From Bacillota bacterium (GTDB lineage: Bacteria; Bacillota; Limnochordia; Darwinibacteriales; DTU012): a DNA stretch of 41,183 nt. Below are positions 1 through 41,183 of this stretch, piece by piece (position 1 is the first letter of the stretch; every line of letters starts with the position of its first letter). The notes under the pieces are model-generated. The model did no database searches. It was not told the DNA's origin and was given only the letters and a program-made list of their open reading frames with translations. Where the stretch lies: positions 1 through 41,183 of the forward strand of contig JAAYMV010000005.1 of the NCBI GenBank assembly GCA_012521185.1, in the 5' to 3' direction. A program made the translations under genes and the position numbers.

Positions 1-469
1 CAACTGCTTTACCAATACCCTCAATATCATTCAAAACACCAGTTGAGGATTCATTGTGTGTGGCAAAGACCACTTTAATCTCTGGATGTTTTTGTAGAAA
101 GTCATGGACTGCCTCTGGATCCACACCTTCGCCCCATGGATACTGTAATTCATAAACTTTAGCCTGATACTGATTACAAATGTCAGCCCAGCGCTGGCCA
201 AAACTGCCCCCAATTAAAACTAATACTGGATCTCCAGGATTCACAGTATTAGCTACTGCCGCTTCCATACCAGCTGTACCAGAACCAGTAATCGAAAGAA
301 TTGTATTTTCTGTTTTAAAGATTGGTTTTAAGCGATTTAAGACTCCTGGCAGCTTATGCTTAAACTGCTCCCCTCGGTGGTTAATCATCGGACTGGCAGC
401 TGCTTGCAATACCTGTGGCGGCACTGGAGCAGGTCCAGGAATACGCAGTTCAATTTTGTTCCTAAACAT
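1..469 (-). CDS. Class V aminotransferase (serine/alanine-glyoxylate type), 5' part only
   Basis: PLP-dependent aminotransferase, about 156 N-terminal residues; the rest, including the PLP lysine, lies beyond the left edge. The translation starts MFRNKIELRIPGPAPVPPQV, contains a GSGTAGMEAAV segment near residue 63 (glycine-rich PLP phosphate region) and ATHNESSTGVLNDIEGIGK near residue 135. These match the serine-pyruvate/alanine-glyoxylate aminotransferase group, where HxETSTG is the usual form of the second motif. The ATG at 469 was chosen because a GGGGGTG ribosome site lies about 6 bases upstream. It is divergent from glnA across about 130 bases. Substrate (serine, alanine or glyoxylate) cannot be settled; in Bacillota such genes are often paired with a phosphoglycerate dehydrogenase, but that partner would be off-window. 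Confidence 0.85.
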   Translation of the reverse strand, partial: MFRNKIELRIPGPAPVPPQVLQAAASPMINHRGEQFKHKLPGVLNRLKPIFKTENTILSITGSGTAGMEAAVANTVNPGDPVLVLIGGSFGQRWADICNQYQAKVYELQYPWGEGVDPEAVHDFLQKHPEIKVVFATHNESSTGVLNDIEGIGKAV

Positions 470-535
470 TATTACACCCCCATAAAGTCATTAGACGAAC
501 ATTCGCCAAAAAATACCTTAAATCCTTCATGATAA

Positions 536-565
536 TTGACAAGCTTGCAAGATAAGTGATATTAT
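536..565 (+). promoter_or_regulatory. Sigma-A promoter of glnA-nadE
   Basis: TTGACA (536-541) and TATTAT (560-565) are separated by 18 bases, close to the sigma-A consensus. The expected start of transcription near 572 leaves a leader of about 35 bases before the glnA start. I see no convincing GlnR-type TGTNA inverted repeat across it. Confidence 0.75.
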
Positions 566-607
566 TTCATAGAACTGTTATGCTAGTTAGAAAGTAGGAT
601 GATGGTA

Positions 608-1936
608 ATGGCTAAAACAAAAGAAGAAATTCTAGCTCTAGCCCGGGAATTAGATATTAAATTTATCCGCTTACAGTTTTCTGATATCTTAGGTGTAGTA
701 AAAAATGTAGCTATTCCTATTAAACAATTGCCTAAAGCACTAGATAATGAAATCATGTTTGACGGCTCATCTATCGAAGGCTATGTGCGAATCGAAGAAT
801 CTGATATGAATCTGCGCCCAGATCTGGATACTTTTGCTGTTTTTCCATGGAGCGATCCAGATCAAATGGAAGCACGGCTAATTTGTGATGTCTATCATCC
901 TAATGGTCAACCTTTTACAGGTGATCCCCGATACATACTTAAACAAGCTCTTAAAGAAGCGGAGGAACTCGGCTATCGGGTGATGGCTGGCCCAGAATGT
1001 GAATTCTTCCTCTTTCATTTAGATGAATGTGGTCGTGGCACAACCATCACTCATGATGAAGCTGGCTACTTTGATATGGGGCCAATCGATCGCGGTGAAA
1101 CTGCTCGTCGTGATATTGTAGTTGCTTTAGAAGAAATGGGTTTTAGCGTCGAAGCATCCCACCACGAAGTTGCCGTTGGTCAACATGAAATCGGATTTAA
1201 ATACGATTATGCTCTAACTAGTGCTGATCGGGTAGCAACCTTTAAATTTGTTGCCAAAACTATTGCTCGCCAACACGGACTAATTGCTAGTTTCATGCCG
1301 AAACCTGTTTATGGCATTGCTGGTTCAGGTATGCATACCCATCTTTCTTTAATTGATCAAAATGGCAATAATGTTTTTTACGATCCTAATGAGAAAGATC
1401 AATTGAGTGAAACCGCCCTTTATTTTATCGGTGGTTTATTACATCATGCTCCAGGCTATACAGCTATTACTAATCCTTTAGTTAATTCATACAAAAGACT
1501 AATTACCGGATACGAAGCACCGGTTTACATTTCCTGGTCAGCGCAAAATCGTTCAGCCCTTGTACGAGTGCCTGCCAGTCGAGAGCAAGCCACTCGGGTT
1601 GAGCTGCGTTCGCCAGATCCGTCTTGCAATCCTTACTTAGCCTTTGCGGTAATGATTAAATCTGGAATTGATGGCATTAAAAATAAAATTACGCCTCCAC
1701 CATCACTAACCCAGAATATTTATACTATGAATGAAGAAGAACGAACTAAGGCTGGAGTTACTAGTTTACCAGATTCATTAGCGGCAGCCATCGAAGCTTT
1801 AGAAAAAGATCCGCTAATGTTAGATGCCTTAGGCGAACATGTCTACACTCAATTTATTAAGGCTAAAAAGCAAGACTGGAAAGAATACTCCACCCAAGTT
1901 CATGAGTGGGAAGTTAAAAAGTATCTGGGGGTTTAA
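608..1936 (+). CDS. glnA: Glutamine synthetase, type I
   Basis: Makes glutamine from glutamate, ammonia and ATP; cytoplasmic dodecamer. About 442 residues, the normal GSI-alpha length. Visible motifs are MFDGSSIEGYVRIEESD near residue 52, the metal-site segment GPECEFF near 128, EASHHEVAVGQHEIGF near 183, KPVYGIAGSGMHTHLS (the ATP-binding KPxxGxxGSG stretch) near 230, the glutamate-flap NRSALVRVP near 310, and RVELRSPDPSCNPYLA near 332. No tyrosine adenylylation segment is apparent, as expected for GSI-alpha. ATGs at 599, 602 and 608 are all in frame; 608 is preferred because it gives the family-typical MAKTKEEI start and lies properly downstream of the AGGATGATGG sequence. It is followed by nadE two bases after its stop, so the two are almost certainly one transcript. 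Confidence 0.97.
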   Translation: MAKTKEEILALARELDIKFIRLQFSDILGVVKNVAIPIKQLPKALDNEIMFDGSSIEGYVRIEESDMNLRPDLDTFAVFPWSDPDQMEARLICDVYHPNGQPFTGDPRYILKQALKEAEELGYRVMAGPECEFFLFHLDECGRGTTITHDEAGYFDMGPIDRGETARRDIVVALEEMGFSVEASHHEVAVGQHEIGFKYDYALTSADRVATFKFVAKTIARQHGLIASFMPKPVYGIAGSGMHTHLSLIDQNGNNVFYDPNEKDQLSETALYFIGGLLHHAPGYTAITNPLVNSYKRLITGYEAPVYISWSAQNRSALVRVPASREQATRVELRSPDPSCNPYLAFAVMIKSGIDGIKNKITPPPSLTQNIYTMNEEERTKAGVTSLPDSLAAAIEALEKDPLMLDALGEHVYTQFIKAKKQDWKEYSTQVHEWEVKKYLGV

Positions 1937-1938
1937 AC

Positions 1939-2685
1939 ATGCTAAAGGAACAAATTCCACATCTAGTAGCTTGGTTACAAGCAAAGGTACGAGAATCCCA
2001 TACTAAAGGCTTAGTAGTTGGTTTAAGCGGCGGCATTGACTCAGCCGTTGCCGCTGCTTTAATGAAAAAAGCCTTTCCTGAGCATTCTCTTGGGATTATT
2101 ATACCCATAAAATCGCATTCTCAAGACGCTGCAGATGCTAAATTAGTGGCTGAACAACTTGGTCTGACTCATTATGAAGTAGATTTATCTGAGGAACATG
2201 ATAGTATCTTAGCTACATCTGTAAATCAGTTAAATAATTTTGCTGCAGTAGACTCAAATTTAAGAATGGCAGATGCTAATTTACGAGCTAGATTACGAAT
2301 GACTGCCGTTTATACAGCGGCAAATCTTTTAAACTACTTAGTAGTTGGCACCGACAATAAAGCTGAATATTATACTGGCTACTTTACTAAATATGGCGAT
2401 GGTGCCTGTGACATCTTGCCATTAGCTGACTTTACTAAGCACGAAATCAAAGAATTAGCTAAATACCTTGAAATTCCAGAGCAAATTATCAATAAACCAC
2501 CTTCAGCTGGTCTTTGGGAAGGCCAAGTTGATGAAGATGAATTAGGCACCACATACTATTATATTGACGCCTACCTTAATGGTGAGCAAATCCCAGCTAG
2601 TGAACAAGAAATAATCGAAAAATTACACACCAGGACAGAGCATAAACGAAATACACCACCAATATACAAAAAAACCGCTATTTAG
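1939..2685 (+). CDS. nadE: NH3-dependent NAD+ synthetase
   Basis: Amidates nicotinic acid adenine dinucleotide to NAD+ using ATP and ammonia. 248 residues with no N-terminal nitrilase-like glutaminase domain, so it is the ammonia-using form. It shows the PP-loop SGGIDSA near residue 30, NLRARLRMTAVYTAAN near 112, VVGTDNKAEYYTGYFTKYGD near 136, and the GLWEGQVDEDELG segment near 194 typical of NadE. The ribosome site GGGGGT sits in the last codons of glnA, suggesting translational coupling. The pairing places an ammonia-consuming NAD synthetase next to glutamine synthetase, so both steps of the operon use ammonia. The stop codon lies inside the terminator hairpin. Confidence 0.96.
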   Translation: MLKEQIPHLVAWLQAKVRESHTKGLVVGLSGGIDSAVAAALMKKAFPEHSLGIIIPIKSHSQDAADAKLVAEQLGLTHYEVDLSEEHDSILATSVNQLNNFAAVDSNLRMADANLRARLRMTAVYTAANLLNYLVVGTDNKAEYYTGYFTKYGDGACDILPLADFTKHEIKELAKYLEIPEQIINKPPSAGLWEGQVDEDELGTTYYYIDAYLNGEQIPASEQEIIEKLHTRTEHKRNTPPIYKKTAI

Positions 2686-2692
2686 CGGTTTT
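2671..2692. terminator. Bidirectional terminator shared by nadE and the flavodoxin-like gene
   Basis: Stem AAAACCGCT (2671-2679) pairs with AGCGGTTTT (2684-2692) around a four-base loop. There are T runs on the right for plus-strand transcripts and A runs on the left for minus-strand ones. The nadE stop (2683-2685) is inside the stem and the stop of the convergent gene begins at its edge. Confidence 0.85.
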
Positions 2693-3111
2693 TATTTTCT
2701 TTCAGCTATGCGCACTAAGCGAGGAATCAAGCCAGCAAAATCTCTGCCGGAGCGAATTGTTGCAAAATCCTCAACTAACATGCCTTGGGCCTCCATAAGA
2801 TGCATTAAGAATTTCAAAGCCTTATTTGAACCAGGACGGCTAGTTAAGAAAGCTGCTCCCTTTTTCCCTTGCAATCTGGTACACCTTTTCAATAAATTAT
2901 CAATCTCAATCGGGATAATTGGGCGCCATAACCCTTTAAAAGAACTTAAAACACAGACTAGATCATAAGGTGCTGCTGTAATCGGGTTGCCAGCGGCACT
3001 GTCCTCAGAAACCGTATCAGCCCGACAATTGGCTTTTTCAAACTCTCCTTTGAATTCCGTGGCTAATTTTGTCATCTTTGGCGTTGATGGATGTAAGATT
3101 AAAACTCGCAC
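2692..3111 (-). CDS. Small flavodoxin-like-fold protein of unknown function
   Basis: About 139 residues beginning VRVLILHPSTPKMTKLA. The alternation of hydrophobic strands (VLILHPST near residue 3, YDLVCVLSSFKG near 48, GKKGAAFLTSRPG near 85) with amphipathic helices resembles a flavodoxin-like Rossmann fold, with HPSTPKMTK in the position of a flavin phosphate loop. I do not recognise a characterised family. GTG at 3111 is preferred as start: GGGGAGG lies about 7 bases upstream, whereas the in-frame ATG at 3117 is only 1-2 bases from that site, and an upstream one at 3141 would place the site inside the gene. It follows prs by about 20 bases and is probably co-transcribed with it. Confidence 0.6.
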   Translation of the reverse strand: MRVLILHPSTPKMTKLATEFKGEFEKANCRADTVSEDSAAGNPITAAPYDLVCVLSSFKGLWRPIIPIEIDNLLKRCTRLQGKKGAAFLTSRPGSNKALKFLMHLMEAQGMLVEDFATIRSGRDFAGLIPRLVRIAERK

Positions 3112-3130
3112 ACACATGACCTCCCCTAGA

Positions 3131-4075
3131 TTAATTTTCAAACAATATACTTACTGAATCACCCGTGTGAATCCGCCGGATAGCTTCAGCAATTACTGGT
3201 GCGATACTTAAAACAGTAATCTTGCTATTTTGTTTTTCAGGTGGAATAGGTACGCTATCAGTAACTATTAATTCATTTATTGGTGAAGACTCAACTCGTT
3301 GGGGAGCCATTCCAGATAAAATTGGATGGGTTACAGCAGCATAAATCCTACTAGCCTGGAAACGACTTAAAGTGTTTGCTGCCGAAACTAACGACTCACC
3401 AGAACTAATTTCATCATCCACCAATAAGCAAGGCTTACCAGCCACATCACCAATCACATTATCAACGGCAACTTGTTCTAAATTGCCAATTCTCCGCTTA
3501 TCAATAATAGCAATTGGAGCCTGCAAAATCTTCGCATATTCCCGTGCCATTTTCGCTCGTCCAACATCTGGAGCAACTACTACTAAATCTGGAATATTCT
3601 TCTCTTTAAAATAATTGGCAAGTAGTGTTACTGCCGTTAAATGATCTACTGGAATAGTGAAAAAACCTTGAATTTGCGGCGAGTGCAGATCAACAGACAC
3701 GACTCGATTAGCGCCAGCAACTTCCAGCAAATCAGCTACTAAGCGTGCAGTAATCGAAATTCGCGGCTGATCTTTTTTATCAGAACGACCATACGGAAAA
3801 TACGGCGCAACAACTGTTAGCCGATTAACCGAAGCACGTTTTAAGGCATCAATCATAATTAAAAGTTCTACTAACCCATCGTTTACAGGTTGACACGAAG
3901 GCTGAATTACATAGACATCTGCTTCGCGAACGCTTTCATGAATCCGAACAAAAGAATTATCATTGGTAAATTTCATAATTTCAGACTTGCCTAAAGGGAT
4001 ACCAAGCTCTTTGCAAATGTCATTTGCCAACTGCGGATGAGCCCTTCCAGTAAAAACTTTGAGCTTATCTAACAT
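3131..4075 (-). CDS. prs: Ribose-phosphate pyrophosphokinase (divergent PRPP synthetase)
   Basis: Makes PRPP from ribose 5-phosphate and ATP for nucleotide, His, Trp and NAD synthesis. 314 residues, the normal Prs length. NDNSFVRIHESVREADVYVIQ near residue 38, APYFPYGRSDKK near 90, VSVDLHSPQIQGFF near 125 and VVVAPDVGRAKMAREYAK near 165 match the family. Two active-site segments are atypical: the flexible catalytic loop reads DKKDQPRISITARL, and the PRPP-binding loop reads LLVDDEISSGES rather than the common VDDxxDTGGT. Activity is likely but should not be taken for granted. The ribosome site is weak. A terminator separates it from the upstream kinase gene, so it probably has its own promoter in the 120-base gap, which I could not identify. 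Confidence 0.9.
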   Translation of the reverse strand: MLDKLKVFTGRAHPQLANDICKELGIPLGKSEIMKFTNDNSFVRIHESVREADVYVIQPSCQPVNDGLVELLIMIDALKRASVNRLTVVAPYFPYGRSDKKDQPRISITARLVADLLEVAGANRVVSVDLHSPQIQGFFTIPVDHLTAVTLLANYFKEKNIPDLVVVAPDVGRAKMAREYAKILQAPIAIIDKRRIGNLEQVAVDNVIGDVAGKPCLLVDDEISSGESLVSAANTLSRFQASRIYAAVTHPILSGMAPQRVESSPINELIVTDSVPIPPEKQNSKITVLSIAPVIAEAIRRIHTGDSVSILFEN

Positions 4076-4156
4076 TTTACCAGCCGTCCTTTGTCTTTAT
4101 CTGTTAACCATTCGGTAAATAGCGCTTAAATCCTCTATGAAATTTGCTTAATATCG

Positions 4157-4190
4157 GAAAAACGATGAGCAATGCAGCTCATCGTTTTCT
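4157..4190 (-). terminator. Terminator between the ADP-dependent kinase and prs
   Basis: AAAACGATGAGC (4159-4170) is fully complementary to GCTCATCGTTTT (4177-4188) with a six-base loop, and is followed on the minus strand by a T run. It sits directly after the kinase stop codon and ends the long minus-strand run before prs. Confidence 0.85.
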
Positions 4191-4194
4191 ATTC

Positions 4195-5625
4195 TTAGTT
4201 TTCTACACAGACACCTGAAAATTCACTGGCATAAGAAGAGGATGAAATTGTATCCCCCATTCCAACAGTACTAACTGGATGAGGTACAACATGAGCTGGT
4301 ACCACTATAACATAGTGATCCTCTCGCTCCCAAATTCCTTCCCGACAGAAATTCTCAGGAATATCAAAGCCTAAAGACTTAGCCTCGTTATAAAATCCTT
4401 CTAATTGTTCATAACCAATCGTAGATAAGCCAAGATCCAGTACTTCTGGAAGCTGGTGACTAGCCACATATCCACCATACTTAGCCTTAATAGCATTTAC
4501 AGATGAAGCATATAAGCAACAATCTCGTACTTTACTTGGTTCAATTACATAAGGTTTCTTTAATACTAATACATAATATCCTAAATTATGAACTTGAATT
4601 CTTTCAAAAGCTAATTGTTCCATGACGCGTAAAGCACCTTTATATAAAGCAAAAGCACGTTCATTAGTTTTTAATTCATCTACTTCCTTTTGGTAGCCAA
4701 AAGCTTTTAAAACTCGCCGAATTTCATTTTCATTAATACCAAAAGACTGAATTTCCCGTGCTACAGTTTGAAGCATACGTTTTTCAGCTTTGTTATCTTT
4801 CATTGGTACATATTCAAAGTGTAAACGAATATTAGAATTACCTTGTTTTAATAAACGAATATCATCTAATATTTCAGCCAAATAATTATCTAACTCTGGT
4901 TGAGTGGTCGGTGCATAATGATAGCCTGCTAAAAACGCCACATCTATTTTCCTGCCTAGCTCAGGCAAATGCTCAGCTATTTCCCCGTCAAAACCCATTA
5001 CAACACCTTCAGGCCGGGTAGCCAGAATCACTCGATTGGCTCTGGGGGTGACAACTTTTTCGCCTGCAAAATCAAATTCTTCTCCTTTAGCATACTCAAA
5101 AATCCAATTTATTTTTAGACTATCCTCGTTGCGACAAGCATCTTGCACTGGTACCAAATCTAATTGTTCATTCAATACCGGATACAAAACTTCCGGGAAA
5201 AACATCGCTCCTTGTTTAGGAGATAGTAAGGAAGTATAAACTATAGATTTTGCTTGTAAACATGCCATCTGATTGGCAATAATTCCTGCCTGACCGCCCA
5301 TTAATTCCTTGCGGTGAGTAAAGACCTGATCAAGCCAGTCCAATAACAACAAATCATCCAATACAATATAAAAAGACTTACCTTTGCCTAGGCAATCCTT
5401 AACCACTGCCACAAATTGATTCTTATCTTGAATAGAATGAACTTGGCTTACATCAATCTGATTTACCTGTTCAATAGAAACACCTGCTGAATTAATAAGG
5501 TCGGAAACGTTTTCTTTATCTAGATGAACAACAACGTCAACATTAGTATTAAAACCAGCAAAAATACTGCCTTGAATTTTCATGTGAACTGCTTTCGCCA
5601 CACGTTGTTCCCAAACTGCTCTCAT
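4195..5625 (-). CDS. ADP-dependent sugar (phospho)kinase, ADPGK/ADP-PFK family
   Basis: 476-residue member of the ADP-dependent glucokinase/phosphofructokinase family (ribokinase-like fold), which uses ADP instead of ATP as phosphoryl donor. Supporting segments are FAGFNTNVDVVVHLD near residue 26 (sugar-binding start of the fold), MGGQAGIIANQ near 109, HFEYVP near 270, and STVGMGDTISSSSYASE near the C-terminus, the GxGD motif holding the catalytic aspartate. The family is best known from Thermococcales and other archaea and is sporadic in bacteria. Whether the substrate is glucose, fructose 6-phosphate or a nucleoside cannot be told from sequence alone. ATG 5625 was chosen because GGGGGTC lies 6 bases upstream; an ATG at 5643 would include that site. 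Upstream is a racemase-like gene; downstream is a strong terminator. Confidence 0.85.
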   Translation of the reverse strand: MRAVWEQRVAKAVHMKIQGSIFAGFNTNVDVVVHLDKENVSDLINSAGVSIEQVNQIDVSQVHSIQDKNQFVAVVKDCLGKGKSFYIVLDDLLLLDWLDQVFTHRKELMGGQAGIIANQMACLQAKSIVYTSLLSPKQGAMFFPEVLYPVLNEQLDLVPVQDACRNEDSLKINWIFEYAKGEEFDFAGEKVVTPRANRVILATRPEGVVMGFDGEIAEHLPELGRKIDVAFLAGYHYAPTTQPELDNYLAEILDDIRLLKQGNSNIRLHFEYVPMKDNKAEKRMLQTVAREIQSFGINENEIRRVLKAFGYQKEVDELKTNERAFALYKGALRVMEQLAFERIQVHNLGYYVLVLKKPYVIEPSKVRDCCLYASSVNAIKAKYGGYVASHQLPEVLDLGLSTIGYEQLEGFYNEAKSLGFDIPENFCREGIWEREDHYVIVVPAHVVPHPVSTVGMGDTISSSSYASEFSGVCVEN

Positions 5626-5664
5626 TACTTGACCCCCGTTCATCCAATCAATAAAATGCTTTAT

Positions 5665-5693
5665 GATATATTTTTATAATAATAATATCACAA
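5665..5693 (-). promoter_or_regulatory. Possible promoter of the ADP-dependent kinase
   Basis: On the minus strand TTGTGA (5693-5688) and TATATC (5670-5665) are spaced by 17 bases in a very AT-rich gap. Both boxes are imperfect; an internal promoter is plausible, not certain. Confidence 0.3.
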
Positions 5694-5728
5694 GGCTAAC
5701 CTTTAATCAATCAAGGCTAATCTTTAAT
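5691..5728. repeat. Short tandem repeat, 21-base period
   Basis: CAAGGCTAACCTTTAAT (5691-5707) recurs at 5712-5728 with one substitution. The second copy contains the stop codon of the racemase gene, so the first looks like a duplicated gene end. Confidence 0.7.
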
Positions 5729-6730
5729 ACAGATAACTTGAACATAGGGCGATGTGGCTGAAACTAATAATGCTTGGTAGTCTAAACTAAATGATAAGAT
5801 ATCGCCTATTTTATAATCCTTAGTTAAGGATACTACTAAGTGATCACTGCTAGCACCTAAAACCTGAACTCCTGCACTGATTGGTCTTAGACTTCCAGCA
5901 CCTAATTCCTGGGTTCCTAAGGCGACGATGCCCCTTTTGGCTCGTTGATCGCCAAAAGGATCCTTTTCTTGAATTTCAATTATCTCAGCTTTTAAAAGAC
6001 AAGCGTTCTGCCAGCAATTGGCTAATGGTTGCTGTGTAATAATATCATGACCGAAAAAGATGCTTTCACCAATTCGCCAATGATTAATCTGTTTCAGCCA
6101 AGCTGCTTGCCATTGTCCCGAATTAATTAAGTGCAAGGTACTGCTTGTTCCTGCGGAAATTAGCAAATCTATCCCTTGAGCAAGCTGCTCCTTTAATTCC
6201 ACTAGCTTTCTTAGCTGCTCTAATGTTGGCGGTTGACCTGAAAAACAAGTAAAATTTGTGCCAACACCCACTAACTCAATGTTATTCAATGAACGAGTAT
6301 AAGCTACTAAATCTGCTAGGTGAGCTGGTGCAACACCTTCTCGCCCATCACCTAAGTCAGTCATAACAATCACTTTATGCGTCTTGCCTTGCCTACTTGC
6401 TTCCTTTGCTAGTGCCGCTAGAACTGTTTTTTCTGAGTTTAGACTAAGATCAGTATACTCAATCACTTGAGCAATTTCACTTAAAGCTGGCGAACGTAAC
6501 AAAGTTATTGGACAGTTAATGCCAGCTAACCGCATTCTTACAATATTAGCTAACCGAGAATCTGCTAAGCCTTGTAGGCCACCTGCTAACATAGCTCGCG
6601 CCACCGCAGGTTCACCAGCCACAACCTTGACTACTCCGTCTACTTGTCCACCATATTGCTGGATTATCTCCGTAATCACTTTGGTGTTCTCTTGAATCTT
6701 ACTTAAATTTATTTCTAATCTTGGCCACAT
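5717..6730 (-). CDS. Ornithine/alanine racemase family PLP enzyme
   Basis: 337-residue protein of the fold-type III alanine racemase N-terminal family. It resembles the clostridial ornithine racemase Orr: PRLEINLSKIQENTKVI at the start, VDGVVKVVAGEPAVARAM near residue 34 with the likely PLP lysine, LADSRLANIVRMRLAG near 58, MTDLGDGREGV near 122, VGTNFTCFSG near 155, ISAGTSSTL near 192 and INHWRIGESIFFG near 216. Orr interconverts L- and D-ornithine in anaerobic ornithine fermentation, but none of the other genes of that pathway (ord, oraE/S) are in the window, so amino acid specificity is open. ATG 6730 is used: AAGGTG lies 9 bases upstream, whereas the longer reading would use a GTG inside that site. 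Confidence 0.8.
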   Translation of the reverse strand: MWPRLEINLSKIQENTKVITEIIQQYGGQVDGVVKVVAGEPAVARAMLAGGLQGLADSRLANIVRMRLAGINCPITLLRSPALSEIAQVIEYTDLSLNSEKTVLAALAKEASRQGKTHKVIVMTDLGDGREGVAPAHLADLVAYTRSLNNIELVGVGTNFTCFSGQPPTLEQLRKLVELKEQLAQGIDLLISAGTSSTLHLINSGQWQAAWLKQINHWRIGESIFFGHDIITQQPLANCWQNACLLKAEIIEIQEKDPFGDQRAKRGIVALGTQELGAGSLRPISAGVQVLGASSDHLVVSLTKDYKIGDILSFSLDYQALLVSATSPYVQVICIKD

Positions 6731-6754
6731 GATAATTATCACCTTAATAAGATC

Positions 6755-6775
6755 AGCCTTTCATTAAGAAAGGCT
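6755..6775 (-). other. Hairpin across the rsmC-like stop codon
   Basis: AGCCTTTC (6755-6762) and GAAAGGCT (6768-6775) form a perfect 8-bp stem around the methyltransferase stop. There is no T run after it on the minus strand, so it may protect or tune the mRNA rather than terminate it. Confidence 0.5.
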
Positions 6776-7372
6776 GTGTTTTACGCTTTTTAAAATTCGA
6801 TAACCTTTTTTAATATCTAATGTTTCCACATTACCATAAACTTCTTCCATTTTTTTAGCCATACTTTTGGCTCCCTGTTTAGTCCGAATTACCAACATTA
6901 AGCCGCCACCAGGGACTAAATGTTCTTTGGCCTGCTCAACAATGCCATAAATCACTTGCTTACCCGCCCTAATTGGCGGATTAGTAACAATCCAGTCATA
7001 TTGGTCATAAACCTGAGCCAGTCCATCACTGGCCCAAACCCTTATGTTACTTACTCGGTTCAAAGCGGCATTTTTCTTTGCTAGTTCAATAGCCCGTTGA
7101 TTAACATCAATCATATCTACTGAACCTGATTCCCCTGCTAACCTAGCCGCTACGATTCCTAAAGGACCATAACCGCAACCAACATCAAGTATTTTTTGAC
7201 CTGGCTGAAACTGGAATTGAGCAATCAAAAGCTTACTGCCTTCGTCAACCCCATCCCGAGAGAAAACTCCAGCATCAGTCAGAAAAGTGTATTCATCACC
7301 AAATAACACTTCCTGAATTTCTTTTATTTCATGTTTTGCCTGTGGGTCAACACTAAAATAATGGTCGTTCAT
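6764..7372 (-). CDS. Class I SAM-dependent methyltransferase, RsmC/YbxB-like
   Basis: 202 residues with the MTS (small) methyltransferase domain of rRNA guanine-N2 methyltransferases. ILDVGCGYGPLGIVAAR near residue 60 is the SAM-binding motif I, VDMIDVNQRAIELAKKN near 85 is motif II, and WIVTNPPIRAGK near 127 is the NPPY-like catalytic motif IV. The protein is about the size of Bacillus YbxB, half the length of E. coli RsmC, which has a duplicated domain. A 16S rRNA G1207-type substrate is inferred from the family. The start overlaps the upstream gene by 20 bases, with GGAG 7 bases before the ATG, so translation is probably coupled. Confidence 0.85.
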   Translation of the reverse strand: MNDHYFSVDPQAKHEIKEIQEVLFGDEYTFLTDAGVFSRDGVDEGSKLLIAQFQFQPGQKILDVGCGYGPLGIVAARLAGESGSVDMIDVNQRAIELAKKNAALNRVSNIRVWASDGLAQVYDQYDWIVTNPPIRAGKQVIYGIVEQAKEHLVPGGGLMLVIRTKQGAKSMAKKMEEVYGNVETLDIKKGYRILKSVKHSLS

Positions 7373-8636
7373 CGTCCATCTCCATTTTTAATAATTCAAT
7401 TTGCTGTCGAACTTGTTCAACGGCCGTTTCATCTGCTATCGCTTCATAGACTAATAATAAATGTTCCAAACAAAGGATTAACGCTTCTCCAGAAAGTTCA
7501 TTGCTAGCCTGTTCCAAATAATGTAAGGCTTTATCATATTCGTTATTTAAATAATATCCATAACCAATTGTATCCAACTTATGAGGACCTGGTTCTAGCT
7601 GATAAGCTTGATGAGCCATGGCTATAGCGTCTTCAATATGATTGCCAGCTAATAAATAAGTATAAGCCAAATTATTTAAGGCAGTTGGATTTTGCGGATC
7701 TAACATTAACCACTGCTGATAGCTTTCCACAGCACCTAAATAATTACCCAGCTCACCATAGGCGTAGGCTAACTTAGCATAAGCATAAATATTAAAAGGA
7801 TCCACTCGCAGCACCTGTTTGTAATTTTCGATGATTCCTTTTAAGTCCCCAGCCAGATAAGCCTGCTCAGCTAGTTCCAAATAAGAAGCTAATGTTTCCA
7901 ATTTAGGCAGCTGAACAGCTTCCTCTAATACCTGCCAATTAGAGAAGGTAATCGTTACCGTGTAATCACCTTCATCTAACGAAATTTGCTGAGGCAGCCA
8001 GTAACCATTAATATTTTCTAGAACAATTAAACCCTCAGTTTGTCGTTGATAAACGCGCAAATGAACTGAATTAATTCCTACGCCATTAGATGAATCGACT
8101 TTGTACTGACGAATGTTTAGTTCTAGTTCACCGCTACTATTTGTAATCCTAAGGGGCAAATTAGTTTCTAAATCAAACCAATAATTAGAGTGATCAAATC
8201 CTTGATACAATTGAACGCGGCGTCCGATTAATGTTTCTTCACCTAGTCGAATAGCTGGTTGCTTGGGGATTGCTAATAACCGGCCAAAAACATTTTCATA
8301 GACTCTAAATAAAGATAGCGGATGATAGTTATATTCAACTTGACCGTGAGTTAATTGGAAACCAAGAATATTTTTATAGCCAGAAACCTCCGAATATCTA
8401 GCATCGGCATCGGCTAAAACATAAATAAACTTATCAGGTAAGGTTACATAAAAAGTTCCTTGACTTGTTATTTCATCAGAACCGCTGCTAACAATCCAAA
8501 CTACCTCAGCCTGGGCTTGTTGAAAAGTATTAAAAGCAGGCATTGTTTCTTGTGCCTGTCCTATACTAACGTTCAAACACAAGAATAAACCAATACATAA
8601 ACCTATTTTAATTAAGCTATTTTTTTTAATATCCAT
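7353..8636 (-). CDS. Secreted LolA-like protein with C-terminal TPR repeats
   Basis: 427 residues. An N-terminal signal peptide (KK followed by the hydrophobic stretch IGLCIGLFLCLNVSIG, then AQA) directs export. Residues 40 to 230 look like a LolA/LolB-fold lipid-binding domain: SQGTFYVTLPDKFIYVL near 62, LIGRRVQLYQG near 142 and YWFDLETNLPLRI near 158. From about residue 255 to 415 four to five TPR units follow (for example AYLAGDLKGIIENYKQVLRV, AYAYGELGNYLGAVESYQQW, AYTYLLAGNHIEDAIAMAHQ). No lipobox is seen. The start at 8636 has GGTGAT just upstream and lies 11 bases inside deoC; longer readings deeper into deoC would bury the signal peptide. A role in envelope lipoprotein or lipid handling is inferred from the fold only. 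Confidence 0.75.
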   Translation of the reverse strand: MDIKKNSLIKIGLCIGLFLCLNVSIGQAQETMPAFNTFQQAQAEVVWIVSSGSDEITSQGTFYVTLPDKFIYVLADADARYSEVSGYKNILGFQLTHGQVEYNYHPLSLFRVYENVFGRLLAIPKQPAIRLGEETLIGRRVQLYQGFDHSNYWFDLETNLPLRITNSSGELELNIRQYKVDSSNGVGINSVHLRVYQRQTEGLIVLENINGYWLPQQISLDEGDYTVTITFSNWQVLEEAVQLPKLETLASYLELAEQAYLAGDLKGIIENYKQVLRVDPFNIYAYAKLAYAYGELGNYLGAVESYQQWLMLDPQNPTALNNLAYTYLLAGNHIEDAIAMAHQAYQLEPGPHKLDTIGYGYYLNNEYDKALHYLEQASNELSGEALILCLEHLLLVYEAIADETAVEQVRQQIELLKMEMDDERPLF

Positions 8637-9408
8637 TGATATCACCATTAATCCCTTGAACAAGTTGTAGTCCAGAACTTGTTCCTATTCGTGTAGCACC
8701 AGCTTGAAGCATTTTTAGTGCATCTTCTCTAGTTCTCACTCCACCAGAAGCTTTCACTTGACAGTCATCTGCTACTACTTGCCACATTAGATTGACATCC
8801 TCAACTGTCGCACCACCCCAACCAAAACCAGTTGAGGTTTTTACAAAGCTCACTTTAGCCAACCGGGCTAATAAACAAGCCTGTACAATCTCTTCTTTAG
8901 TTAATAAGCCTGTTTCTAAAATTACCTTAACTACTCGTCCGTCAGTAGCTTCCACAATGCTTTTCAATTCTTCATATACAGCCTTAAAGTCTTGATTTTT
9001 TAAAGCGTAAATTGGTAAAACCAGATCAATTTCTTCCGCACCCAGAGCGATTGCCGACTGGCACTCGTAAATTTTAACATCTGATGTATTTGTTCCTAGT
9101 GGAAAGCCAATTACTGTACCGACTTTTACCGAACTATCTTGTAATAATCGAGTAACCAAAGGTAAATAACAGGGATGAACACAAACAGCAGCAAAGCCAT
9201 ATGTTTTAGCTTGAGCCACTAGTTGTTCAATCTCAGCAGTTGTGGCATCTTGTTTTAATAAGGTATGATCGATATATTTAGCAATGTTTTCATCCACTGC
9301 CAAGTTATTTCTTCGCAAAGTTATTTGAGGCAGCTCCAGCTGTAAGCCTTGTTTGGCCAAGGCATTTGACAACTTCTCAATCTGTAAGTCAAACCATTGT
9401 TGATCCAT
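8626..9408 (-). CDS. deoC: Deoxyribose-phosphate aldolase
   Basis: Splits 2-deoxyribose 5-phosphate to glyceraldehyde 3-phosphate and acetaldehyde. YIDHTLLKQDAT near residue 45, GFAAVCVHPCYLP near 71, GTVIGFPLGTNTSDVKIYE near 97, EEIDLVLPIYALKNQD near 123, VKTSTGFGWGGATVEDV near 188 (Schiff-base lysine) and VKASGGVRTREDAL near 217 (second catalytic lysine) are all present. At 260 residues it has about 35 extra N-terminal residues compared with the usual 215-225. The ATG has a perfect AGGAGG site (GGAAAGGAGGAAGTT), so the extension is probably real. It lies within a minus-strand run of housekeeping genes rather than a deo operon. Confidence 0.95.
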   Translation of the reverse strand: MDQQWFDLQIEKLSNALAKQGLQLELPQITLRRNNLAVDENIAKYIDHTLLKQDATTAEIEQLVAQAKTYGFAAVCVHPCYLPLVTRLLQDSSVKVGTVIGFPLGTNTSDVKIYECQSAIALGAEEIDLVLPIYALKNQDFKAVYEELKSIVEATDGRVVKVILETGLLTKEEIVQACLLARLAKVSFVKTSTGFGWGGATVEDVNLMWQVVADDCQVKASGGVRTREDALKMLQAGATRIGTSSGLQLVQGINGDINGY

Positions 9409-9465
9409 AACTTCCTCCTTTCCCTAGTCAGAGTATTCGGCAATTAAAGCCCTGTTCCTTTTTAT

Positions 9466-10014
9466 CTAGGCTTCAGTTAAGACCAGATCTACTGGTTGAT
9501 CCCATGGGGCAACCGGTATTTCCCGCACAAACTTGGTATAGCAAAAACCTACTTTATAAGCGAAAGTTTGTGGTAAAAAGCGATCGTAATATCCACCGCC
9601 ATAGCCTAACCGATAACCCTGTTTATTAAAAGCTAAGCCGGGCACAACTACTAAGTCTAATTGATCAGGTGCTGTTCTTTCATTGGAAATTGGTTCATGA
9701 ATTCCCCATAAGCTAGGTTTTAAATCTGATCTATCAGTAATTTCCACGGCGATAATCTCCTTTGGATATTTTTGCACCTTAGGAACAAAGACTCTTTTTC
9801 CATCAGCCCAAGCTTGGTCAAGAATTGGCCAAGTATTGATTTCATCACCAAAGGCTAAGTAAACCATCAATTTTCTTGCTTTTAGGTAAACAGGATTTTG
9901 CCAAAACTTATTTAATATCTTTTGATCCCATTCCTGACGCTCTGCAATTGTAAGTCCACTTCTTTCCTTTTTTAAGATCTCTCTTAACTCCGCCTTATTT
10001 AATTTAGCTCCCAT
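9466..10014 (-). CDS. 5-formyltetrahydrofolate cyclo-ligase
   Basis: Converts 5-formyl-THF to 5,10-methenyl-THF with ATP, returning a storage form to the one-carbon pool. 182 residues. KLNKAELREILKKERSGL at the start carries the family's N-terminal phosphate-binding lysine region, VYLAFGDEINTWPIL follows near 53, KRVFVPKV near 76, and QGYRLGYGGGYYDRFL near 137 is the hallmark GxRLGxGxGYYDRxL motif. ATG 10014 is chosen because GGGGT lies 7 bases upstream; the earlier ATG at 10032, which overlaps the preceding stop, has no visible ribosome site. It is the YgfA/MTHFS family. Confidence 0.93.
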   Translation of the reverse strand: MGAKLNKAELREILKKERSGLTIAERQEWDQKILNKFWQNPVYLKARKLMVYLAFGDEINTWPILDQAWADGKRVFVPKVQKYPKEIIAVEITDRSDLKPSLWGIHEPISNERTAPDQLDLVVVPGLAFNKQGYRLGYGGGYYDRFLPQTFAYKVGFCYTKFVREIPVAPWDQPVDLVLTEA

Positions 10015-10028
10015 TTTCCATACCCCAA

Positions 10029-11297
10029 TCATTCAGGCAACAAGATTGATACTGCACTATTCTTTAAATCCAAACCATCATTTAACATCTCATTGATTTC
10101 GTCAACAGTTATTTCTTCTAAAATCTGTGGAAAATCTAAGATGCTAGTCCCATTAAACTCGTGACTTAAGAAGCTATTAGCGATATATTCTAAGGAATTA
10201 AAGGATGCCAAATAATTCCCTAAAGCACGTCGCTTCATCCGTTCTACGTCTGCTACCTGCAACTTATTCTTCTGCAAGTCCTGAATGGCTTGACGTAAGC
10301 GTTGATCTAGTTTTTCAGGCTGATCTGTCTCACCGCCAACAATTGATAATGCATATTCAGGAGTAGCTGAAAAACTGGCGCCAAAGGATTCATCAATTAA
10401 ACCGGAACTGTATAATTCCTGGTAAACTGGTGAACTTCTAGCAGCTATTGTTCGCCAAATCATACTCATGGCTAGTTGTTGTTTCATTAATGCTCGGCCA
10501 GCATTGTAAGGCTGATTTTTAAATCCTAGATAATACCGGGGACGAGAAACACTTAATCGTTCCTCAACACTTGGTTTTAAAATTTCGACTGGTTCTTCTG
10601 GATAAATCCGCTGTATTTCCTGGAACTTAAAGAACCAGTTAACTGTATGTTCTGCAGCCAGGTCAAATACTCTAGTCGGCTCTAAATCACCAATTACAAA
10701 TACTGCCATATTACTTGGCTGATAAAAGGTTTCATAACACATATTTAGTAAATCCACGGTGATCTTTTGAATTGACTCTACTGTTCCGCCTACATCAATG
10801 CGAATTGGATGCACATGATAAAGTGCTTCCAATAGATTATTATATATTTTTCGATCCGGATGGTCTTCATACATTTTCAGTTCTTGCTCAATAATCCCTT
10901 TTTCTTTCTCCACATTTTCTGAAGTGAAATACGGTTTTTGAACAAAACTTAATAATTCTTGAAATGCTTCGTCAAAGTATTCAATAGTGGAAAATAAATA
11001 GGATGTCATTGTATAACTGGTATAAGCATTCACGGAAGCTCCATACTGAGCAAAGCGCTCAAAGACATGCATTTCTTGATCTTCAAATAACTTATGCTCC
11101 AAAAAATGAGCGATTCCATCAGGTACTTCAATGATTTCATTATTCAGTTTAAATTTGGAATCAAAGGATCCATATTTTGTAGAAAACACAGCATATTTTT
11201 TCTGAAAACCAGGCTTAGTCATAACATAAACCCGCAAGCCATTGTCTAATACCTTTTGATATAACTGTTCGCCAGTGGTTGTTTTAACAACTTCCAT
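10029..11297 (-). CDS. ymfH: M16 family zinc peptidase, YmfH-like
   Basis: 422 residues, pitrilysin/insulinase family. IAHFLEHKLFEDQ near residue 63 contains the inverted zinc motif HxxEH, and EKEKGIIEQELKMYEDHP near 131 holds the downstream glutamate ligand, so this is the catalytic subunit. FYQPSNMAVFVIGDLEP near 188 and the C-terminal half follow the usual two-domain layout. Its start overlaps the stop of the upstream M16 homolog by one base (TAATG), with AGGTGAT as ribosome site. In Bacillus the equivalent pair is linked to maturation of the 5-aminopentanol modification on elongation factor P; whether that holds here is inference, as efp is not in the window. Confidence 0.88.
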   Translation of the reverse strand: MEVVKTTTGEQLYQKVLDNGLRVYVMTKPGFQKKYAVFSTKYGSFDSKFKLNNEIIEVPDGIAHFLEHKLFEDQEMHVFERFAQYGASVNAYTSYTMTSYLFSTIEYFDEAFQELLSFVQKPYFTSENVEKEKGIIEQELKMYEDHPDRKIYNNLLEALYHVHPIRIDVGGTVESIQKITVDLLNMCYETFYQPSNMAVFVIGDLEPTRVFDLAAEHTVNWFFKFQEIQRIYPEEPVEILKPSVEERLSVSRPRYYLGFKNQPYNAGRALMKQQLAMSMIWRTIAARSSPVYQELYSSGLIDESFGASFSATPEYALSIVGGETDQPEKLDQRLRQAIQDLQKNKLQVADVERMKRRALGNYLASFNSLEYIANSFLSHEFNGTSILDFPQILEEITVDEINEMLNDGLDLKNSAVSILLPE

Positions 11298-12559
11298 TAT
11301 AGATCACCTCTCATTCCCGATAAAAAGTAAACTGTATCTAATTTAATCTGATTTGCAGCTGCTTGCACTTGCTCTAGAGTAACCTTTTCAATTTCTCCAA
11401 TAACTTCTTCTAAAGAACGTAATTGCCCATGAACAACACCTATTACATTTCGATCAATAATGGAAGCTGGATTATCCGCCATTGTTTGCATACCACTGAT
11501 TAAACCAATTTTAGTCCGTTCTAATTCGTCCTGGGTAATTTTGCCGGCTTGCATTTCACCAATCTGAGCATTGATAATCTCTACCGCCTTGTCATACTGA
11601 CTTGGATCAATTCCCGCAGAAATTGTAATAATTCCCTTACTGCCATCTAAGCTAGAGCCTACATAATACGCTAAACTAGCTCGTTCCCGCACATTAATAA
11701 ACAGTTTTGAATGGGGGAAGACTCCTAATATTGCATTCGCTACTACTAAGCTGTAATAATTAGGATCTAAATAATTCTGATTGGCCCGGTATCCCATTAC
11801 TAATATCCCTTGCTGAACATCTCTAGTTTCAAAAACTTCTTGAACCTGACCAGCATCTTTCACAATTGCCGGCCTAAGCTGTCGTAAATTAGAACGGTGC
11901 CAGCTCCATTCTTTGATTAATTCCGGGATTTGCGAAATTCCCTCACCAACAATAAAAATGTCGACTGGATTAGAACGGATCAATTGTTGGTAATGCTCAA
12001 AGACTTCTTCGTTCACTAGTTCCTTAATTTGCTGTGTATCACCATATTTATAGATACCATGGGGTTCATCTTTACACATATGCTGCAGTGCTCTTTGATA
12101 AGCATAGGAACGCTTTTCATTAATTAAACCTTCCACCAAGTTTTTTAAATTGAATTGTTCTTGGGCAAAATACTGTTGATTAAAGCCCTGTCCCTCGCGG
12201 ACTGGATCTAAAATCAGTTCTCCAAAGGTACGCAAACCTTCAGCTAAAATCTGTTCCCCGTTGGGCAATAACTTAGGCGATACCATATCGAAATAAAATT
12301 CGATAATTTGTTTTTCGCCAATCTTAATAATATCAGCGTCAATAGCCGAGCCATAGAGTTCTTCCATTTTTCGGGCGAGCTCCAAGGTAGTCGGAGTGCT
12401 CTTAGTTCCCCGACGCAGAATCATGGGAATCAAAGCAGTAGCTGATACCTTATCCTTTGATAGTTCTTCTTGCACAAAAACTTTAGTGGTGATGGTCTTA
12501 AATTGGCTTGTTTCGTACAAATAGAGATTAATACCATCTCCCAGCTGAATATGTTCCAT
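11297..12559 (-). CDS. ymfF: M16 family peptidase homolog lacking the zinc motif, YmfF-like
   Basis: 420 residues with the M16 fold (LRRGTKSTPTTLELARKMEELYG near residue 48; LVVANAILGVFPHSKLFINVRE near 266; RASLAYYVGSSLDGSKG near 290, the substrate-binding R/Y region of the second half). It has no HxxEH motif and is therefore the non-catalytic partner, as with mitochondrial-processing-peptidase-type heterodimers. The coupled catalytic gene follows with a one-base overlap, implying equimolar production. The ribosome site GGAGGGA precedes the ATG. The pair matches Bacillus YmfF/YmfH by order, size and which partner keeps the zinc site. Confidence 0.85.
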   Translation of the reverse strand: MEHIQLGDGINLYLYETSQFKTITTKVFVQEELSKDKVSATALIPMILRRGTKSTPTTLELARKMEELYGSAIDADIIKIGEKQIIEFYFDMVSPKLLPNGEQILAEGLRTFGELILDPVREGQGFNQQYFAQEQFNLKNLVEGLINEKRSYAYQRALQHMCKDEPHGIYKYGDTQQIKELVNEEVFEHYQQLIRSNPVDIFIVGEGISQIPELIKEWSWHRSNLRQLRPAIVKDAGQVQEVFETRDVQQGILVMGYRANQNYLDPNYYSLVVANAILGVFPHSKLFINVRERASLAYYVGSSLDGSKGIITISAGIDPSQYDKAVEIINAQIGEMQAGKITQDELERTKIGLISGMQTMADNPASIIDRNVIGVVHGQLRSLEEVIGEIEKVTLEQVQAAANQIKLDTVYFLSGMRGDL

Positions 12560-12590
12560 AAATATCCCTCCATCTGTCAGACTCCGCCAT

Positions 12591-15500
12591 TTAGCTTAGC
12601 TTGCCCAACCCTGCCAATAAATTAACAAAATTCTCTTGGGCTTTCCCTAATTGGCGACAATTATAACCGCAAAATGTACAATCATCGATCATCGGAAATC
12701 CTTCACCGCCATGAGCAGCACATTGTTGAATATGCTGGCAAGTGTTACGCAGCCATTCTTCTGTCTCAGGAATTAATAAGTGAGCATCTTCATCTGTATG
12801 AATTACATCTGGAAATAAAAAGTAAAGCATGGTTTTGCTAATTGGTTTACCAAAGGATTTATTAATCGCCCAAGCATAAATTCGTAATTGCCAATAATAA
12901 CTAGCAGCCACTTCAGGTACTTGTTCTGCAGTAATATAATTTGTTTTTAAATCCATTATGGTAATTCCATTTTTATCCTCTACTATTTGATCAACTGCGC
13001 CTGTAATCAAAAATTGCTCTTCCACTGGTACCGTAAACTCGACTTCATGATTTATCTGTTTTATTTTAGCATCTTGATAATAAGCACTGTTTAGGTATCG
13101 ATTAACTATTTCCCATAGCTCCTGTCGTTCTGCTTGTTGCAAGCTTAAACCTTCCATGCTAATTGCCCAGTCTAACAATTGTTCAAGATCCTGTTCTGGA
13201 CGGAGATGTTCACAAACACGATGAACAATGTTACCTCGTTCTAACGGCCCTAATTCACTAGCTAGCCGCTGACCATTGCTAGCAGCTTGTTCTTCTGGCA
13301 CGCGCAATATATATCGATAATAATAGCGGCGTGGACATTGGGCATAAATCATTAAGGAGGTTACCGAAAAACTACTTATGTCATATTTCGGAGGCAGGTT
13401 ATTAATTACTATTGGTACAGATAAATCATTGGATGCAGCTGTCTGAGCTGCAGGGGCAGCTTCCACTTGTTCAGCTACGGCTAAAGTTCTTACTCGATAA
13501 AGCTCCTGTTTATCTTGGGGCAAGCTAGCCCAGATCCATTCCCACCAAGAAACTAATTCATGCAAAGGTCTTTCTACCTTTAACTCCTCCTTGGTTCCGA
13601 TTCCAGATAACACTAACCGTTCCCGAGCTCGAGTAACTGCAACATAAAGTAACCGCTTATCTTCATTGATTTCTTCAGCCAATTCTAGTTCCTTAACCTT
13701 TTGATAACGAGTAGTATCTTTTATAGCTAAACCTTCATCCTTGCGATACAATAAACTGCCAAACCGATTTGTTCTTTCGCGGCTACAATCAGCCAAAATT
13801 ACTACTGGAAACTCCAAGCCTTTCGAGCCATGGATTGTCATTAAAGTTACCACATCCGCTGTTTCATTATCTAGGCGAGCTTCGCCTTCACGTCCTTCAT
13901 GTTCAATAGCGTCCAAAATATAAGCTAACTGTTCTTCCATATGAATATAGCCTTTACTCCATAATTGCCAACATGTATCAACAAACTTATCTATATTGGC
14001 GATTCGTTGTTGACCTAAAGGCAAAACCGCTGTATTAGCATAAAAATCTGTGGTTTTTAACAGTTGTTCCAGAAACTGCGGCGCCGGCAAGGTTACTAAA
14101 GCTTTTTGCAGCATCGGATACAACTGGTAAGCCCGAACTAGTTTATCTTTGTCCAGCTGATTAAGGTTTTCTCGCTGCCCATGCTGATACCAAAACAGCC
14201 CTTGATCTGATAAGCCAAAAAATGGAGATCTTAAAACAGCCATCTTACTCACTAAATCATCAGCATCTTGTAACCAGTGAATGAAGTTTAGCAAGTCTTG
14301 AATTTCGTTTTTATCATAGAATCCATGACCGCTTAAATTAACAAAGGGAATTCCCGCTAGCTGCAAAGCCTCTTCATAAATTTTTACATTAGTCATCGCC
14401 CGGAATAAAATTGTGATCTCTGAATACCTATAGCCTTCCTGTTCCACCAATTCACGAATTAAAGCACCTATTTGAGCTGCTTCTTCCTGGCGCCCTTCAC
14501 CTAAGGAACGATCTCCCCTTGGCGTGACTAATAAATCAACAGCCGGCCGGCCACAAGCTTCGCGAAAAGGCCTGCTAGCCTCGTATTCAATCCGGTCATC
14601 AGCCATTATTTTCTCAAAAACATGGTTAGTGAAATTCACCAGCTCTGGCCGGGAACGAAAATTATCCTTTAAGAAAATCTTTTTGCCCTGAGAGTTAATA
14701 ATGCTCTCGCCAGCTTCTAAGAAAACTTCAACTTCTGCACCACGGAAACGATAAATTGATTGTTTCGGATCACCAACAACAAATAATTTGACATCCGGAT
14801 CTGCACAAAGCAGGTCTATTAATTGCTTTTGCCGTTCATTAGTGTCTTGTGCTTCATCCAGTAAGATATGTTTAAAGTCATAAGTGGCGCGGACTTCTGG
14901 TATACTTAATAACTGTACTGCAATCCGCTCTAAATCATCATAATCTAATAAACCTTGAGCTAGTTTCCGATTGGTATAATGCTCATGAATGGTTTCCAAG
15001 ACTCGTCCAATTGGTCTTAGTTGATGAATGCCTAACAAATCAGTAATGCCTTGCTTTAATTCCAAGCATAGTTCTTTCAAATGTTTAGCCTGGTCTGCTA
15101 GCTCTTTCGCCCATCGACCTCCAAACAGACTGGCTAGAGCTTCAATTAGCTCTTTTTTCATGACCAATTCTAGGTCGTTAAATGCAGCTTGATGTGTAGA
15201 CCAAAGTTCCTCAATTTGCTGTACAACTTGCAGCTTAGTGGCTGATAATTTTTGTGTCTTTACCCATGGCAGCCACTGGTCAATTTCGATTGCTAATTCT
15301 TGCTGCAGAATTGTAACTTCTCGTCCTAGCCTTTCTAAATCATGCTCCTGAATATCAACGGTAAAGCAATCAGCCCCCTTACTAATCATTAGCTGATAAA
15401 TATTAACTAAATAAGCAACTAAATCCTTCGTTTGTCGGTATTCTTCACGTAACATTTGAATTTCTTCATCACCCTGCTGTAAAGCCTGGGTGACTACTTC

Positions 15501-15863
15501 CATGGCAATCAGCTTTAATAACGCCTTACTTTCCCATTCTTCAAACATCCGGAAATGAGGATCGATTTTAGCTTGCAAGGGATGATCAGCTACTACCTTT
15601 TGACAAAAACTATGAATCGTAGAAATTTGTGCCTGTTCCATATCTGGTAAAGTTTGGCGAATTCGTTCTTTCATTTCCAAGGCTGCTTTACGGGTAAAGG
15701 TAATTGCTAATATTTGATTTAACTTAAAGCCTTGCTCTACTAAATTAACATAACGTTCAACTAATACTTTAGTTTTCCCAGAACCTGCACCAGCAACTAC
15801 CATCAGGTCACGATCAATAATTGAAATAGCCTCCGCTTGTTCTGGTGTTGGTTTAAAGCCCAC
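12591..15863 (-). CDS. addA: AddA-type helicase/nuclease subunit with a C-terminal cysteine cluster
   Basis: 1090-residue UvrD/Rep-type helicase with a RecB-family nuclease tail, the ATP-driven subunit for double-strand break processing. Walker A AGAGSGKTKVLVERYV near residue 24, ITFTRKAALEMKERI near 54, Walker B ILLDEAQDTNERQ near 335, VGDPKQSIYRFRGAEVEVF near 365, and TIHGSKGLEFPVVILAD near 670 are present. The nuclease has GAVDQIVEDKNGITIMDLKT near 960 (GxVDxI and DxK). Cysteines at AQCPRRYYY near 850 and DDCTFCGYNC at the end suggest an Fe-S cluster, a feature usually reserved for AddB. GTG 15863 is chosen: GGGAGGGG lies 5 bases upstream, spanning the addB stop, so the genes are coupled. 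Confidence 0.93.
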   Translation of the reverse strand: MGFKPTPEQAEAISIIDRDLMVVAGAGSGKTKVLVERYVNLVEQGFKLNQILAITFTRKAALEMKERIRQTLPDMEQAQISTIHSFCQKVVADHPLQAKIDPHFRMFEEWESKALLKLIAMEVVTQALQQGDEEIQMLREEYRQTKDLVAYLVNIYQLMISKGADCFTVDIQEHDLERLGREVTILQQELAIEIDQWLPWVKTQKLSATKLQVVQQIEELWSTHQAAFNDLELVMKKELIEALASLFGGRWAKELADQAKHLKELCLELKQGITDLLGIHQLRPIGRVLETIHEHYTNRKLAQGLLDYDDLERIAVQLLSIPEVRATYDFKHILLDEAQDTNERQKQLIDLLCADPDVKLFVVGDPKQSIYRFRGAEVEVFLEAGESIINSQGKKIFLKDNFRSRPELVNFTNHVFEKIMADDRIEYEASRPFREACGRPAVDLLVTPRGDRSLGEGRQEEAAQIGALIRELVEQEGYRYSEITILFRAMTNVKIYEEALQLAGIPFVNLSGHGFYDKNEIQDLLNFIHWLQDADDLVSKMAVLRSPFFGLSDQGLFWYQHGQRENLNQLDKDKLVRAYQLYPMLQKALVTLPAPQFLEQLLKTTDFYANTAVLPLGQQRIANIDKFVDTCWQLWSKGYIHMEEQLAYILDAIEHEGREGEARLDNETADVVTLMTIHGSKGLEFPVVILADCSRERTNRFGSLLYRKDEGLAIKDTTRYQKVKELELAEEINEDKRLLYVAVTRARERLVLSGIGTKEELKVERPLHELVSWWEWIWASLPQDKQELYRVRTLAVAEQVEAAPAAQTAASNDLSVPIVINNLPPKYDISSFSVTSLMIYAQCPRRYYYRYILRVPEEQAASNGQRLASELGPLERGNIVHRVCEHLRPEQDLEQLLDWAISMEGLSLQQAERQELWEIVNRYLNSAYYQDAKIKQINHEVEFTVPVEEQFLITGAVDQIVEDKNGITIMDLKTNYITAEQVPEVAASYYWQLRIYAWAINKSFGKPISKTMLYFLFPDVIHTDEDAHLLIPETEEWLRNTCQHIQQCAAHGGEGFPMIDDCTFCGYNCRQLGKAQENFVNLLAGLGKLS

Positions 15864-15865
15864 AG

Positions 15866-18280
15866 CTACCCCTCCCTCCGGCAAATAACCCGAAAGTCAC
15901 AATAATCACAAGCTCCCTTTTTTTGCGGTTCAATCGGAAAATCGCCAGCAAAAATACGGGATACATAATTGCTTAGGGTCATCATAAAGTCATTAGTAAT
16001 ATTTTGCCATTGGTCTGGCTCTAAAACTGCCCTACCACCTCTTATGCCTAACCTCCGATTATGGTCTTTAGACCATAAACCACTTCGCTTGCCGTCCCTC
16101 AATGTATAAAAACCGATTCCAACCAAATTTCCATCTGTGATAATATTAGCAGCTGCTAAAGTATAAGCTTGTAACTGGATATCAATGCCTTCTATGATTT
16201 CCGTCGTCGAAGGACTGCCACCAGATTTGTAATCGTAAATTACATATTCGCCGTCACTATTTAGATCAATCCGGTCTATTACTCCACGTAATCTAATACT
16301 ACCTGTTGGGCTGGTAATCTTTAAGTTATCAAAGCTTTGTTCTAAATACCGTGGATAAAATTCACTACTGTTAACTAACTCAATATCTTGTTGATTAAAT
16401 TTATCAATCATTCTCCGAATCCGTCGCGTCAAATAGTGGTTGTGCTCTAAGTAAACCTGCTCCAAAATTTCTTGAATCGGTATTCTTCCTTGTTGCTCCC
16501 AATATAGCTTTAAAACTAAGTGCAGTAAGTTGCCTTCTTCTAGAGCAGTAATCTCTAATTCCTCGACTTGTCCTGCAGTTAAATCTAATAGTTCTGCGCA
16601 AAAAAATTTATAAGGACAAGTAGCATAAAGATTTAATCTAGAGACTGATAATGACTTCTGCTGATACCGTTGAATAATTCTTTCAATAATCTCTGTCTCT
16701 GCTAGTTGCCCAGCAGGATAATCACCAAAACTTCCTGGCATAATAATAGTTGGAGCTGCTTCAAAGTGTTCATGTTCTTCTGGAAAAATTGGTGAAGCTA
16801 TATTTACACTATTATCCAGATTTGTTTCTGGATACGATAGCTGAATTTGGACTGCGGAACGTAAGATTTGGTCATACAAGTCTAGACTATGATCGGTTTG
16901 TATTTGTTGCGTTAACCAATCACGCTTAATCTTGCTAGGAAAACTATCTTCTGTCATACCTAACAAGAAAATACAATATTGATCCATTCCCACCAATTGT
17001 TCCATGGCTGTTACATTTACCTGCTGTTGGAAAGTTAATGGTTGAGGCAGAAAATAACTATTCATTGCATTTTGCAATAACTGGGCAAATTGTTGAATGC
17101 TAACAAACTGCCGCCCTTCGCTTAACCCTCGCAAAGCTTGATGCAGACCATCCCAGGCTTGTTTATGAACGGCCCAGGCTAACTCATCTGCAGCAGGCCA
17201 CTGCTGAACGTCAAACTTCTCCAAGACTTCAAACAAGACTGTAGCAAAATTTTTAATCAATTTTTTGCCAGTTACATTAACTTCCAGTAGGATAGTTAAT
17301 AATTCTTGCCAGCCAGGATAGAGTTCTAACTGTCTTTTCCAGGCAGACAACCCGGCTAGCGATTCTGGAGCAAATTTAAACGCACGTCGCTCTTCTACTG
17401 ATAGCTTTAGCGGTAAGCCCCAACCAACAGCGATTAACTGTTTTAATTCTTGTTTAGTACATTTGCCCCCAAGCACCTGCAGCAAAGCTGTTACAGTTTT
17501 ACCTAAGGGTGTATCAGCTAATGAGTTATTTGGCAATGTCCAAGGAATATTATAGACGGAAAACACTTGTATGATCATTGGCAAGTAATTTGATAACCGA
17601 GGCGCAGAAACACCAATCTGATTTGGCTCAATCCCAGATTTTAACAGCTTAACAATTTGCTCAGCCACTGCTTGAACCTCTGCTTTTGGGTCTTTAGCTA
17701 CTAACCCTGTAACTAAACCTGGCGTATCAGAAAACTGCTTCTTGATTACTTGTTTATCTTCACAGATTAATTGGACAAATTCCTTTTCCAATTGGGATAA
17801 ATTACCTAAATAGTATATTTCTACCGTGTCGATTTCTTTAGCTAATTGAGATTCTGGCCAGTATTTCATTGCCTGACTGATTTGGGCTGGAAGATCTAAG
17901 ACCCGAGCTCGAACAAGATTGGCTTGATACTGCTGATAAATTGTTGCTATTTCTTGCTGCTGTTCTGTTGGTAATTGTTCAATGGTCAGATCCTTACTGT
18001 TAAGGCTAGTAAACAAACGATGAAGGTCTTCAACAAATCCTGGAAAATTAACAAGCGGCGAAAAATACTCTAGTTGATCAGCTAATTGCCAGACGGCTTC
18101 CCAAAGAGCCACTTCTTCTAATAAGGAGCTAGCTCGATAGGGAAATCCTTGTTCCTTTAATAGGTGTGAAACTAAGCCAGCAATGGAAAAAGGCAACAAT
18201 CTTCTTTCTAAACTTATCGAAGATTGTCGCCATTTCCGAGCTAATGCTTGGTGAGGAACGAGAGCTAAGGTTTTCATCAT
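15866..18280 (-). CDS. addB: AddB-like PD-(D/E)XK nuclease subunit, short form
   Basis: 804 residues, well below the roughly 1150 of Bacillus AddB. The N-terminus (KTLALVPHQALARKWRQ) has no Walker A GxGKT, so any helicase domain is degenerate and cannot bind ATP in the usual way. MGMTEDSFPSK near residue 440 is typical of the AddB inactivated helicase. The C-terminal nuclease has VSRLNLYATCPYKFFCAELL near 550, GVIDRIDLNSDGEYVIYDYK near 675 (active site), and CDYCDFRVICRREG at the end, giving the four-cysteine Fe-S arrangement C...C-x2-C-x5-C seen in AddB. AGGAAGGAG precedes the ATG. Its position directly before addA fixes the identification. Confidence 0.85.
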   Translation of the reverse strand: MMKTLALVPHQALARKWRQSSISLERRLLPFSIAGLVSHLLKEQGFPYRASSLLEEVALWEAVWQLADQLEYFSPLVNFPGFVEDLHRLFTSLNSKDLTIEQLPTEQQQEIATIYQQYQANLVRARVLDLPAQISQAMKYWPESQLAKEIDTVEIYYLGNLSQLEKEFVQLICEDKQVIKKQFSDTPGLVTGLVAKDPKAEVQAVAEQIVKLLKSGIEPNQIGVSAPRLSNYLPMIIQVFSVYNIPWTLPNNSLADTPLGKTVTALLQVLGGKCTKQELKQLIAVGWGLPLKLSVEERRAFKFAPESLAGLSAWKRQLELYPGWQELLTILLEVNVTGKKLIKNFATVLFEVLEKFDVQQWPAADELAWAVHKQAWDGLHQALRGLSEGRQFVSIQQFAQLLQNAMNSYFLPQPLTFQQQVNVTAMEQLVGMDQYCIFLLGMTEDSFPSKIKRDWLTQQIQTDHSLDLYDQILRSAVQIQLSYPETNLDNSVNIASPIFPEEHEHFEAAPTIIMPGSFGDYPAGQLAETEIIERIIQRYQQKSLSVSRLNLYATCPYKFFCAELLDLTAGQVEELEITALEEGNLLHLVLKLYWEQQGRIPIQEILEQVYLEHNHYLTRRIRRMIDKFNQQDIELVNSSEFYPRYLEQSFDNLKITSPTGSIRLRGVIDRIDLNSDGEYVIYDYKSGGSPSTTEIIEGIDIQLQAYTLAAANIITDGNLVGIGFYTLRDGKRSGLWSKDHNRRLGIRGGRAVLEPDQWQNITNDFMMTLSNYVSRIFAGDFPIEPQKKGACDYCDFRVICRREG

Positions 18281-18300
18281 TTCTCACTCCTTCCTGTAAT

Positions 18301-19116
18301 TTACAGGAAAATATCTTCTAATGCTTGTGCAACACCATCCTGATCGTTGGAAGAAGTAACATATTTCGCTACTTCTTTTACTTCCTGCGGAGCATTATAC
18401 ATGGCAATTCCCAGTCCAGCTGCTTTGATCATCTCTAGATCATTTGCTTGATCACCAATTGCTACCACTTGTTCTATAGATAAACCTAATTGTTCTGCCA
18501 CATGTTTAATACCTGTGGCCTTAGAGCAAGTTGGCGGAATAAAATCTACTCCACTATAATCTACGGAATTATAAATCGTTAAACTAGTATCTTGTCCATA
18601 GTCGGCTTGCCATTGTTCTAAATAAGCCATTATCTGCTTGGTTTCACCTAAAGCAGAAATCTTAATCACTGGTTCTGAAAAATATACTTGCTCCACATTT
18701 TGAATATGATCGTCAATATATTCAAGGAACAATGCCCGACTTCGACTATTAAATTCTGTTGGTAAATAACCTGTATCACCATGATCCTCACCTTTATATA
18801 CTAAGTGAGGAACTTTACGCTTTAACAAATCAGTATGAATCTGTTGAGCAATAGTTACTGGAATACCTTTTTGTAATTGAATTTTTTCAGTTTTAGGACA
18901 GACTATTACCGCTCCATTATGAACAACTAAGGGAATTTCAATGCCTAAAGCCTTCGCCCATGGCAAAGTGCTAGAAATTCTTCTACCGGTTGCTAAAGTA
19001 ACCATTACACCTCTATCAATTACTGCTTTAATTGTTCTCCGAACTCGAGCAGATAGTTCTCCATTTGAATCTAACAATGTTCCATCAATATCTAATGCAA
19101 CTAATCCATATTTCAT
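18301..19116 (-). CDS. Cof-type HAD-IIB phosphatase
   Basis: 271-residue sugar-phosphate-type HAD hydrolase. Motif I ALDIDGTLLDSNGEL near residue 8 (nucleophile and acid aspartates), motif II LATGRRI near 41, a conserved lysine in the SKATGIKHVAEQL region near 200, and motif IV AIGDQANDLEMIKAAGLGIAM near 217. Typical substrates are phosphorylated sugars, flavin precursors or nucleotides; the specific one cannot be assigned. GGGGGT precedes the ATG at good spacing. It lies between the helicase and addB on the same strand. Confidence 0.9.
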   Translation of the reverse strand: MKYGLVALDIDGTLLDSNGELSARVRRTIKAVIDRGVMVTLATGRRISSTLPWAKALGIEIPLVVHNGAVIVCPKTEKIQLQKGIPVTIAQQIHTDLLKRKVPHLVYKGEDHGDTGYLPTEFNSRSRALFLEYIDDHIQNVEQVYFSEPVIKISALGETKQIMAYLEQWQADYGQDTSLTIYNSVDYSGVDFIPPTCSKATGIKHVAEQLGLSIEQVVAIGDQANDLEMIKAAGLGIAMYNAPQEVKEVAKYVTSSNDQDGVAQALEDIFL

Positions 19117-19164
19117 AGCTATTACCCCCTAATTGTCTATTGTACAATAATCAGGGATAATTTG

Positions 19165-21432
19165 CTATAACCAAATCGAAACCTGATCTCGATCCATTTT
19201 ATTAATACATTCCACTAACTTACCACGTAAAAAGTCATCGTCCACGATAGCATTTCGCACTTGTCTCAGTAAATCGATTCCCCGGCGAAAAGCAAATACT
19301 ATATCTCCTTCATCAATTGAGGCTGCTTCCATTAGGTTTTCAAACGGTTCCCCATGTGACCAGCGATATGCTAACTGAGCAATGTGATCATTAAATTCAA
19401 CCGTAGAATATCCTAAAAACCGCTCTTCCATCTTACTAAGCTTAAAAACTGTTTTATAGATCGGAGAGAAGTTTAGTTTATGTTTAACTTTGGTTTCGCT
19501 TTTACGCGGCTCATAGCCAATGGCAACTGCTAAAGCATTTAACTCTGGAATGCTATATTCATGGAACCAGCCATCCATAAACAGTTCAGTTACCAATAAT
19601 TCTTGTCCATGAATCTTACTAGCAAATTCACCAGCAGCAGTTAAATGATCTCCTTCCATATAGCCTAAAGAAATTAGTAAGGCTTTTTTATCCTGAAATT
19701 CTTCATAATATTTTTCTTGAGGATCCAATTGTTTTTCCCGCTTCACTAGTCGTTGATAGCGGTTCACTAATCTACGATAACTCTTGCTGTCCATACGACA
19801 CTGTTTTTGGTCTTGACGAGAACAAGGATAAGGCTTAATATTGACCAATGATTTGCGCAAACTAGCAATTTGCTGTTTCAAGCGACGGATATTACGCCTA
19901 CTACGCTCCCGCCCTAGTTGTTTTTCCAATTGTCGCAGCTGCAGCTTTTTCCGATTATAAATTACTGGACAACTTTCCAAATCCATATGGGGACAATAAC
20001 TGCCTAATTCTGCTTTCAAATTAGTTATTTGTTGTTGAACTCGCTTCCGTTCATCTAAAGCTTGATATGTAGCAAAATTTTGTCCTAGAATTCGATAAAT
20101 TTGTTGGTCATCATAATTCTTAATTAAATTTAAAATCGAATTATAAGTCAAAGCAAATTGACTTTGAAGCGGTTCTAAGTCAGCCTCTTTCATACTAGGA
20201 AACTCTTGGGGATTAAAGTAGTTTAAGTCAATTAAAGAAAAGACAAAACCTTCTGTATCAATCCCACGGCGACCAGCTCTACCAGCCATTTGAAAATATT
20301 CTCGGTTAGTTAGTGGCCGAAAAGAAACTCCATCCCATTTTGTACTGGAATCAAAACAAACAGTTTTACATGGAAAGTTCAATCCCACTGCAAAGGTTTC
20401 TGTACAATATAAGACATAGATTAAACGATGAGTAAATAATTCTTCCACCACATCCTTTAAGGCTGGCAACATCCCAGCATGATGGTAACCAATACCCCGA
20501 GACAATAAGTATATTAAACTATTCCACCGTTCACTAGTAATTTGTGGATAGCGTTGGGCAACTTGCTCAATAATCTGCTGCGCCTTTTGCCGTTCTTCAG
20601 AACTCAGAAAATCATAATGCTCACCTAACTCCATTGCATTAGCTTCCGCTTTTCTCCGACTAAAAGTAAAAAATAAACAAGGCAGATAATCGTCCTTAAT
20701 TTCTTCGATTAAGTCTAAATGAGTAGTAGATTCTAGTTTCGGTAACTCCTTGTAATCTACATCTCTTAATCTACTAGCCATTTTCCGGTAATGCTTCTTA
20801 ATTCGCTTCATCGTAGTAATGCCGATGCTTTTTTCGTAAACATAATGTTCTAAGGGAACTACTCGTTCAAAATGAGTAACTATTTTGACCTCTTTTTTCT
20901 GAATACCTGAAATCCATTGAGCAAGCTGCTCTACATTTGGAATAGTTGCACTTAGCCCAAGAAACCGCATTTGATCAGGCATAAAAATTAAACTTTCTTC
21001 CCAAACACTACCTCGCTGCGGATCATCAATATAATGAATTTCGTCAAATATTACATAGCGAACATCAGCTACCCGCTCTGGTGATTGCTGTAAGAGATTG
21101 CGAAATATTTCCGTTGTCATAATTAAAACTGGCGCATCAGGATTGATCACTACATCACCTGTTAAAATACCTACTGCTGATTCGCCAATATGGGCTTTAA
21201 ATTCCTTAAACTTCTGATTACTTAAGGCTTTAATGGGAGCAGTATAAATTGCCCGACCGCCCTCTTTATAAACTTTTTCAATCACATAATCAGCCACTAA
21301 AGTTTTTCCAACTCCAGTTGGCGCTGCTACTAATACTGAATAATTCTGGTCAATATATGCTAAGGCTTCACGCTGAAAAGGATCTAAAATCAATCCCCGG
21401 TATTCCCGATACGTTGATGTTGTGGTCAACAA
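19165..21432 (-). CDS. Ski2-like DExH-box RNA helicase
   Basis: 755-residue superfamily 2 helicase of the Ski2/Mtr4 group. LVAAPTGVGKTLVADYV near residue 33 (Walker A), APIKALSNQKFKEFK near 64, GILTGDVVINPDAPVLIMTTE near 87, FDEIHYIDDPQRGSVWEE near 129 (DEIH box), LGLSATIPN near 157, YHHAGMLPALKDVVEELF near 318, and NREYFQMAGRAGRRGID near 380 (motif VI). A basic helical segment around residues 460-550 is bracketed by two CX7C pairs (CPHMDLESC and CSRQDQKQC), possibly a zinc-stabilised arm. Bacterial members such as mycobacterial HelY are poorly characterised; RNA remodelling or decay is inferred. TTG 21432 is the start, with GGAGAGGGGG just upstream. Confidence 0.85.
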   Translation of the reverse strand: MLTTTSTYREYRGLILDPFQREALAYIDQNYSVLVAAPTGVGKTLVADYVIEKVYKEGGRAIYTAPIKALSNQKFKEFKAHIGESAVGILTGDVVINPDAPVLIMTTEIFRNLLQQSPERVADVRYVIFDEIHYIDDPQRGSVWEESLIFMPDQMRFLGLSATIPNVEQLAQWISGIQKKEVKIVTHFERVVPLEHYVYEKSIGITTMKRIKKHYRKMASRLRDVDYKELPKLESTTHLDLIEEIKDDYLPCLFFTFSRRKAEANAMELGEHYDFLSSEERQKAQQIIEQVAQRYPQITSERWNSLIYLLSRGIGYHHAGMLPALKDVVEELFTHRLIYVLYCTETFAVGLNFPCKTVCFDSSTKWDGVSFRPLTNREYFQMAGRAGRRGIDTEGFVFSLIDLNYFNPQEFPSMKEADLEPLQSQFALTYNSILNLIKNYDDQQIYRILGQNFATYQALDERKRVQQQITNLKAELGSYCPHMDLESCPVIYNRKKLQLRQLEKQLGRERSRRNIRRLKQQIASLRKSLVNIKPYPCSRQDQKQCRMDSKSYRRLVNRYQRLVKREKQLDPQEKYYEEFQDKKALLISLGYMEGDHLTAAGEFASKIHGQELLVTELFMDGWFHEYSIPELNALAVAIGYEPRKSETKVKHKLNFSPIYKTVFKLSKMEERFLGYSTVEFNDHIAQLAYRWSHGEPFENLMEAASIDEGDIVFAFRRGIDLLRQVRNAIVDDDFLRGKLVECINKMDRDQVSIWL

Positions 21433-21532
21433 AATCCCCCTCTCCTAGTAATATTTAACCATAACTTAACGATGTCCTGCCCAAGCTTACGAAATACCCT
21501 TTAGACCATTGATTACCTACTTAGTTAGTATA

Positions 21533-21561
21533 ACCATAGTATGTCCGTTGGTAGTTGTAAA
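21533..21561 (-). promoter_or_regulatory. Possible promoter of the Ski2-like helicase run
   Basis: On the minus strand TTTACA (21561-21556) and TATGGT (21538-21533) are 17 bases apart. The -35 box overlaps the -35 box of the divergent nifU-like promoter almost exactly. The -10 box is weak. Confidence 0.35.
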
Positions 21562-21583
21562 TAATAACTAAAAGGTGTATACT
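21555..21583 (+). promoter_or_regulatory. Sigma-A promoter of the nifU-like gene
   Basis: TTGTAA (21555-21560), 17-base spacer, TATACT (21578-21583). Transcription would begin near 21590, about 30 bases before the start codon. Confidence 0.7.
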
Positions 21584-21621
21584 AAGAATCATACTTATAT
21601 TTATTAGAGGAGGTGCCTTTC

Positions 21622-21855
21622 TTGAGTTCAATCAAAGAAAGAGTTCAAAGTGTTTTAGATAGAATTCGTCCGCAAATCCAAATGGATGGCGGTGACGTTG
21701 AATTAGTAGGTATTGATGATAATAATGTGGTTACTGTACGCTTAACTGGTGCTTGCGTTGGTTGCCCAATGTCTCAAATCACTTTAAAAAATGGTATCGA
21801 ACGGATTATCAAGCACGAAATTCCAGAAGTAGTATCTGTTGAATCTGCAGATTAA
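21622..21855 (+). CDS. NifU C-terminal-domain Fe-S scaffold/carrier protein
   Basis: 77 residues, single NifU-like C-terminal domain. VLDRIRPQIQMDGGDVELV near residue 12 and GACVGCPMSQITLKNGIE near 41 show the CxxC motif that holds a transient [4Fe-4S] cluster for delivery to target proteins. The neighbour downstream, QueG, carries two [4Fe-4S] clusters and could be a client. TTG 21622 is preferred: AGAGGAGGT lies 8 bases upstream, while the in-frame GTG at 21613 overlaps that site. It has its own promoter and is followed by a terminator hairpin before queG. Confidence 0.92.
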   Translation: MSSIKERVQSVLDRIRPQIQMDGGDVELVGIDDNNVVTVRLTGACVGCPMSQITLKNGIERIIKHEIPEVVSVESAD

Positions 21856-21866
21856 TACTGAATCTT

Positions 21867-21897
21867 TAGTGGGCTGCCTGCAGCCCACTATTCTTTT
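21867..21897 (+). terminator. Terminator after the nifU-like gene
   Basis: Perfect 10-bp stem TAGTGGGCTG (21867-21876) with CAGCCCACTA (21881-21890), loop CCTG, then TTCTTTT. The queG ribosome site begins just after it, so queG would depend on read-through or an unseen promoter. Confidence 0.8.
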
Positions 21898-21913
21898 ATG
21901 GAGGTGAATTCGT

Positions 21914-22993
21914 ATGGAGCTTATTAGAAAAAAAGCGCAAGAACTTGGTTTAGATGTTATAGCAGTCACCCATGCCGAACCATTTCCTGAAGCATATCAT
22001 CAGCTTACCCAACTGCAAGAATCCAATCTCTATCCAGAATTCGCCGAACAAGACTTAGAGTTACGCATTAATCCCAAACACTTATTACCTACCGTTAAAT
22101 CACTAATCAGTGTAGCTTTAGGCTATGAAACCGTAAGACCAAAAATCCAACCCTTATCAGGTACTTTAGCCCGATACGCCTGGGGAGAAGATTACCATCA
22201 TGTTTTTCCTGCTTTACTCAATCAATTAGCCCTCTGGCTGCAAGAAAAGTTCCAAGTTCAGGAATATAAAATAGCGGTAGATACTTCACCTTTAATCGAT
22301 CGAGCTATTGCCTTAAGGGCTGGGCTAGGTTGGTTAGGTAAAAATTGCTGTGTCTTTGCACCAAACTTAGGTTCTTGGATTTTTCTTGGGACCATTTTAA
22401 TCGACCAAGAATTACCAACTACTAATCCCGAACCCTTACAGTCAAAATGTCCAGCCGATTGTAATCGCTGTATTCAAGCTTGTCCAACGGGAGCTCTATT
22501 TGCCCCCTATCAGATCAATCCCCAGATCTGTATTTCCTACTTAACCCAAATGAAAGGGATCATTCCCCGCCATTTAAGAAATAAAATAGGCCGAAAATTA
22601 TGGGGTTGTGACATCTGTCAGCAAGTTTGTCCAGAAAATCAAAAGACAATTAGTCCAAATCATGACTTTTTCCAACCAATAGAAGGAACTAGTATTCTGG
22701 TAATACCACTCTTAAATATTTCTAATCGAGAATTTAAAAAGCGTTTTGGTAAAACTGCCCTGGCTTGGCGCGGCCGCGGAATTATTCAGCGCAATGCAGC
22801 CATCGTCGCTGGCAACTTAAAGACCACAGAAGCCATTGATGAGTTAGCCAAAAGTGTTCTTGATCCAAAACCAATGGTCAGAGCCACAGCAGTTTGGGCT
22901 CTACAAGAAATTGGTACAGCAAAAGCACAAGCTATCTTAGATCAAGTCAGCAAAACCGAACAAGATCCAACTGTCTTGGCTGAGCTTGTCTAA
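21914..22993 (+). CDS. queG: Epoxyqueuosine reductase
   Basis: Last step of queuosine tRNA modification: cobalamin- and Fe-S-dependent reduction of epoxyqueuosine at the wobble base of GUN tRNAs. 359 residues. ISVALGYE near residue 64, YAWGEDYHHVF near 90, DRAIALRAGLGWLGKNCC near 128 (cobalamin-binding region), two [4Fe-4S] motifs CPADCNRCIQACPTGAL near 178 and CDICQQVCPEN near 233, and C-terminal HEAT-like repeats near 295-355. The first cluster motif carries an extra residue before the usual CxxC spacing (C-x3-C-x2-C-x3-CP). GGAGGTG precedes the ATG. Its stop overlaps that of the convergent tyrA by three to four bases. Confidence 0.95.
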   Translation: MELIRKKAQELGLDVIAVTHAEPFPEAYHQLTQLQESNLYPEFAEQDLELRINPKHLLPTVKSLISVALGYETVRPKIQPLSGTLARYAWGEDYHHVFPALLNQLALWLQEKFQVQEYKIAVDTSPLIDRAIALRAGLGWLGKNCCVFAPNLGSWIFLGTILIDQELPTTNPEPLQSKCPADCNRCIQACPTGALFAPYQINPQICISYLTQMKGIIPRHLRNKIGRKLWGCDICQQVCPENQKTISPNHDFFQPIEGTSILVIPLLNISNREFKKRFGKTALAWRGRGIIQRNAAIVAGNLKTTEAIDELAKSVLDPKPMVRATAVWALQEIGTAKAQAILDQVSKTEQDPTVLAELV

Positions 22994-24108
22994 CTGCCGA
23001 GACGTTTGCGGGCTACCAGATCATGTTTGGCTAAAATCTCTATTGCTTTATCTGCGGCACCCATAGTAGCAAAGCCTAAGCGAAGGGAGCCGCCTTCTCC
23101 TTCTCTAACCCGTAAAATTTCAATATCATCAATATTAATGCCTTGTTCGCCTAAAATAGCGGCTACTTGTCCTATGGTACCTGGTCGATCTGGAATAGTA
23201 ACGATAATTTCATCTAAAAATGGCCAGTAACCCTTCATCTTCGCTGGAATTTTTGCTCTAGTTTTCTGAGCCTTTGCCAAACTCGCCTCAAACTCATCCC
23301 TTTCACTAGCTGCCAGTTGTTTTTCCAAGGTTAGCAGCTGCTCTTTAAATAGCTGAATCATTTTTAATAATTGCTCGCGATTACTGAAACAGATATCCTT
23401 CCATAAGCTTGGATCACCAGAGGCAATTCTGGTAGTATCACGAAAACCGCCTGCAGCTAAGACCAAGGCTAAAGGATGATCTTCTTCCATACTGGCTACA
23501 GTATTCACTAAAGTTGAAGCAATTAAATGCGGCAAATGGCTAATGGAGGCCACTAATAAATCATGCTCTATTGGATCAATTAGCATTACCCTTGCACCTA
23601 TCTTTTCAAAGAAATACTGTAATTTAATTGTTACGTGTTGTTTAGTGCGTTCGGTTGGAGTCAATATGTAAATGGCGTTTTCAAATAAATAAGGATCTGC
23701 TCCTTGCACTCCAGCAACTTCTGCACCAGCCATCGGATGTCCACCAACAAAATGATGCTCCTCTGTTAACAATTCCTCGCAAGCTTTCACAAAATCTGCT
23801 TTGGTGCTTCCTACATCAGTAATGATTACTTCTGGCTTTAAATAAGCTTTAATACTTTTTAAGATATTGAGATTAACAGTTATTGGTGCTGCTAATACAA
23901 CTAAATCTGCTTCACTTAACTGCTCCGGCTCGACCTGCACAAACCCCTGATCAATAGCTTGCAATTCAACCGCTAATTGTAAATTAGCTTGATCTATATC
24001 AAAACCGATTACTTGTTCAGCAAGTCCGTGTTTTTTAATGGCCATTCCTAATGAACCGCCAATTAATCCAACCCCAAATATAGCCACTCGATGAAATACT
24101 GCTTTCAC
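22990..24108 (-). CDS. tyrA: Prephenate dehydrogenase with C-terminal ACT domain
   Basis: Oxidises prephenate to 4-hydroxyphenylpyruvate for tyrosine synthesis using NAD. 372 residues. VAIFGVGLIGGSLGMAIKK near residue 8 is the Rossmann loop, VVLAAPI near 70, ITDVGSTKADFV near 95, HHFVGGHPMAGAEVAGV near 118, ISHLPHLIASTLV near 189, and ASGDPSLWKDI near 229 are family motifs. DEIIVTIPDRPGTIGQVA near 300 begins a regulatory ACT domain, which in this family senses an aromatic amino acid, usually tyrosine. The start codon is GTG with GGGGAG upstream. It follows rnhA by about 38 bases on the same strand and is probably co-transcribed with it. Confidence 0.95.
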   Translation of the reverse strand: MKAVFHRVAIFGVGLIGGSLGMAIKKHGLAEQVIGFDIDQANLQLAVELQAIDQGFVQVEPEQLSEADLVVLAAPITVNLNILKSIKAYLKPEVIITDVGSTKADFVKACEELLTEEHHFVGGHPMAGAEVAGVQGADPYLFENAIYILTPTERTKQHVTIKLQYFFEKIGARVMLIDPIEHDLLVASISHLPHLIASTLVNTVASMEEDHPLALVLAAGGFRDTTRIASGDPSLWKDICFSNREQLLKMIQLFKEQLLTLEKQLAASERDEFEASLAKAQKTRAKIPAKMKGYWPFLDEIIVTIPDRPGTIGQVAAILGEQGINIDDIEILRVREGEGGSLRLGFATMGAADKAIEILAKHDLVARKRLGS

Positions 24109-24146
24109 GTCTTTTCTCCCCTATCTATTCTCTACTCATTGTAAGG

Positions 24147-24581
24147 CTAGCTATGCTTAATTGCCGATGTGGCCAATTGATCACAACGATTATTCCATTG
24201 ATTGTTACTGTGACCCTTTACCTTAATCCATTTGATCTTATGAATTTGACTTAAAGCTAAAAGCTCCTCCCATAAATCACGATTACTTACTGGTTCTTTT
24301 TTAGAATTTAACCAATTTCTTTTCTGCCAGCTCGCTAGCCAATTTTGATTAAAAGCATTAACTAAATACGCACTATCAGAATACAGATTAACCTGACATG
24401 GTTCTTTTAATAACTTTAAAGCTTCGATAGCTGCCTGTAATTCCATTCTTTGATTAGTGGTATTTTCTGCCGAACCACTAATTTCTTTTATTTGATCACC
24501 ATAAATTAAAACAGCTCCCCAGCCTCCAGGACCAGGATTGCCAGAACAAGCGCCATCGGTGTAAATCTCTACGGTTTTAAT
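24147..24581 (-). CDS. rnhA: Ribonuclease HI with apparent ATT start codon
   Basis: Degrades RNA in RNA-DNA hybrids. The 144-residue reading is full length: EIYTDGACSGNPGPGGWGA from residue 5 holds the first catalytic aspartate, RMELQAAIEAL near 45 the glutamate, NLYSDSAYLVNAF near 65 the second aspartate, and NRCDQLATSAI near 133 the last. There is no ATG, GTG or TTG in frame between the upstream stop and the first catalytic aspartate; the first in-frame ATG (24446) would remove a third of the enzyme and that aspartate. ATT at 24581 aligns exactly with the usual Met1 and has GGGAG 6 bases upstream. It is either a true ATT start or a base error. It is divergent from the RING-finger gene. Confidence 0.88.
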   Translation of the reverse strand: MKTVEIYTDGACSGNPGPGGWGAVLIYGDQIKEISGSAENTTNQRMELQAAIEALKLLKEPCQVNLYSDSAYLVNAFNQNWLASWQKRNWLNSKKEPVSNRDLWEELLALSQIHKIKWIKVKGHSNNQWNNRCDQLATSAIKHS

Positions 24582-24627
24582 GGTTATCTCCCTCTCTTTT
24601 TTACTTGATACTTTCGTAATATATTTA

Positions 24628-24636
24628 TGTTATAAT
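24628..24636 (+). promoter_or_regulatory. Extended -10 promoter of the RING-finger gene
   Basis: TG-T-TATAAT (24628-24636) is a perfect extended -10 element; TTGATA at 24605-24610 is 20 bases away, too far for an ideal -35. The same TGTTATAAT appears before the deacetylase gene. Confidence 0.55.
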
Positions 24637-24676
24637 TATTATAAGACAAGCTATCACGGATATGGAGGTGAACTTA

Positions 24677-25468
24677 ATGGGAAAATCTGAACAAATTGTT
24701 ATCCTCGATTCTGAGTCACGTCATATTGGCAAAGAATGCATTAAATGTCAAGAAAAGTTTGTCGAAAACGACGAAATCGTTGAATGTCCCCGCTGCCATC
24801 AACTACATCACGTCGATTGCTGGAAAGCTCAAGGTGGATGTGGTAGGTATGGTTGTCCGCAAATTGCTAAAACTGTTATTGATACTAGCCCAAAAGGTGA
24901 TGGACCACCACCAAGTATTCCACGTAAGTATATTTATGCTGGTATCACAGTTGCTCTTGTTATTATTCTTACAATGATTTTCTGGCCTAAACCACCTGAT
25001 CCAGCTGCTGGTCGAACTAAAGTAGTTGCCCTAATCGAAGCTGGTTTAGAAGAAGTTGAAGAGTTAAACCGGATAGTTGACCAATTTAATAATACTAGTG
25101 AAGATATATATATTGTGCTTCAAACAACTTCTGTGACCTTGTTAGAACAACAACTAATGGTGCGGGCAGCTGCGGGAGATGCTCCAGATATTTTTAGTTT
25201 GCCTTATAACCGATATGAAACTTTCTTAAATCTAGATGCTTTTTATCCTTTAGGTATAGAAGAGGAGCCTTATTACGGGGTGGAACATCCATCAAAGCTA
25301 AGAACGCTCCATATATTCTTTGCCACTAAACATCCTGAGGAATCAATAAAGGTATTAAAATATCTCGTTACTGAAATGCCGAGACAAGACTTATCATTAC
25401 TAAAAGAACAAACCGGACTAATTGTTCCTGATACCGTATTAGACATAGAAAGTTTTTTAGCTCAATAA
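24677..25468 (+). CDS. RING-finger / membrane anchor / shortened solute-binding-like fusion protein
   Basis: 263 residues in three parts. Residues 21-60 carry a prokaryotic RING-type zinc finger: C-x2-C-x12-C-x2-C-x4-H-x2-C-x6-C-x4-C, including ECPRCHQLHHVDCW. Residues about 84-102 are one transmembrane helix (YAGITVALVIILTMIFW), preceded by basic residues, so the RING should be cytoplasmic and the rest outside. Residues 115-263 resemble a family 1 extracellular solute-binding protein (IVDQFNN; VRAAAGDAPDIFSLPY; FFATKHPEESIKVLKYL), but the central region of such proteins is missing. ATG 24677 follows GGAGGTG. I know of no characterised protein with this layout and assign no function. The small tyrosine-rich ORF follows at 25527. 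Confidence 0.8.
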   Translation: MGKSEQIVILDSESRHIGKECIKCQEKFVENDEIVECPRCHQLHHVDCWKAQGGCGRYGCPQIAKTVIDTSPKGDGPPPSIPRKYIYAGITVALVIILTMIFWPKPPDPAAGRTKVVALIEAGLEEVEELNRIVDQFNNTSEDIYIVLQTTSVTLLEQQLMVRAAAGDAPDIFSLPYNRYETFLNLDAFYPLGIEEEPYYGVEHPSKLRTLHIFFATKHPEESIKVLKYLVTEMPRQDLSLLKEQTGLIVPDTVLDIESFLAQ

Positions 25469-25474
25469 ATGAAC

Positions 25475-25526
25475 AATTCACTCCTAGAAGTAATACAGTA
25501 TCTTGAGGCTTTCTTAGGAGTGAGTT
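25475..25526 (+). promoter_or_regulatory. Hairpin enclosing the ribosome-binding site of the small ORF
   Basis: Bases 25475-25489 can pair with 25511-25526 in a stem of about 15 bp with one bulge and one G-U pair; TCACTCCTA (25478-25486) is perfectly complementary to TAGGAGTGA (25515-25523), which contains the ribosome site. The stem ends directly before the ATG at 25527. No T run follows, so it is not an ordinary terminator. Confidence 0.6.
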
Positions 25527-25679
25527 ATGTTGTTATACGATCCTTATTGCATTTATGATTTTCAGTATGAACATTATGATTACAATTATGATTTTGATCG
25601 CTATTATCCAGCTAAGCAAAGTAATTTAGAAAACAAAGAACAAATTCAAGAAAAAGAAGATAGTAACAAGAAGAGCTAG
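25527..25679 (+). CDS. Small tyrosine-rich protein, 50 residues
   Basis: Starts MLLYDPYCIYDFQYEHYDYN. Nine of the first 27 residues are tyrosine, interspersed with aspartate and aromatic residues; the last 20 are charged and hydrophilic (EQIQEKEDSNKKS). No signal peptide or membrane helix. Support for translation is AGGAG 6 bases before the ATG, a stop codon inside a good terminator, and its place directly behind the RING-finger gene. Its ribosome site is locked in a hairpin whose left arm starts only six bases after the stop of the RING-finger gene, so translation may depend on the upstream ribosome. Tyrosine-rich short proteins occur among spore coat components, but I have no evidence for that role here. 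Confidence 0.55.
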   Translation: MLLYDPYCIYDFQYEHYDYNYDFDRYYPAKQSNLENKEQIQEKEDSNKKS

Positions 25680-25703
25680 GGAGTCCCCAGCTCTTCTTCT
25701 TTT
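25668..25703 (+). terminator. Terminator after the small tyrosine-rich ORF
   Basis: AAGAAGAGCT (25668-25677) pairs with AGCTCTTCTT (25689-25698), with an inner GGG/CCC and one mismatch, followed by CTTTT. It contains the small ORF's stop and lies just before the convergent lemA end. Confidence 0.75.
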
Positions 25704-25707
25704 GTAT

Positions 25708-26271
25708 TTAAAACTCTACTTTTGGAACCTCACGCGCTTCAGGTGCTGCCTCAAAGAATGGCCGTACTTCTTTACCAAACATATTAGCAATAATTACTGT
25801 AGGAAATCTTTTAATTTGTGCGTTCCAGTTTTGAACAGCAGTGTTGTAGCGCATCCGCTCTACACTAATCCGATTTTCTGTGCCAGCTAATTCATCTTGC
25901 AAACGAATGAAGCTAGCATCGGCTTTTAACTGAGGATAGTTCTCACTTAAAGCTAATAAACGACCTAAAGTAGATTCTAGATTTTGACTGGCTTCAATTT
26001 TTTCTTCAGTTGTACCAGCAGCTAATAGTCGGCTGCGAGCATCGGCAATTTCTGTAAAAATCCGTTCCTCATGACTAGCATAACCTTTAACCGTTGCCAC
26101 TAAATTCGGAATTAAATCTGCTCGACGCTGCAACTGATTCTCAACCTGCGCCCAAGCTGCATCAACTGCTGTTTCCATGGTTACTAATGAATTATATTTA
26201 GAAATGCCAGAGCCAACCACAAGAACAATAACTAGTACAATTACACCTAAAACAATTAAGCTTTTTTTCAT
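25708..26271 (-). CDS. lemA: LemA family membrane-anchored protein
   Basis: 187 residues. N-terminal membrane helix (LIVLGVIVLVIVLVVGSGI) followed by the coiled alpha-helical LemA domain: YNSLVTMETAVDAAWAQVEN near residue 26, QRRADLIPNLVATVKGYASH near 48, SENYPQLKADASFIRLQDEL near 110, ENRISVERMRYNTAVQNWN near 132, and FPTVIIANMFGKE near 155. LemA proteins have an extracellular or periplasmic N-terminus by family precedent; their function is not settled. ATG 26271 follows GGAGGGT; the TTG just before it is a less likely start. It lies 20 bases after the TPM-domain gene, the pairing repeatedly seen for lemA. Confidence 0.93.
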   Translation of the reverse strand: MKKSLIVLGVIVLVIVLVVGSGISKYNSLVTMETAVDAAWAQVENQLQRRADLIPNLVATVKGYASHEERIFTEIADARSRLLAAGTTEEKIEASQNLESTLGRLLALSENYPQLKADASFIRLQDELAGTENRISVERMRYNTAVQNWNAQIKRFPTVIIANMFGKEVRPFFEAAPEAREVPKVEF

Positions 26272-26291
26272 CAATGACCCTCCATTAACTG

Positions 26292-27038
26292 TTAAAATTT
26301 TCGTCCAGCACCACCGCCGCCGCTGCGGCCGCCTCCAAACCCACCAAAACCTCCTCCACTGCTGCCACCGCCAAAGCCGCCTCTACCACCGCCTACACGT
26401 GGTGAAACATAAATAGTTCTTCGACCGGTTCCAGATCTGCCTGAAGGCCCTCCAGGAGGAGTACGTCGCGATTGTTTTGAAACAAAGATCGCAATCGCTA
26501 AAAAGATTATAAACGTCTTGAACCAATCGGCACTAGAACTTTTACTAGGCAATAGGAATGATTCTCCTAGCAACTCTGCCCGAAAAGCTTTGGTTGTTTC
26601 AACTAAACCAGCCCCATATTTATCTTGGCGAAAATAAGGCACGGCAAATTGATCTAAAATCGCTCCAACTTTACCATCAGGTAAAATTCCTTCTAAACCA
26701 TAACCTACTTCAACTTCGATTTCCCGAGTATCCATCACTAATAAGATTAAAAGACCGCTATCTTCGGGACCACCAATTCCCCATTCTTCAAACAATAAAG
26801 TCCGATACTCCCGAGCTGTATAAGGCTGAACACTAGACATCGTTAGCACAACCAGTTCAACACCTTGTTCATCTCGTAAAGCATCAGTTAGCAGTTGCAG
26901 CTCGGCTTTGCTTTTATTATCAATTACATTTGCAAAATCATTAATATACCCAACTGCCTTAGGAAAAGCAGCCATTACTGTTCCGCTAAGACATAAGCTT
27001 AACAATACCAATACTGTGATTGTTAGCCGTTTTTTCAT
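26292..27038 (-). CDS. TPM-domain protein (YgcG family) with glycine-rich tail
   Basis: 248 residues. A signal peptide (KKRLTITVLVLLSLCLSGTVMA) is followed by a TPM domain at residues 25-160: VGYINDFANVIDNKSKAELQ near 29, GVELVVLTMSSVQPYT near 58, WGIGGPEDSGLLILLVMDTR near 85, and EVEVGYGLEGILPDGKVG near 107. A second helix near 172-185 (FKTFIIFLAIAIFV) and a basic segment lead to a glycine/serine-rich C-terminus of about 40 residues. TPM proteins have been linked to membrane protein quality control and, in plants, to photosystem repair, but the role here is unknown. It is transcribed with lemA; the ATG follows AAGGTGAT. Confidence 0.9.
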   Translation of the reverse strand: MKKRLTITVLVLLSLCLSGTVMAAFPKAVGYINDFANVIDNKSKAELQLLTDALRDEQGVELVVLTMSSVQPYTAREYRTLLFEEWGIGGPEDSGLLILLVMDTREIEVEVGYGLEGILPDGKVGAILDQFAVPYFRQDKYGAGLVETTKAFRAELLGESFLLPSKSSSADWFKTFIIFLAIAIFVSKQSRRTPPGGPSGRSGTGRRTIYVSPRVGGGRGGFGGGSSGGGFGGFGGGRSGGGGAGRKF

Positions 27039-27076
27039 TCAATCACCTTTTCCAATAGCTATCTACCTTCTCTTAA

Positions 27077-27105
27077 ATTATACTATGTTCCAGGTTAAAC
27101 AGCTA
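27077..27105 (-). promoter_or_regulatory. Probable promoter of the TPM-lemA pair
   Basis: A perfect TATAAT on the minus strand (27082-27077) lies about 40 bases before the TPM start. The -35 region 17 bases upstream (TAGCTG) is poor. Confidence 0.45.
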
Positions 27106-27128
27106 ATACTATTTCTACCAATCTATAA

Positions 27129-27797
27129 CTACTCACTGACCTTAATTGTGTGGTAAACCTCTTCCCCTAAAGACCATTTAAATTGATCAGCTGTTAATTC
27201 TTGAACTCGCTGCTTTACTTCATCTAGCCTTTCTGGTAAAACATTTAAAGTATAAGTAACATCCGCCATATAGCTAGTATCACTAATAGCAATCCCGGAA
27301 TTAATTAAATCATTTTCAACTTTACCAGATAAACTGTAATCAACTGTTAGAAATACTTGACGATGAGGTACTTTTTTAACAATCCCAGCAGCTAATAGAC
27401 CTGAGCGAGCAGCTCCGCCATAAGCGCGAATTAAACCGCCACGTCCTAACAAAATACCACCAAAGTAGCGAGTAACTACAATTGCTACATTAACTAATTC
27501 TAAAGACTTAATTGCTTCTAAGGTAGGCAACCCAGAAGTGCCACTAGGCTCACCGTCATCACTACATTTTTGTTGTTCGCCAGTGGGACCGATCACATAA
27601 GCATAAACATTATGAGTGGCATCCCAATTCATCTTACTAATACGAGCAATAAATTCTTCAGCTTCTGCTACAGATTCCACTGGTTCTACATAAGCAATAA
27701 ACTTTGATTTTTTCTCTATTTCTGTGACCTCACTAGGTCCAGCAACTGTTCGATACTCAATCAACAAATCCAACACCCCAGTTAACTTTCTTTCCAC
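27129..27797 (-). CDS. yigZ: YigZ/IMPACT family protein
   Basis: 222 residues. EIEKKSKFIAYVEPVES near residue 26, WDATHNVYAYVIG near 57, CSDDGEPSGTSGLPTLEAI near 77 and VTRYFGGILLGRGGLIRAYG near 107 are the signature of the conserved UPF0029 domain; a C-terminal DUF1949-like ferredoxin fold spans about 140-220. In eukaryotes IMPACT counters Gcn2 activation; bacterial YigZ is proposed to bind nucleic acid or ribosomes, without firm assignment. The start is uncertain: the longest reading begins at a GTG (27797) with only a weak purine stretch, whereas TTG codons at 27767 and 27764 follow GGGGTG and would give the more usual N-terminus. It is divergent from tex. Confidence 0.9.
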   Translation of the reverse strand: MERKLTGVLDLLIEYRTVAGPSEVTEIEKKSKFIAYVEPVESVAEAEEFIARISKMNWDATHNVYAYVIGPTGEQQKCSDDGEPSGTSGLPTLEAIKSLELVNVAIVVTRYFGGILLGRGGLIRAYGGAARSGLLAAGIVKKVPHRQVFLTVDYSLSGKVENDLINSGIAISDTSYMADVTYTLNVLPERLDEVKQRVQELTADQFKWSLGEEVYHTIKVSE

Positions 27798-27854
27798 ATT
27801 CTCTTTACTTCTTCCTTCTCAATTGATATAAATAATATGTAAAGGAGGAATTTC

Positions 27855-30017
27855 ATGGATATAATTAAACAAATTTCCGAAGAGCTCAAGCTTCGTCCTA
27901 GCCAAGTTGAACAAACTATTAAGCTGCTTGACGAAGGTAATACCATCCCATTTATAGCTCGTTATCGTAAAGAAGCCACTGGCGAATTAGACGAAGTAGT
28001 TTTACGCAATCTAGCTGATCGACTGACTTACCTAAGGAATCTGGTAGCTCGAAAAGAGGAAGTTACCCATTTAATCGCCGAACAGGACAAGCTAACCGAT
28101 GAAATTATGGCTCAAATTAAGCAAGCTACCACTTTACAACAATTAGAAGACATTTATCGTCCTTTCCGTCCAAAACGCCGTACTCGTGCCTCCATCGCTA
28201 AAGAAAAAGGCTTAGAACCATTAGCCGATCAAATTCTTGCTCAGACTGATACTGATATTCAAGAGCTGGCAGCTGCCTTTCTAACAGATGAAGTACCTAC
28301 CATTGAAGAAGCACTCCAAGGAGCTTCTGATATTTTAGCCGAATATTTATCTGATGATCCAAAAATTCGAGAACTAGCTCGGCACTTTACTTGGCATCAA
28401 GGTATAATTGTTTCTGAACTAGCCAACAAAGAACCTACTGATCAAGACCTGGAATTCAGCATGTATTTCGACTATAACGAACCCGTCCATAAAATACCTC
28501 CTCACCGTATCCTAGCTATCAATCGTGGCGAACGCTTGAAATCATTGAAGGTTAAAATTGTGATGGAGCCAGATATTATTCTGGAAAATATTGCGAAAAG
28601 GGTGATTACTAAGCCTAATTCACCTAGTCAAACATTTTTAAAAGCAATGATCGAGGATAGTTACCAAAGACTGTTAGCACCAAGTATTGAGCGAGAGATT
28701 CGAAATCGCCTAACGGAAACGGCGGAAGAACATAGTATTAGCATTTTCGCTAAAAACTTGCATAGTTTGTTAATGCAAGCACCAGTTCGCAATCGGAATA
28801 TTCTCGGCTTAGACCCAGCCTACCGAACTGGATGTAAGATTGTAGTAATCAATCATTATGGTGACGTTTTAGATACTACTACTATTTATCCCCATGAACC
28901 ACAAAACCAATGGCATGAATCCTTAAAAACTTTGTCTCAATTAGTTACTAAGCATGATGTTTCATTAGTAACCATTGGTAATGGAACTGCCTGTCGGGAA
29001 AGCGAAAAATTGATTGCTGAGTTAATTAAAGAGTACCACCCAGACTTGCAATATCTGGTCACTAACGAAGCAGGAGCATCGGTTTATTCTGCCTCTGAAT
29101 TAGCCGGTCAAGAACTGCCTGACTTAGATGTATCTATGCGCGGAGCTGTTTCCATTGCTAGGCGGGTGTTAGATCCGCTGGCAGAATTAGTCAAAATTGA
29201 ACCTCGCTCCATAGGAGTTGGTCTTTACCAACATGATGTGAATCAGAAAGCCTTAACCAAAACTTTAGGTGAAGTAGTGGAAAGTTGTGTAAACTATGTA
29301 GGCGTGGAGTTAAATAGTGCCTCACCAGCTTTATTACGCTATGTTTCAGGACTTAGCCCATCTGTGTCGGAAGCAATTGTAGCTCACCGCCAAGCTATTG
29401 GCGAATTTCAAAGCCGTGCTCAATTAAAGGAAGTCAAAGGTTTAGGGGCCAAAACCTTCCAGCAATGTGCCGGGTTTTTAAGGATTGCTAAAGCAGATGA
29501 TCCTTTAGACAATACTGCAGTTCACCCTGAGTCCTATGATTTAGCAAAACAAATTCTAGCTAAAATCGGTTATCAGCCAGAGGATTTAAATACCAAACTG
29601 ACAGAAATCAAAGACATGTTAGCTACGCTCGATCCGGCAGCAATTGCTAAGGAATTAGAGGCAGGTGAACCTACTGTCCGTGATATTATAAGCTCCCTGG
29701 CTCAACCAGGACGTGATCCCCGTGATGAGCTGCCTGCACCATTGTTTAGAGCTGATGTGTTAAGTTTAAAGGACCTTAAACCAGGAATGATTCTGCAAGG
29801 TAGTGTCCAAAATGTGGTGGATTTTGGCGCCTTTGTGGATATTGGTGTGGAAAAAGCTGGCTTAGTTCATATTTCTGAGATCAGTGAAAAATACATCAGT
29901 CATCCTACAGATGTATTACAAGTAGGGGACGCCGTTACTGTACAAGTACTTAGTGTTGACTTAAAACAAGAACGAATTGGTTTAACCATGAAAATTAGGC
30001 AAATTGAACAAGAATAA
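27855..30017 (+). CDS. tex: Tex family transcription accessory protein
   Basis: 720 residues, full length. Tex N-terminal region with EGNTIPFIARYRKEATGELD near residue 27 and LEDIYRPFRPKRRTRASIA near 96; a YqgF/RuvX-like domain begins at NILGLDPAYRTGCKIVVI near 315; helix-hairpin-helix segments lie around 490-560 (LRYVSGLSPSVSEAIV; LKEVKGLGAKTFQQCAGFLR); a C-terminal S1 RNA-binding domain starts at GMILQGSVQNVVDFGAFVDI near 643. Tex binds RNA and affects transcription and stress tolerance in several bacteria. AAAGGAGGA precedes the ATG. It ends in a strong bidirectional terminator. Confidence 0.96.
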   Translation: MDIIKQISEELKLRPSQVEQTIKLLDEGNTIPFIARYRKEATGELDEVVLRNLADRLTYLRNLVARKEEVTHLIAEQDKLTDEIMAQIKQATTLQQLEDIYRPFRPKRRTRASIAKEKGLEPLADQILAQTDTDIQELAAAFLTDEVPTIEEALQGASDILAEYLSDDPKIRELARHFTWHQGIIVSELANKEPTDQDLEFSMYFDYNEPVHKIPPHRILAINRGERLKSLKVKIVMEPDIILENIAKRVITKPNSPSQTFLKAMIEDSYQRLLAPSIEREIRNRLTETAEEHSISIFAKNLHSLLMQAPVRNRNILGLDPAYRTGCKIVVINHYGDVLDTTTIYPHEPQNQWHESLKTLSQLVTKHDVSLVTIGNGTACRESEKLIAELIKEYHPDLQYLVTNEAGASVYSASELAGQELPDLDVSMRGAVSIARRVLDPLAELVKIEPRSIGVGLYQHDVNQKALTKTLGEVVESCVNYVGVELNSASPALLRYVSGLSPSVSEAIVAHRQAIGEFQSRAQLKEVKGLGAKTFQQCAGFLRIAKADDPLDNTAVHPESYDLAKQILAKIGYQPEDLNTKLTEIKDMLATLDPAAIAKELEAGEPTVRDIISSLAQPGRDPRDELPAPLFRADVLSLKDLKPGMILQGSVQNVVDFGAFVDIGVEKAGLVHISEISEKYISHPTDVLQVGDAVTVQVLSVDLKQERIGLTMKIRQIEQE

Positions 30018-30041
30018 AAAGCACCCTTTGCGGGTGCTTTT
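30017..30041. terminator. Bidirectional terminator between tex and the 2-hydroxyacid dehydrogenase
   Basis: AAAAGCACCC (30017-30026) pairs with GGGTGCTTTT (30032-30041), five-base loop. It starts at the last base of the tex stop and overlaps the convergent gene's stop (30040-30042). Confidence 0.85.
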
Positions 30042-30993
30042 ATACTATGTTCTGTTGTTTACCGGCTAACCACTTGCTAATATTAGCAAAAGCTATTTCA
30101 GCCCGCCATTCTAAGGATTGTTCCGAACACCAAGCAATGTGCGGTAAAGTTACAATATTTTTGGCTTGCAGCAATACATGATCTTCCGGCAAGGGAGGTT
30201 CAATCTCGTAGACATCCACACCAGCACCAGCCAGTTTACCACTATTTAAAGCATCAGCCAAAGCCGCACTATCTACTACTGGACCACGGGCTAAATTGAA
30301 CAAGTAAGCATTATCCTTCATTAAGGCTATTTCTTTAACACCAATCAGACCACGAGTAGAATCATTTAACGGACAATGTAAAGTAACAACATCGGATTCT
30401 TTCAGTAACCACTCTAAAGAAACTTTCTCGTAACCTACTTTCTGCACTTCTTCAGGAGATTTCTCTGATGGTGAGTAACCTAAAACACGACAGCCAAAAG
30501 CATTCAACAATTTTATTACTGCCGATCCAATGGCGCCAGTACCAATTACCCCAATAGTTTTGCCATGTAATAAAGGGCCAACTAAAGCTTCCATGGTACC
30601 CCCTGTTCGACAGCGCAATTCAGTTTCTTTAAAACGCCGCATTACACTGATCATCAAGCCGATAGTAGCTTCTGCCACTGCAGCTGTAGCATAACCAGAT
30701 GCATTGGATACTGCCACACCTTGTTTGCGACATTGATCTATATCTACATGGTCAAAACCAGTAAAAACAATAGAAATAAATTTTAATTGCTCACAACGGG
30801 AAATCACTTCCCCGGTTAATGGCATATTGCCAATAACAATTATATCAGCATCTTGAGCCTGTTTTACCAAGATTTCTGGATCACTTGTCCTAGTATAAGC
30901 TGTAAAACTATGACCTGCCTGCAGAAATGGTTCTGTGAGTGCTGCTAGTTTTTCATCTGTAATTCCTAGAGACTCTAGTAATACTATTTTCAA
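30040..30993 (-). CDS. D-isomer-specific 2-hydroxyacid dehydrogenase
   Basis: 317 residues, NAD(P)-dependent oxidoreductase of the D-lactate/phosphoglycerate dehydrogenase superfamily. GKTIGVIGTGAIGSAVIKLL near residue 145 is the nucleotide-binding loop; the catalytic triad is visible as NLARGPVVDSAAL near 235 (Arg), GVDVYEIEPPLP near 260 (Glu) and VTLPHIAW near 286 (His). The substrate (glycerate, lactate, pyruvate derivatives or another 2-oxoacid) is not determined; it lacks the extra C-terminal regulatory domain of many SerA proteins. The start is TTG, 7 bases after GGAGG. It follows the cyclophilin gene by 18 bases and is probably in its operon. Confidence 0.92.
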   Translation of the reverse strand: MKIVLLESLGITDEKLAALTEPFLQAGHSFTAYTRTSDPEILVKQAQDADIIVIGNMPLTGEVISRCEQLKFISIVFTGFDHVDIDQCRKQGVAVSNASGYATAAVAEATIGLMISVMRRFKETELRCRTGGTMEALVGPLLHGKTIGVIGTGAIGSAVIKLLNAFGCRVLGYSPSEKSPEEVQKVGYEKVSLEWLLKESDVVTLHCPLNDSTRGLIGVKEIALMKDNAYLFNLARGPVVDSAALADALNSGKLAGAGVDVYEIEPPLPEDHVLLQAKNIVTLPHIAWCSEQSLEWRAEIAFANISKWLAGKQQNIV

Positions 30994-31011
30994 ATTTATT
31001 CCTCCTAAATA

Positions 31012-31530
31012 CTAAACACGTTCAGGTTCAGGATAATCCTGACCAAAAGTTTCCACAGTTATTTTTGCAATTCGTTGATCCTCAAAGGGCCGGTCTTGGA
31101 AATTACGTTCTACATTAACAATTTGATCTACTACCTCCATACCTTCCGTTACTTTACCAAATGAAGCATATTGTCCATCAAGGTGTGGCGCATCGGCAAC
31201 CATAATAAAAAATTGAGATCCTGCTGAATCTGGAGCCATTGTCCGAGCCATGGATAAAACGCCCCGCTCATGTTTTAAATTATTCGGAAAACCATTACTG
31301 GCAAATTCACCTTTTATGCTATGACCAGGACCACCAATTCCTGTACCTTCGGGACATCCGCCTTGGATCATAAAACCAGGAATTACCCGGTGAAAGATTA
31401 ATCCATCATAATATCCCTTGTTAACTAGTGAAATAAAGTTATTTACCGTATTGGGAGCTATCGCTGGGTATAATTCAGCTTTAATAACCCCACCATTTTC
31501 CATTTCAATTGTTACCATTGGTTTAGTCAT
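31012..31530 (-). CDS. Peptidyl-prolyl cis-trans isomerase, cyclophilin type
   Basis: 172 residues; speeds proline isomerisation during folding. The cyclophilin core is complete: FHRVIPGFMIQGGCPEGTG near residue 47 (catalytic Arg, Phe, Gln), FIMVADAPHLDGQYASFGKV near 106, and SMARTMAPDSAGSQF near 92. No signal peptide, so cytoplasmic. ATAGGAGTG precedes the ATG. A perfect extended -10 promoter lies just upstream, and the 2-hydroxyacid dehydrogenase follows in the same transcript. Confidence 0.95.
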   Translation of the reverse strand: MTKPMVTIEMENGGVIKAELYPAIAPNTVNNFISLVNKGYYDGLIFHRVIPGFMIQGGCPEGTGIGGPGHSIKGEFASNGFPNNLKHERGVLSMARTMAPDSAGSQFFIMVADAPHLDGQYASFGKVTEGMEVVDQIVNVERNFQDRPFEDQRIAKITVETFGQDYPEPERV

Positions 31531-31553
31531 TTTATCACTCCTATTTTATTGAA

Positions 31554-31562
31554 ATTATACCA
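31554..31562 (-). promoter_or_regulatory. Extended -10 promoter of the cyclophilin gene
   Basis: TGG-TATAAT on the minus strand (31562-31554), about 24 bases before the ATG. No clear -35 box, as is common with extended -10 promoters. Confidence 0.6.
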
Positions 31563-31616
31563 CAAATTACTAGTTACCATTTAAAGCCGGTTTAAACTGA
31601 GCCCTTTCTTTCGTGG

Positions 31617-31655
31617 TGATATAAAATAATCCCTTTGATTACTGCGTCAAAGGGA
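31617..31655 (-). terminator. Terminator after the copZ-like gene
   Basis: TCCCTTTGA (31630-31638) and TCAAAGGGA (31647-31655) form a 9-bp stem with an 8-base loop; ATTATTTTAT follows on the minus strand. The stem contains the stop codon. Confidence 0.65.
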
Positions 31656-31862
31656 CTCTATACTAACAACCTCGTATCCTTCATCTTCAATAACCAGTTT
31701 AATCTGGTCATCTGCTACCGTTTCTGTTAACTCAACCGTAGCATATTTACCAGCTAAATCTACCTCAACTGTCTTCACACCAGTTAAAGACAGGAGTGCT
31801 TCTTTAACATGGCTAACACAATTTTGGCAACTCATTCCGTTAATATATACTTTTTTGGTCAT
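31647..31862 (-). CDS. copZ: Heavy-metal-associated domain protein, copper chaperone CopZ-like
   Basis: 71 residues, a single HMA domain. YINGMSCQNCVSHVKEAL near residue 6 has the CxxC metal site (MSCQNC; MxCxxC is the family form); LTGVKTVEVDLAGKYATVEL and EDEGYEVVSIESL complete the ferredoxin-like fold. CopZ carries Cu(I) to a CopA ATPase and to CsoR. Neither copA nor csoR is in the window, so this is an orphan. ATG 31862 follows GGAAGGGTG; the in-frame GTG at 31871 lies in that site. A consensus promoter with a CsoR-like palindrome directly downstream of its -10 box supports copper control. Confidence 0.85.
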   Translation of the reverse strand: MTKKVYINGMSCQNCVSHVKEALLSLTGVKTVEVDLAGKYATVELTETVADDQIKLVIEDEGYEVVSIESL

Positions 31863-31886
31863 AAAATGCACCCTTCCTAAAATTTC

Positions 31887-31901
31887 TACCCCATGGGGGT
31901 A
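31887..31901. promoter_or_regulatory. CsoR-like copper operator
   Basis: TACCCCATGGGGGTA, a G/C-tract inverted repeat flanked by A/T, closely resembles the Bacillus CsoR operator form TACCC-x-GGGGGTA. It covers the expected transcription start of copZ, so bound repressor would block initiation; Cu(I) would release it. Confidence 0.7.
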
Positions 31902-31907
31902 TACTGT

Positions 31908-31937
31908 ATTATAGAATTAAATGCAACTAATTGTCAA
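31908..31937 (-). promoter_or_regulatory. Consensus promoter of copZ
   Basis: On the minus strand TTGACA (31937-31932), 18-base spacer, TATAAT (31913-31908): both boxes perfect. Such strength fits a repressor-controlled gene. Confidence 0.85.
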
Positions 31938-32030
31938 CAGTTACTCATTCAAGCAAAAATTACATCTATTAATCTACTCCTTTTGGACAAAATACATAAT
32001 AGAAACCGAGAAAAGGAGCAGAAGATACGG

Positions 32031-32543
32031 ATGAAAATCAGACAGTATTTACCAATAATAATCATTCTCCTGTTGTTTGGTGTTTTAGTCAGTGCTAACA
32101 ACTATTTAGTAAAAAAGCAGCCAGCAGAACCCGATTTAGATCCAAAATCACCAGAACTATATCAATCGCAGGCAGCAGATAGAGGAAATTCTTTGAAAAA
32201 TGTTGTCAGGTTTGACCTGGAAGTTGAGCTGAATAATGATGATGAAATTGAAATGAGCTACTGGACTGACAACCATGGTAATAACCGGGCCACAGTTCGT
32301 CGTGAAAATGAACGTAGGGACGATGACGAAGCCCGCCAGGAAGTAGAAATATTAATTAGCTCACTACCTCCTTTAGACCAAACTGAACCACTCACTTTAG
32401 TACAAGCAGTATTGGATCAACTGCGTGTTCACCAAAAGGATATTGAAGATTTCGAATTAGAATACAAACTGAATGATGGAAGCTATCACAAAATCGAAAT
32501 GGAGATTGACGATAAAGACGATGATCCTAACGACGACGACTAA
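32031..32543 (+). CDS. YusW-like membrane-anchored acidic protein
   Basis: 170 residues from the chosen ATG. Residues 1-25 form a signal or anchor helix (YLPIIIILLLFGVLVSA). Residues 55-160 resemble the YusW-like family: VVRFDLEVELNNDDEIEMSY, ISSLPPLDQTEPLTLVQAVL and DFELEYKLNDGSYHKIEME. The C-terminus is a run of acidic residues (DDKDDDPNDDD), which could bind divalent cations. An open frame extends upstream to 31893, but the ATG at 32031 has AAAAGGAG about 12 bases before it and starts the hydrophobic helix. Function of the family is unknown. The stop overlaps that of the convergent metal exporter. Confidence 0.65.
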   Translation: MKIRQYLPIIIILLLFGVLVSANNYLVKKQPAEPDLDPKSPELYQSQAADRGNSLKNVVRFDLEVELNNDDEIEMSYWTDNHGNNRATVRRENERRDDDEARQEVEILISSLPPLDQTEPLTLVQAVLDQLRVHQKDIEDFELEYKLNDGSYHKIEMEIDDKDDDPNDDD

Positions 32544-33478
32544 TACTCGTAATCCTCACCAACTTCAACCGGATCATTATGAATAATCATATGAATATGA
32601 TCATTCTTTAAAAAATCTCGTTCAATCCGGTCAATAATTTCATGAGCTGTTACCGAGTCCAGTTCACTAGGCATTTCTACATGAACACTAACATAACGCC
32701 GATTAGGACCATAATCATGTACCAGTAAATCATGAATTCCTTGAACATGTTCGTAAGACACAATTTTACTAGTAATATATTCCACTAATTCTGGAGAAGG
32801 AGCAAGACCCAGCAATGGGTCTGCTGTTTCTTTAATTAATTCCACTCCGCTGTACAGAATAAAGAGAGCTACGCCAAGACTAGCCCAGCCATCTAAGTTA
32901 ATACCAGTGTAATGGGCCAGTATAGTTGTAAGCAACACCGCTGTAGTGATTAAAGCATCATTACGACTGTCAACTGATAATGCTTTTAATGCTGATGAGC
33001 CAATTCGGAGACTAAGTTGATAATAAAACCAGGCCATCCATATTTTCAACAAAATAGAAGCTAATAATACTAAAAATATTATCCTGCTAAAATTTATAGC
33101 AGTAGGCCTAATAATTTCCATAATCCCACTTTTGGCCAACTCGAACCCAACCAACAATACTAAAACAGCTACAATTAACCCAGCAAAGTATTCAAAGCGT
33201 CCATGACCAAAGGGATGCTTTTTATCTGCTTTTTTAGCAGCAAAGCGAAAACCTACAAGAGTAATCACAGCCCCAGCAGCATCCATCAAATTATTGAATC
33301 CATCTGCAATTATGGCGCCACTACTAGCTAGTAAACCAACTGTAATTTTGCCAATTACCAATAATAAATTACAGAAAACTCCAGTTTGACTAGCTAAATT
33401 TCCAACAGCTGTGCGAACACTTGGCTTATTGACGTTTTCATAATTCTTCACAAACCGACGGAGCAAAAATTCAATCAT
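32540..33478 (-). CDS. Cation diffusion facilitator metal exporter
   Basis: 312 residues, six predicted membrane helices plus a C-terminal cytoplasmic metal-binding domain. SGAIIADGFNNLMDAAG near residue 53 (helix 2) and LSVDSRNDALITTAVLL near 168 (helix 5) carry the transport site; it reads N-x3-D and D-x3-D rather than the D-x3-D/H-x3-D of zinc CDFs, which fits the manganese or iron branch. KKHPFGHGRFEYFAGL near 86 and VSVHVEMPSELDSVTAHEI near 266 are family signatures. ATG 33478 follows AAAGG; an in-frame TTG at 33487 sits on that site. Export direction is by family precedent. It sits next to the copper chaperone region but does not appear co-transcribed. Confidence 0.9.
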   Translation of the reverse strand: MIEFLLRRFVKNYENVNKPSVRTAVGNLASQTGVFCNLLLVIGKITVGLLASSGAIIADGFNNLMDAAGAVITLVGFRFAAKKADKKHPFGHGRFEYFAGLIVAVLVLLVGFELAKSGIMEIIRPTAINFSRIIFLVLLASILLKIWMAWFYYQLSLRIGSSALKALSVDSRNDALITTAVLLTTILAHYTGINLDGWASLGVALFILYSGVELIKETADPLLGLAPSPELVEYITSKIVSYEHVQGIHDLLVHDYGPNRRYVSVHVEMPSELDSVTAHEIIDRIERDFLKNDHIHMIIHNDPVEVGEDYEY

Positions 33479-33498
33479 TATTTTCAACCTTTCACTTT

Positions 33499-33544
33499 AT
33501 GATCAACCAATAAATTTGTTATAATTAAGCAAGAACTTGATCAA
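33499..33544 (+). promoter_or_regulatory. Extended -10 promoter of the deacetylase gene with flanking TTGATCAA-like sites
   Basis: TGTTATAAT (33517-33525) is a perfect extended -10. ATGATCAA (33499-33506) and TTGATCAA (33537-33544) lie on each side, 38 bases apart centre to centre, placed as possible operator sites around the -35 region and the transcription start. Confidence 0.45.
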
Positions 33545-33569
33545 TATGTTTTAGAAAAGAGGTCGCCAA

Positions 33570-34367
33570 ATGCAGATACTGAAGTGTTTTCCTGGTGGAA
33601 AGTTCAAAGCCTTAACCATGAGTTATGATGATGGTAAAACTGCTGATCGCAAACTAATTGAAATTTTTAATCGGCATGGGATTAAAGGAACTTTCCATCT
33701 AAATTCTGGTCTGTTAGAACGGGATGAGCGGATTAAAGCTCATGAAATCAGAGAGTTATACCAAGGGCATGAAGTTTCAGCTCATACTTTAACTCATCCG
33801 ACAATAGCCAGATGTCCTAAGGAGCAAATCGTTCAAGAACTATTGGAAGATCGCATGCGTTTAGAAGATATTGTTGGTTATCCTGTACGCGGACTTTCCT
33901 ATCCTAATGGCTCTCACGATCCAATTGTTCGCCGAATTCTACCATGTTTAGGTTTTGAGTATGCTCGAGTTGTCGAAACCACCAATAGCTTTGGTTTACC
34001 AGAAGACTTTTTCCAATGGCAAGCTACCTGTCATCATAACCGTAATTTATTGGAGCTAGGTCAACGCTTTGTTAACTTACATAAGAAACAATATTTATAT
34101 TTAATGTATGTATGGGGTCACAGTTATGAATTTGATAACGACCAAAACTGGGATTTAATGGAGGATTTTTGTAAGTTAGTTGGTAACCGAGATGATATTT
34201 GGTATGCTACTAATATTGAAATCGTTGATTATTTAAATGCTTGGAACCAATTAAAATTTGCCGCTTCCATGAAATTTGTCTATAACCCTTCGGTGCAATC
34301 GGTTTGGTTAAGCGTTGGCGGAAAAATTATGGAAATTAAAGGTGGAGAACAAGTTAATCTAACTTAA
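33570..34367 (+). CDS. CE4 polysaccharide deacetylase family protein
   Basis: 265 residues, NodB-homology fold. ALTMSYDDGKTADRKLIEIF near residue 15 is motif 1 (catalytic base and metal Asp), VSAHTLTHPTIARCPKEQ near 69 is the HxxxH metal motif 2, RGLSYPNGSHDP near 108 is motif 3, and YVWGHSYEFD near 181 is the late motif typical of this clade. No signal peptide, so the substrate should be intracellular or an imported oligosaccharide. The family removes N- or O-acetyl groups from sugars. Its position beside a pectate lyase suggests acetylated plant polysaccharide fragments, an inference. AAAAGAGGTCG precedes the ATG. Confidence 0.9.
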   Translation: MQILKCFPGGKFKALTMSYDDGKTADRKLIEIFNRHGIKGTFHLNSGLLERDERIKAHEIRELYQGHEVSAHTLTHPTIARCPKEQIVQELLEDRMRLEDIVGYPVRGLSYPNGSHDPIVRRILPCLGFEYARVVETTNSFGLPEDFFQWQATCHHNRNLLELGQRFVNLHKKQYLYLMYVWGHSYEFDNDQNWDLMEDFCKLVGNRDDIWYATNIEIVDYLNAWNQLKFAASMKFVYNPSVQSVWLSVGGKIMEIKGGEQVNLT

Positions 34368-34376
34368 AATTGACAT

Positions 34377-34416
34377 AAAAACTGTCCACAAGCCAAAGGC
34401 TTGATGGACAGTTTTT
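34377..34416. terminator. Bidirectional terminator between deacetylase and pectate lyase genes
   Basis: AAAAACTGTCCA-CAAGCC (34377-34394) pairs with GGCTTG-A-TGGACAGTTTTT (34398-34416): an 18-bp stem with one bulge and a three-base loop, with T runs both ways. Confidence 0.88.
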
Positions 34417-34422
34417 CATTTA

Positions 34423-37023
34423 CTAGTGTTGATCCGCCTTTAAAGGATTAGTGCCATTTAAATATTCCTCTAGATTAGTATATCCATCTCCATCAAGATC
34501 GCCTGCAGGATCCAAACCATTAATTGGATTAAAACCATATTTAATCATCCACCAATCAGGAATTCCATCTCTATCACTATCTAACGGAGCAGAATAACTT
34601 CGCAAGAAGACTAATCCGCCTACATCCTCTTGGCTATCAATTATACCAGTTTTTGCCCCGTAAGATCCACCATAAGTTGCTGTACCAGTGCGCACTTCTT
34701 CCACAATTCTTTGGTCAATACTATCTCTAGCTGGCAAAGTAGCACCAGCATGGGCTAAAACCAACTCATATGCTTCTTCTGCAGTATGGGTTGTAACATA
34801 AGGGACATCAAATGGTTGATCCTGTTTGACTTCAGAATAGACACCAACCCGAATTTGGACACCACCAGCCCAGTTATTCTTACTTATTTCTGGATAACCT
34901 TCCACATAGTTATCGGCAATATACCAACGACCACCATTAGATAAATCTAAAATTCGATGATGAACCGCACCTTTGCCAGTAGCTGGACCTGGTTTATAAT
35001 AATTGGCAATCATATTATGATTACCGCCTTCGCCACCATAAGTGCTGTTAAAGCCCCAGTTGTAAATCACATTATTACGCATGTCCGTTGCTGGTTCGTC
35101 TACAGTTCGTTCTGCATCAAAACGTGGGTTACGACTAGAATGATGAGCTAGCAAATTATGATGAAAAGAGGAAAAGCCGCCCCAAATTCCACCATAACCA
35201 TGATTGCCTTTGACATGAACTGAACTGCGTAAGCTTTCAGTGATAAATGACCATTGAACAGTCAGATTATTAGTCAAGTAAAAGCTAACACATTCATCGG
35301 TTGACCAACTAGCGGAAATATGGTCTAAAATTACATCAGATATATCACGTCCGCCAATGGTATCAGCTTCGAAAGTATTATAATCACCCATTCTAAAGCG
35401 CAAATACCGAATAATTACTTGATCAGCCCGAATATTTACTGGAGCACCTGCTACAGTTATTCCGTCACCAGGAGCTGTTTGACCAGCAATCGTAATATAT
35501 GGATTAGTAATATCTAAAGGTTCCTTTAACATAATATTCCCCGATACAGCAAATACTACTGTTCTAGGACCAGATGCGTTGACTGCCTCTCTTAAACTGC
35601 CTGGACCATTATCGTTTAAATTAGTTACGACATAAACCTTTCCACCGCGCCCACCAACAGTATATCTTCCATATCCTTCAGCCCCAGGAAAAGCAGGCAC
35701 TCGCTCATACTTTTCTGCGGCATAGTCAATTTCTAATGGGTCTAGGTGACCTAAAGCCCTTAGAATTCTTCCCGCATATTCTTGATTATCCAATTTACTT
35801 ATTTGTTCTATAACTGCTGGATTATCTTTAGCTGCATGGTAAAACATTGGGCTTAAGCGCCATAAAACTTCTTCTGAGAATTGCCCTAGTTTATCAAATA
35901 CCAATAATAAACTAGCATAAGGAACAGCTTTACATTTTTCCAAATACCGAGCGGCAATTAACTGCTGCTCAACATCACTGCTAGGATCAGTCAAAAGCTC
36001 AATAAATAGTGAAATAGTTTCTTGGTTATCAGGCTCTGATTTCTCTAAAGCATAATAGATTTCATTTTTTATTTCTTGCGAAAAGCCTTTCACTTTTTGC
36101 AGATTTAATAACACTGAGGTAATTAGCGGCTCATCTTTAGCCTTTTCACCTAGTAAATAGAGCGTCTGCTGTTGAATGAAGTGAGAACCATTTTTTACGG
36201 TCTCAACTAAAAACTGAGCGATCCGTTCTTTAGCTGCAGTAGCTGCTGAATAATAATCACCGATAATAGCTAATAGTTCTACCTTTATTTCATCTGGCAA
36301 CTTCGGAAAGGCCATTTCTAACTGGTCTAATGCAGATGCAGTCTGATTAATAATCCGAGATATGGCAGTTAATGCTTGCTTTGTATTATCTCCCGTAGCT
36401 AACTCTTCCAAGAGGGCAGCAAGCAGCTGATCATTAGTTAGTTGGAGATGACTAATTACTTGGGAAAGACGCCAAGACAACATAGTATCACCGCCAAATC
36501 CTAAAGCGATACCCTTTTTTACCTGATCATTAACTGTATTGATTGCCCGTAATGCATCAGCAGCTTGTATCCGAATATCAGTTTCTTCTTGATTATTAGC
36601 CACCACTAAAGCTAAGGAATCCGCTAAATCAGCTGCTTTTTCACCTAAAGTGAAGGCATTTCGTGCTGCTCGTTTTCTGGTTGCTGGGTTACTATCCTTT
36701 AACCCTTGTTCAATAACCGGCAAAGCAGCCTCACCAAAGGCCTCAGTAAACTTTAGTAATTCCAAACCAACAAAACTGTTGTTATCTTGAGTTTCCTGCA
36801 TAATTTGTACATAATACGAGATAGCAGCTACACCTTGCTTCTCAAGAAAATCTATAGATGCCTGTTTACTGGCTGGTTCGCCATCAACTAATTGAAAAAC
36901 AGCAGCTCTAATTTGAGCAAAAGAAGCCTGATGATTGTCAGCCATCACCACTGGAGAAACAGAACAAAATAGCAATACAAACCAAACCAGGCTAAACTGC
37001 CAAAAGTTTTTGACCTGACACAT
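34423..37023 (-). CDS. Secreted HEAT-repeat / pectate lyase (PL1) fusion
   Basis: 866 residues. A signal peptide (FSLVWFVLLFCSVSPVVMA) leads into about 400 residues of HEAT-like helical repeats (for example GLKDSNPATRKRAARNAFTL near 105). Residues about 445-800 form a polysaccharide lyase family 1 beta-helix: FPGAEGYGRYTVGGRGGKVY, GPGSLREAVNASGPRTVVF, ITIAGQTAPGDGITVAGAPV, ISDVILDHISASWSTDE and LAHHSSRNPRFDAE, the last holding a likely catalytic arginine. DSDRDGIPDWWMIKYGFNP and DLDGDGYTNLEEYLNGTNP near the end are calcium-binding thrombospondin type 3-like repeats. No sorting signal or dockerin. It should cleave polygalacturonate outside the cell by beta-elimination. AGGGGGA precedes the ATG. 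HEAT fused to PL1 is uncommon. Confidence 0.85.
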   Translation of the reverse strand: MCQVKNFWQFSLVWFVLLFCSVSPVVMADNHQASFAQIRAAVFQLVDGEPASKQASIDFLEKQGVAAISYYVQIMQETQDNNSFVGLELLKFTEAFGEAALPVIEQGLKDSNPATRKRAARNAFTLGEKAADLADSLALVVANNQEETDIRIQAADALRAINTVNDQVKKGIALGFGGDTMLSWRLSQVISHLQLTNDQLLAALLEELATGDNTKQALTAISRIINQTASALDQLEMAFPKLPDEIKVELLAIIGDYYSAATAAKERIAQFLVETVKNGSHFIQQQTLYLLGEKAKDEPLITSVLLNLQKVKGFSQEIKNEIYYALEKSEPDNQETISLFIELLTDPSSDVEQQLIAARYLEKCKAVPYASLLLVFDKLGQFSEEVLWRLSPMFYHAAKDNPAVIEQISKLDNQEYAGRILRALGHLDPLEIDYAAEKYERVPAFPGAEGYGRYTVGGRGGKVYVVTNLNDNGPGSLREAVNASGPRTVVFAVSGNIMLKEPLDITNPYITIAGQTAPGDGITVAGAPVNIRADQVIIRYLRFRMGDYNTFEADTIGGRDISDVILDHISASWSTDECVSFYLTNNLTVQWSFITESLRSSVHVKGNHGYGGIWGGFSSFHHNLLAHHSSRNPRFDAERTVDEPATDMRNNVIYNWGFNSTYGGEGGNHNMIANYYKPGPATGKGAVHHRILDLSNGGRWYIADNYVEGYPEISKNNWAGGVQIRVGVYSEVKQDQPFDVPYVTTHTAEEAYELVLAHAGATLPARDSIDQRIVEEVRTGTATYGGSYGAKTGIIDSQEDVGGLVFLRSYSAPLDSDRDGIPDWWMIKYGFNPINGLDPAGDLDGDGYTNLEEYLNGTNPLKADQH

Positions 37024-37135
37024 AAGATATTCCCCCTTACTACTGGCAAATCATTGATAAGTCAATGGTAACAATCTATTCAGATATTTCCTACGCATAT
37101 TAAACCAAATTAACAAAGATACAATCTTTTTTGAT

Positions 37136-37172
37136 ATAAAAACGGACTTGGTTCTATAACTCAAGTCCGTTT
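37136..37172 (-). terminator. Terminator after the ThuA-oxidoreductase operon
   Basis: AAACGGACTTG (37140-37150) and CAAGTCCGTTT (37162-37172) form an 11-bp stem with an 11-base loop; TTTTTAT follows on the minus strand. Confidence 0.8.
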
Positions 37173-37177
37173 GTGAT

Positions 37178-38278
37178 TTACACTTCCTGAAATGGTATAA
37201 TAGTTCGTTTCAGTGGTTCTGGTTTGCTGCAACTACTTTGCATATAATAATACTGACCTGAATTAGCGGCGTCATGAATTCCATGCATCGCCTCTAGCAC
37301 ATGATAAGTTAATTCGCCATTTGCTCGATGTTTCCTGCCAGTACGAATCGCGTAGGCCATATCAGCTACCCCAAGACCACGGCTATTCTCACTATAACCA
37401 TGGGTTAGTGGTAATTCCATCCAATCCGAATTAGCTAATTTAATCTTAACTGGTCCACCAAAAGTATTCGGATCAGGCACACTAAGGGACCCTTTCGTCC
37501 CATAAATTTCAATTCGTGGCAGGTTAGCTCCCCAAACATCAAATGAAGTAATCATGGAAACGATGGCTCCAGAAGCAAAATCAAAGGTTCCAGCTACATG
37601 GGTAGGAACTTCTACTTTAATTTTCTGACCATATTTGGCTTTGCTAGTAATAGTACGTTCAGCATAAGAAATCTTCGTTGAACCGCTAATCCGCTTGATT
37701 GGGCCAAGTAAGTTAATTAAAGCCGTTAAGTAGTAAGGCCCCATATCAAACATTGGCCCGCCGCCTTCTTGGTAGTAGAATTCTGGGTCTGGATGCCACC
37801 GTTCATGTCCGGGAGTGACCATAAATGCTGTTCCAGCTATTGGCTGGCCAATCCAACCATCTTCAATTATTTTCCGACAGGTCTGAATTCCAGCCCCCAT
37901 AAAAGTATCAGGCGCTCCACCAACTAATAATCCCTTTTTATTTGCCAAATTTAAAATTGCTTGCCCTTCTGCTCTAGTTAGTGCTAAAGGTTTTTCTACA
38001 TAAACATGTTTACCTGCCTTCAAAGCGGCTAAACAAAGTTCAGCATGAACTTTTGGCACTCCCAAGTTAATGACTAACTCAACTTCAGGATTCTGCAATA
38101 GTTCTTCGCCAGAATAATAAACATGAGGAATATTGAATGCTTCTGCTTTAGCATCTACTCTTTCGGGTATTAAATCTGCCGCTGCAATTACCTCCAAAAT
38201 CCCAAACTTAGCAGCATTCTTAAAATAAATTTCGCTAATATTACCGCAACCAATAATTCCTACTTTAACAGATTTCAT
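37178..38278 (-). CDS. Gfo/Idh/MocA family sugar oxidoreductase
   Basis: 366 residues, NAD(P)-dependent dehydrogenase acting on sugars or their derivatives. VKVGIIGCGNISEIYFKN near residue 4 is the dinucleotide loop, AGKHVYVEKPLALT near 90 carries the catalytic-region EKP, and GGGPMFDMGPYYLTALINLL near 185 matches the C-terminal catalytic segment, with Tyr where many members have His. ATG 38278 overlaps the ThuA stop as ATGA with AAAGGAG 8 bases upstream, so the two are translationally coupled; the longer reading from 38332 would run inside the ThuA gene. The substrate is not identifiable. Confidence 0.92.
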   Translation of the reverse strand: MKSVKVGIIGCGNISEIYFKNAAKFGILEVIAAADLIPERVDAKAEAFNIPHVYYSGEELLQNPEVELVINLGVPKVHAELCLAALKAGKHVYVEKPLALTRAEGQAILNLANKKGLLVGGAPDTFMGAGIQTCRKIIEDGWIGQPIAGTAFMVTPGHERWHPDPEFYYQEGGGPMFDMGPYYLTALINLLGPIKRISGSTKISYAERTITSKAKYGQKIKVEVPTHVAGTFDFASGAIVSMITSFDVWGANLPRIEIYGTKGSLSVPDPNTFGGPVKIKLANSDWMELPLTHGYSENSRGLGVADMAYAIRTGRKHRANGELTYHVLEAMHGIHDAANSGQYYYMQSSCSKPEPLKRTIIPFQEV

Positions 38279-38940
38279 TTTGAACGCTCCTTTGCTGCCC
38301 ATAAAAATCCACGGCGCATAATTTCCCGACATTCTGCTTGTTCCATAACATCAGCATGATGACCTAAAGAACAATAAAACACTTTCCCTGCTCCCCAACG
38401 TTTTGTCCAGATTACTGGCATATCCACCACACCATTAGCTGCATGGGGTCCATCGACAATCGGAAAGCGAGTTGTTGCTAAAACCTCCACTGCCGGATCG
38501 ACATGCAAATAATACTGCTCGCTTTTGACAGTAAAGTCTTCAATTCCCTCAACTAATGGGCTGGAACCTTTTTTAATATGTACAGTATACTCTACGCCGT
38601 CGTTACCGGGATGGGCTACCCAGTTACCACCAGTCATAAATTGCCATTCTACATTGTTCCGAAAAGCATCACACATTCCGCCATGATTGCCGGCGATCCC
38701 AACACCACTTGCCACAGCATTAGTCACTGCCGAACATTGTTCACTAGTAAGCTCACCCATTGTCCAAATCGGAATAATTAAATCTAACTCTTTTAAAGCA
38801 GCTTCATCATTAAAGGACTCTAAAGTCTGTGACATTTCCACAGTAAAACCTTCGTCATCAAGAATGCTTTTAAACAAAGCCGCCAACTGATCAGGCTGAT
38901 GACCTTTCCAACCTCCGTAAACAATTAGTGCTTTTCTCAA
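38275..38940 (-). CDS. ThuA-domain protein (trehalose-utilisation family)
   Basis: 221 residues with the class I glutamine-amidotransferase-like ThuA fold. KALIVYGGWKGHQPDQLA at the start, DLIIPIWTMGELT near 54, GVGIAGNHGGMCDAF near 79, GGNWVAHPGND near 104, and KVFYCSLGHHADVM near 187 are typical. ThuA proteins associate with sugar catabolism, and pairing with Gfo/Idh/MocA dehydrogenases is frequent; ThuA is implicated in processing 3-keto-disaccharides in rhizobia, and no precise reaction can be given here. The start is TTG at 38940 with GTGAGGG upstream. It is first gene of a two-gene operon divergent from the AraC regulator. Confidence 0.88.
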   Translation of the reverse strand: MRKALIVYGGWKGHQPDQLAALFKSILDDEGFTVEMSQTLESFNDEAALKELDLIIPIWTMGELTSEQCSAVTNAVASGVGIAGNHGGMCDAFRNNVEWQFMTGGNWVAHPGNDGVEYTVHIKKGSSPLVEGIEDFTVKSEQYYLHVDPAVEVLATTRFPIVDGPHAANGVVDMPVIWTKRWGAGKVFYCSLGHHADVMEQAECREIMRRGFLWAAKERSK

Positions 38941-38975
38941 TGGTCAAATCCCTCACTTCACCTATTTTACCTTGA

Positions 38976-38981
38976 ATTATA
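38976..38981 (-). promoter_or_regulatory. -10 box of the ThuA-oxidoreductase operon
   Basis: Perfect TATAAT on the minus strand about 35 bases before the start, without a recognisable -35 box. That is the pattern of an activator-dependent promoter; the divergent AraC-type gene is the obvious candidate. Confidence 0.45.
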
Positions 38982-39024
38982 CCCTTATCGAACTACAGTT
39001 GCTCGCCATTCCTTTACAAACTAT

Positions 39025-39053
39025 TAGACAAAACTTGGTTAATTTTATAAAAT
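39025..39053 (+). promoter_or_regulatory. Promoter of the AraC-type regulator
   Basis: TAGACA (39025-39030), 17-base spacer, TAAAAT (39048-39053); about 25 bases before the ATG. Both boxes are near consensus. Confidence 0.5.
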
Positions 39054-39078
39054 ACGATTAAGGACAGGTGAGTTAGCC

Positions 39079-39918
39079 ATGTGGTATTTTTTTGAAAATC
39101 GAACACAAAAAACCAAGAACCAAATTCCTTTGTCGATCTACGTTAGTAAGAATCTCCGTTTTAGAGCACACTGGCATACAGAACTAGAACTAGCCTTTGT
39201 AGAAGCTGGAGATATTTGGATTGGAATTAACAATGATAGACGAAACTTGGTGGCTGGTCAATTAGCCATTTCTCGCAGCGGAGATATTCATTATTATGAA
39301 AGCATTAGTCCATCACGAGTTATTATTTTAATCTTTAAACCCGAATTTTTCGGTTTAGCAGCCAATTGGCCTGATACTAGACAACTAGCAAGTTCATTCT
39401 TCACTGATCAAGAGCAAAACCAAAAAATTAAAGTAATCTTAGATGAAATCCTAGCTGAACATAAAAAAAGAGAAGCTTTTTATGAATTATTTATTAGAGC
39501 AAAAGTGCTCGAGCTTTGTGGTGCAATTCTTCGTTATTTACCAAACCAGCCAGTAACCCAAAATCAAGATAGGTCTTTTTCCCAGCATAAAGTCATGCAA
39601 GACATTCTATTTTATATCGAAAACAATTTTACAGAGGAAATCACCTTAAATTCCTTAGCTGAACAATTTAGAATAGATCCTTACAATTTAAGCAAAGCTT
39701 TTAATTCGATCACTGGTAGCAATCTAAGAACATACATTAATACTTTACGGATCGCTAAAGCAGAACAATTAATTATGACTACCAGTAAACCAATGATTGA
39801 AATCGCTTTTGAATGTGGTTTTAATAGCGTACGCACCTTCAACCGAGTGTACAAAAACATAACCGGTATAGCACCTTCAGCTAAACGTCTACCTAATACA
39901 TTAGAAAAGAGTCACTAG
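39079..39918 (+). CDS. AraC family transcriptional regulator with cupin sensor
   Basis: 279 residues. N-terminal cupin sensor (FRAHWHTELELAFVEAGDIW near residue 28, typical HxHxxxEx style; LVAGQLAISRSGDIHYY near 57), a helical linker, and a C-terminal double helix-turn-helix: EITLNSLAEQFRIDPYNLSK near 188 and MIEIAFECGFNSVRTFNRVYK near 236. It probably senses a sugar and activates transport or degradation genes. It lies divergent from the ThuA operon and convergent with the solute-binding protein gene. AGGTGAG precedes the ATG. Confidence 0.92.
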   Translation: MWYFFENRTQKTKNQIPLSIYVSKNLRFRAHWHTELELAFVEAGDIWIGINNDRRNLVAGQLAISRSGDIHYYESISPSRVIILIFKPEFFGLAANWPDTRQLASSFFTDQEQNQKIKVILDEILAEHKKREAFYELFIRAKVLELCGAILRYLPNQPVTQNQDRSFSQHKVMQDILFYIENNFTEEITLNSLAEQFRIDPYNLSKAFNSITGSNLRTYINTLRIAKAEQLIMTTSKPMIEIAFECGFNSVRTFNRVYKNITGIAPSAKRLPNTLEKSH

Positions 39919-39937
39919 CCTTGGCTAATGACCCTTT
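39906..39937 (-). terminator. Terminator of the solute-binding protein gene
   Basis: On the minus strand the two arms around AA pair fully if two G-U pairs are allowed, and CTCTTTT follows. On the plus strand the same positions give two A-C mismatches, so it works better for the minus-strand gene, although it overlaps the AraC stop. Confidence 0.65.
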
Positions 39938-39942
39938 GATCT

Positions 39943-41183
39943 TTATTGATTGAATAAATCATCTAAATTCGCTTGAATAACTGGCTTAACTTCAGCCATA
40001 GCAGCCACAGCATTCTTAGTACCAGCGTTAACTTCACGCGTTACATCAGTAAAGTTACCTAAGAATGTTTCAAATAATTGGGCTGCTCCACCTTCCCACT
40101 CTGCATTCGCTCTTAACAATACTTCAGCTGATTCACGATTCTTAACATGAGCTGCAATAAAATCATTAGCATCTACGTCTTCTTCCCGCCATAAGAACGC
40201 ACGAAGAGCCGCTAACGCTTCTGGATCTTTGGCATTTATAGGAATCAATGTAGTATTCAATGCTTGAACTGTCCAATGATACCGATCGGCTCTTGGTCCC
40301 ATTGGTAATGGCACAATACCCCACTCATCGGTCATCATATCTAAAATATCAGCTAAACCATGAGCGGTCATACCCAGGTGCATTGCAGCTTTACCGGTAA
40401 TAAAGGTATCTCTTAAAGTTGTTGAACCATATGTTGGCATTTGTACTTTTAACTCTGTCCACCAGTGATGTTGTAATTCTAACGCTTCAATATAAGCTGG
40501 ATCATCACCAGTAAAGATTACTCTACCATTTTCATCAACACTAGTCATACTAGCCCCATTAGATACAGCCAAGACAGTGGAGCGAGCATCTACAATACCC
40601 CACTGATCAATTTCACCATCTCCGTCTGTATCTTGAGTTGCTTTAATGGCAATCTCTGTTGCTTTATCCCAAGTCCATTCATTATTGAGATACAGCTCAT
40701 ACAGATCTGGCAAGCCTTCCCGTTCAAATAAAGTTTTATTATAAACTACAAAATACATATCATTTTGGTAACCATACATTGGCCGCCATTCAACAGGTCC
40801 AATGCCCCAGTACTGATCTTGATATTTCAATGCTTCTTCAGTAGCTACAAAGCTAGCGGCAAATTACTGTAATATTTGTCACCTAATAATTCGCCCATCG
40901 GATAAGCTGCTCCAGCAGCAACTATCTCCCAATAACCAATTTTATTTTGTACATGCCATAAATCATTCACTGATTCTCCAGCTAATAAACGGTTAAAGTT
41001 AACTTCAGGAATATCCCGTGTTTGCAGCCATTCAATTTTACAATTAAATAATCTTTCAGCTTCTTCGATTCGACCAGCTACAGGCGGATATGTCTTAAAG
41101 TAATTTGACATTCTTTCGCTAGTCCAGGAAACGATCGTTACGGTTTCACCGCCAAAATCATAACTGCCTGCTGGTTTAAAACC
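39943..41183 (-). pseudogene. Family 1 sugar-binding protein of an ABC importer, frameshifted and cut by the window edge
   Basis: Reading from the right edge: GFKPAGSYDFGGETVTIVSW, then YFKTYPPVAGRIEEAERLFN, LAGESVNDLWHV, and MGELLGDKYYSN before a stop at 40845. The downstream frame continues the same protein (ASFVATEEALKYQDQYWGI, FVVYNKTLFEREGLPDLYEL, DTDGDGEIDQWGIVDARS, ITGKAAMHLGMTAHGL, EEDVDANDFIAAHV). Together these give a family 1 extracellular solute-binding protein with a DxDxDG calcium-like loop common in the family. The join near 40863-40868 is repaired by adding one T to a run of three, so it is either a real inactivating deletion or a sequencing error. The N-terminus with the signal peptide is off-window. 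It would bind oligosaccharides for import, presumably products of the nearby lyase. Confidence 0.8.

Follow-up and report, generated by a model that had tools for sequence, protein, structure and literature searches.

The textbook binding protein is a clamshell of two lobes. The origin of such proteins from one lobe is a question that has been pursued with engineered halves, and single PBP lobes made in the laboratory are able to fold by themselves (PMC10601554, PMC9815098). A lobe separated from its partner also retains ligand binding in several binding proteins of type II, whose binding residues sit largely on a single lobe, usually the discontinuous one (PMC10601554). A natural example is RmSBP of Rhodothermus marinus (PDB 5Z6V), an exported solute-binding protein (SBP) that has one alpha/beta lobe and no known function and is similar to the C-terminal domain of amino-acid SBPs, its gene often lying close to one for a chemotaxis receptor (PMC10805632).

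The window (the whole stretch of DNA analyzed, 41,183 nt from a member of the class Limnochordia, phylum Bacillota) contains a gene at 24677 to 25468 (+, stop codon included) that differs from each of these systems. It is a genuine ORF of 263 codons, backed by homologs, with an ATG start at 24677 that is served by a GGAGG ribosome-binding site at 24664 to 24668 (+); GGAGG/GAGG-like sites lie upstream of most homologs too. We are highly confident of the anatomy of the 263-aa product: a RING-type zinc finger, one membrane helix, and a single lobe of a sugar-binding protein (hereafter, half-SBP). Unlike RmSBP, it keeps the N-lobe of a sugar-type SBP, joined to a zinc finger; the C-terminal lobe of an amino-acid SBP and a neighboring chemotaxis receptor gene, which mark the RmSBP type, are not features of this gene, among whose neighbors no chemotaxis genes were recognized. 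The engineered lobes, for their part, were constructed from ribose-binding protein, which has the type I fold, and are not type II lobes that occur in nature. In the open literature covered, which did not extend to the account of prokaryotic RING fingers by Burroughs et al. (2011), neither an N-lobe half-SBP nor its fusion to a RING-type finger was found, and the combination is a previously uncharacterized surface protein built from known kinds. Such a conserved natural single type II lobe offers a direct way to ask whether a lone lobe binds a ligand, a partner, or both, and its transmembrane fusion is a testable case for the role of Prok-RING_1 in bacteria where no ubiquitin-type conjugation gene was found.

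Zinc finger, membrane helix, and outer lobe

The C4HC3 zinc finger (residues 17 to 60; 24725 to 24856, +) has exactly the spacing first claimed for it, C21-x2-C24-x12-C37-x2-C40-x4-H45-x2-C48-x6-C55-x4-C60, and its RING-type identity was borne out by a profile match of residues 17 to 55 to the Pfam family Prok-RING_1 (PF14446; E = 8.5e-9; 35.7 bits, gathering score 29.1), which is matched by 15/15 fingers of the protein family. All eight zinc ligands are identical in the 48 aligned finger-bearing homologs (48/48), as are P38, R39, W49, and G59, and the finger presumably binds zinc; for Prok-RING_1, two zinc ions in a treble-clef/cross-brace geometry would be expected. The initial annotation called RING-type fingers rare in bacteria; one is indeed present here, but it is less exceptional than stated, since Prok-RING_1 is a recognized bacterial family, found in this phylum at the N terminus of other membrane proteins too. 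The gene product resembles those in that a C4HC3 finger with eight ligands, which scores above the gathering cutoff, forms the N-terminal part of a membrane protein, and it is set apart by the addition of one helix plus a half-SBP. In the others, the finger sits atop a zinc ribbon and several helices (L108, 5009 to 6028), heads an RDD-domain membrane protein (L143, 1874 to 2632), or is followed by a bare single helix in a protein of 120 aa (L099, 6194 to 6553).

Past the finger, the alignment places a Gly/Pro-rich linker (residues 66 to 82; 24872 to 24922, +) with a KGDGPPP motif in most relatives, which leads into the single membrane helix (residues 83 to 103; 24923 to 24985, +). Both a helix in the structural model and a hydropathy peak mark this segment, in agreement with the proposal that one transmembrane helix joins the finger to the SBP part.

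The outer segment had been read as the start and end of a family 1 SBP with the center removed. That it is a shortened family 1 SBP holds; profiles and AlphaFold2 models point to one complete lobe rather than a damaged fragment. In the window protein taken alone, this segment falls below SBP thresholds (SBP_bac_8, E = 0.26; no family at E = 0.01), and SBP_bac_1 is matched by 13/14 family members (best E = 3.9e-13), with the family profile matching solved SBPs at E-values of up to 5.8e-19. Judging by sequence, the outer domain is thus homologous to SBP family 1 (PF01547), a relationship that reaches the window protein alone only via the family profile. In the match to 3uor, profile positions 5 to 114 correspond to residues 32 to 140 and positions 120 to 142 correspond to residues 304 to 326. 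Wherever the second stretch also matches, among solved SBPs and full-length SBPs of the phylum, the two stretches lie 6 to 12 profile positions apart in the family versus ~155 to 180 residues apart in the full-length proteins; the missing part is therefore lobe 2 of the SBP, removed where the chain crosses the hinge. The protein thus keeps the discontinuous N-lobe together with its return strand and helix, with a short turn in place of lobe 2.

Part 1 of the lobe (residues 112 to 203; 25010 to 25285, +), supported by the match of the family profile to SBP structures, by models, and by Foldseek, runs strand-helix-strand-helix-strand-helix and then enters the first hinge strand. At the site of the absent lobe 2, the alignment and profile place an HP-containing turn (residues 204 to 208; 25286 to 25300, +), in which the H is found in 43/49 alignment rows and the P in 48/49; H204 and P205 may be retained merely for hairpin closure. 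The return strand and helix (residues 209 to 234; 25301 to 25378, +) correspond to the second profile stretch and are modeled as a strand at 209 to 213 and a helix at 220 to 233, after which a C-terminal tail of short helices (residues 235 to 263; 25379 to 25465, +) varies among relatives. Members outside the window's order have a fuller lobe, with ~20 extra residues before the hinge strand; the window's order has a further shortened stretch at this point.

Structure prediction from a three-row alignment gave a pLDDT of 78 and a pTM of 0.57 for the whole protein, and a pLDDT of 84 and a pTM of 0.82 for the lobe alone, which is predicted in the AlphaFold2 models to fold by itself as a single SBP lobe. 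The top Foldseek matches of both models are the N-lobes of sugar-binding SBPs (for the lobe alone, probability of ~1.0 and rmsd of 1.2 to 2.9 Å across the top seven), with E-values that are weak because only the first ~75 residues align without crossing the absent lobe. The gene product shares with family 1 SBPs (PF01547, the MalE/sugar type) the strand order of the N-lobe, a PD motif, the YG hinge strand, and the SxHPxxAWxxL return helix. In contrast to these two-lobed proteins, it has no lobe 2 and hence no interlobe cleft, its anchor is a helix that follows a zinc finger, and it is not part of an ABC operon. SBPs otherwise carry a signal peptide or a lipid anchor, whereas here ~82 residues, including the finger, precede the helix, and a lipobox occurs only in finger-less relatives.

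Conservation, neighborhoods, and finger-less relatives

A protein search recovered homologs in 53/61 related genomes, with a few of the matches spanning the finger only or the SBP part only. With a full-length profile at E = 1e-25, the gene is present in 56/73 genomes of the class, always in a single copy, and the same search did not find it in four class families (f6, f11, f14, and f16). The three-part layout, whose recurrence in related genomes had been proposed as a check, is kept in these 56/73 genomes, which is more than chance. Pairs of relatives give a dN/dS of ~0.1 for the finger, the linker-helix, and the lobe alike, in comparisons for which dS is near saturation. We consider it barely conceivable that an SBP gene has here decayed or been misassembled so as to lose an internal piece: the outer part does lack ~155 to 180 aa that full-length SBPs have, but the layout and junction are identical in all 56 genomes, the reading frames are open in nearly all, and conservation, single copies, and low dN/dS in every part rule out an internal-deletion artifact. 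The conserved layout therefore represents a real protein kind and no broken gene. In genome G011, from the same order, a relative of the gene (L057; G011:C47) encodes the membrane helix and half-SBP with the finger absent, which suggests that the finger can be lost.

Within the window's order, stable housekeeping synteny surrounds the gene, which has a divergent RNase H gene on one side and convergent LemA and TPM genes on the other and is therefore probably transcribed alone; elsewhere in the class, the neighbors differ. Clustering of neighbors at 37 loci disclosed no conserved operon partner, only this housekeeping synteny within the order. Beside the gene in its own class, no ABC permease or ATPase genes were recognized.

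A scan of the phylum uncovered, in other families, short proteins in which an apparent lipobox or a plain N-terminal helix takes the place of the finger and helix ahead of the same half-SBP, and whose genes have different neighbors (half-SBP lipoproteins: L127 to L138 and L144; longer form: L140, L141, L145, L146, and L168). The lobe is the same, and the junction is equal to within one residue in f64, f98, and f23, where 18 to 19 residues separate the YG hinge strand from SxHP, as in the finger-bearing family. In the longer form, the half-SBP is followed by ~170 extra C-terminal residues, apparently a further architecture of the lobe. Most of the lipoproteins carry the signature Q158, D168, and R179, residues that are common to half-SBPs with and without the finger and less common in full-length SBPs; R179, which by our reading of the MBP sequence would fall at Arg66, a sugar contact, occurs in 38/49 members of the finger family, 12/15 lipoproteins, and 2/19 full-length SBPs. 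In a tree of half- and full-length lobes, for which the alignment was built on the half-SBP profile, a branch of modest support (77/92; 70% of bootstrap trees) sets the full-length SBPs to one side. A single loss of lobe 2 for the half-SBPs would fit this tree but is weakly supported by it. Since half-SBPs with the same junction occur without the finger, the half-SBP is tethered to the membrane in several ways, of which the Prok-RING-helix unit is one.

The contexts of the half-SBP lipoprotein genes suggest surface or envelope roles without agreement on one. In f64 (L127 to L132), the gene lies between the C-terminal half of a transketolase and a series encoding FtsE, FtsX, an M23 hydrolase of PcsB-like type, and the S41 protease CtpA; in f98 (L133), it adjoins CtpA (S41), after WecG/TagA and transketolase. 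A possible envelope link follows from these two neighborhoods. An FtsX link of the f64 type was dropped for the finger-bearing class, in most of whose tested genomes FtsX was not found. In f99 (L134 to L138 and L144), a diverged half-SBP lipoprotein is the last gene, immediately downstream of the gene for an oligopeptide-type SBP and the accompanying ATPase genes.

Candidate functions

We tentatively favor, at somewhat less than even confidence, a single-pass membrane adaptor or sensor in which the half-SBP recognizes a ligand or partner outside the cell and the Prok-RING finger lies in the cytoplasm, the protein being neither an ABC-importer SBP nor a ubiquitin ligase. A topology with the finger inside and the lobe outside is most likely because SBPs, and the lipoprotein forms of the half-SBP, are extracytoplasmic, and the apparent lipoboxes of the related half-SBPs lend support by analogy; charge around the helix is uninformative (K/R are richer before the helix in only 21/51). 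The outer part would be the N-lobe of a family 1 sugar-type SBP, with the second lobe cut out at the hinge and a short turn in its stead. Because lobe 2 is missing, the clamshell cannot close on a ligand, and the lobe would bind a ligand or partner protein without Venus-flytrap closure; given that isolated lobes of several type II binding proteins bind and that the discontinuous lobe is the one kept here, half-site recognition of a ligand or partner is favored. On the inner side, the eight-ligand finger would act as a protein-interaction module, through which the inward protein contact is made, or serve structurally to cap the anchor, and the presence of Prok-RING_1 atop several membrane proteins of the phylum fits such a general role in cytoplasmic interaction or capping. 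Binding of a ligand or partner, and signaling, would then be the tasks of the half-SBP protein, though the finger could be structural only, as G011 keeps the lobe without it, and no conserved operon partner points to what the protein would contact.

Three other readings of the lobe strike us as individually improbable, and to a like degree. The protein might be a split receptor of Limnochordia, in which the outside lobe would enclose a ligand together with a second lobe, supplied by a free SBP or by a loop of a permease, and the finger would signal this to the inside, with half-SBPs constituting a widespread type II single-lobe receptor module of Bacillota. It is similarly doubtful that the anchored half-SBP is an accessory subunit of ABC sugar importers that modulates transport by docking to a permease or a free SBP, its zinc finger touching the ATPase side: the kept lobe is like that of a sugar SBP, its own genome is rich in SBP_bac_1 proteins (14 matches), and the f99 lipoprotein gene directly follows SBP and ATPase genes, but that version is more diverged and matches weakly (~50 bits), and transporter genes were not recognized adjoining the gene in its own class. 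Nor do we give better prospects to a cell envelope regulator, in which half-SBPs would attach to glycans of the cell wall or surface and work together with proteases and hydrolases of the wall. The FtsE/FtsX/PcsB-like M23/CtpA and CtpA neighborhoods of f64 and f98, and the convergent LemA and TPM genes in the window's order, argue for it; against it are the failure to find FtsX in most tested finger-bearing genomes, the absence of an envelope neighbor common to class members, and the chance that the f64 and f98 neighborhoods are plain synteny.

Far less probable still is a membrane ubiquitin-like E3 ligase or quality-control receptor. The finger has a C4HC3 pattern and weak similarity in common with RING and PHD domains, and there is precedent in the prokaryotic RING-type E3 proteins of bacterial ubiquitin-like operons (PMC7159879). 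Its best eukaryotic matches, however, are a mixture of PHD, C1, F-box, and RING types that does not clearly indicate an E3, and no E1, E2, or ubiquitin-like genes were recognized beside the gene. E2-type genes (PF00179 and PF14461) were also not found in 41 related genomes, but the control genomes gave none either, such that their absence is unproven. Our preferred reading thus remains the membrane adaptor or sensor with an outer half-SBP.

The small downstream ORF

The small ORF that had been reported after the gene does exist, at 25527 to 25679 (+), and is weakly conserved in four relatives; no Pfam family matches it. In G011, it remains by LemA, with a glycosyltransferase gene parting it from the half-SBP gene, an arrangement on which we set it aside as a partner of the latter; it probably lies outside this system. 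The ORF is tyrosine-rich (MLLYDPYCIYDFQYEHYDYNYDFDRYY...), and its core, IYDYQYxxYGYNYDFDxY, is conserved in L062, L064, L066, and L097.
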